64,000 bases of DNA from Anaerolinea sp. (GTDB lineage: Bacteria; Chloroflexota; Anaerolineae; Anaerolineales; Villigracilaceae), in the NCBI GenBank assembly GCA_020719725.1, contig DYPU01000001.1, positions 1-64,000 on the forward strand. Direction: 5' to 3'. Within the stretch, counting starts at the first letter, position 1, and each line of letters begins with the position of its first letter. A program made the translations under genes and the position numbers. The notes beneath the pieces were generated by a model. That model searched no databases. It saw only the letters and a list, made by a program, of their open reading frames with translations, and was not told the DNA's origin. This document shows positions 1 to 64,000 of this stretch, in pieces.

Positions 1-474
1 TTTCCAGCCGCTAATGAGGACGATAGCGGCCACAAAAGCTCCGGCCAGTAATAATAAGGCCCGTGAACGTACAAATTCGACGTAGTAGGCTGAAAGCACA
101 CCATCAGGACGTTTGCCTATGGTGATGAAAATTTGGTCGCCAGGCGTAAAAAGAAAGGAATCGGGGCGCAGTTGCCGCTTGCCGTAATCCACTTCCATCA
201 GAATACCTTTGTATTCACCTTCCAGCAGTTCGACGCGCATCACCTGATAGGTTTGTGATATGCCGCCCAGATCAATTTGGCCTTCTTCGATAATTTCAGT
301 CACCTCGGCTCGCAACGTCCCGGCCCCGTAGGTGGTTGAAACCGCATCAGCCAGGGGTGGCTGAAAAAAGTATGGAATTCCCCAGAGCGCAAAAGCAGCG
401 GCCAGTGCCAAAATGAAAATTGTCAAAAAGATGAAGGCGCGCGGTAGTTTATTAAGTTGTTTTTCGGGTTTCAT
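1..474 (-). CDS. YibE/F-like membrane protein, N-terminal part (truncated by window start)
   Basis: Reverse-strand reading from ATG at 474: MKPEKQLNKLPRAFIFLTIFILALAAAFALWGIPYFFQ...LRAEVTEIIEEGQIDLGGISQTYQVMRVELLEGEYKG...; N-terminal TM plus YibE-like extracytoplasmic segment. Confidence 0.6.
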   Translation of the reverse strand, partial: MKPEKQLNKLPRAFIFLTIFILALAAAFALWGIPYFFQPPLADAVSTTYGAGTLRAEVTEIIEEGQIDLGGISQTYQVMRVELLEGEYKGILMEVDYGKRQLRPDSFLFTPGDQIFITIGKRPDGVLSAYYVEFVRSRALLLLAGAFVAAIVLISGWK

Positions 475-483
475 AGCTGTCTT

Positions 484-852
484 TTAACCATAAACCTGTT
501 CGTCTGCTTCGGTGCTAACCGCTGGCTTTTCGGTGTTTCGGGAGCGCAGGCTGCGTAAGATGAGGTTGGTTTCACGAGTCTGAGTTGCGATATCGACAAA
601 GACCAGTTGAAGCTGGCCGAAGGCGGCGGTGAACATGCCCAGCACAAACAGAATTGCGCCTAAAATTCCTCCCGCATAACCGGCGTTAACCACGCGTCGC
701 GCATCATTGGCTGTTTCCAGGGCACTATTAATCCACAAGGTAACAGCTTCGTTTTGAAAAAAGCCATAAATGGATATAAAAATGCCTGTCAGCATCAACA
801 ACACGCCAAAAATGATGGTGACTACTGCGCTAAAACGCACAAAAATATACAT
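484..852 (-). CDS. small membrane protein of unknown function
   Basis: ORF 484-933; internal ATG MYIFVRFSAVVTIIFGVLLMLTGIFISIYGFF is the more plausible start; two hydrophobic helices. Confidence 0.6.
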   Translation of the reverse strand: MYIFVRFSAVVTIIFGVLLMLTGIFISIYGFFQNEAVTLWINSALETANDARRVVNAGYAGGILGAILFVLGMFTAAFGQLQLVFVDIATQTRETNLILRSLRSRNTEKPAVSTEADEQVYG

Positions 853-1019
853 ACGACCTCCGTTATTTAATGGCTCTTTGGGGTTTACCGTAAAAACCCG
901 TATACGGAACACATGGAATTCACAGAAACACACAGAAAGAGCTTTTTTAGCAACAAATTTTCTGTGTGTTTCGTGTACAAAAAACGCACATCACGGCGAT
1001 TTCCAAAGACCCTATTTAA

Positions 1020-2411
1020 TTACTGTTCTAGCACTTCTTCAATGGTTTTTTGCATTTCAATGAGCACTGTCTCGGCGGGTAGGTTTAGCATCAACGCTGT
1101 GTAAAACCCATCGCCAAGCATTTGCCGCGCCAGCGGCCAGCCTGCCAACTGAGAGTAATTGCTCATTTGCGGCATCAAATCTGCCGCAGCAGCCCATTGT
1201 GGGTTGACCGAGCGAAAACTCGCCAGCAAGCCCAGCGCTGAGGCCCGCACCGGTAAAAAGCCACTTTCGCGCGCCCAACGGGCTTGATTTTCTGGCGAAA
1301 GCGCCCAACGGACAAAGAGCCAGCCTGCTAATTGGCGCGCGGGGCTGGTTCTTAGCACGAGAAACGATGGCCCATAGGTCACCACGGCCCGCTCTTGTGA
1401 GCCGGGGAAAGGCAGTACTGTCCATTGGTCGGCGGAACCGGCGGCGCGCAGGGCCGCGTTTTGAGCCGTAATTTCGCTCAGGTTGCCGCTCACTACCAGC
1501 GCCCGCCGCGCCGCAAAATGGGCAAAAGGTGTCAGGCCGGGGGTTAGCCAGGCGCAGCCCGCTGTGCGCAGTTCTTGTAAAAACGTCAGGGCGGCTTCGT
1601 TTTCGGGGCGGACAAAGTCGAAGGCGGCGTTGGCGCTCACATCGCCGCCAAACGCCTTCAGCCAGGAATAGGCTGTCCAGGGGTCATTGTCGAGTACCAG
1701 GCCGCCATAGCCGTCGTTGGTTTCGTCTACATCTGTTTTCCAACTGGCATTGGCCGCGCAAACCTGTTCTCGAAATTCTGCGGCGGTTTGTGGCGGGTTT
1801 TCAAAGCCGAGTTGGCGCGCCCAGCTCTGGTTATAAAAGAGCAGGCGGGTTGAGCGAGTGGCCGGAAGGCCTAGCCGTCGGTTTTCGATTGCGTCTTGTC
1901 GCCATAGACCTGCTGGAAAGTCGTTTATTTCTTGTTTGGAAAAGCCAAATTCTGGATTTTCCAAGTAGGGATTTATCTCGGCGAGTAACGCATCTTCATC
2001 CCAGGCCTGAGCTTGTTCTGGCAGCGCCAGCGCCAACTCAGGCAACCCTTGGCCGTTTTTGCCGTTGCGGATGGCTTGCGCCAAGCCTGAAAGATTGCCC
2101 TGGCTGTTCACATTGACGGTGATGCCCCAGGCATTGCTCAGGCTGAATTCGGCGGCCATTTGAGCCAGTAATTGAGCCTGGGAACCATCTAGGCCGTGCC
2201 ACAGGCTGATGGTGAGGCCGCGCAGCGCTTCGGTGCTGACGCCTAGATCGGGGGCTTTGGTGGGTTCGGGGGTCGAGGTTGGCGGTGAGGTGGTCGGCGT
2301 TGGGTGGGTTACTTCAACGGTAGCCGTATTGACGGGTAGATAGATGATGTCCGTCGCGCAGGCCGTCAGCAATAGTGTGGTAAGAGTCAGGGTGAAGAGA
2401 AGTCTGCGCAT
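1020..2411 (-). CDS. extracellular solute-binding lipoprotein (ABC sugar-type)
   Basis: Lipobox MRRLLFTLTLTTLLLTAC, TP-rich linker, then solute-binding fold features (LTISLWHGLDGSQAQLLAQMAAEFS...); no permease nearby. Confidence 0.85.
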   Translation of the reverse strand: MRRLLFTLTLTTLLLTACATDIIYLPVNTATVEVTHPTPTTSPPTSTPEPTKAPDLGVSTEALRGLTISLWHGLDGSQAQLLAQMAAEFSLSNAWGITVNVNSQGNLSGLAQAIRNGKNGQGLPELALALPEQAQAWDEDALLAEINPYLENPEFGFSKQEINDFPAGLWRQDAIENRRLGLPATRSTRLLFYNQSWARQLGFENPPQTAAEFREQVCAANASWKTDVDETNDGYGGLVLDNDPWTAYSWLKAFGGDVSANAAFDFVRPENEAALTFLQELRTAGCAWLTPGLTPFAHFAARRALVVSGNLSEITAQNAALRAAGSADQWTVLPFPGSQERAVVTYGPSFLVLRTSPARQLAGWLFVRWALSPENQARWARESGFLPVRASALGLLASFRSVNPQWAAAADLMPQMSNYSQLAGWPLARQMLGDGFYTALMLNLPAETVLIEMQKTIEEVLEQ

Positions 2412-2416
2412 GAGGT

Positions 2417-3607
2417 TTACAGCGATACCATTGGGACGGGGATAAAGACCAGGAGAAAGACAAAAATCATCAACCAGGCCAGGATGCGGCGTTTGGGGCC
2501 AATTTCGGTGATTTCGTCGCGGGTTTCGGGGTGAGATCGCCCAAAAAAGAATAAAATGGCAGCCCATAGCCACCAGCCCGGCCAAAAAAAGCCCATGATG
2601 CCCATCGCAGTCAGGATGGCTGGTAGAGCGCGTTGTAAACGTTTGCCAAAGAGAACATAGAGAATGTGGCCGCCGTCCAGTTGCCCGGCGGGAATCAGGT
2701 TGATGGCGGTTACCAGCAGCCCGGCCCACCCGGCCAGCGCTACCGGGTGGATGAAGACATCTAATCCGCCGAAGGGCACTGGTTGGCCGGTGAAGAAGTA
2801 GGCCAGCCAATAAATGAGAGGCGGCAGGCCGTTGAAATTGGCTGGGGCGGGCAGAAGTTGCCCAAAAACGATGTATTTTGCCAGCAGGTAGAGCAGAGAG
2901 TTGCCTTCAATATATCCGCCGCCGTCGCTGGGCAGTATCGGGCCAGTGCTGGAGAGGGTTAGGCCGATAAATAGGACGGGAATGGAGACAATTAGCCCGG
3001 CCAGCGGCCCGGCGACGCCAATATCGAACAGGGTGCGCTTGTTTTTGGTCATTTCGCGCATATTGATGACTGCGCCCATGGTTCCCAGCAAACTGAAAGG
3101 GAGTGGGATGAAGAAAGGCAGGCTCACGTCGGTTTTGTGGTAGCGCCCGGCAAAGTAGTGGCCGAATTCGTGGGACACTAAAATGGAGAGCAGCGCCAAT
3201 GCAAACGGCCAGCCGGTCAGGATGTAACGCGCCATGAGGCCCAATTGGCCGAGCAGATCGGTTGGGATGGGTACGTCAAGCGGAATTTGCGCGCCGGTTA
3301 GCATGACGCTTAGAACCGTCAGGATGAACATGAGCAGGTTGGTGCGCGGGTTGGTGGCTTTTGGCGCGGGCAGGTTTTGGATGATGAGGATGGTTTGTGC
3401 GCCATTTTCGCCTTGCCGAAAGAGGGGCATTAGGCTATGGGGTTTTAGGGCGGTTTCAAGCTGGTCGTAGGCCGCGGCGCTGTCGGGGCTGGTCAGTTTG
3501 CCGCGGTAACGAAGCAGGTAAGGGTCGTTGTTTCCACCGCTGGTAACGTCTTCTATGTTAAAAATAGGCGCGACCAGGCTGGTAAGGATTTCAAGGTCTG
3601 TTATCAT
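2417..3607 (-). CDS. site-2 protease family (M50) membrane metalloprotease
   Basis: HEFGH motif (LVSHEFGHYFAGR) and NLIPAGQLDGGH motif in a multi-TM protein. Confidence 0.92.
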   Translation of the reverse strand: MITDLEILTSLVAPIFNIEDVTSGGNNDPYLLRYRGKLTSPDSAAAYDQLETALKPHSLMPLFRQGENGAQTILIIQNLPAPKATNPRTNLLMFILTVLSVMLTGAQIPLDVPIPTDLLGQLGLMARYILTGWPFALALLSILVSHEFGHYFAGRYHKTDVSLPFFIPLPFSLLGTMGAVINMREMTKNKRTLFDIGVAGPLAGLIVSIPVLFIGLTLSSTGPILPSDGGGYIEGNSLLYLLAKYIVFGQLLPAPANFNGLPPLIYWLAYFFTGQPVPFGGLDVFIHPVALAGWAGLLVTAINLIPAGQLDGGHILYVLFGKRLQRALPAILTAMGIMGFFWPGWWLWAAILFFFGRSHPETRDEITEIGPKRRILAWLMIFVFLLVFIPVPMVSL

Positions 3608-3648
3608 GGTTTTCTTGGGAGTGGGGTGAGGTGATAGAGAGTTTTTAC

Positions 3649-3741
3649 GGGAGTGGATGGGAGTCGAACCCACCCTGGAACGCAACGCGCCCCAACACTG
3701 ATTTTGAAGACCAAGAGGCCCACCAGGACCTAGCCACTCCC
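3649..3741 (-). tRNA. selC: tRNA-Sec (anticodon UCA)
   Basis: Reverse complement GGGAGTGGCTAGGTCCTGGTGGGCCTCTTGGTCTTCAAAATCAGTGTTGGGGCGCGTTGCGTTCCAGGGTGGGTTCGACTCCCATCCACTCCC: 8-bp acceptor, 6-bp D stem, CTTCAAA anticodon loop, long variable arm, TTCGACT T-loop. Confidence 0.93.
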
Positions 3742-3785
3742 ACTGGTAAGGATACTCTAGTTTTTGGTTTTCGTAAAAGGGTATT

Positions 3786-4112
3786 TTAAGGACGGAGCGT
3801 TTGCCAAAGTTTTTGCAGCGTTTCGGCCAGTATGGGGGCCAGCAGGGCGGTGAGGGCTGTAAAGAGAGTGATCGCCAACAGGGTCAGCGTGCCGGTAATC
3901 ATCCCAACCCAGGCCATCCAACGCCCAGATGGGTAGCGCAAACCGCGCAAGCCGCTCAGGAGGGCGGTCAGCCCGCTCAGTAACGCTGCCGGGTAGCAGA
4001 TCAGCGCTGTCAGTGGGATGGGCGCAACCCCAATGCAGAAGAAGATGATGGTCAGCATGGCTGAAGCCAGGCTGAGACGGGCGGGTTTGTTGGGCAGGGA
4101 AGTCAAATCCAT
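3786..4112 (-). CDS. small membrane protein, DUF4190-like
   Basis: MDLTSLPNKPARLSLASAMLTIIFFCIGVAPIPLTALICYPAALLSG...; two TM helices. Confidence 0.55.
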   Translation of the reverse strand: MDLTSLPNKPARLSLASAMLTIIFFCIGVAPIPLTALICYPAALLSGLTALLSGLRGLRYPSGRWMAWVGMITGTLTLLAITLFTALTALLAPILAETLQKLWQTLRP

Positions 4113-4264
4113 GGCTGGATTATACAAAAGATTTGCGCTTTTGCCGAAAACGACGTTAAAGAGAACACCCGTTCCAAAAACTTTAAGCCAACCGTCAGGT
4201 TGGCGAGCCAGGACGAGTGCTATAATCTGGCGGGCAAGAGTTAGCCTCTTTGGGCCTTCCACCT

Positions 4265-7200
4265 ATGTCCTTTGTTCATCTGCACACTCATACTGTTTAT
4301 TCGCTGCTCGATGGGTTTTCCAATATCAAGAAGCTGGTCAAACGCGCCAAAGAGATGAATATGCCAGCCCTGGCAATTACAGATCATGGCACGATGTTTG
4401 GCGTGATTGAGTTTTACAATGCCGCCCGCGAGGTTGGGATCAAGCCGATTATTGGTGTGGAAACTTACATGGCTGCCCGCCGTATGAGTGACCGCGATTC
4501 GAAACTGGATAAAAAATCCAGCCACTTGCTGTTGTTGGCCGAGAACGAAGTCGGTTACAAAAACCTGCTTAAAATCACCTCCGCCGCTCAAATGGAGGGC
4601 TTTTACTACTACCCGCGGGTTGACCATGAGTTTTTAGCGGAACATTCCGAGGGGCTGATCGCCACTTCGGGCTGTATGTCTGCTGAAATTCCGCGGCAAT
4701 TGCTCGAAGAAAAGCCCGAAGAAGCCGTACGCCGCATGAACTGGTACTACGATGTTTTTGGCCCAGATCGGTTCTATGTTGAACTACAACAACATAATAT
4801 TGCTGAAATTGTCGATTTGAACAAAAAACTGGTTGAGTTGGGCGCAAAATACTCGGCCAAGTTTGTTGCCACCAATGATGTTCACTACATCGAGCCGGAT
4901 GATGCCCAATATCAGGATGTTTTGCTTGCCATTCAGACCGGCAAGTCGCTTAAAGACCCAGATCGGATGCGCTACGAGAGTCAAACATTTTACTTGCGCA
5001 GTCCAGAAGAGATGGGCCAATTGTTTTCAGAAATTCCGCAAGCCTTATCGAATACCATCGAAATTTCTGAGCGCTGTAATGTCGATTTGGGCTTTAAGGG
5101 CTATCACTTGCCAGAATTTCCGGTTCCGGATGAATACACTGCCGAGACTTACTTGCGTTATTTGTGCGAAATTGGCCTGGAAAAGCGATATGGCTCCCAT
5201 AAAGAAGACCCTGAAATCCGTGATCGGCTCAATTTTGAATTGGGCGTTATTCATGAAATGGGATTTGATGCTTACTTTTTGATTGTGTGGGATTTATGCC
5301 GCCACGCTGCCGATCATAATATTTGGTACAACACCCGCGGTTCGGCAGCAGGTTCGATTGTGGCCTACACCTTGTTCATTACACTGGTAGACCCCATTCA
5401 TCATCATCTGCTTTTCGAGCGTTTTCTTAATCCGGGTCGTATCTCAATGCCTGATATTGACCTTGATTTCCGCGACGACCGCCGCGCGGAAATGCTTGAA
5501 TACTGCGCCCGCAAATATGGCAATGATAAAGTGGCTCAAATTATCACTTTTGGAACCATGGCGGCGCGTGGTTCTTTGCGCGATGTGGCGCGGGTGATGG
5601 ATATTCCTATCCCAGATGTGGATAGAGTTGCCAAGCTGGTGCCAAACTTGCCCGGCAAGCCAGTTTCGTTGATCGAAGCCCTCGAACAGGTTCCAGACCT
5701 GAAAAAAATCTACGATACCGACGCAACAATGCGCTCGGTGATTGATACGGCCATCCACATGGAAGGTGTTGTCCGCAATGCCGGGACTCATGCCGCCGGG
5801 GTAGTGATTGCCGATAAACCCCTGACCGACTATCTGCCCATTCACCGGCCCACGTCCAATGCTGAAGAAACGCCCATCAAAACGGTCACCCAGTTTGAAA
5901 TGGGTATTCTCGATAGTATGGGAATGCTCAAAGTCGATTTTTTGGGCCTGTCCACATTGACGGTTATGGCTCGCGCCTGTGACCTGATCCGCGAACGCAC
6001 CGGTAAAGAATACGACCTGAGCAACATCCCCACCGACGACCCGGCCACCTTTGAGTTATTGGGGCGTGGACAAACGGCGGGCGTTTTTCAACTGGAAGGT
6101 TCTGGTATGACCCGCTGGGTGGTCGAAATGAAACCCAGAAATCTAGATAACATCATCGCCATGGTAGCGCTCTACCGCCCAGGCCCGATGGATTTTATCC
6201 CGTCTTATATCCGCCGGATGCACGGCGAAGAACCCATCGACTATCGTCATCCTTCGCTTGAACCTATTTTTAACGATACTTACGGCATCCCGGTTTATCA
6301 GGAACAAATCATGCGTGCCTCGGTCGAGATTGGCGGTTTTACCCGCTCCGAATCTGACGATCTGCGCAAGGCCATTTCCAAAAAACTGGCCGATAAAATT
6401 GCCAAAAACAAAGAAAAGTTCATTAAAGGCGCAGTCGAAAAAGGCGTGATGGACAAAGCCACCGCCACCGCCATTTTTGAAGATTGGGAACAATTTGCCC
6501 GGTACGGTTTTAACAAATCTCATGCGGCAGATTACGGCCTGGTCGCTGTTCAGACTGCTTATCTGAAAACCCACTATCCCGCCGAATATATGTCGGCGCT
6601 GATGACGGTGTTTAAAGATTCCAGCGATAAAGTTGCGCTTTATATCTCTGATGCGCGCGCCATGGGCATTGAAGTTCTCCCGCCCAATGTCAATCACTCC
6701 CGTTACTTTTTTAGCATCGAAGACCAGCCCACCGAGCAAGACCCTGCCATCAGCAAACCGGCCATTCGTTTTGGCATGGGAGCCGTCAAAAATGTTGGAC
6801 AAGGCCCGGTTGACACCCTGCTCCTTGCCCGCAAAGTGGAAGAACGCCAGGTACCCTTCAAAGACATCAACGATTTTGCCCAACGTGTAGACTTGCGCGC
6901 GGTTGGCAAACGCGCGCTGGAATGTCTCATCAAAGTTGGCGCACTCGATCCCTTTGGCAGCCGCGCCGCCCTACTTAGCGCCCTCGACCAAATGGTGGCC
7001 GCCTCCACCTCGCACATGCGCGCCGTCGAAAGCGGCCAAATGTCGATGTTTGGTGGCGTAAGCGGTATTCAGGCTGAAAGCATTCGCTTACAAAACACTG
7101 AAACCGACCGTAAAGACTCGCTGGCTTGGGAACGCGAACTGCTTGGGTTGTATCTTTCCGACCATCCGCTTTCGGCCTATACCGACCTGCTTACCCGCGC

Positions 7201-8152
7201 CGTCAGCCACAACTCCATCAGCCTGAGCGACGCTGGAAACCAGGAACGCGTTCGAGTTGCCGGTTTGGTCGTCTCTACCCGCGCTTTTAAAACAAAAAAA
7301 GATACCATGATGGGTTTTGTCACCTTGGAAGATATGCAAGGTAACATCGAACTCGTCGTCTTTCCCAAAACCTGGGACAAATACCGTCACCTGTGCGAGG
7401 AAGGCAAAGTGCTCATCATTGATGGCAAAGCCGACGGAACCAACCCGCCCAAAGTATTGGTGGATGAGATTAAAACAGACATTACCTTCTACGATGCCGT
7501 TGCCGCAGGTGACGAATACCTGCCTGCCGAACCAGGGCCAACCGAAACGCCCGCCCCGAGGCCGGTTCTCGTCAAACGACCCGAAACTACGCCGCCCGCC
7601 CCGCCCCGGCCTGCTCCCGCTAAAATTGCTGAACCTGTTTTGGAATACATCGCAGCCGAGGAAGAATACAGCTTTGACGATATGCCCCCGCCTCCCGAAG
7701 CCCCTCCCGATTGGGACGATTTTATCGTCCCCGAAAAAATGCCACCCGCTCCCGCCGCTCCGCTGGACGACTTGCTCACCTTGCAGCAGTATGGAAATGC
7801 TCTGCGCACTCAATCTAACCCCGTGCCGCAAATCAGCAGCCCCACACCCCCGCCGATAGCGCCCCCCCAACTGGCCGAAGCATACCCGGAGGGGCAGCCG
7901 CGCATCATCACTGTTTACCTGCGCCCCAGCGGAGATGTGACCCGTGACCGCCGCCGCATCAAAAATGTTTATAGCATTCTCATCTCACATCCTGGGCAAG
8001 ATCGTTTCTCGTTTTATGTTACTGAAGATGGCCGGGAAAACCTGATCGATTTTCCCAACGACTCAACCCGCATCTGCGTTGAAATGCTCGAACGTCTGAA
8101 AAACCTGCTTGTCGCAGAAGATTGGCGGATCGAAGAGCTTAAGCGCTCGTAA
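4265..8152 (+). CDS. dnaE: DNA polymerase III subunit alpha
   Basis: PHP domain start (FVHLHTHTVYSLLDG), PDIDLDFRDDRR, RNAGTHAAGVVIA, ALYRPGPM, FNKSHAADYG motifs; OB domain; Pro/acidic linker and extra C-terminal domain. Confidence 0.98.
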   Translation: MSFVHLHTHTVYSLLDGFSNIKKLVKRAKEMNMPALAITDHGTMFGVIEFYNAAREVGIKPIIGVETYMAARRMSDRDSKLDKKSSHLLLLAENEVGYKNLLKITSAAQMEGFYYYPRVDHEFLAEHSEGLIATSGCMSAEIPRQLLEEKPEEAVRRMNWYYDVFGPDRFYVELQQHNIAEIVDLNKKLVELGAKYSAKFVATNDVHYIEPDDAQYQDVLLAIQTGKSLKDPDRMRYESQTFYLRSPEEMGQLFSEIPQALSNTIEISERCNVDLGFKGYHLPEFPVPDEYTAETYLRYLCEIGLEKRYGSHKEDPEIRDRLNFELGVIHEMGFDAYFLIVWDLCRHAADHNIWYNTRGSAAGSIVAYTLFITLVDPIHHHLLFERFLNPGRISMPDIDLDFRDDRRAEMLEYCARKYGNDKVAQIITFGTMAARGSLRDVARVMDIPIPDVDRVAKLVPNLPGKPVSLIEALEQVPDLKKIYDTDATMRSVIDTAIHMEGVVRNAGTHAAGVVIADKPLTDYLPIHRPTSNAEETPIKTVTQFEMGILDSMGMLKVDFLGLSTLTVMARACDLIRERTGKEYDLSNIPTDDPATFELLGRGQTAGVFQLEGSGMTRWVVEMKPRNLDNIIAMVALYRPGPMDFIPSYIRRMHGEEPIDYRHPSLEPIFNDTYGIPVYQEQIMRASVEIGGFTRSESDDLRKAISKKLADKIAKNKEKFIKGAVEKGVMDKATATAIFEDWEQFARYGFNKSHAADYGLVAVQTAYLKTHYPAEYMSALMTVFKDSSDKVALYISDARAMGIEVLPPNVNHSRYFFSIEDQPTEQDPAISKPAIRFGMGAVKNVGQGPVDTLLLARKVEERQVPFKDINDFAQRVDLRAVGKRALECLIKVGALDPFGSRAALLSALDQMVAASTSHMRAVESGQMSMFGGVSGIQAESIRLQNTETDRKDSLAWERELLGLYLSDHPLSAYTDLLTRAVSHNSISLSDAGNQERVRVAGLVVSTRAFKTKKDTMMGFVTLEDMQGNIELVVFPKTWDKYRHLCEEGKVLIIDGKADGTNPPKVLVDEIKTDITFYDAVAAGDEYLPAEPGPTETPAPRPVLVKRPETTPPAPPRPAPAKIAEPVLEYIAAEEEYSFDDMPPPPEAPPDWDDFIVPEKMPPAPAAPLDDLLTLQQYGNALRTQSNPVPQISSPTPPPIAPPQLAEAYPEGQPRIITVYLRPSGDVTRDRRRIKNVYSILISHPGQDRFSFYVTEDGRENLIDFPNDSTRICVEMLERLKNLLVAEDWRIEELKRS

Positions 8153-8155
8153 GTG

Positions 8156-8965
8156 TTAGCTCTTCAATCCCTCACGCACCGCCGCGCACCGTTCGCAATC
8201 GGCCCGCTCGCATAACAAAGCAAGCGGGTTTTTCTTAATGGCCTCCATCACGGTCACAATCACGGTGCGTACCGGTAAAGCCTTAATCGTCGCGTTGCCA
8301 ACCTGTCGCGCAAGGGTATGTGGACGCAAGGCTTGTTCGAGCGCTTCAAACCCGGCTGAGCAGCCTGGAAACCCGTTACACGTCACTGTGCCTTTTTCAG
8401 TTAAAGCCCAACGGGTAAATTGCTTGCGTTTGGCAAGTTTTTCGGCCAAATGAATGCTCGTGTTGGCAGTATGATCCACTCCTAATAGCAAAAGCCAGCC
8501 GTCAGCGTTGGCAACTTCCATAATCGGCCCAAACGGATTGTCCAGGGTTTGGGCTTGTATAATTTTGGCGGCATTTACCCCTGCAAAAGATAAAATTGGA
8601 TGTATCGAACGTTTGGCTTGTGGGCGCTGGCGCAAGTTTTCGGGTACAACCCCCATCATTACATCGGCTGGCATGGCCGGGTGAAAAGGCTCTGCCAGTC
8701 GGTTCCATTGTTGGGCGCGGGCATAATTAACTGCGTTATTGGCCGGGCCAGAAACTGGCGTTACCATGGTTTTATAGGTATGGGTCGGCATAATGATTCC
8801 GCCCGTAGTATACATTAGCGCTGTCACCATGGCATCGGCTCCACCGGCTACTTCGCCAAAAGCGCGCAACGAAGCATGAGCAATGACCAGTTTGTCATGC
8901 AGCTTTAGTTCCTGAAAGGCCAGAATCAAATCGTTATATTGCAGCAAGGTTAGCGACCTTTCCAA
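8156..8965 (-). CDS. AAC(3) family N-acetyltransferase
   Basis: LVIAHASLRAFGEVAGGADAMVTALM...GGIIMPTHTYKT...SIHPILSFAGVNA...LLLLGVDHTANTSIHLAE: AAC(3)/YokD-type fold motifs. Confidence 0.85.
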   Translation of the reverse strand: MERSLTLLQYNDLILAFQELKLHDKLVIAHASLRAFGEVAGGADAMVTALMYTTGGIIMPTHTYKTMVTPVSGPANNAVNYARAQQWNRLAEPFHPAMPADVMMGVVPENLRQRPQAKRSIHPILSFAGVNAAKIIQAQTLDNPFGPIMEVANADGWLLLLGVDHTANTSIHLAEKLAKRKQFTRWALTEKGTVTCNGFPGCSAGFEALEQALRPHTLARQVGNATIKALPVRTVIVTVMEAIKKNPLALLCERADCERCAAVREGLKS

Positions 8966-9723
8966 AGCGGCGGACGTTTTTCCAAAAAGGCGCGCATACC
9001 TTCTTTTTGGTCTTCGCTGGCAAAAGCCAGTTGAAATAGGCGGCGCTCATCGTCCAGTGTTTCGGCCAATGATCCTTCAAAAGCGGCATTCACCGCCTCT
9101 TTGGCAAGTCTTAGCGCCAGGGGCGAGCGGTTCGCAAGCTCGTTGGCAATCGCCAGCGCCTCGTCTAATAAACGCTCGTTGGGCACGACATGATTCACCA
9201 GCCCAAACTTTTCCGCTTCTGCTGCGCTTAGCTGACGGTTGTTGAGTATCATTTCCATTGCCAGGGTTTTACCCAGGGCGCGCGCCAGGCGCTGAGTGCC
9301 GCCCCCGCCAGGGATAACGCCAATCGTCACCTCCGGCAGGCCAAATTTGGCGTTTTCAGCGGCCAAAATTAGATCGCAGAGTAGCACCAGTTCAAATCCG
9401 CCACCCAGCGCAAAACCCGCCACCGCCGCAATCACCGGCTTGCGCACCCGTCCCAGCCCCGCAAACAAATCGCTAAAGCCATTGGTCGTCATTTCAATGG
9501 CGCTCATTTCAGCCATTTCTTTGATGTCGGCACCCGCCGCAAAAGCGCGGGCGCTGCCTGTTAGCACAATAGCGCCAATCGCCGGGTCAGCATCTTGCAA
9601 GGCCAGAGCTGCGCCCAACTCGGTTAGCAGAGCGCGGTTAAGGGCATTGAGCGCTTGCGGTCGATTGAGGGTAATCAGCGCAACGCGCCCGCGGGTTTCA
9701 GTTAAAAGAGTGGCGTAGGGCAT
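8950..9723 (-). CDS. enoyl-CoA hydratase/isomerase family protein
   Basis: RVALITLNRPQALNALN, AFAAGADIKEMAEM, AVAGFALGGGFELVLLCDLILAAENAKFGLPEV crotonase motifs. Confidence 0.95.
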   Translation of the reverse strand: MPYATLLTETRGRVALITLNRPQALNALNRALLTELGAALALQDADPAIGAIVLTGSARAFAAGADIKEMAEMSAIEMTTNGFSDLFAGLGRVRKPVIAAVAGFALGGGFELVLLCDLILAAENAKFGLPEVTIGVIPGGGGTQRLARALGKTLAMEMILNNRQLSAAEAEKFGLVNHVVPNERLLDEALAIANELANRSPLALRLAKEAVNAAFEGSLAETLDDERRLFQLAFASEDQKEGMRAFLEKRPPLWKGR

Positions 9724-9813
9724 ACATCCTCCATCGGGTAGCCAAATTATACGCCCAAACCGATTTTCAGTTTGCCGTGCTTTATAATGACCAAAATTTT
9801 AGGAAGAGGCCTC

Positions 9814-10567
9814 ATGCCAAGCATCATTTTGCCCGCAGCCACCCAACTCAATCTTTTTTTATACATCACTTTTGGCATTTTGGCCGTTAGCATGGGTCCA
9901 ATTGATTATTTTGGCGTAATGCCCATGCGTTACAGCAAATTTCGGACAAAACAGGGGATTCCTTCGCGCTTCGGGATGTTTTTTTTTGTACTTTTTGCCT
10001 TTTCTGGCTGCTTTGGGATTAGCCTGGCCCTATCTAACCCACCTTAGCCTGACTCAGGCCATTATGCTCATGGCCCTACTGTTGCATTACGCCAAACGCT
10101 GCCTGGAGGTGCTATTCCTCCACAAATATTCTGGCCCGATGGATATTCTGACCACTCTGGCGATTGCTTCCTTCTACACCCTGGTGGGTGCGGCAGCCTC
10201 GGCGCTGAATGCTGCGCCGCTGGCGCGTCCCGATGGCTTGTTCTGGCTGGGAGCGGCTTTTTTTGTGGTAGGCGAGTCCCTCAACTTTTGGCATCACAAA
10301 CTCCTGGCAGATTTGCGCCAGAAAACAGATCTGTATCTTATTCCGCAGGGCGGCTGGTTTGCATGGGTGGCCTGTCCGCACTATCTTTTCGAGTTGTTGT
10401 CCTGGTTAGGATTGGCATTGCTCTCGCGGCATTTGTTTATGTATCTGGCTTTTGTGGGCATGTTTGGCTATCTTTTGGCCCGCAGCCTAAAAACCCTGGC
10501 CTGGTATCGCGCAAAATTCGCACAATTTCCTAAAAACCGCAAAGCGCTGCTACCGTTTTTGTTGTAA
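9814..10567 (+). pseudogene. steroid 5-alpha-reductase-like membrane protein, interrupted by a frameshift at a 9-T tract
   Basis: Frame 1 (9814 to ~9980) encodes the N-terminal TM part. Frame 2 (~9981-10567) continues with TMs and GGWFAWVACPHYLFELLSWLGLALLS typical of the 3-oxo-5-alpha-steroid 4-dehydrogenase C-terminal domain. Removing one T restores a single ORF. Confidence 0.7.
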
Positions 10568-10628
10568 ATCAGCCTCTGCTAAAAAACCTTCGTTTCGGTG
10601 TACAAGACGGGCCAATTTTTCTTTTGGG

Positions 10629-11966
10629 TTAACCTGCTAGAACAAGCGGTTGTTGAACCAGCGTGGCCTGCATCGACCACGGCCCGGTCCAAGTGATGTG
10701 GACGGCCTGTAATTTGCCGCGCAGATCCGCTTCACTTTCTACAAAGACCAGCTTATTGGTGGGGGTACGGCCTTTCCAGCGGTTTTTAACCTTTTCTTCA
10801 AACAAGACTTGCACCGTTTCACCCAGATAGTGAGCGTTGATTTCTGCGACAATATTCTCTTGTAATTCTTCCAGCAGGCGGAAGCGGCGCATCTTTTCTT
10901 CGGCAGAAACGTCATCTGGCATACGCCGCGCCGAAACAGTCCCCTCGCGGGGTGAGTAGCGCGCCAGGTGGGCCACGTCCAGCCGCAGGTCTGAGAGCGT
11001 TTTGTAGGTTTGCATAAATTGTTCGTCGGTTTCGCCTGGAAATCCGACGATGATATCGGTGGCGATGGAACACCCCGGTATTTTGGCGCGAATTTTTTCG
11101 ACAAGGCGGTAATAATCGGCCTGAGTGTAGCCGCGTCGCATCGTTTCCAGCACGCTATCATCTCCGGCCTGAATGGGTACTTCGATGTGCGGCATCACCT
11201 TGGGCAATTCGGCGATTGCTTCCAGCAGGTCTTCGCCAAAATAATTGGGGTGCGAGGTTAAAAAGCGGATGCGCTGAATGCCTTCCACTTCGTGAATGAG
11301 GCGCAGCAGCCCGGCCAGGGTTGGACCGTCTGCAATATCTTTGCCATAGCGATCTACAATTTGGCCCAGCAGGGTGATTTCTTTAACGCCTTGCGCCGCC
11401 AGTGAGCGTACTTCGGCCACAATATCACCTACTGGTCGTGAGCGTTCAATGCCGCGGCGATAGGGGATGATGCAGTAGGTGCAGGCATGCGAGCAGCCAT
11501 AAACCACAGGCACATGCGCCGAAATGAGTGAGCCGCGCTCATGTACGGGGAGGATGAGTTCGTCGTCCATTGCCAAAAAGCGGCGGGTGGTTTCGGCATC
11601 TTCCAGCGAGCGCACTTCGCCCTGGGTCAGGAAAGAGATCAGCGGGCCAGGGTCAGAAGGCGGGGAGAAAACGTCTACAAATGGAAAGCGTTTTTTTAGC
11701 TTTTCTGCGCCGCGCACGCCTACCATGCAGCCCATCAGATTGATAACCAGCTTGGGATTTTTCTTTTTAAGCGGCTGAAATGAGGTTAGCCGACCGGCGG
11801 CTTTATCTTCGGCGGATTGACGCACCACGCAGGTGTTCAGCACAATCACGTCGGCTTCTTCTGCCGCTGGGGTGAGGCTGTAGCCTAAATGCTCCAGCGC
11901 CGAGCCAACCCGCTGAGAATCGGCCACGTTCATCTGACAACCTTCAGTCCAAATGTGATATTTCAT
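10629..11966 (-). CDS. miaB: tRNA-2-methylthio-N6-dimethylallyladenosine synthase
   Basis: MKYHIWTEGCQMNVADSQRV, radical SAM CX3CX2C (GCSHACTYCIIPYRRG), TRAM-like C-terminus. Confidence 0.93.
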   Translation of the reverse strand: MKYHIWTEGCQMNVADSQRVGSALEHLGYSLTPAAEEADVIVLNTCVVRQSAEDKAAGRLTSFQPLKKKNPKLVINLMGCMVGVRGAEKLKKRFPFVDVFSPPSDPGPLISFLTQGEVRSLEDAETTRRFLAMDDELILPVHERGSLISAHVPVVYGCSHACTYCIIPYRRGIERSRPVGDIVAEVRSLAAQGVKEITLLGQIVDRYGKDIADGPTLAGLLRLIHEVEGIQRIRFLTSHPNYFGEDLLEAIAELPKVMPHIEVPIQAGDDSVLETMRRGYTQADYYRLVEKIRAKIPGCSIATDIIVGFPGETDEQFMQTYKTLSDLRLDVAHLARYSPREGTVSARRMPDDVSAEEKMRRFRLLEELQENIVAEINAHYLGETVQVLFEEKVKNRWKGRTPTNKLVFVESEADLRGKLQAVHITWTGPWSMQATLVQQPLVLAG

Positions 11967-12041
11967 CGGATTTCCTTCTTCTTGAACAGTAAGGCGTGAA
12001 TTATACCAAGTTTGTCTGGTTCGTAATCGGCCAAAGCAAAG

Positions 12042-12069
12042 CCCCTCCAGAACACCGTTGGAGGGGCTT
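12042..12069 (-). terminator. rho-independent terminator of the DUF4349 gene
   Basis: GCCCCTCCA-N8-TGGAGGGGC inverted repeat just downstream of the minus-strand gene. Confidence 0.7.
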
Positions 12070-12092
12070 TTACAAACAGATGAAAGAAAGAG

Positions 12093-13019
12093 TTACTTTT
12101 TGGGTTCTTGTGGGCTGTTGTTTTTGAAGAGCAGTTTCCACAAGCGACGCGCCACTCGCCAAAAGACCAGCAAGGTTGTGCCAACTACGGCAATAATTAG
12201 CAGGCCCGCCGGGATAAAGACAATCACCAACCAGACAACGAATTCGAAGAAGCCTTTCAAAAAGTTGATTAAAGTTTGCACCGCGTCGCGGATGACACCT
12301 TCGGGTTTCCACCCGCCAATTTCAATGGGTTGGAGGGTTTCTTCGGCGATGAGTTGAATGCTGATTGCCGAAAGCGCTGCGGATTGTTCGTAATACTTCA
12401 TTTGGCCTTTGATGACTTCAATTTGCTCTCGGATGGAGGTGAGTTGGTTGAATACCAGCATCACATCTTCGGTTTTTTGAGCCTTTTCCATAATGAGTGT
12501 TAGTTGGCGCTCGGTGCTTTCCAGGTTTTTCAGGCGCGAGCTTAGATCGGTATATTCCTGGGTTACATCCTGTCCAGAACGGTTTTCAGAAGTGACGCTT
12601 ACAGCGCCCTGTTTGATTTCGGCCAGGGTTTCATTTAGGGTTTCGGCAGGCACGCGAATGGTTGTGGAGCCTTCCGGCACTTTGCGCCCATCCGATATGA
12701 CTCTTTCATACAAATTGGACGAAACGACATGTCCGCCCATCTGCTCGGCCAGGGCTGCAATTGTGCTCAGGCTGGCGGTTGGGTCTAGCACCACCAGGCT
12801 CAGATCGGCATTTTCGATGACCAGACGTTGCTGTGGCAGGGCGCTATCGGCTATTGCCGCTTCATTTTCATAAGGTGCTCTAAGATTTTCGTCCATTGGC
12901 GCATAGGATTCAACTGTGCCTCCGTCGAAGCCAGGCGAACTGGCTTGGGATGTTTCCGCGGTGGCGCACGCGCTCAAAAACAGGATCAGGGTCATTAACA
13001 TCAGTCCAATTTTTTTCAT
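12093..13019 (-). CDS. DUF4349 domain-containing lipoprotein
   Basis: Lipobox LMLMTLILFLSAC; coiled-coil TDLSSRLKNLESTERQLTLIMEKAQKTEDVMLVFNQLTSIREQIEVIKGQ; C-terminal TM. Confidence 0.85.
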   Translation of the reverse strand: MKKIGLMLMTLILFLSACATAETSQASSPGFDGGTVESYAPMDENLRAPYENEAAIADSALPQQRLVIENADLSLVVLDPTASLSTIAALAEQMGGHVVSSNLYERVISDGRKVPEGSTTIRVPAETLNETLAEIKQGAVSVTSENRSGQDVTQEYTDLSSRLKNLESTERQLTLIMEKAQKTEDVMLVFNQLTSIREQIEVIKGQMKYYEQSAALSAISIQLIAEETLQPIEIGGWKPEGVIRDAVQTLINFLKGFFEFVVWLVIVFIPAGLLIIAVVGTTLLVFWRVARRLWKLLFKNNSPQEPKK

Positions 13020-13238
13020 ATTCTCCTCCTTTGGAGAAAACAGATAATTTCTTTTGGTTTTGCTGGTTTTCACTCCAGAAACGGTACTGAATTTCTTTTC
13101 AGACGCAAACCGCTAAAATTTTGTTCCACTGGACATTAAAACGGACCTGCTCAAAATAAGTTTGGATATTTGCCCCAAACCTATTAAGAAGCTACATTAA
13201 AACCGATCATTTTACGAAAGCGGGGTTGTTTATAGCAA

Positions 13239-13272
13239 AGTCCCCAAAAGGATTAAATCCTTTTGGGGACTT
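13239..13272 (-). terminator. hairpin terminator downstream of metallophosphoesterase
   Basis: GTCCCCAAAAGGATTAAATCCTTTTGGGGAC near-perfect inverted repeat. Confidence 0.75.
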
Positions 13273-13278
13273 TGGCTT

Positions 13279-14010
13279 CTACCAGCCTTCTACCAGGCGA
13301 GCCGCGTGTTTTTCGGGTAATCCTGCGGCCCGAATGCGTTTTTGCACCGCCGGAATATCGTAGGTTATTCGGCGCGGTTCCCAGGTTTGCGCGTCCGGGT
13401 CAAAAATGGCATAGGCGGCGCGCGGGTCACGGTCGCGTGGCTGTCCCACCGAACCTGGGTTCAAAATCGCGCGCGGAGTTAGCCTGAGTACCTGTCCGAC
13501 ATGCGGCACTTCCAGCGAAACCCGGTCTTTTTTTAGGTCGAGCTGAAACAAACACTGAATATGTGAATGGCCTACAAAACAATAGTCCGTCTCAAAGCTT
13601 TCAAAATTTAGGCGAGCCACCAGTGTGTTCAGCACATATTCCCAAACCGGGTCGCGTGGGCTGCCATGCGCCATAGTCACCTGATCGATCACCAGGGTTT
13701 CTTGTGGCAGGCTTTCCAGATAGCCTTTGTTCCCATCCGAAAGCGCTTTCTTTTGCCAGAGCAAAGATCGGCGGGCCTCCGTATTAAACACTGCATCGTC
13801 CATTTGGCCTAAAACAGCTACGTCGTGGTTGCCCAGCACACAAGTTAGATTGGGAATGGCGCGTACTCGTTCCACAACATCATTGGGGTCTGGCCCGTAG
13901 CCAATCACGTCGCCCAGGCACCAAGTGGCGTCTACCGTACCAGCATCTGCAAGCACAGCTTCCAGAGCGGTTAAATTAGCATGAAGGTCAGAGATGACTA
14001 AAATACGCAT
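13279..14010 (-). CDS. metallophosphoesterase (YfcE/diadenosine-tetraphosphatase-like)
   Basis: MRILVISDLHANLTALEAVL, GDVIGYGPDPNDVV, GNHD, VGHSH, NPGSVGQPRD motifs. Confidence 0.92.
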   Translation of the reverse strand: MRILVISDLHANLTALEAVLADAGTVDATWCLGDVIGYGPDPNDVVERVRAIPNLTCVLGNHDVAVLGQMDDAVFNTEARRSLLWQKKALSDGNKGYLESLPQETLVIDQVTMAHGSPRDPVWEYVLNTLVARLNFESFETDYCFVGHSHIQCLFQLDLKKDRVSLEVPHVGQVLRLTPRAILNPGSVGQPRDRDPRAAYAIFDPDAQTWEPRRITYDIPAVQKRIRAAGLPEKHAARLVEGW

Positions 14011-14012
14011 AA

Positions 14013-15227
14013 TTACTCCAAAATTGCAGCTAACCTAGCCAGGATAATGTCTGCCACCTCGTTTTTGGTTAAAAGTGGCAGGATTTCGCGTTTTCCATCG
14101 GCAAACAAAAGCGTAATACGGTTGGTTTCCACTGCAAAACCGGCATCTTGGGCCGAAATATCATTTGCTGCAATAAAATCTAATTTTTTAGAAAAAAGCT
14201 TGGCTTGAGCGTTCTCAAGCAGATCACGGCTTTCTGCTGCGAATCCTACCACAGCTTTTAACCGCGTCAAACTTGACCTGTGCCTGGCTACCGTTGCTAA
14301 AATATCTGGAGCTGCCTCCAGTTCGATCTGCGGAATACCATCCTGCTTTTTTAGCTTGTTTTCTGCTACTTTTTTTACCCGAAAATCGGCCACAGCGGCT
14401 GCCATTATGAGCGCATCGGCCTGTTCCACCGTGGAGAGCACCGCCGCCAACATTTCAGCGACGGTGTTGACCATTACCAATTGCGCTCCCACCGGGGCGG
14501 AGAGTGCGGTTGGGTGGCTGATGAGTGTCACTTCCGCGCCGAGTTCGAGGGCGGCCTGGGCCAGGGCGTAGCCTTGCTTGCCGCTGGAGTGGTTGGTGAT
14601 GACGCGCACCGGGTCGATTGGTTCCTGTGAACCTCCGGCGGTGATTACAATCTGTTTGCCGTGGAGCCTGCCCAGGCTGCGTCCTAGCACCACTTTTGCC
14701 ATGCCTGCAATTTCATGGGGGTCTGCCATGCGTCCTACTCCGATCAGCCCGGATGCCAAATGCCCTGTAACTGGCCCAACGAAGCTGACGCCGCGTTCGG
14801 CCAGGGTGCGCAGGTTGCGCTGGGTGGCCGGGTGAGCGTACATGCCGCCGTCCATGGCGGGAGCTATCAAAATGGGGCATTCTGTCGCCAGGGCGGTGAT
14901 GGTGAGCAGCGTATCGGCCTGGCCGTTTGCCAGTTTTGCCAGTGTGTTGGCTGTGCCAGGGGCAATGATCAGCAAGTCGGCGCTATGACCCAGCCCAATG
15001 TGCAAAACATGGGCTTCGCCGCCCCACAATTCAGCGTCGGTAAAGGCTTTTCGTCCTGTAACCGATTGAAAGGTGAGCGGGCTGATGAATTTTTCAGCCC
15101 CTGGGCTGAGGATCGTATCCACCAAGGCCCCGGCCTGAGTCAGCTTGGAGGCCAAATCGGCTCCTTTATACGCTGCAATTGAGCCGGTGATGCCTAATAG
15201 GATGCGTTTGCCGGTGAGAATGGACAT
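14013..15227 (-). CDS. coaBC: bifunctional phosphopantothenoylcysteine decarboxylase/phosphopantothenate-cysteine ligase
   Basis: ILLGITGSIAAYKGADLASKL, PAMDGGMYAHPATQRN, ITAGGSQEPIDPVRVITNHSSGKQGYALA. Confidence 0.96.
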   Translation of the reverse strand: MSILTGKRILLGITGSIAAYKGADLASKLTQAGALVDTILSPGAEKFISPLTFQSVTGRKAFTDAELWGGEAHVLHIGLGHSADLLIIAPGTANTLAKLANGQADTLLTITALATECPILIAPAMDGGMYAHPATQRNLRTLAERGVSFVGPVTGHLASGLIGVGRMADPHEIAGMAKVVLGRSLGRLHGKQIVITAGGSQEPIDPVRVITNHSSGKQGYALAQAALELGAEVTLISHPTALSAPVGAQLVMVNTVAEMLAAVLSTVEQADALIMAAAVADFRVKKVAENKLKKQDGIPQIELEAAPDILATVARHRSSLTRLKAVVGFAAESRDLLENAQAKLFSKKLDFIAANDISAQDAGFAVETNRITLLFADGKREILPLLTKNEVADIILARLAAILE

Positions 15228-15268
15228 GGTTTGGTAATTATACTCTGCAAAAAAACTTGTATGACAAT

Positions 15269-15730
15269 TTATGCGTGAAAGACTACACTGTGTCCCAGCA
15301 TTTCGTCTTGTTGGCTGTATTCAAAGCGGGCCGAGAAGAGTTTATTTTGCTCCAGCCAGCCTAAAAAGTAGTGGTCGCTTGGCCAGAGCGGCAGGGTGCG
15401 GATTTTATCGTCTGGAATCCATGCCAGACGGCCTTCGTCTGAGTCGATCAGTTCTCCAGAAAAATTGTCTGCGGTGTAAACCCATACATACCAGTCATCG
15501 CCCTTGAATCCGGAAAAAACCAATAGGCCGCCGTAGCGCAGTGTTTCAATTGTTAGCCCCGATTCTTCGCGTACCTCGCGGATGGCGCAGGCTTCGGGGC
15601 TTTCGCCGGGTTCCAGTTTGCCGCCCAGTCCATTCCACTTGCCTTCGTGAATGTCGCGCGCTTTTTTTATGCGATGCAACATTAGGGTTTGCCCATTTTT
15701 TTTCAGATAGACCAGCGTGGCGAGTTTCAT
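15269..15730 (-). CDS. NUDIX hydrolase (8-oxo-dGTP diphosphatase-like)
   Basis: Nudix box GGKLEPGESPEACAIREVREESGL. Confidence 0.93.
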   Translation of the reverse strand: MKLATLVYLKKNGQTLMLHRIKKARDIHEGKWNGLGGKLEPGESPEACAIREVREESGLTIETLRYGGLLVFSGFKGDDWYVWVYTADNFSGELIDSDEGRLAWIPDDKIRTLPLWPSDHYFLGWLEQNKLFSARFEYSQQDEMLGHSVVFHA

Positions 15731-16758
15731 ACATCTCCAAACAGGGTTTCCAGCCCGGCGGTTAGATGATTGCGCCAGGTGGTGTAGTTGTGCGCTCCGC
15801 CGGTTTCATGGTAGCGAATGTTGTAGCCTTTTGCGCTCATAAGTTGGCTCATCTCGCGGTTACAAGCGCGCAAAAAGTCCAATTTGCCACAATCCAGCCA
15901 TAGTTTGATGTTTGTCCGGGGAGCGTGGCGCACCCATTGCATGGCGATGGTTTCTTGATCCCAGAGCTTAAAGGCTCCGGCCTGGCTTAAGGCTTGCCCA
16001 AAAACCTGCGGCAGGCGTAATGCCGTATAAACCGACATCAGCCCACCCATTGATGCGCCTAAAACGCCATGCGCGCCGGGTTGTTTCTCCGTGTCGATGA
16101 GTTTCATCTCATGCGCGGCCAATGGCAGGACGGTGTTCATGAGAAAAGCCAGGGTGGTTTCAGCGCAGGCATATTCCACCATGCGGGCCTGGCCGGCATT
16201 TTGCAAAAAAGCCAGCGCCAGCGGGCGGATGCGCTTTTGGGTGATGAGATGATCCACTATCTCGGTCAGTTTGCCGCGTTTGAAATAGTCCATTCCATCG
16301 TAAACCATCAACAACGGAACGGCTTCGCGTACCGCGGGCTGGTACAAAAAGACCCGACGGGTTTTGCTAACCGTTAGAAACTCTGCCGGGACAGTGTATC
16401 TCGCCACAGCGCCGCGTAGCCCGCCTGATGGGGTGCGCGTTAGTGGGTTGGGTTTTGCGCCAGGCATGTAAAAATAGTGATTGTATGCGTCAATGCCATT
16501 AAAAACCTTTTTGGGGTTGAGTGGATCTGCAAAACGGGTCTGGCTAATGGGGTCGTAAAAGGCATACTCCAGGTAAATATCTTCGTCCAGGTCGAACTCA
16601 AAGTGCCATAAGTCTGGCCCGGCCGGGTCCATTGGCTGTGGATTTGCGCCCCAATCCTGTTGGTCACTGATGACATGCGGTGCGTTTTGGCCTTGCCAGA
16701 ACAGGCTGGCGCTGCGACCCGAAATTTGTGGGTTTTTTAAGGCTAACTGGGGCGTCAT
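15727..16758 (-). CDS. alpha/beta hydrolase, esterase D/enterochelin esterase-like
   Basis: Putative nucleophile elbow GASMGG, N-terminal glycogen-debranching-like Ig segment, C-terminal GGAHNYTTWRNHL. Confidence 0.85.
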   Translation of the reverse strand: MTPQLALKNPQISGRSASLFWQGQNAPHVISDQQDWGANPQPMDPAGPDLWHFEFDLDEDIYLEYAFYDPISQTRFADPLNPKKVFNGIDAYNHYFYMPGAKPNPLTRTPSGGLRGAVARYTVPAEFLTVSKTRRVFLYQPAVREAVPLLMVYDGMDYFKRGKLTEIVDHLITQKRIRPLALAFLQNAGQARMVEYACAETTLAFLMNTVLPLAAHEMKLIDTEKQPGAHGVLGASMGGLMSVYTALRLPQVFGQALSQAGAFKLWDQETIAMQWVRHAPRTNIKLWLDCGKLDFLRACNREMSQLMSAKGYNIRYHETGGAHNYTTWRNHLTAGLETLFGDV

Positions 16759-16807
16759 ATCAATATCCTTTTATTGGGTGTGTTTTGTGGTGTTTCGGTA
16801 AAAAATG

Positions 16808-18052
16808 CTATAGCATTTGCATCAGTTTGACCGCGAATTCGGGTGGGTTGCTGGTTTCGATCACCAGGTCTGAGGCCTTATTGAAGGCCATAAAATCGCG
16901 CATGGCGATAGCCACAGCGTGAGTCAATTCGTCTGTGGGGGCAAAACCTGGTTCAAGATGCAGGGCCTTGATGCGTAATCGTTTTGCCGCTCGCTCCAGC
17001 TTGGGGTCAAAGCGCCCCACCAGGCGGTCTTTGTGCAAAATCGGCATCGAATAGTAGCCGTAGACCCGTTTGGGCGCGGGAACATAGGCCTCGATGGTGT
17101 GGCGAAAGCCCCACAGGGCCTCGTCTCGGTTTTGCGCCCACCAAAAATTATCCCAAGGATTAAGAAAGGTGGTGCGCTGCGGGCAGATTTCGCCGCTGGC
17201 GGCGCGCTGTAACCCTTGCAGTTGGTCGCGGTGGACGATTAGGGTTTGGTGGTGGCCTGTTAGTGTTTCACCCTGCACCTCGATCAGGACACCTTCTTTG
17301 ACAAGATCTGCCACAATTTTGCGGCTCTTGCCGATGCCCATCCAGGTGTAATCACCGGGATTGCGCGGCAGGCTCACCCCCAGGGCTTTCGCGCCGCGTT
17401 CGACCCAGAAACGGTCACGTTCTTGGGGGGTTGGTTCGGTTTGATCTGCCCAGCCGGGCAGAACGCGCTCGGTCAGGTCATACACCCGTTGGAATTTGGG
17501 CCGGTCGGCAATCATCAAGTCGCCATAGGCGAATAAATATTCGAGTGCAATTTTGGCGGGTTTCCAATCCCACCAACTACCACGTTGCGCTTCGGGGTTA
17601 TCAAAAGCGCTGGTACGCAGACCACCTTCTGTCTGGATACGCTCTCGGACGGAGGCGATTAGCGCCTGGTTTGCAGGATTTTCGATCCATTTGGCATACC
17701 ATTGATGGCCGCCCTCGCGCGTTTTGCGCTGGCGCGGCATTTGGTAGCGATATTCATGGGTGGGGAGATAGCAGGCGGCATGATACCAGCCCTCGAAGGT
17801 GCGCCGGTCGGTTGGGTCAAAGGCCAGCCGATCCAGCATGGTTGGGTCGTAATTTCCATGCCGTGACCAGATTGTTAGATAGTGGGCGCGGGCGACCATT
17901 TGCAAGGTGTCGATCTGGACCGCCCCAAGCTGGTTCACCGTTTCGTAAACGGCATCCAGGCTGGGGCTTGGTTCGCTGCCGTTGGGGGCATCCAGCTTGA
18001 GGCTGTGCAGCGCAAAGGCGCGCAGAGCGGCGAGGGGGTAAACAAGAGTCAT
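16808..18052 (-). CDS. winged-helix DNA glycosylase of the AlkZ/YcaQ family
   Basis: LGAVQIDTLQMVARAHYLTIWSRHGNYDP and C-terminal LVGRFDPKLERAAKRLRIKALHLEPG. Confidence 0.88.
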   Translation of the reverse strand: MTLVYPLAALRAFALHSLKLDAPNGSEPSPSLDAVYETVNQLGAVQIDTLQMVARAHYLTIWSRHGNYDPTMLDRLAFDPTDRRTFEGWYHAACYLPTHEYRYQMPRQRKTREGGHQWYAKWIENPANQALIASVRERIQTEGGLRTSAFDNPEAQRGSWWDWKPAKIALEYLFAYGDLMIADRPKFQRVYDLTERVLPGWADQTEPTPQERDRFWVERGAKALGVSLPRNPGDYTWMGIGKSRKIVADLVKEGVLIEVQGETLTGHHQTLIVHRDQLQGLQRAASGEICPQRTTFLNPWDNFWWAQNRDEALWGFRHTIEAYVPAPKRVYGYYSMPILHKDRLVGRFDPKLERAAKRLRIKALHLEPGFAPTDELTHAVAIAMRDFMAFNKASDLVIETSNPPEFAVKLMQML

Positions 18053-18089
18053 TTATTGATCCGTTGTGGGGCGCAGTATTGCCGCGATT

Positions 18090-18986
18090 TTATCGAAGGA
18101 ACAATAAGGCCACCCCGCCAATGGCGACCAGGGTGCCAAGAATTGATTGCCAGTTTAGTTTTTCTTTGTAGAAAAAATAACTGATAGGCAGCATTACCAC
18201 CGGCGGTAGGGCCATGATGGTGCTGGCAACGCCTACGGCGGTGTGTTGGATGGCCAATAGGGAGGCCGAAACGCCAAAAACCGGGCCAAAAAATGCGCCA
18301 AAGATGGCCCAGCGTAATCCTTTGGGGTTTTCAAGTATTGTTCGCACCGTTTTGGCGGCCTGGCCTTGAAAGATGGCCACAATCCACAGGCTGGCGACGG
18401 CGGCGATCATGCGAATTAGAGTGGCGGCAAAGGGGGAAAAGTTGCCGGTGAGGCCTTGTTTGGAGAGTACCAGCCCGGCGGCCTGGCCCAAAGCGGCTAA
18501 AATGCCGAATAAAACGCCTTTGCGCCAATCATGGCTGTTTTGGCCGTTTTCTTCACCGCGCAGCAGGACTACCCATGAGATTCCGCCCAGGGTGACGGCA
18601 ATTCCTGCTATTTGCAGGATGGTCAGGGTTTCGCCAAAAAAGCTCCAGGCGATGATGGCGCTGAAAACTGGCGCGAGGCTGAGTAAAAGTAGTCCCAGGC
18701 GCGGGCCGATGTAGCGGTAGGCGCTAAACAGGAAGGCGTCTCCCAGGGCCAGGCCGATGATGCCCGAAAGGGTCAGCCAGCCCCAGCGCGCCAGTCCGGC
18801 GTCGTAGGGGATGGGCTTGCCGTAGAGCACGCTGTTGATGATTAGCAGCGCAATTAGCGCTAAGACGACGCGCAGCCGATTGGTGACTTGTGAGCCGAGC
18901 GCATGAGTGGCGTTGCTAAAGCCTACTGCGCTCATGGCCCAACAAAATGATGTGAATAATGCGGAGAGTTCGCCAAGGAAGGGCAT
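18090..18986 (-). CDS. DMT (EamA) family transporter
   Basis: About 10 TM helices with two EamA repeats. Confidence 0.88.
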   Translation of the reverse strand: MPFLGELSALFTSFCWAMSAVGFSNATHALGSQVTNRLRVVLALIALLIINSVLYGKPIPYDAGLARWGWLTLSGIIGLALGDAFLFSAYRYIGPRLGLLLLSLAPVFSAIIAWSFFGETLTILQIAGIAVTLGGISWVVLLRGEENGQNSHDWRKGVLFGILAALGQAAGLVLSKQGLTGNFSPFAATLIRMIAAVASLWIVAIFQGQAAKTVRTILENPKGLRWAIFGAFFGPVFGVSASLLAIQHTAVGVASTIMALPPVVMLPISYFFYKEKLNWQSILGTLVAIGGVALLFLR

Positions 18987-19081
18987 GGTTTGGAAGTGGG
19001 GAATGCTGAAGGGGAATAAAAAAACCGGGAGATTGACTCCCGGCGCGGAAGTATATCCCGTTTTGGTGGCTTTGTGCGTTC

Positions 19082-20446
19082 TCAGGCGAAGTTGGCCCAC
19101 CAGTTTTCATAGCGCTTGCCCAGGCGTTCCCCGTTTTGGTAGAGCGCTACGCAGGTGAGCAAGTTGATCGGCTGGGTTTTTTGTTCGGCGCTGGGCTGTT
19201 TTGTATAGTCGTAGATGGTGGCCCAGGTTCCGGTATTGATGTAAACCTGCTGAGATTGATAAATATCTTTGGCTTTTTTGTCGAGCGCAACGACTTCGTG
19301 GCTGTGAGTATGGCCGTAGATGACGGTATCGGCGCTGCCGTTTTGGATGGCGGGTTCTTGGTTGGCAAAACGGGCAATGGAGATGTGTTCTTCGCTCAGG
19401 TATCTCCGAAGCCAGCGGCTAAGGGTGACGACTGCCGGCAGCGAGGTGCGCAACGAGAGTCCAAACAGCATTCGGAAGGGGGTTCGCAGGTGCGGGCTAA
19501 ACAGTTCATTGGTACGTAAGATGCTCAGTTCAAGAAACTCTTCTGTAACCATATTCCAGATTTTTTTGACTTCGTCCACTTGAGCCGGGTCTGTGCCGTG
19601 ACGAGTGATTTGTTCCAGCAAAAAGAGTGGAGTTGCCATCAAGGGCCGGACGTTGGTCATGCGGCTGATGCCCTGAATAAGGCGTGGCGGCAGGCTTTCG
19701 CCGAGTTGACGTTGGATTTCGAGCGGAAAGCGTACCAGAATTTCGGTGGAGTAAATATCGCCGAGTGAGGTTCCGGCGCGGCCCAGGCTGGGGCTGTAGC
19801 TGATGTGGTCGTGCAAATCGCCGTGGCGCGCAATTGCCCGATAACGCCTAAAAACTTCTTGCAAGTCACTTTCATCTTCTGGGCCATGTGGAAAGGGGCC
19901 GGGTGGGTTACTTAAGCTGAGGGCCTGGATGATTTCGGCCCGGATGGCGTCATATTCTGGGCCGGGCAGGTAATAGAATCGGTCGTGATTGCCGATCATA
20001 TAGTGAATGCGAACCTGTGGGCTGATGCGTTCCGGATCGTAAAACGAAGGTTTGCCGCGTTTGTCACCGGGTGGCAGGTAGATCGCTTCACCGCTGACCA
20101 GCCGTTTAAACACTTTGACGGCGTGCTGGTTGTTGGCGAGGATGGCGCGGGTGATTTCACGTACTTTGGCGATGAACAAGCTCGAATCGGGATCGTGCCA
20201 GGGGCGAACGTACCCGGCTTCTCCTGGCTTTTTTTCCAGCCAGCGAGTGGATTGGATTGGGTCGAGAATATCGCCCAGCAGGAGAATGTCGATTGTTTCA
20301 ATGGGGCGATATTTCCCGCCCGCGCGCCATGAGGCCTGATAAGCCAATTCGCGCAGCCGATTGGCAAACAGTGAGAAAGTTTTTTCGGAAACCGATACCC
20401 CCATGGTTCCGTCCCATAAATGAAGATCACTTACAATAATCAGCAT
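19082..20446 (-). CDS. large metallophosphoesterase (paralog A)
   Basis: MLIIVSDLHLWDGTMG, GDILD, MIGNHDRFYYLPG, VIYGHTHSHE; long insertion between GNHD and GHTH. Confidence 0.85.
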   Translation of the reverse strand: MLIIVSDLHLWDGTMGVSVSEKTFSLFANRLRELAYQASWRAGGKYRPIETIDILLLGDILDPIQSTRWLEKKPGEAGYVRPWHDPDSSLFIAKVREITRAILANNQHAVKVFKRLVSGEAIYLPPGDKRGKPSFYDPERISPQVRIHYMIGNHDRFYYLPGPEYDAIRAEIIQALSLSNPPGPFPHGPEDESDLQEVFRRYRAIARHGDLHDHISYSPSLGRAGTSLGDIYSTEILVRFPLEIQRQLGESLPPRLIQGISRMTNVRPLMATPLFLLEQITRHGTDPAQVDEVKKIWNMVTEEFLELSILRTNELFSPHLRTPFRMLFGLSLRTSLPAVVTLSRWLRRYLSEEHISIARFANQEPAIQNGSADTVIYGHTHSHEVVALDKKAKDIYQSQQVYINTGTWATIYDYTKQPSAEQKTQPINLLTCVALYQNGERLGKRYENWWANFA

Positions 20447-20500
20447 GGCTTGCTCCGTATGCGTGTATTATACAAAACAAAACCGGCTGCGTGTCAAATT

Positions 20501-21868
20501 TTAAACAAATGCGCCCGACCAGGCTTCAAAGTGCCGTCCGCCGCGCTGGTTGTCGCGGTAAAAAACAAGGTAGGAGAGCATCTGGTAAGGGACAAATTTC
20601 TGGTCTTTTGGGTTTTTGGCGGTAAGCGTGTAATAAGAATGCCAACTGCCCGAATTCATGTAAATTTGATAGGCTGAAGTGGGTGGAATGCCGTCACTAT
20701 CTAACGGAATCACCTCATGATGATGCGTGTGGCCGTAGGCGATGTAGCGTGCAGTAGATTTGGTGAAGGCTGGTTCTTCAAGGGCAAATTTGGTATACGA
20801 GATTTGTCCACCCCACATTTTTTTGCGTACCCAAATCACTACATCGTTGATGGTGCGAAACGAGGTCCGTTTGGAAATTTGTAAGAGGATTTCTAGCGCA
20901 TCTACTGTATCGAACTGAAAGGCTTTATCAGCCTGGCGCACATATTCCAGGGCCAAAAACTCCTGTCCGAGTGTATCCCAGATTTTTTTAAGATGGCTTT
21001 CCATGGCTTTACTTTGAGCATGTTGCTTTATCTGTCCGCTAATCCAAAGTGGAGTTGCCAGCGCCGGGCGGACGTTGGTCATTTTGCGCAGACTTTCAAT
21101 CAACGCTGGCGGTAAATTTTGGCCTTGGTCTTGTTCTATTTCGAGCGGGTAGCGATTGAGCATTTCCATGGCAAAAACATCGCCCAAAGCGGCGGCGTTG
21201 CGGCTTTTTTCAGAGTCATAGTTAAACTTATCGTACAAATCGCCATGCCGTCCGTAGGCATCGTAACGCGCAAAAAGTTCTTCGAGCGGTTCCGATTCTT
21301 CAATTTCCCAGGGAAAGCTGCTGTTCAGGTTGCTCAGCCCCATTGCTTCAATCACTTCCGAGCGAATTTTGTCAAATTCTGGGCCGGGCAGGTGATAATG
21401 CCAATCGTGATTTCCCACCATATAGTGAATACGCAGTGGTAGATAAACACGCTGGTTGGTGGTGTAATCGGGGATGCCCTGGCTGGTTGACGGGGGTAGA
21501 TGAATCAGCTTGCCCTGGGCGCAGTGCCGAAACACCTGTAATCCTTCGGCGTTTTGCGCCAGAATGGCTCTCGTCACCTGTCGCAACTTGATAGCATACT
21601 GTGGCGCTCGAAAATCGGTCCAGGGTCGGACATAATTGGCCTGACCGGGTTGGCTATCCAGCCAAAGGGTCGAATGCTGCGGGTCCAGAATATCGCCCAT
21701 CAGCACCAGGTCGATGCTTTCAATTGGCTTGTAAACATTATCCTTACGCCAGGAAGCGTGATAGGCCAGTTCGCGCAAACGGTCGGCAAACAGGTAAAAA
21801 GCGCTTGGCGAAATTGATTTACCGCAAGTACCATCTCCGAGATGTAAGTCGCTAATAATCAATAGCAT
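20501..21868 (-). CDS. large metallophosphoesterase (paralog B, tandem duplicate)
   Basis: MLLIISDLHLGDGTCG, GDILD, MVGNHDWHYHLPG, IAYGHTHHHE; collinear with paralog A. Confidence 0.85.
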   Translation of the reverse strand: MLLIISDLHLGDGTCGKSISPSAFYLFADRLRELAYHASWRKDNVYKPIESIDLVLMGDILDPQHSTLWLDSQPGQANYVRPWTDFRAPQYAIKLRQVTRAILAQNAEGLQVFRHCAQGKLIHLPPSTSQGIPDYTTNQRVYLPLRIHYMVGNHDWHYHLPGPEFDKIRSEVIEAMGLSNLNSSFPWEIEESEPLEELFARYDAYGRHGDLYDKFNYDSEKSRNAAALGDVFAMEMLNRYPLEIEQDQGQNLPPALIESLRKMTNVRPALATPLWISGQIKQHAQSKAMESHLKKIWDTLGQEFLALEYVRQADKAFQFDTVDALEILLQISKRTSFRTINDVVIWVRKKMWGGQISYTKFALEEPAFTKSTARYIAYGHTHHHEVIPLDSDGIPPTSAYQIYMNSGSWHSYYTLTAKNPKDQKFVPYQMLSYLVFYRDNQRGGRHFEAWSGAFV

Positions 21869-21923
21869 AAATACCTCCTATCAAGCTATTTGTAAAAATA
21901 ATTATACGTCATTCAAACAAAAA

Positions 21924-21944
21924 GGGCGGCCAGCTTGGCCGCCC
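21924..21944 (-). terminator. terminator downstream of ferritin
   Basis: GGGCGGCCA-GCT-TGGCCGCCC, followed on the minus strand by a T-run. Confidence 0.8.
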
Positions 21945-21963
21945 TAACGAGATGTTAAACTTT

Positions 21964-22458
21964 CTAGTCTGCTTTGCGCTTGGCAAGATTGTGATCGAGC
22001 ATCAAAATGGCTGTGTTGTGAGCCTCGATGCGCTCCATGCTTTCCAAAATTGCGGCGGCATTGGCTTCTTCTTCTACCTGTTCGGCAATAAACCAGTGCA
22101 AGAACACCTGCGTGGCATAGTCTTTTTCTGTAAGAGCTACTTCGTACAAATCATGTATCGATTTTGTGACATACTGTTCGTGTTTTTGCACTTCTTTGAC
22201 AGCCTCCATAGCGGAAGCCCAACTGGTTTGTGGCGCAGCAATCCCTTTCAACTCCACTTTGCCGCCGCGTTCCAGCAGGTAACTGTAGAGCTTCATGGCA
22301 TGTTCATTTTCTTCATGGGCCTGAATGTGCAGCCAATTGCCAAAACCGGATAAGTTATCGCCTTCAAAATAAGCAGCCATGGATAAGTATAGATAGGATG
22401 AGAACATCTCTTTGTTAATTTGTTCGTTGATGGCATCTTGCATTGTTTTTGAAATCAT
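21964..22458 (-). CDS. ferritin
   Basis: MISKTMQDAINEQINKEMFSSYLYLSMAAYFEGDNLSGFGNWLHIQAHEENEHAMKLYSYLLERGG; SD GGAGG upstream. Confidence 0.95.
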   Translation of the reverse strand: MISKTMQDAINEQINKEMFSSYLYLSMAAYFEGDNLSGFGNWLHIQAHEENEHAMKLYSYLLERGGKVELKGIAAPQTSWASAMEAVKEVQKHEQYVTKSIHDLYEVALTEKDYATQVFLHWFIAEQVEEEANAAAILESMERIEAHNTAILMLDHNLAKRKAD

Positions 22459-22604
22459 ATTTTCCTCCATTAAAACGTGTGAAACTTGAATTAAATGATT
22501 ATACCGGGCTTTCGTTAACAATAAATAAGACCGGCATCAGTTCTTGGATAAAACCCGCTGGCGGCCACGCTCCTTTTTGCCGGTTCACCGTTTCGAAGCG
22601 CGAT

Positions 22605-23294
22605 TCAGGCTAACGTCCAGGGTTGACCGGCGGTTAGCACCACCGCTTGCGATGTGGTTTCTGTCTCCACCCTGGCAGCCCACTCCAGCGCGTTTTGGTC
22701 AATCAGGCTCCAGGTATTGTAATGGATGGGGATGACCACTTTGGGTGTCAGCAATTTGACTGCGCGCAGGGCGTCATCTGGCCCCATTGTGAAATTATCG
22801 CCGATGGGTAGAATCGCCAAATCCAGGGTTTCCTCGCCAATGAGCCGCATATCGCCAAATAAGCCGGTATCCCCGCCAAAGTAGATTTTTTTGCCGTTAT
22901 GGGTAGTTAGCAATAAACCGGCTGGGCTGCCGCCGTAAGCGCCATCTGGCAGCGATGAGCCATGCAGGGCCAGGGTCAACTTCAGGTAACCAAATGGATG
23001 TTTAAACCCGCCGCCCAGATGCTGCGCGTGTGTTTTTTCCACTCCCCGCTGTTTGAGCCAGTTGCAAATTTCAAAATTAGAGATGATTGTTGCGCCGGTG
23101 CGAGCTGCAATTGCCACAGAATCGCCAACATGGTCGCCGTGACCGTGTGTAATCAGAATAAAATCGGCATTAACCGCTTCTGCGCTTATGGGGCTGGCCG
23201 GGTTGCCGCTAAAAAACGGGTCGATCAACAGGTTGTATCCTGCTGTTTGTAAGCCAAGTGTGGCGTGACCATACCAGGTTAGTGTATTGGGCAT
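22605..23294 (-). CDS. metal-dependent hydrolase, UPF0173/MBL-fold
   Basis: LTWYGHATLGLQTAGYNLLIDPFFSGNP, LITHGHGDHVGD, GDTGLFGDM. Confidence 0.93.
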   Translation of the reverse strand: MPNTLTWYGHATLGLQTAGYNLLIDPFFSGNPASPISAEAVNADFILITHGHGDHVGDSVAIAARTGATIISNFEICNWLKQRGVEKTHAQHLGGGFKHPFGYLKLTLALHGSSLPDGAYGGSPAGLLLTTHNGKKIYFGGDTGLFGDMRLIGEETLDLAILPIGDNFTMGPDDALRAVKLLTPKVVIPIHYNTWSLIDQNALEWAARVETETTSQAVVLTAGQPWTLA

Positions 23295-23375
23295 GGGAAG
23301 CTCCTTTTTTGGAATGCAGGTGGCGTATCTACAGAGTGGAAAGTGGCCTTGCGGCCCACTTTCCACTCTGTAGGT

Positions 23376-25196
23376 TTACATCACATCTGGCGCACTAATT
23401 GCCAGCAAATTTAGCGCATTGGTTAGCACTTGCCTGGCCGAGGCCACCAGCCGCAAACGCGCCATTTTGATGGTTTCATCGTCGGTTTGTAACACCGGCA
23501 CGGCGTGGTAAAAACTGTGAAAGGTGTTTGCCAGGTCGTAGGCATACACGGCTACTAATAGGGGCCGATATTCGTTTGCCGCTTGCTGCACCACCCCCGA
23601 AAAGCGCGACATCTGTTCGATGAGTTCAATCTCATGGGTGGTTAACGAAAAGTCAAAGTGGGCAGGCCCAAGGGTTTCCGCAGTTTGACCTCCGATTTTT
23701 GATTTTCGTAAAATCGAATTGGCTCGCACCACTGCATTCTGAATGTACGGCCCGGTATGCCCATCAAAACTGAGGGCATCGTTGATGTCGAAAACCATAT
23801 CTTTGTTGTTATCCACTGAGAGCATAGAATATGCCAATGCGCCCATCCCAATTTTTTGAGCGACACCCACTCGTTCCCCAGCTGCCATGGTCGGGTTTTT
23901 TTCGGCAATCACCGTCAGTACGCGCTGAATGGCTTCATCGTACACTTCTTTAAATAGCACCACTCGTCCTCGTCGGGCCGACATAGCTCCTTCGGGCAGG
24001 CTCACAAAGCCATAGGCCAAGTGGAAACACTTTTCGGCTTGTTTGAAGCCCCATAGCTCCAAAATCTTAAAGGCTTGCTGGAAATGCAAGCTCTGGCGGT
24101 TATCCACTACATACACCGAGCGGTTCGCCTGAAACTTCTCAAACTTATCCCGCGCCAGCGCCAAATCTTTGGTCAGGTACAAAGACGTGCCGTCCGAGCG
24201 TAAAATCACGGCCACGCGATATTTTTCTTTTGCCAACCCCAGCTTTTCGTCAATTTTGACAATCACCGGGCCAGCCGGGCGCTCATCCGAGGCGATGCCG
24301 CGCGCAATTAACTCATCGACAATTTTCTTGGAAGGCTCATCCACCTCACTTTCATAGAACCAGACATCAATCTGGACATCCATCAGCATCAAAATATCGC
24401 GTAGTTCTTCCAAGCTCCACGCGCGCGTCTCCAGCCAAAGCTGGCGTACAGCCGGATCGCCCGCGTCCCACTTGCGGTACATCTCGCGCCGCTCACCATC
24501 GTAGGTTTCGCGCTGGGCTTTTTCGGCGGAGGTCTCATTCTCTTTTTCCGAGAGCAAATTGGTTGCCTCGGCGTAAATCTTTAATAGCCATTGCCCGCGC
24601 TCGTGAATGTCGGTTGGTTCCTGGCCCTTATAAAATTTCTCATACGCCCACAGCACCGTAATCACACCCAGGCCTAAATCGCCGGGGTAGCTGGCCCGAA
24701 TCGTTTCAAAACCGGCAAACTGTACAATTCGCGCCAGGCTTTCGCCCAAAATCGTATTGCGATAATGCCCAATATGAAAAGAATGATGGGTATTCGGCTG
24801 AGCATACTCCACCATTACCCGCTCATGCTTGGGATGTCCGGCCCCGAATCGCGGCCCGTCTGCCAAAATTGTATCCACTACCCGCCGCGCATACTCCGCG
24901 GTAGAGAAATACAGATTCAAATACCCTTTAACGGCCTCGCCGTGACTAATGCCTGGTGCCACGCCGATAAATTGACGCGCCGCTTCGGCCATTTCCTGCG
25001 CCCGCGCCGGAACCGGCAGCCCCTTGCTTTTACCGGCCTTGGCCTCGGCAGCGGCAGTTGCAAAAAACGAGGTGCTTATGCCCCATTCTCCGCTAAAAGG
25101 AATTGGCTGCCACTTTAGCTCTACCAATGGAATATCATTTTCCACGCAATAAGCCTGGATTTTTTCTTCAATAACTTGTTGTTCTTTTTCAAACAT
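23376..25196 (-). CDS. argS: arginyl-tRNA synthetase
   Basis: VMVEYAQPNTHHSFHIGHYRNTILGESLARI, YLTKDLALARDKF, MSARRG; DALR C-terminus. Confidence 0.96.
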   Translation of the reverse strand: MFEKEQQVIEEKIQAYCVENDIPLVELKWQPIPFSGEWGISTSFFATAAAEAKAGKSKGLPVPARAQEMAEAARQFIGVAPGISHGEAVKGYLNLYFSTAEYARRVVDTILADGPRFGAGHPKHERVMVEYAQPNTHHSFHIGHYRNTILGESLARIVQFAGFETIRASYPGDLGLGVITVLWAYEKFYKGQEPTDIHERGQWLLKIYAEATNLLSEKENETSAEKAQRETYDGERREMYRKWDAGDPAVRQLWLETRAWSLEELRDILMLMDVQIDVWFYESEVDEPSKKIVDELIARGIASDERPAGPVIVKIDEKLGLAKEKYRVAVILRSDGTSLYLTKDLALARDKFEKFQANRSVYVVDNRQSLHFQQAFKILELWGFKQAEKCFHLAYGFVSLPEGAMSARRGRVVLFKEVYDEAIQRVLTVIAEKNPTMAAGERVGVAQKIGMGALAYSMLSVDNNKDMVFDINDALSFDGHTGPYIQNAVVRANSILRKSKIGGQTAETLGPAHFDFSLTTHEIELIEQMSRFSGVVQQAANEYRPLLVAVYAYDLANTFHSFYHAVPVLQTDDETIKMARLRLVASARQVLTNALNLLAISAPDVM

Positions 25197-25262
25197 GCTT
25201 CACCTTCTATCCATTAACCGCAAAATTGAGCGGATTATATCAGACGCCGCGCCTGCCCCCTT

Positions 25263-25312
25263 AAACGAAGCCGCCGACCGCCAGGAATTTTCTGCGGTCG
25301 GCGGCTTCGTTT
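25263..25312 (-). terminator. strong terminator downstream of rubrerythrin
   Basis: 19-bp perfect stem AAACGAAGCCGCCGACCGC/GCGGTCGGCGGCTTCGTTT with 12-nt loop. Confidence 0.85.
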
Positions 25313-25319
25313 TTAGAGC

Positions 25320-25817
25320 TTATTCAACCTTCAAGAACTTCTCTGCTGGAGCGCCACAAACCGGGCACTTGCCTTCAAATTTGCCTTCATGGGTATACCC
25401 GCAAAATGGGCAGACATAATATTCGGGGATTTCTGCGCCGGGTTCCATGTGCGCCAACGCATAACGATAGAGCGCCTCGTGGACTTTTTCAACTTCATAG
25501 GCCCATTTGAAGCTGGTGTTGGCCTTTTTCTCACCTTCGGAGATTGCATCGGCAATCATGCCGGGGTACATGGTTACAACTTCATAATTCTCGCCTGCGA
25601 TGGCAACTTTCAGGTTTTCTTCTGTTGTCCCGATGCCAGCCAATGCCTTCAAGTGATTCGCGGCGTGAATGGCTTCAGCCAGGGCGGCGGCCCGAAACAA
25701 GCGGGCAATTTTAGGGTAGCCTTCTTCTTCAGCTTTTTGCGCAAAAATCGTATATTTGCGATTGGCTTGCGATTCTCCGGCAAAGGCTTCTTGCAGATGG
25801 TCAGTTGTCTTGGTCAT
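25320..25817 (-). CDS. rubrerythrin
   Basis: Ferritin-like domain plus C-terminal rubredoxin module YYVCPFCGYTHEGKFEGKCPVCGAPAEKF. Confidence 0.95.
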   Translation of the reverse strand: MTKTTDHLQEAFAGESQANRKYTIFAQKAEEEGYPKIARLFRAAALAEAIHAANHLKALAGIGTTEENLKVAIAGENYEVVTMYPGMIADAISEGEKKANTSFKWAYEVEKVHEALYRYALAHMEPGAEIPEYYVCPFCGYTHEGKFEGKCPVCGAPAEKFLKVE

Positions 25818-25881
25818 TTGTATGCTCCTCAAAAATAAGAAATTCTTAACTTTGATTAAAGCACATTTTGCAGATCAGGCT

Positions 25882-25897
25882 AGTGACAATCGTCACA
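25882..25897. promoter_or_regulatory. CRP/FNR-superfamily-like operator upstream of rubrerythrin
   Basis: Minus strand TGTGACGATTGTCACT (TGTGA-N6-TCACT); plausible -10 TTTAAT at 25855-25860(-). Confidence 0.5.
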
Positions 25898-25935
25898 AAC
25901 TGCTTATTGCAGTTCTGGAATGCGGGAAAGCACAA

Positions 25936-25965
25936 AAGCGGGAGCGCCATTTGGCGCTCCCGCTT
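25936..25965 (-). terminator. terminator downstream of rpsT
   Basis: AAGCGGGAGCGCC-ATTT-GGCGCTCCCGCTT. Confidence 0.8.
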
Positions 25966-25989
25966 GATGCACAAGACACAAGCCGAAAG

Positions 25990-26259
25990 TTACTTGGTTT
26001 CGATGGCCGCGAGGGCCTTCATCAGGCGGCTTTTGCGGCGAGCAGCGTTATTCTTGTGAACAACACCCTTCAAAGCGGCTTTATCCAGGCGGCTGATGGC
26101 GACCAAAACGGCCTCTTTCGAAGTCGCGGCATCTCCGGCTAAAATAGCGGCGCGGGCGTCGCGGACAGCGGCGCGAGCCGTACCACGCACAACGCGGTTG
26201 CGCAGGCGGCGGCTTTCGTTCTGGCGATTACGTTTGATTTGAGACTTAATATTAGCCAA
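25990..26259 (-). CDS. rpsT: 30S ribosomal protein S20 (TTG start)
   Basis: (M)ANIKSQIKRNRQNESRRLRNRVVRGTARAAVRDARAAI...VHKNNAARRKSRLMKALAA; TTG initiation codon with SD GGAGGAAG. Confidence 0.95.
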   Translation of the reverse strand: MANIKSQIKRNRQNESRRLRNRVVRGTARAAVRDARAAILAGDAATSKEAVLVAISRLDKAALKGVVHKNNAARRKSRLMKALAAIETK

Positions 26260-26334
26260 GGTACTTCCTCCAAAAAAATCTTTCCAATGACAGCGGGCGA
26301 GAATTCTACCCGACAAGGTTTATTTTGTCCAGCC

Positions 26335-27084
26335 TTATGGGGTGACTGTGGGGGTAATTGTAGCCCCTGGGGTGACTGTGGGGGCCAGGGTATTGGTGGG
26401 CGTCACCAGGTTGACGCGAATGATCAGAATTTGCCCAATATAAATTAAATTGGTGTTTTCCAGTTTGTTTTCTTTGATGATATCTTCTTCGGTGGAGTTG
26501 AATTTGGCTGCAATGCCTGCAATCGTATCATTGGCCTGGATGGTGTATTTAATTTTTGTGCCACGCGCCAGGTCGGCGGGGATGGGAGTGGCGGAGGGCA
26601 AAGGCATACCCGGATTTGGAATGATGATTTTTTGCCCAATAAAAACGCCCAATGTGGTTGGGTCGATGCTGAAATCGCCGGAGGTGCTGTTGGAGTTGTA
26701 GGGGTTTAGCAGCACAATCAGCGCCAATCCATCATCCCCCAGCTCAAATTTTTCCACAATGGTGGAAAGATATTCGCCTTCCTGAACGGTGTATTCAAAA
26801 GGGGCGGATGGGGTTGGCGTGAAGGTAATTGTGGGTGTGGCGGTTTCCGTGGAGGTGCTGGTTGCTGTATTGGTGGCCGTTGGAGTAAAAGTAAGGGTGG
26901 GGGTGGGCGTCTCGGTGGCAAACAGGCTAAATTCGAACTTTGGCCCGTCACCGCCGGTTAACCATAGCACCAGAACAACAATTCCAATGGCGATCAGCAA
27001 AATTGCCAGTCCGCCGACCACAAAAGGTCCCATTTGCTGGCGTCGTTTGTAAGATGAAATCAGGCTTGAAGGTGGTTTGTTCAT
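26335..27084 (-). CDS. membrane-anchored LysM-domain protein with TP-rich linker
   Basis: TM then TPTPTLTFTPTATNTATSTSTETATPTITFTPTPSAP, two LysM motifs (YTVQEGEYLSTIVEKF; YTIQANDTIAGIAAKFNSTEEDIIKENKL), C-terminus PTVTPGATITPTVTP. Confidence 0.9.
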   Translation of the reverse strand: MNKPPSSLISSYKRRQQMGPFVVGGLAILLIAIGIVVLVLWLTGGDGPKFEFSLFATETPTPTLTFTPTATNTATSTSTETATPTITFTPTPSAPFEYTVQEGEYLSTIVEKFELGDDGLALIVLLNPYNSNSTSGDFSIDPTTLGVFIGQKIIIPNPGMPLPSATPIPADLARGTKIKYTIQANDTIAGIAAKFNSTEEDIIKENKLENTNLIYIGQILIIRVNLVTPTNTLAPTVTPGATITPTVTP

Positions 27085-27222
27085 AGCTCTCTCTTTTTGC
27101 GGTGGGTTGAAATGCCGCATAGACAGTATTCTACCTGAAAAAGGATGATTTCGGGTAGGTCGGGAAGTTTGGGGGAGCTGGGTGCGATTTCGTTTATAAT
27201 GCGCAGACGAAAGGCTCAGGAT

Positions 27223-28149
27223 ATGAATTTTCTCATTACCGGCGCTGCTGGGTTTCTTGGCTCGGCTCTTGCCAACCGATTGGCCCGTGAAGGACATCAG
27301 GTGCGTGGGTTGGATGACCTTTCCACGGGTGATCCGCAAGCTCTAACTTCCGATGTCCATTTTACCCGTGGGGATGTAAACGACCGGCCCAAATTGTGGA
27401 CGCTGCTTCAGGATGTGGATTGCGTTTATCATTTTGCGGCCCGCGTTAGTGTCCAGGAATCGGTTTTGTATCCGCGTGAGTATAACGCTGTCAATGTTGG
27501 CGGGACCGTCAGCTTGATGGAGGCGATGCGCGATGTGGGCGTGCGGCGGGTGGTACTGGTTTCTTCGGGGGCAATTTATGGTGATCAGGGTGAACAGCCT
27601 TTGCGCGAAACGATGACGCCTAATCCGCGCTCTCCTTACGCCGTTTCAAAACTGGCCGCCGAATTTTATGTTAATACTATCGGCGATTTGTGGAATATTG
27701 AAACTGTGAGTTTGCGGGTTTTTAATGCCTATGGCCCCGGGCAGCAATTACCGGCCTCACATCCGCCGGTTGTGGCTAATTATTTACGTCAGGCCTTGCG
27801 CAATGGCTCTTTGGTGGTGCATGGAGATGGCAGCCAAACCCGTGATTATGTTTATGTGGATGATGTTGTTGTGGCGTTGGTGGCGGCCTCGACTGCGCCC
27901 AACCTGGATGGGTTGGTGATTAACGTGGGCAGTGGCCGCGAAATGCAGGTTCGTGAACTGGTTCGGGCTGTTTTGGATGTGACCGGTTCTACCTCAGAGC
28001 CGATTTATAGCCCCAATGCTGCGGGCGGTGTTTCCAGAATGTGCGCCGATTTGGCGCTGGCCGAGAAGAAGCTAGGCTATCGCCCTTCGATTGCGCTCGA
28101 AGAGGGGCTGCGCCTGACGCTACAGCGTGATTCTCGTTTTAAAAAATAA
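27223..28149 (+). CDS. NAD-dependent epimerase/dehydratase (UDP-glucose 4-epimerase-like)
   Basis: FLITGAAGFLGSALANRLAREGH, SSGAIYGDQGEQP, SPYAVSKLAAE, YVYVDDVV. Confidence 0.93.
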   Translation: MNFLITGAAGFLGSALANRLAREGHQVRGLDDLSTGDPQALTSDVHFTRGDVNDRPKLWTLLQDVDCVYHFAARVSVQESVLYPREYNAVNVGGTVSLMEAMRDVGVRRVVLVSSGAIYGDQGEQPLRETMTPNPRSPYAVSKLAAEFYVNTIGDLWNIETVSLRVFNAYGPGQQLPASHPPVVANYLRQALRNGSLVVHGDGSQTRDYVYVDDVVVALVAASTAPNLDGLVINVGSGREMQVRELVRAVLDVTGSTSEPIYSPNAAGGVSRMCADLALAEKKLGYRPSIALEEGLRLTLQRDSRFKK

Positions 28150-28287
28150 TCGTAATTCTTCAGCGATCCGATCTGGCCGGGGGATACAAGCTCTCCGGCG
28201 CTGTCCATAGCCGGAGGGCTTCAGCTTCTGGCAAAACAGGCTATAAGCGAATGGGCTGAATAGTTTCAATAAATCAGGAGATTAACC

Positions 28288-29352
28288 TTGCTACTATCCC
28301 ATCTCAAAATATTGGTGTTTGGCGCTGGCGCTATTGGAACGTATATTGGCGGATCTTTGGCGCTGGCCGGGCATGATGTGGCGTTTGTGGAACAGCCTGC
28401 GGTGGCGGAGTTGCTTCGTCAGCGTGGGTTGAAGCTGGATTTGACGGTGGACAAGCGTCGGGGGGCTGTTTCACGGTTTGAAGTGCGGGATGCGGCGATT
28501 TTTGATTCGCTTGAAGCGGCTTTGGGTGCGGGAAAAGTTTTCGATGTCGCCATTTTTGCTCTAAAATCGTTTGATACTCAACCGGCGCTGGATGCGCTGC
28601 TGCCGTTTCGGGCGCAGTTACCGCCGATATTGTGCCTGCAAAATGGGGTTGATAATGAGCCGATGCTGGCCGCGGCGCTGGGGGCCGATAAGGTGATTTA
28701 CGGCACGGTCACTTCGGCGGTTGGGCGCGTGGGGCCGGGTGAAATTGTGCTGGAAAAGCTGCGCGGCGTGGGGCTGGCTCAGGGCTTGCCGATTGTGGCG
28801 CGGCTGGCGCAGGCGCTGGAAGATGCGTTTTTGAACTGCCAGCTTTTTGAAAATGCGGCGAATATGAAGTGGTCTAAATTGCTGACCAACTTGCTGGCGA
28901 ATCCTACTTCGGCGATTTTGAACATGACTGCGGCTGAAATTTATAACGATCCGGCCTTGTATCGGTTGGAGATTGAGCAGCTACGTGAGTGCCTGGCGGT
29001 GATGAAGGCCCAGGGGATTGGGGTGGTCGATTTGCCCGGTACGCCGGTGCGTTTGCTGGCCCTGGCGACGCGGCTGCCCTTATGGCTTTCCAGACCGTTT
29101 TTAAGCAAGGCTGCCGGGGCCGGACGTGGAGCCAAAATGCCTTCTTTTCATATTGATTTGTATGCCGGGCGAATGCGCAGCGAGGTGATTTATTTGCACG
29201 GGGCGGTGGTGCGCGCCGGGCAGCTTTTGGGGCTGCCAACCCCGGTCAATGGATTATTAACTAGCACTTTGTTGGCGTTAGCTGAAAAACGCCTGCCGCT
29301 CGACTCTTATGCCAATAACCCTGAAAAGCTGCTGTCTGAGTTGAAGAAATGA
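28288..29352 (+). CDS. 2-dehydropantoate 2-reductase family (ketopantoate reductase)
   Basis: ILVFGAGAIGTYIGGSLALAGHDVAFVEQP, LCLQNGVDNE, NMKWSKLLTNLLANPTSAIL. Confidence 0.9.
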   Translation: MLLSHLKILVFGAGAIGTYIGGSLALAGHDVAFVEQPAVAELLRQRGLKLDLTVDKRRGAVSRFEVRDAAIFDSLEAALGAGKVFDVAIFALKSFDTQPALDALLPFRAQLPPILCLQNGVDNEPMLAAALGADKVIYGTVTSAVGRVGPGEIVLEKLRGVGLAQGLPIVARLAQALEDAFLNCQLFENAANMKWSKLLTNLLANPTSAILNMTAAEIYNDPALYRLEIEQLRECLAVMKAQGIGVVDLPGTPVRLLALATRLPLWLSRPFLSKAAGAGRGAKMPSFHIDLYAGRMRSEVIYLHGAVVRAGQLLGLPTPVNGLLTSTLLALAEKRLPLDSYANNPEKLLSELKK

Positions 29353-31046
29353 CAATTCTTTCTGTTTCTCAAAGTGAACTGGTGCAAATTCATTTGCCCA
29401 ACGGGCGCACCTTGGAAGGGCCGCGCGGCGCAAGCGCTGAAGTTTTTCTGAAAAGCGTGGAAGCCGATTTCTCCGCGCCGGTGGTTGGCGCGATTATCAA
29501 TGGCGAACTGCACGAGCTAACCTATCCGGTCACAATGGAAGCCGCTGTGCAGCCAGTGACCATGGCCGATATGGATGGTTCGCGTATTTACCGGCGCTCA
29601 CTAACTTTTTTGCTTGAAGCGGCTTTTTCGGCGCTTTTTCCTGCCGCAACGCTGCTAATAGATCATTCGGTGGCTTCTGGCGGCTATTACTGCCACGTTC
29701 GCGGGCGTGCCCCACTTACGGACCCAGAATTGGCCCAACTCGAAGCTGAAATGCGTCGTTTGGTGGAGGCAAGCCTGCCCTTTGTGCGCAAAGAGGTGAC
29801 CCTGGCCGAGGCTGTAGCTCATTTTGAAAGCCAGGGCTATCAAGATAAAGTGCGCCTGTTTGCCCATCGCCACAAACCTTATGTCACTTTGTATCAATTA
29901 GGCAAACATCTCGATTATCACCACGGCTACATGGTTCCATCCACCGCTTATTTAAAATGGTTTGCCTTGCTTGGCTCCAATGGCGGCTTCACCCTGCGCT
30001 TTCCGCGCCGCCATCACCCCACCGAGCTTTTGGCGCTGGAAGATTTCCCAAAGCTGCTCTCTGCTTTCCGACAGTATGGCGAATGGCTGGAGCGGCTCTG
30101 TACCGATTCGGTTGGGGCGCTCAACGATGCCATTCAGGCCGGACGCGCGCGCGAGTTGATTCTCGTTTCGGAAGCTCTGCACGAGCAGCATATTGCCGCG
30201 CTTGCCAGTCAGATTGCTGAAAAAGAAAGCACGCGCCTGGTGCTGATTGCGGGGCCGTCTTCTTCGGGTAAAACCACTTTCTCGCGGCGGCTGGCCGTTC
30301 AGCTTTTGGTGCTGGGCCTTTCACCCTTTGCGCTCGAAATGGACAACTATTTTATAGATCGCGAGGCCACCCCGCGAGACGAAAACGGCCAATTTGATTT
30401 TGAAACTATCGAAGCGCTCGATTTGGAGCTGCTCGGTCAACATCTCGAAGCGCTCATTCGGGGTGATGAAGTTCAAATTCCGCGTTATAACTTCAAAATA
30501 GGGCGTAGTGAACCGGGTGACGTAGTGCGGCTGCGCTCCGGTCAATTGATTATTTTGGAAGGAATCCACGGACTCAACCCGCGTCTGATCCCCGCTTCGT
30601 TGGCGAGTCAATCTTTTCGGCTCTACGCTTCGGCGCTGACGCAACTTAACCTGGATCGCCACAATCGCGTCTCAACCACCGATACCCGCCTGATACGACG
30701 GATTGTGCGCGATGCGCGCGAACGCGGCTACAGCGCCGCTCAAACTATTGCCCGCTGGGAATCGGTGCGGCGTGGTGAAAAACGGCATATTTTCCCCTAT
30801 CAGGAAAATACTGATGTAATGTTCAACTCGGCCCTGGCCTATGAGCTGTCTGTCTTGCGCCCACTGGCCGAGCCGCTCTTGCGCCAGGTCTCGCCGCATA
30901 CCCCCGAATTTATCGAAACCAAGCGCTTGCTGGCTTTTTTGGAATGGTTTCTGCCATTGGAGAGTGACCTGGTTCCAGATAACTCCATCCTCCGTGAGTT
31001 TATCGGCGGTTCAATTTTAAAAGAGTTTAAAATCTGGGGCGCATAG
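29349..31046 (+). CDS. TGS-domain nucleoside (uridine) kinase
   Basis: N-terminal TGS-like/ThrRS-like region, central P-loop IAGPSSSGKTTFSRRLAVQL, MDNYFIDREATPRDENGQFDFE. Confidence 0.92.
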   Translation: MTILSVSQSELVQIHLPNGRTLEGPRGASAEVFLKSVEADFSAPVVGAIINGELHELTYPVTMEAAVQPVTMADMDGSRIYRRSLTFLLEAAFSALFPAATLLIDHSVASGGYYCHVRGRAPLTDPELAQLEAEMRRLVEASLPFVRKEVTLAEAVAHFESQGYQDKVRLFAHRHKPYVTLYQLGKHLDYHHGYMVPSTAYLKWFALLGSNGGFTLRFPRRHHPTELLALEDFPKLLSAFRQYGEWLERLCTDSVGALNDAIQAGRARELILVSEALHEQHIAALASQIAEKESTRLVLIAGPSSSGKTTFSRRLAVQLLVLGLSPFALEMDNYFIDREATPRDENGQFDFETIEALDLELLGQHLEALIRGDEVQIPRYNFKIGRSEPGDVVRLRSGQLIILEGIHGLNPRLIPASLASQSFRLYASALTQLNLDRHNRVSTTDTRLIRRIVRDARERGYSAAQTIARWESVRRGEKRHIFPYQENTDVMFNSALAYELSVLRPLAEPLLRQVSPHTPEFIETKRLLAFLEWFLPLESDLVPDNSILREFIGGSILKEFKIWGA

Positions 31047-31096
31047 TTTGAGCCACATTCACACAGCGGGTTTGATTGGGCGCTGGCTTCGGTAGT

Positions 31097-31143
31097 AGCA
31101 AAAAGCCCGATTTGTTTTGTCAAAACAAATCGGGCTTTTTGCT
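31097..31143. terminator. bidirectional terminator between convergent genes
   Basis: 23-bp perfect palindromic arms AGCAAAAAGCCCGATTTGTTTTG / CAAAACAAATCGGGCTTTTTGCT. Confidence 0.9.
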
Positions 31144-31164
31144 TTATAAGGCTTGATCGGAAGG

Positions 31165-32433
31165 CTAATCCTGCCACTCCAACTCGTAATCGCCAATGAA
31201 GACAGTATCACCTTCGTCAACGCCTGCCGCGCGCAAGGCTTTTTCGATGCCAAGCGCTTCAATGATGCGTTGGAAGCGTCTGACCGAGCCGCTGTGCTCC
31301 CAATAGGTCATCGCCGCTGCGCGTTCGATGGCGGGGCCGGAAACGCGCCACTGTTTGCCATCTTCGCGGACAATCGTAAATTGATTGGGGTCTTCCTGGG
31401 GTCGATAAATTGGCAGGGCATTGGGAATAATATCTTCCATGGTTGGGGTTTCAGCCAGGGTTTGGAAAGACTTAAGCAGGAGTGCGCGAACTTCGGTGTG
31501 AGCCATGGCCGAGATGGAGATTAACTCGATTCCACGCTTTTTTAGGTCTTTTTTTAGCTTGGCGAAACGCTCTTGCGCTTCGGGTAGGTCAATCTTATTC
31601 AGCGCAACAATTTGCGGTTTTTTAGCCAGGTTTTCGTCAAAAAGTGAAAGCTCGGTGTTAATTTGGCTAAAATCGGCCAGTGGGTCTTCCGACATGCCAT
31701 CTAACAGATGAATCAAAACCCGGGTGCGCTGAATATGACGTAAAAAGTCATGCCCCAGGCCAATCCCCTGGCTTGCGCCTTCAATTAGCCCTGGGATGTC
31801 GGCCAGTACGACGCTGGTGTCCTCGTCAATTTCGGCCACACCCAGATTGGGCTGGATGGTGGTGAACGGGTAGGGGGCTATTTCAGGCTTGGCGTTGGTT
31901 AAAACCGACAAAAGGGTCGATTTTCCAGCGTTGGGTACGCCAATAATCCCGATATCTGCAATTAGTTTTAATTCCAGCCGCACACGTTTTTCTTCGCCGG
32001 GTTCGCCTTTTTCAGCCGTGCGTGGAACCTGATTCTTGGAGCTTTTAAAGTGAACGTTCCCGCGCCCGCCGCGCCCGCCTTTGCATACCAGCAGGCGCTG
32101 ACCATGCGTGGTCAGATCGCCCAGCAGGCCGCCTGTCTCAGCATCATAAATCACCGTTCCGAGTGGAACGGGAATTACCAAATCTTCAGCTGAACGTCCA
32201 AACATTTTCTGCGATCCGCCGCCTTTGCCGTCACCGGCTGCAAAACGCATGGTGTGCCGAAAAGATACCAAAGAGTTGACGGTATGCCGCGCTTCGATGA
32301 TCAGGTCGCCGCCTTTACCGCCGTCGCCGCCATCTGGTCCGCCGCGTGGAACATATTTTTCGCGGCGGAAGTGCATCATGCCATTGCCGCCTTTGCCCGA
32401 TTTTACAAAAATTTCTGCCTGGTCAATAAACAT
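31165..32433 (-). CDS. obgE: GTPase Obg/CgtA
   Basis: MFIDQAEIFVKSGKGGNGMMHFRREKYVPRGGPDGGDGGKGGD, GVPNAGKSTLLSVLTNAKPEIAPYPFTT, DIPGLIEGA; Obg C-terminal domain. Confidence 0.97.
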   Translation of the reverse strand: MFIDQAEIFVKSGKGGNGMMHFRREKYVPRGGPDGGDGGKGGDLIIEARHTVNSLVSFRHTMRFAAGDGKGGGSQKMFGRSAEDLVIPVPLGTVIYDAETGGLLGDLTTHGQRLLVCKGGRGGRGNVHFKSSKNQVPRTAEKGEPGEEKRVRLELKLIADIGIIGVPNAGKSTLLSVLTNAKPEIAPYPFTTIQPNLGVAEIDEDTSVVLADIPGLIEGASQGIGLGHDFLRHIQRTRVLIHLLDGMSEDPLADFSQINTELSLFDENLAKKPQIVALNKIDLPEAQERFAKLKKDLKKRGIELISISAMAHTEVRALLLKSFQTLAETPTMEDIIPNALPIYRPQEDPNQFTIVREDGKQWRVSGPAIERAAAMTYWEHSGSVRRFQRIIEALGIEKALRAAGVDEGDTVFIGDYELEWQD

Positions 32434-32493
32434 AAGTTCTCCAATGCGGGTGATTATACCGTTGATTGCAGGCAGAAAGAAATTTTACAGGAT

Positions 32494-33168
32494 TTATCTC
32501 TCGATTGCGTTAATGCCATATTTGGTCAGCAAGTCGTCGAGCGCCTCGCGGAGTAATTCGGCTTCGCCGGCTTCGCGCTCTACTGCTAGTTTTGTCAGCC
32601 GTTCAAGCTGGGTTTGGGTGTAATGAGATGTTTTTGGAATCATTTTTTCATCATAGGCCAGCCGAACCTTGGCGCGTCCGGTGGCTTTGGCGCGATAAAG
32701 AGCCTGATCGGCCTTGCGCATTAGTTCGGATTTCAGGCGGCCATCCACTGGGTAGCAAGCGATGCCGCCGCACAGGGCGATTCCGGCCAGTGCTTCCTGT
32801 TTTTCGCCAATAATAAAGGTCTTTGCGGCAGCTTCGGCACGCAATTTTTCCAGAGCCAGAAATGCTTGCTCTCGTTCGGTATTGGGGAAAAGAACAGCAA
32901 ATTCATCACCGCCATAGCGGGCGCAAATAGCCTGCTCACCACAAAACTGCTGAATTAGGGTGCCGATGGTTTTTAAGACGTCATCGCCGCCAGAATGACC
33001 AAAATCCTGGTTGATGCGATAGAAAAAGTCGATATCGATAAAAGCCAGCGCAATGGAGGTGTCTGCGCCTTTGGTTTTTGCCAACAGATCATCAAAAGAT
33101 TCGTGGAAGGCCTTGCGTGAGATCAATCCGGTTAGTTCATCATTGGTAGGCGGTTTTTTTGCGTACAT
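32494..33168 (-). CDS. diguanylate cyclase (GGDEF) with a C-terminal ribbon-helix-helix-like segment
   Basis: DELTGLISRKAF, IDIDFFYRINQDFGHSGGDDVL, ARYGGDEFAVLFP, KADQALYRAKATGRAKV; then KTSHYTQTQLERLTKLAVEREAGEAELLREALDDLLTKYG. Confidence 0.92.
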   Translation of the reverse strand: MYAKKPPTNDELTGLISRKAFHESFDDLLAKTKGADTSIALAFIDIDFFYRINQDFGHSGGDDVLKTIGTLIQQFCGEQAICARYGGDEFAVLFPNTEREQAFLALEKLRAEAAAKTFIIGEKQEALAGIALCGGIACYPVDGRLKSELMRKADQALYRAKATGRAKVRLAYDEKMIPKTSHYTQTQLERLTKLAVEREAGEAELLREALDDLLTKYGINAIER

Positions 33169-33196
33169 TCTTTCTCCTTTTTATTTTTGTAATATA

Positions 33197-33230
33197 CATA
33201 AATAATATGTCAATATATTATTTATGTCAA
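33197..33230 (-). promoter_or_regulatory. promoter with embedded perfect inverted repeat (putative operator)
   Basis: CATAAATAATAT-N6-ATATTATTTATG (33197-33208/33215-33226). Minus-strand -35 TTGACA (33230-33225), N17, -10 TATTAT (33207-33202). Confidence 0.75.
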
Positions 33231-33374
33231 GTATGTTTTTATATATAACTTAAGCATTTCTCGGGGGTAAGGATTGGAATTAAGCTCTTGCCAAAATTTT
33301 CTTTGGATAGGCAATGCGGTCTTCTTAGCTTGCCAATTTTTATCGTGAGAGTTGCTTTTTTTGAAAAATTGTGC

Positions 33375-33403
33375 TTGACCTGCCGCAGACTTTGATGTAA
33401 AAT
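33375..33403 (+). promoter_or_regulatory. sigma70-type promoter of tRNA-Arg
   Basis: TTGACC-N17-TAAAAT immediately upstream of the tRNA. Confidence 0.75.
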
Positions 33404-33417
33404 CCCATTTCGCAAGT

Positions 33418-33490
33418 GCCCTCGTAGCTCAGTGGATAGAGCGCTTGCTTGCGGAGCAATAGGTCGCGCGTTCGAGTCGCGCCGAGGGCA
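33418..33490 (+). tRNA. tRNA-Arg (anticodon GCG)
   Basis: GCCCTCG...CGAGGGC acceptor, GCTC/GAGC D stem, TTGCGGA anticodon loop, TTCGAGT T-loop, discriminator A; CCA not encoded. Confidence 0.9.
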
Positions 33491-33494
33491 CCTG

Positions 33495-33528
33495 AAGCAG
33501 TAACGGTACAAAGCCGTTACTGCTTTTT
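33495..33528 (+). terminator. terminator downstream of tRNA-Arg
   Basis: AGCAGTAACGG-TACAAAG-CCGTTACTGCT-TTTTG. Confidence 0.85.
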
Positions 33529-33569
33529 GTTTTCGGCTGGTTCGGGAGTAAAATCCTGTCGGAGGCTTT

Positions 33570-34388
33570 ATGCAGAAAAAACAAATTCTCTTAACCAATG
33601 ATGACGGAATCCGTTCCCCAGGTTTGTGGGCTGCCGCCGAAGCATTATCTACCCTGGGCTATGTTACCGTTGTCGCGCCGCGTGAACAATCTTCGGGGAC
33701 AGGCCGCTCTCTGCCCACATCATCCGACGGTATTATTGAGCAAGAAATGCTCACCGTTCACGGCCAGCAATGGCCGGTCTATGCAGTTGGCGGAACCCCG
33801 GCGCAAGCGGTTTTGCATGGTCTGCTTGAAATTATGCCTACCCTGCCCGATCTGGTTGTTTCTGGCATCAATTATGGCGAAAACGTCGCAACCGGCATCA
33901 CCGTTTCGGGAACAGTCGGCGCAGCGCTTGAAGCCGCCTCACACTTTATCCCGGCTCTGGCCGTTTCGCTTGAAACAGACAAAGAACATCATCTTTCTTA
34001 CTCACTGGATGTGGATTTTTCGACAGCCGCGCATTTTACCGCCGAAGTGGCTGCTCGCTTGCTTAAGCAAGGCTTGCCCCCTGGTGTAGACTTGCTTAAG
34101 CTGGATGTGCCCTCGAATGCTACTTCCGCTACCCCGTTGGTTTGGACGCGCCTTTCGCGTCAGCGCTACTTTCATCCCGTTCGGCCAGACCGTAAAAACT
34201 GGTTGGAGCGCGGTTACATTGGGTATGAAATGAAAGTTGATTTAGCGCTTGAACAGTCCGACAGTGACATATTTGTACTCTTAGGGAAACGCCAGGTTTC
34301 GCTTACCCCGCTGACGCTGGATTTTACATCGTCTATCCCGCGCACAGAATTGGATAAATTTCTTAGCCAAGAGTGTGTAAAAGAATAA
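33570..34388 (+). CDS. surE: 5'/3'-nucleotidase SurE
   Basis: ILLTNDDGIRSPGLWAAAEAL, VAPREQSSGTGRSLP, VSGINYGENVATGITVSGTVGAALEA. Confidence 0.95.
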   Translation: MQKKQILLTNDDGIRSPGLWAAAEALSTLGYVTVVAPREQSSGTGRSLPTSSDGIIEQEMLTVHGQQWPVYAVGGTPAQAVLHGLLEIMPTLPDLVVSGINYGENVATGITVSGTVGAALEAASHFIPALAVSLETDKEHHLSYSLDVDFSTAAHFTAEVAARLLKQGLPPGVDLLKLDVPSNATSATPLVWTRLSRQRYFHPVRPDRKNWLERGYIGYEMKVDLALEQSDSDIFVLLGKRQVSLTPLTLDFTSSIPRTELDKFLSQECVKE

Positions 34389-34643
34389 TTCCGCAGATTC
34401 ATTTCCAGGCTTGTTGCATGAATGATCTTATTTAAGGCTTTATCTACGAAGTATGCAAGCTAAGGCACACAGAAAAGCAGCGAATCAAGAGAAAAGCAAA
34501 AAAACTTGCTGTTCTTGGGTGTGCCTTTGTAACCTGCGCGGCAAAAAGTTTATTCAGAATCAATGCGCGGGCACAACCGGTGTGAAAGCTAGGATTTTCT
34601 AAAATGCAGACGAATACTTTTATAGGCTCCAAGGAAGGCAGCT

Positions 34644-35102
34644 ATGCCCGGTAAATATTACGAGACGCTTCAGCCCGGCCAAAAAATTCAACACAGCCAG
34701 GGCCGAACCGTCACCGAGATGGACAATACCCTTTTCTCGATGTTGACAATGAATACCCAGCCCTTGCATACCAATGCCGATTTTGCCGCGAAAACTCAAT
34801 TTGGGCAGCGAATTGTCAATGGCCTGTTTACTTTGGGCCTGGTGACAGGCCTAACGGTCTCAGACTTGACGGAAGGTACGATTGTGGCAAACCTGGGCTA
34901 CGATCAAGTTCGGCACCCGAATCCGCTTTTTCATGGGGACACGGTTTATGCTGAAAGTGAAGTTTTGGAAAAGCGCGAGACAAATTCCCGCCCCGATGCA
35001 GGCATTGTGCGTCTAAAGCATTGGGGCAAAAAGCCTGATGGCACAGTGGTGATTGAGTTTGAGCGGACGGTGATGTTTTTGAAAGAACCAGCCCAGAAAT
35101 AA
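34644..35102 (+). CDS. MaoC family dehydratase
   Basis: GKYYETLQPGQKIQHSQGRTVTEMDNTLFSMLTMNTQPLHTNADFAAKTQFGQRIVNG hot-dog hydratase motif. Confidence 0.9.
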   Translation: MPGKYYETLQPGQKIQHSQGRTVTEMDNTLFSMLTMNTQPLHTNADFAAKTQFGQRIVNGLFTLGLVTGLTVSDLTEGTIVANLGYDQVRHPNPLFHGDTVYAESEVLEKRETNSRPDAGIVRLKHWGKKPDGTVVIEFERTVMFLKEPAQK

Positions 35103-35132
35103 AAAAGTCGTTCCGCAAGGAACGACTTTTTT
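35100..35132. terminator. bidirectional terminator between MaoC gene and groEL
   Basis: AAAAAAGTCGTTCC-GCAA-GGAACGACTTTTTT. Confidence 0.85.
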
Positions 35133-35144
35133 ATTTCTACAGGT

Positions 35145-36785
35145 TTAGTAATCCATCCCGCCGCCAGGGGGCATGGCAGGGGCCTTGTCTTTTTCAGGAG
35201 CGTCGGTGATTAAGACCTCGGTGGTCAGCATCATCGCGGCGATCGAAGCGGCATTTTCAAGAGCGCCACGTACCACTTTGACCGGGTCGATAACACCGGC
35301 TGTAATCATGTCGGTATATTCACCAGTCAGCACGTTGTAGCCGATGTTCTTGTTCTTCTGTTCGGCAGCGGCCCGGCGAACACCATCAATGATGACCGAT
35401 CCGTCTTGTCCGGCATTGGAGGCCAACTTGCGAATGGGGGCTTCGAGGGCCTTGCGGACGATACTGACGCCGATTTGGGCATCATCATTGTCCATCTTGA
35501 TACTGTCGAGGGCGCTTGAAGCATTAATCAGGGAGATTTCACCACCCGGAACGATACCTTCTTCGACAGCGGCGCGCGCGGCAGAGAGGGCATCTTCGAC
35601 GCGGTGCTTCTTTTCTTTCAGCTCGGTTTCAGTGGCAGCGCCAACGCGGATGATGGCAACGCCACCCGCCAGTTTGGCAACCCGCTCTTGCAGTTTTTCG
35701 CGGTCGTAATCGCTGGTGCTCTTGTCGATTTCGATGCGAATCTGGTCCACGCGGCTTTTGATGGCAGCGCCATCGCCCTTGCCGCCGACAATGGTGGTGT
35801 TATCTTTGTCGGAAACAATCTTTTCGGCGCGGCCCAAGTCGGCCAGGGTGGCGGTTTCGAGCTTGCGGCCTGTTTCTTCACTGATGACGGTTCCACCGGT
35901 CAGGATGGCAATGTCTTGCAGCATGGCTTTGCGGCGGTCGCCAAAGCCAGGGGCTTTGATAGCCAAAACATTTAACATACCGCGCAACTTGTTCAGCACC
36001 AGGGTAGCCAGGGCTTCGCCATCAACATCTTCGGCAATGATGACCAGGTCACGCTTGCCAATCTGGACGAGTTTTTCAAGCACAGGCACGATGTCCTGAG
36101 CGGCAGAGATCTTCTTTTCGTTGATGAGAATGTAAGCGTCGGGGATGACGGCTTCCATGTGCTCAGTGTCGGTGATGAAGTAGGGCGAAAGATAACCGCG
36201 GTCGAATTGCATACCTTCAACATATTCGGTTTCGAACTGCATCGACTTTGATTCTTCAACAGTAATGACACCGTCTTTGCCGACTTTGTCCATCACGTCG
36301 GCGATCAGGCCGCCGATTTCGACATCCGCTGCCGAGTTGGTGGCAACCGATGCGATTTCTTCTTTGGTTTTGATGGAGACAGCCATTTCGCGCAGGCCAG
36401 CCACAATGGCGTCGGCGGCTTTTTCGATACCGCGTTTGAGCATCATCGGGTTGTAGCCAGCAGCCAAGGCTTTGAGGCCTTCGGTCACAATGGCGTGAGC
36501 CAGAACGGTGCTGGTTGTGGTTCCATCACCAGCAATATCGTTGGTTTTTTGGGCGGCTTCTTTGAGAAGTTGAGCACCCATATTCTCGAAGGGGTCTTCG
36601 AGTTCGATTTCTTTGGCAACTGAAACACCATCGTGGGTGATGGTGGGGGAGCCAAATTTGCGGTCAATTGCCACGTTACGGCCTTTGGGGCCGAGGGTGG
36701 TTGCCACAGCGTTTGCAACGACATCCATGCCGTTCTTGAGCTTGCGGCGGGCTTCTTCTGTGAATACGAGTTGTTTTGCGGCCAT
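35145..36785 (-). CDS. groEL: chaperonin GroEL
   Basis: [22 protein letters not shown]-rich C-terminus MPPGGGMDY. Confidence 0.99.
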
Positions 36786-36804
36786 AAATCATGTCCTCCG
36801 GGGG

Positions 36805-37104
36805 TTATTTGTTTTCAAGAATTCCGAGCAGGTCGGTTTCTCGCAGGATGAGCACTTTTTTACCATCCAATTTGAGTTCCGTTCCGGCATATTTGGCAAA
36901 TAAGACTTTGTCGCCTACTTTTACGTCCATGGCAATGCGTTCGCCATCATCATTGCGTTCACCGGGGCCAGCGGCCAGGATAAGGCCTTGTTGGGGTTTC
37001 TCTTTGGCGGTGTCGGGCAAAATTAACCCGCTTGCGGTGGTTTCTTCTTGTTCGGCAGGTTCTACAACAACCCGATTGCCGAGTGGTTTGATTGAAATGC
37101 TCAT
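36805..37104 (-). CDS. groES: co-chaperonin GroES
   Basis: [44 protein letters not shown]. Confidence 0.98.
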
Positions 37105-37151
37105 ATACGCCTCCAGACAAAATTGAGAATCAATATAATGGTGTCAAATTT

Positions 37152-37178
37152 TTAGCACTCATAGTGCGTGAGTGCTAA
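37152..37178. promoter_or_regulatory. CIRCE element (HrcA operator) of groESL
   Basis: Perfect TTAGCACTC-N9-GAGTGCTAA. Confidence 0.97.
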
Positions 37179-37265
37179 AAGATATGATACTCTGCCCGTT
37201 AAGCCCCGTCAAGAGGCGTATTTTATTTCTTACAAAACTCTGACAATGCGGCCAGGTTAGTTTGT

Positions 37266-38684
37266 TTAGGGGGTGGGGGTTGGAGCGGTGATGGGGGTGG
37301 CAGTGGTGCGGAGAATTGGAGTTGCTTTGGCTACAGATTGGCAGATAGCCTTACCTGATTGGATGATCCCAATCGTGGCAGGGTCGCTGCCAAAGGGGGA
37401 AGCGCGTATCTCGTCGAAAATGGAGATGGCTTCGGGGCATTTATTATCCTGTGGGCGGCTTAGGGCGGCCAGGACAGAGCCGTAGGTGTAATAATAGACC
37501 AGTGTATCTGAAGAAAGCGGCATTCCGGTGACTTGTGTGCCAAAATCGCCTTCGTTGCAACCGGCGCGGGCATCACAAGATTCGGCGGCAGTGCAGCCGC
37601 GAATGGCGCATTTTAGAGCTGGGATGGAGCCTTCGTAATTGCGTGATTTAAAGAAGACAATTCCGAGCTGGCCGTAAACATCGGCTTTGGCGGGGTTGAA
37701 GTCGAGCGCTTTAAGTACATTGCGCGAGGCGGCAAAGTATTCGCCCATTTGTGAGTAGGTTTTTGCAATGGAGATATAGGGGGCCGGGTCGTTGACGCTA
37801 ATTTGTTCATTAATTTTTGCGGCGCGGGCAAAGTATTCGAGCGATTTCTCGTACAGTTGTTTTTGCTGTTCGCTTTCGGGAGGGCTGGTAAAGGCCAGGT
37901 GGCGGTAATTTGCTCCGGCGCTAATGTGCAGAAAGGTTAGATTGGGGGTTAGTTCAATCGCCAGATCGTATTCTTGAATTGCGCGGTTGTACAGCCCCTG
38001 TGATTCGAGCAAAAAAGCGTAAACGCGGTGCAAGTCCATCAGATTTTCGTTGCGTTCCAGCGCCTGGGCCAGGTATTGTTCGGCCTGGGTCAGCTTTTGT
38101 TGGCTGGTGAGAATTTCGATGTAAAAGGTCATTGCCAGGGTGTTGGTGGGGTCCAGTTGCAGGGCGCGGTTGGCTTCTTGCTCGGCTTCGGTGAGTAGAC
38201 GGGTGTAGCGTTCGGTGTCTGTAAAGTAATACTGGTTTGAACTCCAGCCTAAGACAAAAGAGCGGATGGCGGTGACGGTGCTATCTTCGGGGGCGAGTTC
38301 TTTGGCGCGGTTGATGGAGATAAGCGCTTCTTGCAGGCGTGGCAGGCGCTCGCTATCCACCAGCAGGGCCGAAGAGTAGGTTTGAATGCGCGCCAGTTTG
38401 GCCCAGACATTGGCGTTTTGTGGGTCGACGCGGGTTGCTTCGCGGTACGCCTCGATGGCGCTATCCAGTTGACCGGTGGTGAAGTAAACGTCGCCTTCTT
38501 CGGTGAGCGAGATAGCGGAGCGGGTGGCGGTGGGGGTGGCATTTCCGGCCTGTTGAATTGTGCCCAGGTCTACGCCGCGAATAATCCAGAGCGCCCATAA
38601 AATAATCAGGGCCAGGAAAAAGATGCGGTAAATGTTGGAGTGGGATTGACGCCGAAAGAGTGGGCGTCGCACGGGGATATGCAT
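37266..38684 (-). CDS. membrane-anchored TPR protein (paralog 1)
   Basis: N-terminal TM; multiple TPRs (GDVYFTTGQLDSAIEAYREATRVDPQNANVWAKLARI); C-terminal TTATPITAPTPTP. Confidence 0.88.
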   Translation of the reverse strand: MHIPVRRPLFRRQSHSNIYRIFFLALIILWALWIIRGVDLGTIQQAGNATPTATRSAISLTEEGDVYFTTGQLDSAIEAYREATRVDPQNANVWAKLARIQTYSSALLVDSERLPRLQEALISINRAKELAPEDSTVTAIRSFVLGWSSNQYYFTDTERYTRLLTEAEQEANRALQLDPTNTLAMTFYIEILTSQQKLTQAEQYLAQALERNENLMDLHRVYAFLLESQGLYNRAIQEYDLAIELTPNLTFLHISAGANYRHLAFTSPPESEQQKQLYEKSLEYFARAAKINEQISVNDPAPYISIAKTYSQMGEYFAASRNVLKALDFNPAKADVYGQLGIVFFKSRNYEGSIPALKCAIRGCTAAESCDARAGCNEGDFGTQVTGMPLSSDTLVYYYTYGSVLAALSRPQDNKCPEAISIFDEIRASPFGSDPATIGIIQSGKAICQSVAKATPILRTTATPITAPTPTP

Positions 38685-38690
38685 AATTTT

Positions 38691-39962
38691 TTAGGGGGTG
38701 GGCGTAGCTGTTTCTGGCTCGCTGTCTGGTTCGGGTGTGAAGGTTCCGCCAATGTTTTGGGCGCACTGATTGATGCCTTCAGTGGCGTTGTAGACGGCAT
38801 TATCGTTGCCAGGAATTTCGGTGATGATGCGCCGAAAGATGGGAATGGCTTCGCCGCAACGGTCTAGGCGCAACAGGGTGAACCCGTAAATGTAATAGTA
38901 TTCTGCGGTGCGAATGTCGGGCGCGAGTGGCAAGGGTTGCACTTCGATATCGTCTTCCAGGATGCCGCCATTGACAACATAGCTCAATTCGATGAGCGCT
39001 TCCGGCCATTTAAAATTGCGATAAAGGATGACGCCTAAATTGCCATGATACGAACTGTTTTGGGGTTCGTCGTTGACGGCTTGTTGGGCATATTGCGCTG
39101 CTTTTTCGTAATCTCCGTTGGTAAAGTAGATGCGCGAGATGTATAAATCTGGCAACGGGTTGGATGGGTTGAGCGCATTGGCGCGATTGAGCGACTCGAA
39201 GGCTTCATCATACAGGCCTTGCAGCCGATAGGCCTGGCCCAAATTTAGATGCAGGTTGGCAATATTGCTATTAATGGAAATGGCGGTTTCATATTCTCGG
39301 ATGGCGTTTTCAAAATCGCCGGTAACGTAAAACACATAGCCTCGTGCGCTGTGGGCTTCCATCACCCCTTGTCCCAGGCTAATGGCAATTCGCGATTCTT
39401 CAATCATTTTTTCAACCACATTGAGCGGCCCGCTTCCATTGACATATTGATCGGCCAACAGTTCGGCATAATATGAGTGAGCCAACACATTGTTGGGGTC
39501 CAACTCAAAGGCGCGCGCAATCGAGGCCTCGCCTGCCAGAAAATCTCCTTGAGAAGCCAGCGCCCAGCCGCGCACTGCGTGAGCCGTGGCGTTATTGGGG
39601 TTGAGCAGCAGGGCATTTTCTGCGCTAATTTGGGCATCGGCATACTCACCGAGAAAGACTCGAATTCGGGCCAACGCTAGGTAGCTGGCACCATCTCCGG
39701 GGAGAGCCAGCAAGGCGCTTTGATAAGCATCTGCCGATTGGGCTAATTTTCCTGCCGCAAAAAGCTGCTCCGCTTCGGTAATGTACGATTCAGGGTTGCG
39801 GGTGGCGGTAGGAGTGGCAACCCCCGGAATCGGAATGGTGGGAACAACCGTCCGCTCAAAATAGATTGCGGCTACAATTAAAAGCAACAACGCAATGATT
39901 CGAAACCAATTAATCGGCTTACGCCGTTTTTGCATAGACCATTTACTTCCGCGTAGATACAT
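38691..39962 (-). CDS. membrane-anchored TPR protein (paralog 2)
   Basis: N-terminal TM; TPRs (AEQLFAAGKLAQSADAYQSALLALPGDGASYLALARI); C-terminal PETATPTP. Confidence 0.88.
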   Translation of the reverse strand: MYLRGSKWSMQKRRKPINWFRIIALLLLIVAAIYFERTVVPTIPIPGVATPTATRNPESYITEAEQLFAAGKLAQSADAYQSALLALPGDGASYLALARIRVFLGEYADAQISAENALLLNPNNATAHAVRGWALASQGDFLAGEASIARAFELDPNNVLAHSYYAELLADQYVNGSGPLNVVEKMIEESRIAISLGQGVMEAHSARGYVFYVTGDFENAIREYETAISINSNIANLHLNLGQAYRLQGLYDEAFESLNRANALNPSNPLPDLYISRIYFTNGDYEKAAQYAQQAVNDEPQNSSYHGNLGVILYRNFKWPEALIELSYVVNGGILEDDIEVQPLPLAPDIRTAEYYYIYGFTLLRLDRCGEAIPIFRRIITEIPGNDNAVYNATEGINQCAQNIGGTFTPEPDSEPETATPTP

Positions 39963-40087
39963 AAATTCATCATACCATTGTGAATTAAAGCGCGTCAAGC
40001 CAATCGGGCCAGGATTAACCGCTTTCTTATCGAAAATTCTAAAATACAGCGCTTGCGCCAATGCCAGCTTACATATAGAATAAAGTT

Positions 40088-40858
40088 ATGCGTTTTGATG
40101 TCTTTACTCTTTTACCCGAAACCCTTAGCCCCTACCTAAACGCCAGTATTCTGGAAAAAGCTGCGGCGCGTGGGCTGATCGAGGTCCACCTGCATAATAT
40201 CCGCGATTATAGTACTGACAGGCATCACACAACCGACGATATGCCTTACGGCGGTGGTGGCGGGATGGTGATGAAGCCAGAACCGGTCTTCGCTGCGCTG
40301 GAAACTGCCATCGGGAGTCCGCCACAATGCCCCGTCATCTTGCTCACGCCACAGGGCCGGGTCTTTAATCAAGCAATCGCGGCAGAATTGGCAGCCTGCG
40401 GTCGGATCGCGTTAATTTCGGGCCGCTATGAAGGTTTTGACGAGCGTATCCGCCAAAATTTGGTGACAGATGAAATTTCGATTGGCGATTATGTGCTAAC
40501 CGGCGGAGAATTGCCCGCCTTAATTTTGATCGATGCCATTGCCCGACTACTTCCGGGCGTTTTGGGCGACCCAACCGGGGCCGAAGACGATTCGCACGCT
40601 TCAGGGCTGCTCGAATATCCGCACTACACCCGTCCGTCCGAATTTCGCGGTTGGCGCGTCCCGGAGGTGCTGCTTTCGGGCGATCATGGCAAAATAGAGC
40701 GCTGGCGGCGCGAACAATCACTACTGCGTACCCTGCACAAGCGGCCCGATATGCTTCAAAAGATGAAGTTGCAAGAGTGGGAACGGAAGTTTTTGGCAAA
40801 AGCAGAAAAAACGATGCGCGTTCAAGCTTGTTCCACAGGAGATGAAAATGAAATTTAA
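40088..40858 (+). CDS. trmD: tRNA (guanine37-N1)-methyltransferase
   Basis: [76 protein letters not shown]. Confidence 0.98.
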
Positions 40859-42095
40859 CGTTGGAAAAATTTTCTTGCTTGGCTTTGGCTTTTTTGGCGT
40901 CAGCGTCATTTGGAGCGTTTACAACGCCTTTGTGCCTATTTTCCTCTCCGAAAAGTTTAACTTGGCCCCGGCCCTGATTGGCTTTTTTATGACGCTGGAT
41001 AATATTGCCGCGCTGTTTATTCAACCGGCAGTTGGTTCCTGGTCCGATAGATTGCGTACCCCCATTGGCCGACGAATGCCTTTCATCTTAATTGGCGCTC
41101 CGCTGGGCGCGCTGGCTTTTGGGCTAATTCCGCTCGCGGCCATTTTACCGTTATTCGTGGCTTGTACCAGCACCTTACTGCTCAGCATGGCTCTTTGGCG
41201 GACGCCAGTAGTGGCGCTCATGCCGGATATTACACCATCAAACTATCGTTCACAGGCCAACGGCATCATCAACTTCATGGGCGGGTTGGGTGCGATCATT
41301 GCCTTTTTGGTGGGCAGTTCACTTTATAAGCAAAACCCGGCTTTTCCATTTTGGATGGGTTCGGCCCTGGTGCTTGCGGCGGCGGCCCTGGTTTTCATCT
41401 TTATTCGAGAACCTCAAAATTACAAATCTGCGGAGCGCGAGCCGAACATGCTCGCCAGCCTGCAAGCTGTCTTTAAAGAGCAAGACAAAAGCGCATTGCG
41501 CCTTTTCCTGGCAATTTTCTTCTGGTTTGTGGGATATAACGCCATTGAGGCTTTTTTTACACTTTACGCCATCAACTACCTGGGCTTACCCCAGGCGGAT
41601 GGCGCGCGTCTACTGGGACACCTCTCACTCTTTTTTGTTTTATTTGCCCTGTTGGCGGGATTCATTGGCGCAAAACTGGGGCGACGCCTGACCATCTCAA
41701 TTGGGATTAGCTTGCTCGGCGGCGTTATTTTGACGATGTTTTTCCTCGCGCCAGCCACGTTGACGACAGTCCTAACCCACCTGCCAGTTTTAGGAGATAT
41801 TTTGGTCATTAGCCTGTTTCTGATGTTAGCGGGCGCTGGTTGGGCCTTGATCAACATCAACTCCTTGCCGATGGTGGTTGACATGGTGGAGAATAATCGC
41901 ATTGGCACTTATACAGGAATGTATTACTTGTTTTCCACCCTGGCCGCAATTGCCGGGCCAAACATAAACGGCCTCATCATTCAGCTTGGCGGCGAAAACT
42001 ACAATACCGTGATGCTGGTCGCGCCCATTTTTATGGTCGCCGCCTTGGTGATGATGTGGGGCGTGCGGCGCGGTGAAGCACGCCAAGAAAGTTAG
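40842..42095 (+). CDS. MFS transporter (SLC45/GPH-like)
   Basis: About 12 [32 protein letters not shown] motif; overlaps the 3' end of trmD. Confidence 0.9.
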
Positions 42096-42106
42096 TTTTG
42101 TCATTC

Positions 42107-42135
42107 TTGCGCTATCCAACAAGAGGCTGTAAAAT
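42107..42135 (+). promoter_or_regulatory. sigma70-type promoter upstream of BMP gene
   Basis: TTGCGC-N17-TAAAAT. Confidence 0.6.
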
Positions 42136-42202
42136 AATTTCCAGGGTTCACGGTATTCGCTGTGATACACCCACTTTTTTCACTTCATAGAGGAGAAGAA
42201 AC

Positions 42203-43225
42203 ATGAAGAAAATGTATGTTATGTTGGTTGCTCTGCTTCTGGCGGCCATGCTCATTCCTGCCTGTGGCCCCACAGCGCCGGATTGCTCGAAGGTTGAAAC
42301 CTTCTGCGTTGGTGTCGTCACCGATGTTGGTAAGATTGATGACAAGTCCTTCAACCAATCCGCTTGGGAAGGCGTCAAACTTGCTGAAAAAGACCTCGGC
42401 GCAATCGTCCAGTACATCGAAACCACCGATGCCAAGGACTACGACAAAAACATCGCCACCTTCGCCGATGAGAACTACGACGTTGTTGTGACCGTTGGTT
42501 TTGCCCTCGGCGAAGCGACAGTTGCTGCGGCTGGCAAATACCCGAACACCAAGTTCATCGGTGTTGACCAATTCCAAGGTGCTGTCACCCCTGGCCTGGC
42601 TGGCTTAAACTTCCCCGAAGATCAGGCTGGTTTCCTGGTTGGTGCCCTGGCCGCCCAGATGACCACGACCGATAAAATCGGTGGCGTTTTTGCGACCGAC
42701 GCTGTCCCGCCCGTTTGGCGCTTTGGCGAAGGCTACCGCGCTGGCGCTCAGTACGTCAATCCCGACATTGAAATCTTCGTTGTCTATCACAGCGATGTTG
42801 GTTTTGATAAGACCTTCACCGACCCTGAATGGGGCGCTGCGACCTCTAAATCGATGATTGAAAAGGGCGCGGACATCATCTTCGGTGGTGGTGGCAAGAC
42901 CGGTAACGGCGCTGTCATCGGCGCTGTCGAAGCTGGCGCATTGGCGATTGGCGTCGATACCGATCAGTACTTCACCCTGCCCGAAGCCCAGAAGGGCCTG
43001 CTCTCCAGCGCCATGAAACTCATCACCCCAGGCGTTTTTGATCTGATCAAACTCGCCAAAGACGGCGCTTTCCCCGATGGTAACTACTTTGGCAAGGCCG
43101 GTTTTGCTCCTTATCACGATCTGGATGCCACCGTCCCCGCCGAAGTTAAGGCCAAAATGGACGAAATCAGCGCCATGTTGCTTGACGGCTCCTTGTTGAC
43201 CAACGTCGCCCCGGTCAAACCGTAA
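42203..43225 (+). CDS. BMP family ABC transporter substrate-binding lipoprotein (nucleoside-type)
   Basis: Lipobox; VGVVTDVGKIDDKSFNQSAWEGVKLAEKDLG; GADIIFGGGGKTGNGAVIGAVEAGALAIGVDTDQ. Confidence 0.95.
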   Translation: MKKMYVMLVALLLAAMLIPACGPTAPDCSKVETFCVGVVTDVGKIDDKSFNQSAWEGVKLAEKDLGAIVQYIETTDAKDYDKNIATFADENYDVVVTVGFALGEATVAAAGKYPNTKFIGVDQFQGAVTPGLAGLNFPEDQAGFLVGALAAQMTTTDKIGGVFATDAVPPVWRFGEGYRAGAQYVNPDIEIFVVYHSDVGFDKTFTDPEWGAATSKSMIEKGADIIFGGGGKTGNGAVIGAVEAGALAIGVDTDQYFTLPEAQKGLLSSAMKLITPGVFDLIKLAKDGAFPDGNYFGKAGFAPYHDLDATVPAEVKAKMDEISAMLLDGSLLTNVAPVKP

Positions 43226-43250
43226 GCATTCTTGCACTTCCGCAACCCCA

Positions 43251-43285
43251 AAGGGGAAAGAGGAAACCCTCTTTCCCCTTTATTG
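43251..43285 (+). terminator. intra-operon terminator/attenuator after the BMP gene
   Basis: AAGGGGAAAGAGG-N4-CCTCTTTCCCCTT-TATTG. Confidence 0.75.
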
Positions 43286-43309
43286 TTATAATCAAGCACC
43301 GGATCGTTT

Positions 43310-43390
43310 GCAAAAACCTTTTTGCCTCACGAAAGAACGTCCCGAAGGTTTTCGTGGGCTTTTGGCTTCTTTTTTACCTTCGGGGTGTTC
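43310..43390 (+). promoter_or_regulatory. candidate structured 5' leader of the permease gene
   Basis: Hairpin GCAAAAACCTTTTTGC (43310-43325); 15-bp long-range helix GAACGTCCCGAAGGT (43335-43349) x ACCTTCGGGGTGTTC (43376-43390) with two G-U pairs; crossing helix CACGAAA (43328-43334) x TTTCGTG; TATAAT at 43287-43292. Confidence 0.45.
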
Positions 43391-43433
43391 GTTCCAATAG
43401 CAATGCAAGATTTTTACCACTATACGCTGTTTC

Positions 43434-44579
43434 ATGGAGTTCAATATGCAGAGTGCAGAAGAGAAACAGGCTCCTCAGGGTTGGAAACGCATTGGACGGG
43501 CCATTATGGACGCCGCGCTAGTTCCTGTTTTGGCTATTTTTTCGGCGATCATTGTCGGGGGAGTGGTCATAGCGGTGGTTGGCGGAAATCCGTTTGCCGC
43601 CTATTTGGGTTTGATTCAAGGCGCTTACGGTTCCACCAAGGCCTGGAGTGAAACCTTTGTCTGGGCGACCCCCTATATTTTTGCTGGGCTGGCCGTGGCT
43701 TTGGCGTTTAAAGGCGGACTTTTCAATATCGGCGCTGAGGGCCAATTGGCTTTTGGCGCGGTCGCCACGGCTTGGGTGGGGTACGCTCTGCCAGGTATGC
43801 TCGGAGTTGAACTGCCTGCCATTCTTCACATTCCGCTGGCAATTGGAGCCGGGATGTTGGCCGGATTTTTGTGGGCGGCCATCCCTGGCGCTTTACGAGC
43901 CTATGCCGGTGGTTCCGAAGTCATCAATACCATTATGATGAACTACATTGCCCTGAATATCACCAGTTTTTTGCTAAATGGCCCAATGAAGGACAATAAT
44001 CCACTAAATGTGATTGCTCGTACGCCCGAAATTGCTGAAGGAGCACGCATTCCAGTTATCTTTGATGGTTTGCGCGTTCACTGGGGCTTTCCACTGGCGT
44101 TGATTGTCGCATTTTTGGTCTGGTACTTGCTCTGGAAAACCACCTTCGGCTTCGAAATTCGGACTGTGGGGGCAAACCCTGATGCGGCCAAATATGCTGG
44201 CATTAATTACAAACGCGTCATCGTGTTGACAATGGCTCTTTCTGGCTTATTGGCTGGTTTGGCGGGTGCAGTAGAGGTAACTGGCTTAAACTACCGGCAT
44301 GAACTTGGATTTTCAATTGGCTATGGCTACGATGCTATTGCCATTGCCCTTCTGGGCAGAACACACCCCTTGGGGGTGGTTCTGGCTTCCATTCTTTTTG
44401 CTGGAATGCGCAATGGAGCCACCCGAATGCAGTTTTTAACCCAAATTCCGGTGGACATTATCTCAGTTATTCAGGCCCTTATCCTGTTGTTTGTCGCGGC
44501 AGATGCAATTGTGCGCTACATTTACCGCATTAAAGCCAAGGAAGATCGGCTTGTGCTTACTCGTGGCTGGGGCGGCTAG
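43434..44579 (+). CDS. ABC transporter permease (nucleoside/BMP-type)
   Basis: Multi-TM; FKGGLFNIGAEGQLAFGAVATAWVGY; GFEIRTVGANPDAAKYAGINYKR. Confidence 0.93.
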   Translation: MEFNMQSAEEKQAPQGWKRIGRAIMDAALVPVLAIFSAIIVGGVVIAVVGGNPFAAYLGLIQGAYGSTKAWSETFVWATPYIFAGLAVALAFKGGLFNIGAEGQLAFGAVATAWVGYALPGMLGVELPAILHIPLAIGAGMLAGFLWAAIPGALRAYAGGSEVINTIMMNYIALNITSFLLNGPMKDNNPLNVIARTPEIAEGARIPVIFDGLRVHWGFPLALIVAFLVWYLLWKTTFGFEIRTVGANPDAAKYAGINYKRVIVLTMALSGLLAGLAGAVEVTGLNYRHELGFSIGYGYDAIAIALLGRTHPLGVVLASILFAGMRNGATRMQFLTQIPVDIISVIQALILLFVAADAIVRYIYRIKAKEDRLVLTRGWGG

Positions 44580-44591
44580 GAGGCAAACCCT

Positions 44592-45695
44592 ATGGATTGG
44601 CGTCGATTTAGTTTTATTGGATTAATCATTGTTATCCTTTTTGGCGTGGTGGTGCTGATTGGCGGCGAACAGGTTTCCCCGCTCATCATCATCTCTAGCA
44701 TGTTGGCTACCACCATTACCGTGGCAACCCCGCTCACGCTTGGCGCACTCTCTGGTATTTTTTGTGAACGCGCCGGGGTGGTCAATATTGGTATTGAGGG
44801 TATGATGCTGGCCGCAGCCTTTTTTGGCTGGCTGGCATCCATCTATATGAATACCATTTTTGAATTCAATGCCGCCATCAGTTTGACGGTTGGCGTAGTG
44901 ATGGCAATCGTTTCGGGTGGGATATTTGCCTTACTACATGCCTGGCTTTCGATTGCCTTCAAAGTAGATCAAATCATCGGCGGTACGGTCATCAATATTT
45001 TGGCCGTGGGAATCACCGGTTTTCTTAACCGCCAGCTTTTCTTTGAGAAAGGCAGCATTTTTGGCGGCAACGTGCCTCATGCCCCAGGGCTTTTGCCTTC
45101 ACTTTCAAAATCCCTAACCTTTTTGTGTGGCGGCGAACAGGGCTGCTTTGGCCTCCCCGATTTGATTTCAGGCAGTGTCTTCGACCAAAAACCGGTGGCA
45201 ATTTCGGCCATTGTGCTGGTAGCTGTTAGCCACTATGTTTTGTTTAACACCCGCTGGGGCTTGCGTACCCGCGCAGTTGGTGAACACCCCAAAGCGGCGG
45301 ATACGGTGGGAATCAACGTCAACCGGATGCGCTATATCAACGTTGTTATTGGCGGAATGTTTGCCGGGCTGGCTGGAGCCTACTTCACCCTCGAATCAGT
45401 CCCGTCTTTTGAGCCACTTATGACCAATGGCCGCGGCTTTATCTCTCTGGCCGCCATGATTTTCGGTAACTGGACGCCGTTTGGAGCCTGGGCGGCTGCG
45501 TTAGTTTTTGGCGCATCGCAAGCGCTTCAAATTAACCTGCAATTTTTCCGTGAATCGATCCCGCCCAACTGGGCCTTTTTACAGCAATCTTATGTGGTTG
45601 GATTAGCTCCCTATATCCTGACCATGCTTATCCTGACTGGCATCATTGGCAAGACGACCCCGCCTGCCGCCGATGGTCAGCCTTACGAGAAATAG
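44592..45695 (+). CDS. ABC transporter permease (nucleoside/BMP-type)
   Basis: GALSGIFCERAGVVNIGIEGMMLAAAFFGWL; GLRTRAVGEHPKAADTVGINVNRMRY. Confidence 0.93.
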   Translation: MDWRRFSFIGLIIVILFGVVVLIGGEQVSPLIIISSMLATTITVATPLTLGALSGIFCERAGVVNIGIEGMMLAAAFFGWLASIYMNTIFEFNAAISLTVGVVMAIVSGGIFALLHAWLSIAFKVDQIIGGTVINILAVGITGFLNRQLFFEKGSIFGGNVPHAPGLLPSLSKSLTFLCGGEQGCFGLPDLISGSVFDQKPVAISAIVLVAVSHYVLFNTRWGLRTRAVGEHPKAADTVGINVNRMRYINVVIGGMFAGLAGAYFTLESVPSFEPLMTNGRGFISLAAMIFGNWTPFGAWAAALVFGASQALQINLQFFRESIPPNWAFLQQSYVVGLAPYILTMLILTGIIGKTTPPAADGQPYEK

Positions 45696-45705
45696 GAGAC
45701 GCGCC

Positions 45706-47265
45706 ATGTCTGAGAAAAAAATCGTTCTCGATGCGCGCGGCATTACCAAGCAATTTCCTGGTGTGCTGGCGAATGACCTCGTTGATTTTGATTTGCGCGA
45801 AGGCGAAGTTCACGCCCTTCTAGGCGAAAACGGCGCCGGAAAATCGACGCTGATGAACGTCCTCTATGGGTTGTATAAAGCTGATTCTGGCGAAGTGAAG
45901 GTCAACGGGGAAAATCTGATTCTTTCGTCCCCCAGAGACGCAATTTATAAGGGCATCGGCATGGTGCATCAGCATTTTATGCTTGTGCCGGTTTTTAGCG
46001 TCACTGAAAATATTATGCTTGGCGCTGAAACAGATCATCGTGCCACCCCAAACGAATCGCCACTGGTAAAACTGGATCGTAAAGAAGTGGCCCAAAAGGT
46101 GAAGAGCCTTTCGCAGCAATATGGCCTGGAAGTGGAACCCGCCGCAATTGTGGGCGATCTGCCTGTCGGCGTGCAGCAGCGTGTCGAAATCGTCAAGGCG
46201 CTCTACCGCAATGCCAATATCCTGATTTTAGATGAACCAACCGCTGTTCTGACTCCTCAAGAAGCCGATGATCTGTTTCGGATTGTGCATGAGCTGACAA
46301 CGCGCGGTGTTTCAATTGTCTTTATCACCCATAAACTAAAAGAAGTTCTGGCGATCGCGGATCGAATTACGGTTATGCGCGGCGGCAAGGTGGTTGGCAC
46401 GACTACACCCCAAGAGACTGACGAACATCAGTTGGCGGCGATGATGGTGGGCCGTGATGTGATTTTGACGGTCGAAAAAGAAGTAGCTCACCCTGCCGAT
46501 GATGTGTTGCTGGTTGAAAAACTGCGTGTGCGGGATGTGCGGGATATTGAAACGGTTCGAGGCGTTTCGTTCACAGTACGAGCCGGGGAGATTTTGGGCA
46601 TCGCTGGCGTTCAAGGCAATGGACAGACCGAGCTGGCCGAAGCGCTGACCGGGCTGCGGCGTATCGAAGGCGGAACTATCCAGCTGGCTGAAAAAAATTT
46701 AACCGGCAAAACCCCGCGCATCTTCACCGAAAGCGGCCTCGCGCATATTCCCGAAGATCGTCAGCGGCACGGGCTGGTGCTGGGTTACACTGTTGCCGAT
46801 AACATGGTTTTATGCGATTACTACAAAGCGCCCTTTGGCGTAAACGGCGTTTTACAGCAAAAAGCGCTCGACGAAAATTCGCGCAGGCTCATTCAAGAAT
46901 ATGATGTGCGCACCCCCTCACCCTACGTTTCGGCGGGAAAACTTTCGGGGGGCAACCAGCAAAAGGTGATTGTGGCGCGTGAACTGAGTCGCGCCAATGT
47001 CAAACTGGTTGTCGCCAACCAACCCACCCGCGGACTGGATGTTGGCTCGATTGAATATATCCACAAAGAAATCATCGCTATGCGCGATCGGGGCGTGGCC
47101 GTTTTGCTGATTTCGGCTGAGTTGGACGAAGTGATGGCGCTTTCTGACCGCATTGCTGTTATGTATCATGGCGAAATTGTAACGACTGTGGATGCCAAAA
47201 GCGTTACCCGTGAACAGCTTGGGCTATGGATGGCTGGTTCTAAAGTTCAACAGCCAGCCGCCTGA
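45706..47265 (+). CDS. ABC transporter ATP-binding protein with tandem ABC domains (nucleoside/sugar-type)
   Basis: Walker A GENGAGKSTLMNVLYGL; second domain GVQGNGQTELAEALTGL; signature KLSGGNQQKVIVARELS. Confidence 0.96.
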   Translation: MSEKKIVLDARGITKQFPGVLANDLVDFDLREGEVHALLGENGAGKSTLMNVLYGLYKADSGEVKVNGENLILSSPRDAIYKGIGMVHQHFMLVPVFSVTENIMLGAETDHRATPNESPLVKLDRKEVAQKVKSLSQQYGLEVEPAAIVGDLPVGVQQRVEIVKALYRNANILILDEPTAVLTPQEADDLFRIVHELTTRGVSIVFITHKLKEVLAIADRITVMRGGKVVGTTTPQETDEHQLAAMMVGRDVILTVEKEVAHPADDVLLVEKLRVRDVRDIETVRGVSFTVRAGEILGIAGVQGNGQTELAEALTGLRRIEGGTIQLAEKNLTGKTPRIFTESGLAHIPEDRQRHGLVLGYTVADNMVLCDYYKAPFGVNGVLQQKALDENSRRLIQEYDVRTPSPYVSAGKLSGGNQQKVIVARELSRANVKLVVANQPTRGLDVGSIEYIHKEIIAMRDRGVAVLLISAELDEVMALSDRIAVMYHGEIVTTVDAKSVTREQLGLWMAGSKVQQPAA

Positions 47266-47282
47266 TTGGGCTAAATTTTGCA

Positions 47283-47314
47283 AAGGCCGCCCTTTGGCTG
47301 GGCGGCCTTTTTAT
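47283..47314 (+). terminator. terminator of the ABC transporter operon
   Basis: AAGGCCGCCC-TTTGGCT-GGGCGGCCTT-TTT. Confidence 0.85.
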
Positions 47315-47382
47315 TTTTCTTGCCGGTCTCAAGTGGTTATAATTTGTTCTGAAAAATTTAAAAGCTAATCAAAGGAGAAGGA

Positions 47383-48048
47383 ATGTTCAGGTTTTTTTTA
47401 CGCGCTTCAGCAATTTTCTTGATGGCCTTGTTCTTGGCGGGCTGCAATTTGCCTAAGCCCACTCAGCAAAATCCAAATGCCGTTTTTACTCAGGCCGCCG
47501 AAACGGTGCAAGCCAGACTCACCCTTGAAAGCCTGCTCGTCACACCCTCGCCGCTTGCGCTTTCGGCCACGCCACTGCCCCCTAGCGCCACGCTTCCGCC
47601 CACAGCTACTGCCAGCCCTACCCCACTTTGTGATCTGGCTCAGTTTGTAGCCGATGTCACGATCCCGGATGGCGCGGAAGTGCTGCCAGACCAGTCTTTT
47701 ACTAAAACCTGGCGATTAAAAAACCTGGGCACTTGCATCTGGAGTAGTGGCTATCAGGTGATTTTCAATGATGGCGACTTAATGGGCGGCCCAACCACCC
47801 AGGCCCTCAGTGGAACGGTTGGCCCCGGCCTGGAAGTCGATATTTCGGTGACATTTAAAGCCCCGGCCAGCCCCGGAACGTATCGCGGCTATTGGCGGTT
47901 GCGCAACCCGGCTGGGGTACTCGTCCCAATTGCAAGCGGCTACCAGGGCACTTCTTTTTTTGTTGAAGTCAAAGTGCCGGCCCCAACCGCCACCCCGACT
48001 CAGACCGCTACGCCCAGTTTCACGCCTTCGCCTGTGGTTACACCCTAA
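47383..48048 (+). CDS. lipoprotein with NBR1-Ig-like (FW) domain, copy 1
   Basis: Lipobox FLMALFLAGC; FVADVTIPDGAEVLPDQSFTKTWRLKNLGTCIWSSGYQVIF...GTYRGYWRLRNPAGVLVPI; TP-rich C-terminus. Confidence 0.88.
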   Translation: MFRFFLRASAIFLMALFLAGCNLPKPTQQNPNAVFTQAAETVQARLTLESLLVTPSPLALSATPLPPSATLPPTATASPTPLCDLAQFVADVTIPDGAEVLPDQSFTKTWRLKNLGTCIWSSGYQVIFNDGDLMGGPTTQALSGTVGPGLEVDISVTFKAPASPGTYRGYWRLRNPAGVLVPIASGYQGTSFFVEVKVPAPTATPTQTATPSFTPSPVVTP

Positions 48049-48148
48049 CCCTAAAAAAAGCAAAAACCCTTCGGCTAAATAGCGCGGAGGGTTTTTTTTT
48101 GCCGATTTTGCTTTTGTTATAATAGCAGCCTGTTTCGAAAGGAAAAAT

Positions 48149-49111
48149 ATGACTAAAAAAATGAACGCTATCTTGTTTGGGGGGCTTGCTCTGGTACTTG
48201 CCCTTAGCGCTTGCGCCGCGCCCGCCTCCCCCACCCCTAATGCAGACGCCATTGCCACCTCCGCCGTCCAAACAGTGGAAGCTCGTTACACCGACCAGGC
48301 GGCAACGCAACAGGCGGCGGTTACGCCTACCTTTAGCCCTGAGCCGCCAACTCCCACCCTTGCCGTGTTGCCCTCGCCCACCAGCGTCCCTGCCCAAAAC
48401 GGCGAACAAATTCCATGTTACTTTGCAGAGTTCGTGGCCGATATCAGCATTCCTGATGGAAAAATCATGCTGCCCGGCACAACCTTCACCAAAACCTGGC
48501 AAATTAGAAACGTTGGTTCCTGTCCCTGGGATACATCCCACAAGCTCTATTTGGATCGCGGCGATGCTTTGACAGACACTACCTCTATTCCGCTCACCAA
48601 GACCGTTTATCCCGGCGATGCGGTTAATCTTTCGGTGGCGATGACTGCCCCCACCGCCGAAGGCGTTTATACCGGTTACTGGCGGATTGCCACCCCCTAT
48701 GGTGGTAGTTTTGGCGTCAGTTCTTTTGATAACGCCCTCATCGTCAAAATTACGGTTGCCGCCAAGCCCGATAATGCTTTTGCTGTCACCGATGTCACTT
48801 ACTACATGCTCCGTGATCCAGTAGACATCACGGCTTGCCCGGCCAAGGGGACTGTTTACACCGTTACTGCCACCATTACCACCAATGCCCCCGGCCAGGT
48901 GGTCTACCATTGGAATCAATATCCTTACGATGGCAGCAAGCCCGAAGGCGGCAAACTAACATTTGCCGATGCCGGTAAGAAAACTGTTTCGTGGATTTGG
49001 ATTTTGAAACCAGATGCGGTTGAAGGGATTGAACGCCGAATCGGGCTTTACATCGATTCTCCGAACAATGCCGAGCTATTTCAGGTTCCCTTTATTTGGA
49101 CCTGTCCCTAA
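48149..49111 (+). CDS. lipoprotein with NBR1-Ig-like (FW) domain, copy 2
   Basis: Lipobox LALVLALSAC; FVADISIPDGKIMLPGTTFTKTWQIRNVGSCPWDTSHKLYL...GVYTGYWRIATPYGGSFGVS. Confidence 0.88.
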   Translation: MTKKMNAILFGGLALVLALSACAAPASPTPNADAIATSAVQTVEARYTDQAATQQAAVTPTFSPEPPTPTLAVLPSPTSVPAQNGEQIPCYFAEFVADISIPDGKIMLPGTTFTKTWQIRNVGSCPWDTSHKLYLDRGDALTDTTSIPLTKTVYPGDAVNLSVAMTAPTAEGVYTGYWRIATPYGGSFGVSSFDNALIVKITVAAKPDNAFAVTDVTYYMLRDPVDITACPAKGTVYTVTATITTNAPGQVVYHWNQYPYDGSKPEGGKLTFADAGKKTVSWIWILKPDAVEGIERRIGLYIDSPNNAELFQVPFIWTCP

Positions 49112-49123
49112 CCTGAGCCAAAC

Positions 49124-49153
49124 AACCGGAGCTAAAACTCCGGTTGTTTTTTT
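49124..49153 (+). terminator. terminator after FW lipoprotein copy 2
   Basis: AACCGGAG-CTAAAA-CTCCGGTT-GTTTTTTT. Confidence 0.85.
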
Positions 49154-49234
49154 ATCCCCAGCGTGGAACTATTCTTTGGCTTGCGACGTCTATCCAAAAT
49201 CAAAAAAAATTGGCGATGTTCAGGAGATTACCTT

Positions 49235-50602
49235 ATGAAAAGAATTGTTCCATATTTCTTGATCTTGGCTGCATTACTGGTGGGGTGCGCCATGCCAAAT
49301 GCGACTCCAGACGCGGCGGCTACACTTCAGGCCATTTACACTTCTCAGGCAGCTACGTTGCAATTTTTGCAAACTCAGGCTGCCGCAACTCAGCCAGCCT
49401 TGCCAACTCAGGCCGTTTTTCCCACCCAGAGCCTGCCGACCCTGCCGCCTTTGCCCACGGCCACGGGTTTGATCTCTTTTCCCACCGCCACCGGCTTGCC
49501 GCTGCCAGGCGTTACACCCAGCCCCGCGCCGGTAACATTGTGCGATCAGGGCGCTTTTGTCAAAGATGTCACCATTGCCGATGGAACCAGCCTGGGGGCC
49601 AATGCCAGCTTTACCAAAACCTGGCGTATTCAAAATACTGGCTCTTGCGCCTGGACAACATCCTACGCGCTGGTATTTGCTTCTGGTAATCCAATGAAAG
49701 GCCCAGCGGCGGTCTATTTGCCCCAAAACGTAGCGCCCGGCCAAACTGTGGATATTTCCGTCAACCTGACTAGCCCTGTTTCGCAAGGAACGTATCGAGG
49801 GGATTGGATGCTGCGTAATGCCGCCGGGGTTTTATTTGGGGTTGGCGCTCAAGCCAAGACCTCGGTTTATGTTCAAATCAAGGTCAACGCCAATATGACC
49901 GGTATTTACGATTTTGTTGCCAACTATTGTGCCGCTGATTGGCGCAGCGCCGCCGGAGACCTGGGCTGCCCTGGCAATGTGGGCGGTAAAAAGGGCTATG
50001 TGGCCCGATTGGATCGTCCCAAATTGGAAACCGGCCTCAGCGATACGCGCCCTGGCTTGCTGACAGTCCCACAAAACCAGAACAATGGCTACTTAAGCGG
50101 TTACTACCCGGCTTTTGAAGTGAAAACTGGTGACCATTTTCGCGCTACTCTTGGTTGCGAGTATGGCGCGAACGCTTGCAATGTGCTCTTCAAGTTGGAG
50201 TATAAAATTGGCAAAGACCCGGTGAAAACCTTGTGGCAGTTTGTCGAAGCCTATGAAGGCCAGGTTTACAATATGGACGTTGATTTGAGCCCCTTGAGCG
50301 GCAAAACAGTCCAGTTTATTTTGACAGCTCACGCCAATGGCGCCGCTGCTGCCGACCGCCCGCTGTGGGTTGCTGCGCGTATTGAGCGCGCTTCCAGCCT
50401 GGTGACAGCCACTTTTACCCCCAGCCTCACCAGCTCGGCAACTTTTACATCCACTCCAACTTCCACCGCTTTGCCGCCCACGATCACGCCAACCGCTTCG
50501 CCAACGTTTACTTCATCTCCGACGGTCACGGCTTCGCCAACCAGCACATTTACACTGACGCCTGAGCCAACATTTACCGAAACACCCACCCCCACGCCGT
50601 AA
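49235..50602 (+). CDS. lipoprotein with NBR1-Ig-like (FW) domain plus extra C-terminal domain, copy 3
   Basis: Lipobox; FVKDVTIADGTSLGANASFTKTWRIQNTGSCAWTTSYALVF...GTYRGDWMLRNAAGVLFGVG; C-terminal TP-rich tail ending TETPTPTP. Confidence 0.87.
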   Translation: MKRIVPYFLILAALLVGCAMPNATPDAAATLQAIYTSQAATLQFLQTQAAATQPALPTQAVFPTQSLPTLPPLPTATGLISFPTATGLPLPGVTPSPAPVTLCDQGAFVKDVTIADGTSLGANASFTKTWRIQNTGSCAWTTSYALVFASGNPMKGPAAVYLPQNVAPGQTVDISVNLTSPVSQGTYRGDWMLRNAAGVLFGVGAQAKTSVYVQIKVNANMTGIYDFVANYCAADWRSAAGDLGCPGNVGGKKGYVARLDRPKLETGLSDTRPGLLTVPQNQNNGYLSGYYPAFEVKTGDHFRATLGCEYGANACNVLFKLEYKIGKDPVKTLWQFVEAYEGQVYNMDVDLSPLSGKTVQFILTAHANGAAAADRPLWVAARIERASSLVTATFTPSLTSSATFTSTPTSTALPPTITPTASPTFTSSPTVTASPTSTFTLTPEPTFTETPTPTP

Positions 50603-50607
50603 ATGAT

Positions 50608-50645
50608 CTAAAAACGGACTGCCTGAAAAGGCAGTCCGTTTTTAG
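50608..50645. terminator. bidirectional terminator
   Basis: AAAACGGACTGCCT-GAAA-AGGCAGTCCGTTTT. Confidence 0.85.
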
Positions 50646-50661
50646 ATGTTTGGCTGTTTTG

Positions 50662-50889
50662 CTAAAAAATCCCGCGTAAGACCAGTAAAAAACCAATAAT
50701 CGCCAGGGGCAGGCCGACAATCGCTCCGATAATCGTCAGACTCACCAAAACGCCCACCAGCATAAAGACCAATCCAATCACAATTGCTACAAAGCGGCCA
50801 GTCATTTCTAAAATAGTTGTTAGAAAGGCCCAAATGGCCCAAAACGGCCACAAAAACCAGGGAACAGGATGTTGCGTTTTTTCTGTCAT
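50662..50889 (-). CDS. small membrane protein (75 aa)
   Basis: MTEKTQHPVPWFLWPFWAIWAFLTTILEMTGRFVAIVIGLVFMLVGVLVSLTIIGAIVGLPLAIIGFLLVLRGIF. Confidence 0.7.
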   Translation of the reverse strand: MTEKTQHPVPWFLWPFWAIWAFLTTILEMTGRFVAIVIGLVFMLVGVLVSLTIIGAIVGLPLAIIGFLLVLRGIF

Positions 50890-50943
50890 TTTTTTCTCTC
50901 CGAATGGATGGATCTACGTCGGAAACCAGGTTTGGTTTTATTT

Positions 50944-51525
50944 CTAGGGGCAAGTGCGTGAAAATTGGACTTTGTTGGCGAAAACTTCGCTGCGCCCAAT
51001 GATTTCGGACTGAGTATTGGTGAGCACAAATTGATATTGTAGCCAGGCTTCATTAAATTCTTTGTATGAGGCGACGTTCACGGCCTTAAGCCGGTAACTA
51101 TAGCGCCCGCCGCCTTGCGCGTTCATTGCCAGACCCTCGTTCCAGCCAGTTTGTTTGTCTTTTTTAAGGTTGCGCAGCCGCACAAACACGACTACGCTGA
51201 ACACTTTTTCGGGTTGAGCCACGCTCACTTCAAAGGTGATTTCTTTGGGCGCACATGCGCCGCCATAGTAGATATGTTCGGCGCTGAGAAGTATTTTGGA
51301 AAATGGATTGGTTGCCAGGGTGCTGGTGGCCGCGCCAATCAACGGCGTAGGCGCGACTGTTTCAACCGTAGCCAGGCTGAGGGGGCTGGGGTTGGTTGCG
51401 GGGGCGTTGGTTGCAGCGCGGGAGGTTGGAAAAATCAACGGGATGGAGGTGGGGCGCGGGGCTAATCTGGGGATGGAGCAGGCCAGTATGGCAAAAACAA
51501 GCGGCAGGAAAAACCTTTTTTTCAT
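50944..51525 (-). CDS. lipoprotein of unknown function
   Basis: MKKRFFLPLVFAILACSIP lipobox; extracellular domain EHIYYGGACAPKEITFEVSVAQPEKVFSVVVFVRLRN. Confidence 0.75.
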   Translation of the reverse strand: MKKRFFLPLVFAILACSIPRLAPRPTSIPLIFPTSRAATNAPATNPSPLSLATVETVAPTPLIGAATSTLATNPFSKILLSAEHIYYGGACAPKEITFEVSVAQPEKVFSVVVFVRLRNLKKDKQTGWNEGLAMNAQGGGRYSYRLKAVNVASYKEFNEAWLQYQFVLTNTQSEIIGRSEVFANKVQFSRTCP

Positions 51526-51602
51526 ACAGTCTCCTTTTGGGCCTGATGATAGCATTTTGGGTAATTTGGAGCAACGGTTTGCGTGTTTTTTCGGCCAGCA
51601 GG

Positions 51603-51608
51603 TATAAT
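51603..51608 (+). promoter_or_regulatory. -10 hexamer placed for leaderless transcription of the DsbA-like gene
   Basis: TATAAT followed by GCCGCC then ATG (51615). Confidence 0.5.
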
Positions 51609-51614
51609 GCCGCC

Positions 51615-52358
51615 ATGATTGATACCGACCTGACCCCCATAAAAGAAAATTCGCCTTTTGCTGTGCTTGCCAGAATGCGGCGTTTTGTCTGGCTGGCTTT
51701 TTTTGTCTTGTTTGCTTTTGGGACGGGCCTGGGAACCGGCTGGCTCATTTGGGGCCGCGCTGCGCCCCAAATGGCTGCCGTACCCACTGCCGAGACTCAA
51801 ATTCAGATTCCCGAAGAGCTGACCCGTTATGAGGTGCCGCTGGATGACGACCCGGTGCTTGGCCCCGCCGATGCGCCGATTACCCTGGTGGCGTTTAGCG
51901 ATTATCAATGCTCGTATTGTAAAAAATGGCACGAAAATGTTTTTAAGCAATTAATGGCTGAATATGAAGGTCAGATCCGCTTTATTTACCGCGATTTCCC
52001 GCTAAACCAGGTTCATCCGCAAGCCGCACCGGCTGCCCAAGCAGCTAATTGCGCCAACGAGCAAGGCGCTTTTTGGGAATATCATGATGCGCTTTTTAGT
52101 TATGCGTATGAAATGAATACGCAGGGCTTCGAGCAATATGCCCGTGACCTGAAATTGGATGTGGCGGCGTTTTTAACTTGTTTCAACTCTGGCAAATATG
52201 CCACTGAAGTGGATGCCGATTTGCAGTTTGCGGCCGGTTTTGGTGTTTCTTCCACCCCTACTTTTTTCTTAAACGGCATTCCGATTGTAGGCGCTCAGGC
52301 CTATACTGTTTTTAAGCAAATCATAGACCTGGAACTGGCCGGGAAATTACCAAAATAA
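51615..52358 (+). CDS. membrane-anchored DsbA-family thioredoxin-fold protein
   Basis: N-terminal TM; VAFSDYQCSYCKKWHENVFKQL (CxxC); VSSTPTFFLNGIPIVGAQ. Confidence 0.93.
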   Translation: MIDTDLTPIKENSPFAVLARMRRFVWLAFFVLFAFGTGLGTGWLIWGRAAPQMAAVPTAETQIQIPEELTRYEVPLDDDPVLGPADAPITLVAFSDYQCSYCKKWHENVFKQLMAEYEGQIRFIYRDFPLNQVHPQAAPAAQAANCANEQGAFWEYHDALFSYAYEMNTQGFEQYARDLKLDVAAFLTCFNSGKYATEVDADLQFAAGFGVSSTPTFFLNGIPIVGAQAYTVFKQIIDLELAGKLPK

Positions 52359-52366
52359 GGCAAGCC

Positions 52367-53032
52367 ATGAAAAAATTTGTTGCTGTCGCCGGGAATATTG
52401 GCGTGGGAAAATCTACTCTGGTTAATGGGCTGTGCGCGCGCCTGGGCTGGCAGCCGTTTTACGAGCCGGTTGCTGAAAATCCCTACCTGGCAGATTTTTA
52501 CGCAGATATGGCCTCCTGGGCCTTTCACTCACAGATTTTCTTTCTGACGCATCGTTTGCGCTCACACCATGCAATTTCATCTCATCCAACCTCGGTTATT
52601 CAAGACCGCAGTGTCTACGAAGATTCTGAAATTTTTGCCCAAAACCTGTATTTACAGAGATATATAACTCCGCGTGACTACCAGACCTATCGCGAACTGT
52701 ATCAGACGGCGATGGATTTCCTGCCACCGCCCGACCTGGTGATTTACTTGCGCGCCTCCGTGCCGACTCTACTCCAGCGCATTGCCCGGCGCGGACGCGA
52801 CTATGAACTTACAATCAGCGCCGACTACCTCGAAAGCCTGAACGGCCTATACGAGAACTGGATTTCCAACTTTACCCTTTGCCCGGTACTAACCGTCCCG
52901 GCAGATGACCTGGATTATGTGGCCCATGCCGGACATTTGAACCTGATCGTCCGCAAGGTGGACGAAAAGCTGACCGGGCGTGAAGAAGTGGTCTTTGATC
53001 CCGAAGAAGTTGCCCGCGCCGCCGAAGATTAG
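52367..53032 (+). CDS. deoxynucleoside kinase
   Basis: FVAVAGNIGVGKSTLVNGL, QDRSVYEDSEIFAQNL. Confidence 0.93.
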   Translation: MKKFVAVAGNIGVGKSTLVNGLCARLGWQPFYEPVAENPYLADFYADMASWAFHSQIFFLTHRLRSHHAISSHPTSVIQDRSVYEDSEIFAQNLYLQRYITPRDYQTYRELYQTAMDFLPPPDLVIYLRASVPTLLQRIARRGRDYELTISADYLESLNGLYENWISNFTLCPVLTVPADDLDYVAHAGHLNLIVRKVDEKLTGREEVVFDPEEVARAAED

Positions 53033-53034
53033 AA

Positions 53035-53072
53035 AAGGCCCTAAGGATGTACCATCCTTAGGGCCTTTTCTT
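53035..53072. terminator. bidirectional terminator
   Basis: AAAAGGCCCTAAGGATG-TAC-CATCCTTAGGGCCTTTT. Confidence 0.9.
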
Positions 53073-53088
53073 TTAGCGGAATGGGGGG

Positions 53089-54375
53089 TTAGACCCAGCC
53101 GCGCAACTGCATGGCCTTGACCACGCGGTCGATGGCAACCATGTAGGCCGCTTCGCGCATGTAGACTTTCTGCTTAAGCGACATACCCAAAACGCCATGG
53201 AAAGCCTGCGTCATTTTAGTGTCGAGCTTTTGCAGAACTTCATCTTTTGTCCAGTAGAAGTTCATATCATTTTGAACCGATTCAAAGTAAGAAGTTGTCA
53301 CACCGCCAGCATTGCACAAAAAGTCGGGAATATCGAAAATGCCGTTGGCTTTAAAGAATTCGTCGGCCTCGGGGGTACAAGGGCCATTGGCCCCTTCTGC
53401 CACAATTTTGACGTTCTTTGACATCTTTTGCACCGTTTCGCCATTGACATGGCCTTCAATGGCTGCTGGAATGAGCACGTTGCAGTCTTTCTCTATCCAT
53501 TTTTCGCCGTCTTCGCGGATATAACCGGCGGCTTCGGCCTTGGTCTTGTCAATTGTGCCATACTGATCCACAATCGTCAGCAAAAAGCGCGGATCAACCC
53601 CGTCTTTGTGGCTATAAGTGTACGAAGTCTTATCGTTACGATCCCAGCAAGAGACACAAGCCACTTTGCCGCCCAGCATTTCCACAAAACCAATCGCGGC
53701 GTATTGGCTAACATTTCCAAACCCTTCAATCGCTGCCACCGATTTCTTGGGGTCAATGCCCAAGTGTTTCATCGCTTCGCGCACGGTATAGATGACGCCA
53801 TAACCGGTCGCTTCGGTGCGGCCCTCAGAGCCGCCGCCGCCCAGCGGTTTACCGGTAAAGACACCCGGAGTGTATTCACCGTTCAGCCTGGAATATTCAT
53901 CCATCATCCAGCCCATCATCTGCGGGGTAGTACCAACATCCGGGGCCGGAACATCCTGGCGTGGGCCAATATTCTTCCACATATTCTGCACCCAGCCGCG
54001 GCACAGGCGTTCTTTTTCGGTTGTCGAAAGCGTGGACGGGTCTACAATGATGCCACCCTTGCCGCCGCCCAATGGAATATCGGCTACAGCGCATTTCCAT
54101 GTCATCCAGGTTGCCAGGGCGCGGACTGTATCGAAAGTTTCAGACGGGTGAAAGCGAATACCGCCTTTGTTCGGGCCGCGCGCGTCGTTATGTTGGACGC
54201 GGAAACCCTGGAAGACACGCAAGGACCCATCATCCATGCGCACCGGAATGCGGAAGGAAAACTCACGCATCGGCCAGCGCAGGACTTCCGCAATTTGCGG
54301 GTCCAGATTCAACAGTTTGGAAACACCATCAAACTGCTTCTGCGCCATTTCAAAGGCATTGATTTGACCAGACAT
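53089..54375 (-). CDS. gdhA: Glu/Leu/Phe/Val dehydrogenase (glutamate dehydrogenase)
   Basis: FRVQHNDARGPNKGGIRFHPSETFDTVRALATWMTWKCAVADIPLGGGKGGI; AIEGFGNVSQYAA. Confidence 0.96.
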   Translation of the reverse strand: MSGQINAFEMAQKQFDGVSKLLNLDPQIAEVLRWPMREFSFRIPVRMDDGSLRVFQGFRVQHNDARGPNKGGIRFHPSETFDTVRALATWMTWKCAVADIPLGGGKGGIIVDPSTLSTTEKERLCRGWVQNMWKNIGPRQDVPAPDVGTTPQMMGWMMDEYSRLNGEYTPGVFTGKPLGGGGSEGRTEATGYGVIYTVREAMKHLGIDPKKSVAAIEGFGNVSQYAAIGFVEMLGGKVACVSCWDRNDKTSYTYSHKDGVDPRFLLTIVDQYGTIDKTKAEAAGYIREDGEKWIEKDCNVLIPAAIEGHVNGETVQKMSKNVKIVAEGANGPCTPEADEFFKANGIFDIPDFLCNAGGVTTSYFESVQNDMNFYWTKDEVLQKLDTKMTQAFHGVLGMSLKQKVYMREAAYMVAIDRVVKAMQLRGWV

Positions 54376-54421
54376 ATTTCATCTCCTATAACGGGTAGTG
54401 AATATGATGATAAAAAAATAT

Positions 54422-54450
54422 AAGCGGGCTACCGGATCGGAAGCCCGCTT
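54422..54450 (-). terminator. terminator/attenuator hairpin 47 nt upstream of gdhA
   Basis: Minus strand AAGCGGGCT-N11-AGCCCGCTT followed by TATATTTTTTTAT. Confidence 0.65.
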
Positions 54451-54588
54451 AATTGACGAGGAATGTGATAGATACAAATCATGTGATTAATCACCTTTGC
54501 TCATGCCCCTTAAGGTTACATGAGATTGAAGGCCGAGTCAATATGAGACTCGTCACTTGTTTGGCTGTGATTTGTCAGACAAAAACAA

Positions 54589-56037
54589 TTATCCCAATTC
54601 CTTCATCAGCCGCTCCCGCACCACCTGCGGATTGGCCTTTCCGCCCGCCTTGCGCATCACCTGCCCGAACAGGAAGTTTGCGACCGTCAACTTCCCGGCC
54701 CGGTAACTGTCCACCTCGCCAGGGTTTTCGGCCAGGGTCTCGGTCACCAGCTGCGCAATCAGGTCGCCGTCTGAAACCTGGGTCAGGCCCTTGGCCGCCA
54801 CAATCTCGGCCGCTTTTTGTCCGCTCGCGAACATCTCGACCAGCACCGTTTTGGCGGTTGCCTGGTTGATTTCGCCATCGGCAACCATTTTTAACAAAGC
54901 CGCCAAGTCTTGGGGATCGACTTTTGGCGAGGCGAATCCCGTTCCCGAAGCGTTGACCAGCGAAAGAAGTTCCCCCGTTATCCAGGCAAAAGCGGAGCGC
55001 ACCGCAACCGGGCCGGATTCGGTTACCCGCTCAAAATACTCACCCAGGGCAGCCTCCTCCGCCAGGAAAGCGGATTCAGAAAAGCTCAGGCCGAAATCGC
55101 GCTGGTAGCGGTTGGCCCGCGCAATTGGCAGTTCCGGCAAAGCGGCCCTGACCCGCTCGACCCAGTCCGCGCTGACGCGCAACGGAGGCAGGTCCGGCTC
55201 GGGAAAGTAGCGGTAATCGTGGGCATCTTCCTTCGAACGCTGGCTGTACGTGGCCTGGGCCGCCTCATCCCAGCCGACAGTTTCCTGGGCCACCTGTCCG
55301 CCGCTGGTGAGCACCTGCTCGTGGCGTTGAATCTCATAGGCCACACCCCGTTCCAGGGCGCGGAACGAGTTCAGGTTCTTGATTTCGACTTTGGTGCCAA
55401 ATGCTTCCTGTCCAATGGGCCGGATCGAGATATTCGGTTCGATGCGCATGACGCCCTTCTCCATATCGCCGGAGTTAACGCCCAGCGCCCGCACCAGCGC
55501 CCGCAGCGCCATTGCATAAACGCGCACTTCCTCGGCCGAGCGAAAATCAGGCTCGGTGACAATTTCCAGCAGCGGTACCCCAGCCCGGTTCAAATCGACC
55601 AGGCTGTAGGGTTGAGCGGCCCCTTCAGGTTCGACATGGGTCAACTTACCGGTATCTTCCTCCAAATGCACCCGCCGAATTCGGATCACCTTTTCGCCGA
55701 GCGAGGTTTGCAGGGTGATTTTGCCATATTCGGCCAGCGGCTGCTCGTATTGTGAAATCTGGTAGCCTTTGGGAATATCGGGGTAGAAGTAATTTTTGCG
55801 CGCAAAAATGCTGATTGGGTTGACCGCGCATTCCAGGGCCAGCGCCACCCGCAAGGCATATTCGACGGCTTTCTCATTAACCACCGGCAGCGTTCCGGGA
55901 TGTCCAGCGCAGATCGGGCAAACAGCGGTATTGGGTGGCGCGGAAACGGAATCGACGACCGGGCAGGCGCAAAACATTTTCGATTGCGTTTGCATTTCGA
56001 TGTGGACTTCAAGGCCAATCACAGGTTCGTAGTTCAT
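54589..56037 (-). CDS. gatB: Asp-tRNA(Asn)/Glu-tRNA(Gln) amidotransferase subunit B
   Basis: [58 protein letters not shown]-type motif, C-terminal YqeY-like region. Confidence 0.97.
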
Positions 56038-56082
56038 AAAATAATTCCCGTAGGGCCGCCGGTTGGATTGCCCCTACTCAAT

Positions 56083-56853
56083 TTATTTAAATTTTGGCGT
56101 CCGCTTTTCGATAAAGGCGGTTACGCCTTCTTTATGTTCCTGGGTTTTTCCGGCAATTTCTTGAATTTGACCTTCATATTCCAAAACTTGCTCCAGATTG
56201 GGTAAAACGGCCTTGTTATAAAGCCGCTTACTTAACCCATAGGCGCTTACCGGCCCTTTGGATAGTTCTGCCGCGAAGGCGGTTGTCTCTTTGTGCAGGT
56301 CTTCCAAAAGGTAAACCCGGTTGACCAATCCCCATTCGAGTGCTTTTTCAGCGCCGATGGGCTGATTACTAAAGGTAAATTCCAATGCGCGCCCCAGGCC
56401 AATCAGCGTTGGTAGGAGTAGCGAAACCCCCGAATCGGGGGCCAGCCCAATCCCATTGAACCCGACCACGAAACGGGCCGTATCAGCCGCGAAGCGCAGG
56501 TCACAGGCCAGGGCAATTCCTAGCGAGGCTCCGGCGCATGGGCCGTTGATGGCCGCGATGACGGGTTTCTCGATCTGGCGGATTTGCAGGACCAGCGGGT
56601 TATAGGTTTGGCGCAAATGCTCAAGGTACGAGAGTGTTTCTCCACCCGCCAGGATTTCTTCAATAGCTTGTCCGGCCCCAAAGACGCGGTCTGCGCCAGT
56701 TAATAAGATGACCCTGGTTTGGGAATCTTTGGCGGCCTGCTTGAAAGCGGTTTGCAGTTCGGCGATCAGCGCCAGGTTGAAAGCATTTGCTTTTGGGCGG
56801 TCAATTGTTAGAGTCAAGATGCTGTTTGTCAGGTCTGAACGTACTAGGGCCAT
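56083..56853 (-). CDS. enoyl-CoA hydratase/isomerase family protein
   Basis: LTLTIDRPKANAFNLALI, AAINGPCAGASLGIALACDLRFAADTARF. Confidence 0.92.
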   Translation of the reverse strand: MALVRSDLTNSILTLTIDRPKANAFNLALIAELQTAFKQAAKDSQTRVILLTGADRVFGAGQAIEEILAGGETLSYLEHLRQTYNPLVLQIRQIEKPVIAAINGPCAGASLGIALACDLRFAADTARFVVGFNGIGLAPDSGVSLLLPTLIGLGRALEFTFSNQPIGAEKALEWGLVNRVYLLEDLHKETTAFAAELSKGPVSAYGLSKRLYNKAVLPNLEQVLEYEGQIQEIAGKTQEHKEGVTAFIEKRTPKFK

Positions 56854-56943
56854 GTGCGCCTCGTTGTTGTCGAGATTTGAAATTCGGGATTCGCGCCTGA
56901 GTTAAGACACGAATCCCGAACAAGGTGGCGGAATCACTGGATG

Positions 56944-57309
56944 TTATTCCAGAACGTCCAGATCGTCATCGTCCGAATCGTCGGCGTCAATTTCGAGCTG
57001 CACATCATCGCGTTCGATGTGCAGCCAGAGCAAGAGTACTTGTCCGTCATCGGTTTCAACGGAGCGGGCCGCCAGAATGGGAACGTATTCTTCCAGCCCA
57101 ACCTCGTTGCGGTAGTGCAGGTTGATGTTTTCTCTTTTATTCCAGCGTCGGTAACAGCGTTCCACCAGCGCCGGGCCGTTAAAGGTACGTAGGCGGGTTA
57201 GGGCTGCAAATGAAAAAATATTGGTTTCGTTGAGTCCAAGCGCCCAGCCATCTTGCACCGGTTCAAAAAGTGGGGTGGGGCCTTCGATGATTGTGATTCT
57301 ATCTTCCAT
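56944..57309 (-). CDS. hypothetical protein with acidic C-terminus
   Basis: 121 aa, ATG start, ends QLEIDADDSDDDDLDVLE. Confidence 0.6.
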   Translation of the reverse strand: MEDRITIIEGPTPLFEPVQDGWALGLNETNIFSFAALTRLRTFNGPALVERCYRRWNKRENINLHYRNEVGLEEYVPILAARSVETDDGQVLLLWLHIERDDVQLEIDADDSDDDDLDVLE

Positions 57310-57484
57310 AGTAGATTTTCCTTCAAGAATGGCGCGATGATACCATAAGTGCGGGCGGTTTTGGATGCGCTATTGGCTCAATGGACAGGATTCTGGCGGT
57401 GGGTGGTGGGGATGCGGCTTAAAATCGAGATGAAGATGGTCATCAATATCGCATTGATTATCTATAATTAATGCTTTGTGAAAA

Positions 57485-57513
57485 TTAACACTGATATTAT
57501 CTTATGTTATACT
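57485..57513 (+). promoter_or_regulatory. promoter of nuo operon
   Basis: TTAACA-N17-TATACT 43 nt upstream of the nuoA ATG. Confidence 0.65.
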
Positions 57514-57556
57514 TTGGGGGTTCTATCCCCTAAAAAAAATCCTTTTGGAGTTGCCT

Positions 57557-57928
57557 ATGTTGCTCGAATATGCCGCGATTGCAACCATGATTTTTGTCAC
57601 CACGCTGGTTGCGGTGATTGCGATTGTGCTGGGTTCGTTGTTTGGCCCGAAGCGCCCCTCTGCCAAGAAGATGATGCCGTACGAATCGGGTATGAACCCG
57701 ATTGGGCCAGGTACGCGCCGGATTCCGGTGCGGTTTTACCTGATTGCGGTTCTCTTTATTCTGTTTGATATTGAAGTAGTGTTTTTTATCCCCTGGGCTT
57801 TGATTTTTAATGATTTTGTTAAACAAGGCGATGGGGTTTTTGTTTTTGTTGAAATGGTCACGTTTATTAGCATTTTACTGGTCGGTTACATCTACGCCTG
57901 GAAGAAGGGAGCGTTGGAATGGGAATAG
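57557..57928 (+). CDS. nuoA: NADH-quinone oxidoreductase subunit A
   Basis: [44 protein letters not shown]. Confidence 0.97.
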
Positions 57929-58401
57929 AGCAGAAACTTGGCAATATGGGTGTGGTAACGGCTCGCCTGGAAGATGTGGTGAACTGGAGCCGCACCAATG
58001 CAATGTGGCCGATGCTGTTTGGTTTGGCCTGTTGCGCCATTGAGATGATGTCGGCCCAGTCAGCTAATCATGACATGAGTCGCTTTGGGATGGAGTTGAT
58101 GCGTCCCAGCCCGCGCCAGAGTGACCTGATGATTGTGGCCGGGCGCGTTAGCCGTAAAATGGCCCCCGTCTTGCGGCGTTTGTACGACCAGATGCCCGAC
58201 CCAAAGTGGGTGGTGGCGATGGGCGATTGCGCTTCTTGCGGGGGTGTTTTTAATAACTATGCGGTTGTGCAAGGCGTGGATGAGGTGGTTCCGGTGGATG
58301 TGTATGTTGCGGGATGTCCGCCGCGCCCCGAAGCGTTGATTCATGGGATTGTGACGTTGCACGAAAAGGTGCGTAAAGAGAAATTTAAGGATTGGGCCTA
58401 A
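57919..58401 (+). CDS. nuoB: NADH-quinone oxidoreductase subunit B
   Basis: [54 protein letters not shown]. Confidence 0.98.
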
Positions 58402-58403
58402 CT

Positions 58404-58916
58404 ATGAGCGACACATTAAAAGGCTATCAGGAACGTTTGGCGCAGGCTTTTGATGGGAAAATGAGCGAATTTGCCGGTGAAGTGAGTGTGTTTGTGCCCG
58501 CCCAGAAAATTGAAGCGGCAGCGCGCATGATTCATGATGAATTTGGGTTCAAATTCTTATCTTTTGTTAGCGCAGTCGATTATTGGCCCGCAGAAAAACC
58601 CCGTTTTCATGCGATTTATCGCTTTACTGCCATCGAACAAAAGCTAACCTTGAATGTGCGCGTGCCTGTACCGGGCATTTCTCCCAGTTTGCCAACCCTT
58701 GAGCCGGTGTACCACAATGCTAATTGGCACGAACGCGAAATCTTTGATATGTTTGGCATCAACTTTGAAGGTCATTCGGATATGCGCCGAATTTTGATGC
58801 CCGCCGATTGGCAGGGACATCCTCAGCGCAAAGATTATCCTTTGGGCTATGAAGAGCCGCAATACTCCTTTAATTTTGATGAAATCGCTGCGCGCAAGCC
58901 GCGCGGCAAGGAGTAG
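58404..58916 (+). CDS. nuoC: NADH-quinone oxidoreductase subunit C
   Basis: [43 protein letters not shown]. Confidence 0.97.
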
Positions 58917-58921
58917 AGGCC

Positions 58922-60151
58922 ATGACACAGATTCAAGAAGTCTCGCTCGACGAAATTCGCCACTTGGTTTCAGATCGAGCCATCAGCGGTGAGACGATGC
59001 TGCTCAACATGGGGCCACAGCATCCTTCCACCCATGGCGTTTTGCGTTTATTGCTGGAATTGGACGGCGAAACCGTTGTCAATTGCATTCCCGATATCGG
59101 CTTTTTGCACACCGGCATCGAAAAAAATATGGAAGCCAAGACCTACCAAAAGGCCGAGGTGATGACCGATCGTATGGATTACATGAATACGGTTGGCAAC
59201 AACTTCACCTACAGCCTCGCGGTTGAAAAATTGATCGGACTGGATGTGCCGCCACGCGCCCAAGCCTTGCGCGTCATTTTGGCTGAACTGACCCGCATTC
59301 AGTCACATTTGGTCTGGCTGGGTACTTCCGCGCTGGATGTAGCGGCCATGTCGGTTTTCCTTTACTGTTTCCGTGAGCGTGAGGAAGTTCTTCACATCAT
59401 GGAACTGGTTTCTGGTCAGCGCATGATGACCACCTACATTCGCCCTGGCGGTGTCTGGCGCGATGTACCAGTGGAGTTTGAAAAAGCGGTTCGAGATTTT
59501 CTAAAAATAATTCCCCAACGCATTGACGAATACGAGGCGATGCTTACAAAGAATCCGCTTTTTCTTGACCGCACATTAGGAATTGGGCCAATCTCTGCTG
59601 AAGACGCTACCAACTGGGGCTTGACCGGCGCAACCTTACGCGCTTCGGGCGTCAACTACGACTTGCGCCGCTTTGCCCCATATTCGGGCTACGAGCAATA
59701 TGATTTTGATGTGCCGTTGCGTACTGAGGGGGATGTCTACGCCCGGTACATTGTCCGCATGGAAGAGATGCGCCAATCGGTTCGAATCATTCAGCAGGCT
59801 TTGGACAAACTACCTTTGGGGCCGGTGCGCTCCAATAATCACAAATTTGTCCCCCCGCCGCGTTCTGAGATCGGCACCAGCATGGAAGCGCTGATTCACC
59901 ACTTCAAGCTATGGACCGAAGGTTTTAGCGCGCCGCAAGGCTCTGTTTATGTGGCGACAGAATCACCGCGCGGTGAGTTGGGCTGCTACCTGGAAAGCGA
60001 CGGCGGCCCCAAACCCTACCGTGTTCACTTTCGCACCCCGTCTTTTGACAATTTGCAAGTTTTGCCGTTTTTGTCCAAGGGTTTTCTGGTAGCCGATCTG
60101 GTTGCCATCGTTGGCTCAGTGGACATTGTTTTGGGAGATATTGACCGATGA
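58922..60151 (+). CDS. nuoD: NADH-quinone oxidoreductase subunit D
   Basis: MLLNMGPQHPSTHGVLRLLLELDGE...GELGCYLESDGGPKPYRVHFRTPSF. Confidence 0.98.
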   Translation: MTQIQEVSLDEIRHLVSDRAISGETMLLNMGPQHPSTHGVLRLLLELDGETVVNCIPDIGFLHTGIEKNMEAKTYQKAEVMTDRMDYMNTVGNNFTYSLAVEKLIGLDVPPRAQALRVILAELTRIQSHLVWLGTSALDVAAMSVFLYCFREREEVLHIMELVSGQRMMTTYIRPGGVWRDVPVEFEKAVRDFLKIIPQRIDEYEAMLTKNPLFLDRTLGIGPISAEDATNWGLTGATLRASGVNYDLRRFAPYSGYEQYDFDVPLRTEGDVYARYIVRMEEMRQSVRIIQQALDKLPLGPVRSNNHKFVPPPRSEIGTSMEALIHHFKLWTEGFSAPQGSVYVATESPRGELGCYLESDGGPKPYRVHFRTPSFDNLQVLPFLSKGFLVADLVAIVGSVDIVLGDIDR

Positions 60152-60675
60152 GTAGCGTTGACAACATCCCGAATCTTTTACGGGACAAATATCCCGAAGA
60201 AGTACAGGCCATTTTCGCCAAATATCCCATCAAACGCTCGGCGGTAATGCCCCTGCTCTACCTGGCCCAGCGCGAAGCAGGGTACATCACCAAAGAAAGC
60301 ATGGCTGAAATTGCCACCCTGCTGGAACTTGATACGACTGAAGTAGCCGCTATTGTCGGTTTTTACAGCATGTATCACGATGAAAAAGCGGGCAAGTATC
60401 GCATTCAGGTTTGCACCGATATTTCCTGTGCTTTGCGCGGCGCAGATAAGTTTTTGGAGCATCTTTGCCAGAATATCGGCATCAAAGTAGGCGAGACCAC
60501 GCCCGATGGCTTGGTGACGATTGAAGAAGTCAAATGCCTGGCCGGGTGTGATAAAGCCCCCATGTTCCAATTACAGGATGGCGATCAAGTCTCTTACCAT
60601 GAGAATATGACCGTTGATAAAACAATGGAATTGGTTGAAGCGCTTAAAAAGGCTAATTTGGAGGTGAAAGAATGA
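60148..60675 (+). CDS. nuoE: NADH-quinone oxidoreductase subunit E
   Basis: VCTDISCALRGADKFLEHL, VEEVKCLAGC-type 2Fe-2S thioredoxin-like motif. Confidence 0.96.
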   Translation: MSSVDNIPNLLRDKYPEEVQAIFAKYPIKRSAVMPLLYLAQREAGYITKESMAEIATLLELDTTEVAAIVGFYSMYHDEKAGKYRIQVCTDISCALRGADKFLEHLCQNIGIKVGETTPDGLVTIEEVKCLAGCDKAPMFQLQDGDQVSYHENMTVDKTMELVEALKKANLEVKE

Positions 60676-61931
60676 CCCACATTCTCTTTCGCCATCGAGA
60701 CATTCCAGACATCAAGAATATCGCAGTCTACCAACAACACGCAGGTTTTGCAGCGCTCAAAAAAGCCGTGACCAGCCTTCAGCCCAAACAGATTGTAGAC
60801 GAGGTGAAAGCCTCCGGCCTGCGTGGGCGGGGTGGCGCGGGCTTCCCGACCGGCGTCAAATGGTCGTTCTTGCCAGATACCATCTGGCCGCACTATGTCG
60901 TCTGCAATGCCGATGAATCGGAGCCGGGGACCTTCAAAGACCGCGAAATCATGGAAAGCAATCCTTACCAGTTCTTGGAAGGCGTTGCGATTGCCTGTTT
61001 TGCTGTCGGTGCCAGCGAAGGCTATATTTACTTGCGCGGTGAGTTTTACCCAATTGCCAGGCATCTCGATGCATGTATTGCTGAAATGGAAAAAGCCGGC
61101 TATCTCGGTGACAATTTGTTTGGCACACAGGTCTCCATCCGCATCAAGACTCATCTTGGCGCGGGCGCGTACATTTGCGGCGAAGAAACCGCCCTGCTCG
61201 AATCAATCGAAGGCAAACGCGGACAGCCGCGTTTACGCCCGCCTTTCCCCGCGGTAGTAGGTTTGTATGGCAAGCCTACGGTGATCAATAATGTTGAAAC
61301 GCTTTCCAACCTGCCCTACATTGTCGAACACGGCGCGGCTGGCTACCGCCAGTTTGGTAGCGAGAAAAGCCCCGGAACTAAGATTTTCTCTCTAAGCGGT
61401 AATGTCAACAAGCCCGGCAATTACGAACTGCCTCTGGGAACCACCTTCCGTGAGTTGATTTTCACCCACGGCGGCGGCATCTCAGACGGTCATAGCCTGC
61501 GCGCCATCATGCCCGCCGGGGCCTCCTCATCCATCATCCGGGTAGACGAAGAAACCTTCGACAAGGTCATGGATACCCCGATGGACTACGAAAACGTCCA
61601 AAACGTCGGCTCTTTGCTTGGCTCAGCCTCAGTCATCGTCATCGACGATACTCACACCATGGACTGGGTTATCAACAAGACGATTGAATTCTTCAAGCAC
61701 GAATCTTGTGGCAAATGCACCCCCTGCCGCGATGGTAACTACTGGATGTTACAACTTACCGAGCGCATTCATGCCGGTCATGCCAGCGCGGGCGATGTCA
61801 AATTGCTCGACAGTGTTGCCGCTCAAATGTACGGCAAATGCCTGTGTGCCCTCGGCGACTTTTCGACGATGGCGGTTCGCACAGCCATTGAACGCTTCCC
61901 TGAAGATTTTGAAAAAAAGGTAAAAGCGTAA
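60672..61931 (+). CDS. nuoF: NADH-quinone oxidoreductase subunit F
   Basis: GLRGRGGAGFPTGVKWSF, YICGEETALLESIEGKRGQPR, ESCGKCTPCRDG. Confidence 0.98.
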   Translation: MTHILFRHRDIPDIKNIAVYQQHAGFAALKKAVTSLQPKQIVDEVKASGLRGRGGAGFPTGVKWSFLPDTIWPHYVVCNADESEPGTFKDREIMESNPYQFLEGVAIACFAVGASEGYIYLRGEFYPIARHLDACIAEMEKAGYLGDNLFGTQVSIRIKTHLGAGAYICGEETALLESIEGKRGQPRLRPPFPAVVGLYGKPTVINNVETLSNLPYIVEHGAAGYRQFGSEKSPGTKIFSLSGNVNKPGNYELPLGTTFRELIFTHGGGISDGHSLRAIMPAGASSSIIRVDEETFDKVMDTPMDYENVQNVGSLLGSASVIVIDDTHTMDWVINKTIEFFKHESCGKCTPCRDGNYWMLQLTERIHAGHASAGDVKLLDSVAAQMYGKCLCALGDFSTMAVRTAIERFPEDFEKKVKA

Positions 61932-61984
61932 TTTTGGAGCGCGGAAGTTCTACTTTCGCAACCCAAATTTCTTGCGGAGCAATT

Positions 61985-64000
61985 ATGGCAAAACTCATCA
62001 ATCTACACATTAATGGAACCCCCGTCACCGTTTCCGAAGGCACGCTCGTGGTGGATGCTGCCAAAAAAGTTGGCATAGACATCCCGGTCTTTTGCTACCA
62101 CCCCAAAATGGAGCCGGTTGGCATGTGTCGCCAATGTCTCGTCGAAATTGGCCGCCCCATGATCGACCGCGCCAGCGGCCAGCCCGTACTCAATGAAGAC
62201 GGCACACCCAAGCTGCAATTTGGCCCCAAGCTCGAAACCTCCTGCACCACCCCGGTGGCCGAAGGCATGGCCGTACTAACAGAAACCGCCAAAGCCCAGG
62301 CTGGGCAAAAAGAAATCATCGAACTCCTGCTCACCTCCCACCCCCTCGATTGCCCCGTCTGTGACAAAGGCGGCGAATGCCCCCTGCAAAACCTGACAAT
62401 GGAACACGGCGTATCTGAAAGCCGCTTCACCTTTGCCGAAAAACATCATGGCGAAAAGCATGTCCCGCTCGGTGATCTGATACTCCTCGACCGCGAACGT
62501 TGCATCCAATGCGCGCGCTGCATCCGCTTTCAGGACAAAATCGCCGGAGAACCAGTCCTCAGTTTCTACCAGCGTGGGCGCAACACCGACATCGTCAGCT
62601 ACTCCGACCCCGGCTTCGACTCCGTCTTCTCTGGCAACACCTCCGACATTTGCCCGGTTGGCGCTCTCACCACCGTCGAATTTCGCTTTGGCGCGCGCGC
62701 CTGGGAACTGAAACAGGCCGCTTCAATCTGCTCTCAATGCCCGGTTGGCTGTAACGTCACCTTCAACGTGCGCCGCGAAGCCAGTACCGGCGGCGGATAC
62801 GTCATCAAACGCGCCATGCCGCGCCAAAATGAGCAAGTCAATGAAATTTGGATGTGCGACAAGGGCCGCTTCGCTGGCTACCAGTACACCGAATCCGCAT
62901 CCAGGCTGAAACTGGACCCCGCCGAACTCGATTCCACCTTGCGCCTGGCCGCCGCCAAACTGGCAGTAGCCCAGGCTGAAACCGTCATCCTGGCTGGCGG
63001 ACGCCTTGCCAACGAAGATTTCTTCACCCTCAAACAATTAGCCGCCGCTTTGGGCGCCAAAACCTACCTCTACTCTAATATGGGCGGCGGCGAACAGACC
63101 ACTACCTACGGTTTGAGCGCTGGCTCCAACCTGGGCCATTTAGGCAAAGGTGACACCGTTTTGGTGGTTGCTGCCGATCTTTACAATGAAGCCCCCCTCT
63201 GGCACTTGCGCCTAAAAGCTGCCGCCGAGCGTGGCGCGACGGTTATTGTGGCCGCAGCCCGCGCCACCAAACTGGATGAGTTCTCGCAATTCGTCATTCG
63301 CTATGCCTATGGCGACGAAGTTGAAACAGTCAAAACCCTGGCAGACAAAGAAAAAATTGGCGACGCAATCAAAAATTCCAAGAACCTAGTCATTTTTTAC
63401 GGCTCGGATGGCTTGGGGTTAGCAGGAACAGCCGCTTTAGCGGAGACTTGCGCCAACCTGTTTGCCAGTGTTGCGGTGGATGGCAGAACAGCAACCCCAA
63501 ATAATGGGCTGGTTGGCGTTTGGTCAACCCCCAATAGGCAGGGCGCGCTGGAAATGGGTTTTGCGCCTTGTACCAATCTGGCGGCTGAAATTGCGGGTAA
63601 AACGGTCTATGTGGTGGCTGCCGACCCGGCGGGGGATGACCCGGCCTTGGCTGAAGCGCTAAAAACGGCCAAAACTGTCATCGCGCAGGATATTTTAGAG
63701 ACCACAACAACCCGGTTGGCTGAGTTTACGCTCCCGGCGGCGGCTTATACCGAGCGCGAGGGCACTTACACCAACGCCGAACGCCGCGTTCAGCGGTTTT
63801 ACCCGGCAGTTCCGGCTCACCCTGGCACCAAGCCCGATTTTGCTCTAACAGCGGCGCTTGCCAAGGGCTGTGGCCTTGAACTCGAAGGGCGTTCTCCGTT
63901 GCTGGTGATGAACAAACTGGCGCTAAGCGAATCTGCTTTTCGTGGAATTTCGTATGCCAGCCTGTCGGAAATGGTTGAACAGTGGCCGATCATCGGGCGC
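61985..64000 (+). CDS. nuoG: NADH-quinone oxidoreductase subunit G (truncated by window end)
   Basis: Open frame from ATG 61985 to window end: INGTPVTVSEGTLVVDAAKKVGIDIPVFCYHPKMEPVGMCRQCLVEIG...HPLDCPVCDKGGECPLQN...CIQCARCIRF. Confidence 0.95.
   Translation, partial: MAKLINLHINGTPVTVSEGTLVVDAAKKVGIDIPVFCYHPKMEPVGMCRQCLVEIGRPMIDRASGQPVLNEDGTPKLQFGPKLETSCTTPVAEGMAVLTETAKAQAGQKEIIELLLTSHPLDCPVCDKGGECPLQNLTMEHGVSESRFTFAEKHHGEKHVPLGDLILLDRERCIQCARCIRFQDKIAGEPVLSFYQRGRNTDIVSYSDPGFDSVFSGNTSDICPVGALTTVEFRFGARAWELKQAASICSQCPVGCNVTFNVRREASTGGGYVIKRAMPRQNEQVNEIWMCDKGRFAGYQYTESASRLKLDPAELDSTLRLAAAKLAVAQAETVILAGGRLANEDFFTLKQLAAALGAKTYLYSNMGGGEQTTTYGLSAGSNLGHLGKGDTVLVVAADLYNEAPLWHLRLKAAAERGATVIVAAARATKLDEFSQFVIRYAYGDEVETVKTLADKEKIGDAIKNSKNLVIFYGSDGLGLAGTAALAETCANLFASVAVDGRTATPNNGLVGVWSTPNRQGALEMGFAPCTNLAAEIAGKTVYVVAADPAGDDPALAEALKTAKTVIAQDILETTTTRLAEFTLPAAAYTEREGTYTNAERRVQRFYPAVPAHPGTKPDFALTAALAKGCGLELEGRSPLLVMNKLALSESAFRGISYASLSEMVEQWPIIGR

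Follow-up and report, generated by a model that had tools for sequence, protein, structure and literature searches.

A predicted diguanylate cyclase fused to a C-terminal ribbon-helix-helix domain, with a putative operator array in its own promoter

Introduction

In the usual picture, diguanylate cyclases work under sensor domains, and separate proteins read the c-di-GMP that they make. The trigger-enzyme concept covers PdeL and PutA, in each of which an enzyme and a DNA-binding domain share one chain (PMC5052742). PdeL (YahA), the "trigger phosphodiesterase" of E. coli, degrades c-di-GMP through an EAL domain, carries an N-terminal LuxR-type HTH, binds the promoter region of its own gene at an imperfect palindrome, and is self-activating (PMC5052742). 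PutA (proline utilisation A) joins an enzyme to a ribbon-helix-helix (RHH) domain and directly controls promoters (PMC5052742), but it is a metabolic flavoenzyme with an N-terminal RHH and involves no second messenger. A "trigger DGC" does not appear in PMC5052742.

Other described proteins share one half of the arrangement. CdbA of Myxococcus xanthus is an RHH protein linked to c-di-GMP, which it binds (PMC7156744) through its K8/S10 and R27/R30 regions; it is a stand-alone RHH without a GGDEF domain. The CopG, Arc, and CopASO repressors and antitoxins have the RHH fold and repeated operator sites but no enzyme domain, and their RHH is commonly N-terminal. DgcB, PleD, WspR, and other GGDEF cyclases lack a DNA-binding tail, and many of them contain an I-site along with sensor or receiver domains. 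In MabR and other PucR-type regulators, a GGDEF fold is combined with a DNA-binding domain (PMC11617747). The GGDEF-like domain of PucR-type regulators is degenerate.

Here, we describe a 224-residue protein encoded in a 64,000-nucleotide stretch of Anaerolinea sp. DNA (hereafter the window). It shares with PdeL and PutA the presence of an enzyme and a DNA-binding domain in one chain, and with DgcB, PleD, and WspR the catalytic domain and active-site residues. In contrast to PdeL, it is a predicted GGDEF synthase whose RHH is C-terminal and whose boxes point to repression; in contrast to PucR-type regulators, it retains the catalytic residues and uses an RHH. Its tail has the fold of CopG, Arc, and CopASO, and resembles CdbA in fold only (8% identity).

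Results

The gene and its first domain were assigned as follows:

32494–33168, minus strand: GGDEF-RHH gene, 224 aa (ORF call; 100% self match), start codon ATG at 33168–33166, stop codon at 32496–32494
33174–33178, minus strand: ribosome-binding site AGGAG (sequence reading)
32671–33141, minus strand: GGDEF domain, residues 10–166 (PF00990, E = 1.6e-36)

Full-length orthologues are present in the same genus, family, and order. The protein scores 126 bits against PF00990 (curated cut-off 23.8), and its GGDEF model structurally matches the solved cyclases DgcB and PleD in Foldseek. The catalytic and substrate residues D45, N53, D62, GGDEF (86–90), and K161, which we take to be the equivalents of PleD D327, N335, D344, GG[D/E]EF, and K442, are intact and are 96–100% conserved in 76 relatives (D45 and N53, 100%; D62 and K161, 99%; GGDEF, 96–99%). 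By these residues the protein is a diguanylate cyclase of the active type, its catalytic activity being inferred from sequence alone. NCBIfam gave no equivalog above cut-off for it. We also considered a Hypr (cGAMP-type) GGDEF domain and rejected it. Hypr enzymes carry a serine at a diagnostic position (PMC6456294), which we take to be D62 of the window protein; this position is an aspartate in 75 of the 76 relatives, and c-di-GMP is therefore the expected product.

Pfam detected no sensor domain ahead of the GGDEF domain in the 224-residue protein. The RxxD inhibitory site (I-site), which is common among GGDEF cyclases without being a defining trait, is missing from the window protein, and none of the 73 readable relatives has it. 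The usual route of product feedback is thus absent.

The remainder of the protein forms a second domain:

32518–32643, minus strand: C-terminal RHH, residues 176–217 (Pfam, AlphaFold, Foldseek)

In the AlphaFold2 model the tail consists of an extended stretch (177–183), taken as the RHH strand (~178–183), and two helices (185–197 and 202–217). The mean pLDDT of the whole protein is 88.8, with lower values in the tail (72–75 for residues 171–200, 68 for 201–210, and 63 for 211–220), and the tail modelled separately has a pLDDT of 79. Searched alone, the tail matches PF20605 (Antitox_RHH) at 4e-06 and 27.3 bits, against a curated cut-off of 27.2, and in the whole-protein search this family scores 25.8 bits, slightly under the cut-off. 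PF12651 (RHH_3) matches 43 of 45 relatives (best 5.8e-08). When the tail model was compared with the PDB by Foldseek, the top matches were nearly all RHH proteins (TM ~0.60–0.67), including CopASO, ORF56, CopG, Arc, omega, the PutA DNA-binding domain (2ay0), and AmrZ, with CdbA lower. Because the RHH domain is so short (~45 residues), none of the E-values is below 0.4 (0.46 and up). A PDB sequence search with the tail returned weak matches alone, some of them RHH. The Pfam matches in relatives, the AlphaFold model, and Foldseek identify the tail as an RHH. The models are single chains, in which the dimer-pairing strand cannot show, and the intertwined dimer and its contact with the DNA groove are inferred. 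T180 and H182, which by comparison with Arc we take to be the outward strand residues, are the predicted DNA-contact positions and are 100% and 99% conserved, respectively, in the main clade.

An earlier note, made without database searches, had described the gene at 32494–33168 as a GGDEF enzyme with all core motifs, no sensor domain, and no RxxD site, ending in an RHH-like segment with two helices. All of these claims held, although the minus strand had gone unstated. The two helices are those of the AlphaFold2 model, and the Pfam search of the tail that the note had proposed gave the Antitox_RHH match above, with RHH_3 matching in relatives.

As CdbA binds c-di-GMP, the RHH of the window protein might itself do so, with the product competing with DNA and replacing the missing I-site. 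The lack of RxxD in all readable relatives favours this explanation. Against it, CdbA matches the tail at just 8% identity, and AmrZ, which is also an RHH protein, does not bind c-di-GMP (PMC7156744). We consider it unlikely.

To see how far the fusion extends, we searched 85,462 genomes with a tail profile. A relative is encoded at 139 loci, of which the best 80 were kept. Every fully readable ORF among the 80 is a GGDEF-RHH fusion; at one locus (L041) the ORF is truncated by the contig end and the fusion is not fully readable, and the GGDEF motif itself is altered in a few. The hosts belong to Anaerolineae (Chloroflexota), Spirochaetota, and Lachnospiraceae and other Clostridia (Bacillota), with single cases labelled Armatimonadetes, Poribacteria, Hydrogenedentota, and Pseudomonadales. 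The named strain Longilinea arvoryzae KOME-1 (L038) is among the carriers. Within Chloroflexota, 11 of 399 genomes have a strong tail match, always within an ORF of 215–336 aa. Weaker matches lie mostly in ORFs of ~80–200 aa, and those that were read resemble small CopG/antitoxin-like RHH proteins; they are therefore consistent with RHH homology.

In a tree built on the GGDEF columns only, one branch (100/97) parts 55 RHH-type from 29 non-RHH GGDEF domains. Within this sampled tree the GGDEF-RHH proteins are one family by descent. A single fusion event is supported but not proven, because the 29 non-RHH domains were sampled from Chloroflexota only. Conservation is higher in the tail (0.82 versus 0.59), which is partly a matter of ascertainment since the relatives were found via the tail; the trend recurs in eight members retrieved with the whole protein. 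The tail is absent from phage and plasmid collections at E 0.01, which gives no sign of a mobile origin.

Some members depart from the window protein. Lachnospiraceae members (e.g., L063, L065, and L072) have an N-terminal extension of ~30–40 aa (RPITVEDHKELN...) and, unlike the Chloroflexota forms, have lost the DxLTGL motif. The contig labelled Pseudomonadales (L058) encodes a GGDEF domain that groups with Chloroflexota, and a binning error or a transfer is possible. One Anaerolineae genome encodes another small GGDEF-like ORF immediately ahead of its family gene (L073:2000–2494, plus strand).

No GGDEF-RHH protein was described in the open-access literature searched; most subscription journals lay outside its scope, and this is not proof of novelty. 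The architecture is apparently undescribed, yet it belongs to a multi-phylum family and is hardly an oddity. The earlier note had called the fusion non-standard and proposed a survey of Chloroflexota, which is the one given above; its claim held in part, in that the architecture is apparently undescribed but forms a family in several phyla.

No conserved partner gene was found beyond the genus, and the other loci have unrelated neighbours. In the window, obgE (31165–32433, minus strand) comes after the cyclase gene in the same orientation, a neighbour shared by the close relative L048 and not seen in other clades, and a tRNA-Arg(gcg) gene (33418–33492, plus strand) begins ~190 bp beyond the cyclase promoter. 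Farther away, a tRNA-SeC gene (3648–3741, minus strand; ARAGORN) suggests selenocysteine use in this Anaerolineae genome. No c-di-GMP riboswitch was detected in the leaders of 13 loci at the Rfam gathering score. Five Lachnospiraceae loci (L090, L093, L107, L116, and L117) have a common hairpin-like leader, GTCCGACTTAACCGGAAAAAGCCGGAC, just before the start codon, which matches no Rfam family. In a Clostridia locus, a lysine riboswitch (RF00168, 92.4 bits; L088:1821–1995, minus strand) lies near the family gene on the other strand.

The region upstream of the cyclase gene contains a promoter overlapped by repeated boxes:

33202–33230, minus strand: sigma-70-type promoter, TTGACA (33225–33230), 17 nt, TATTAT (33202–33207)
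33215–33221, minus strand: operator box 1 (putative), ATAATAT (box family ATAWTAT, 13-bp spacing)
33202–33208, minus strand: operator box 2 (putative), ATATTAT, on the -10 (box family ATAWTAT)
33189–33195, minus strand: operator box 3 (putative), ATATTAC, 1 mismatch (box family ATAWTAT)
33196–33227, strand-less: perfect 13-bp inverted repeat, ACATAAATAATAT / ATATTATTTATGT, arms 6 bp apart

The promoter fits the sigma-70-type consensus at 11 of 12 positions, and boxes 1 and 2 fall in its spacer and over its -10, respectively. The fragment 33190–33235, which the earlier note had named for EMSA, contains the perfect inverted repeat.

The 250 bp upstream of each family gene were scanned for ATAWTAT boxes. 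Exact boxes numbered 51 in 31 upstreams, against 5.9 in shuffles, and 173 in 45 upstreams, against 17.1. Pairs spaced 13 or 14 bp apart were far rarer in shuffles (22 observed versus 0.01 in the 31 upstreams; 78 observed versus 0.06 in the 45), giving a total of 100 pairs in 76 promoters against ~0.07. The step is 13 bp across the family, and 13 or 14 bp in Bacillota. Box density is 11.8 per kb upstream of the genes and 0.18 per kb across the rest of the same loci, and a control of 99.75 kb around the 29 non-RHH cyclase genes contained 5 boxes and zero pairs. The shuffles do not correct for common descent of the upstream sequences. Nevertheless, the boxes accompany the fusion gene across several phyla, amid unrelated gene neighbourhoods, and such conservation is hard to explain except as an operator. 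In the absence of binding data, we regard this reading as likely.

Self-repression is proposed because the boxes overlap the -10 and the spacer of the gene's own promoter. Alternatively, the protein could activate its own promoter in positive feedback, as does PdeL, the known DNA-binding c-di-GMP enzyme (PMC5052742). Against this, bound protein at the -10 and spacer normally blocks RNA polymerase. The overlap points to repression and makes self-activation unlikely, although a PdeL-like activation remains possible and is not excluded.

The boxes vary with the predicted reading strand of the RHH. In the main clade, with strand KT.H, the box is ATAWTAT in 69 of 76. A Chloroflexota clade with strand KT.Y has ATACATA in 8/8 loci, and another with strand KS.Y has ATATATA in 15/16 and ATAWTAT in 0/16. 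The sequences thus establish that the operator changes with the predicted reading strand across clades, while physical binding is inferred. The covariation is confounded by phylogeny and base composition because the box change follows clade, and the match is imperfect, since one of the eight ATACATA loci (L142) still carries H.

These data bear on the possibility that the RHH is a dimerisation module alone, which pairs GGDEF domains for catalysis while a different regulator reads the boxes. Synthesis of c-di-GMP requires GGDEF domains to come together in pairs. In support of this explanation, the protein has no other dimerisation module and binding data are absent, and another protein could in principle read the boxes. 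Against it, the boxes co-occur with the fusion across phyla and unrelated neighbourhoods and vary with the RHH reading strand, and T180 and H182 are almost invariant in the main clade (100% and 99%). We therefore judge it unlikely.

Scans of eight Chloroflexota genomes located the exact palindrome solely at the promoter of the GGDEF-RHH gene itself. Elsewhere in these genomes, single-mismatch sites occur at about the level of a reversed-pattern control, several of them inside genes, and 11 further genomes scanned by pattern have few sites. Because the exact palindrome is unique in these eight genomes and one-mismatch sites are near control level, a dedicated autoregulatory role is favoured over a regulon. 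It could be objected that the protein is a true transcription factor with a wider regulon, making c-di-GMP locally at its target promoters; RHH proteins often have multiple targets, and strict patterns could miss degenerate boxes. The scans of both genome sets speak against this, and we hold it to be improbable. The earlier note had proposed that the protein binds DNA and thereby couples c-di-GMP synthesis to transcription. Without binding data, the first claim is strongly supported by the conserved array in the gene's own promoter, which shifts with the strand, and is refined in that the predicted target is this promoter rather than a broad regulon. The coupling remains an inference.

Discussion

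We propose that the window protein is a self-repressing diguanylate cyclase, whose RHH dimerises the protein and binds its own promoter. This is the likely reading, in which activity, binding, and repression are inferred. The RHH would dimerise the protein, no other dimerisation or sensor module being present, and would place stacked dimers of the enzyme on the ATAWTAT boxes, which recur at 13-bp steps. Sitting over the -10 and the spacer, the enzyme would repress its own synthesis. The nucleotide state of the GGDEF domain (GTP or c-di-GMP), or GGDEF pairing on DNA, may in turn alter catalysis or the occupancy of the DNA. Together these parts would make a self-contained homeostat for c-di-GMP, a "trigger diguanylate cyclase". 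Feedback through expression is an attractive, though unproven, substitute that may stand in for the missing I-site.

Both domains, the intact catalytic residues, the lack of an RxxD I-site, and the conserved operator array are shown by the sequences. Catalysis, physical binding to DNA, a repressing rather than an activating effect, and nucleotide coupling are inferred from sequence alone. The self-repression model has no experimental support, and neither the protein–DNA complex nor the RHH dimer has been modelled.

A bolder reading, which we put forward only as a possibility, is that DNA is the input of the cyclase: RHH dimers on boxes spaced 13 bp apart would pair or separate the GGDEF domains, so that promoter occupancy would switch c-di-GMP synthesis and feed back on the protein's own expression. 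If true, this would be a one-gene second-messenger circuit without a sensor domain.

In the GGDEF-RHH family, the enzyme predicted to make c-di-GMP carries a DNA-binding domain that, on all the sequence evidence, targets the promoter of the enzyme's own gene. The arrangement mirrors that of PdeL, the trigger phosphodiesterase. The family ranges from gut and rumen Lachnospiraceae to environmental Chloroflexota, and its boxes, residues, and fragments yield testable predictions on whether c-di-GMP synthesis and transcription can be coupled in a single polypeptide.
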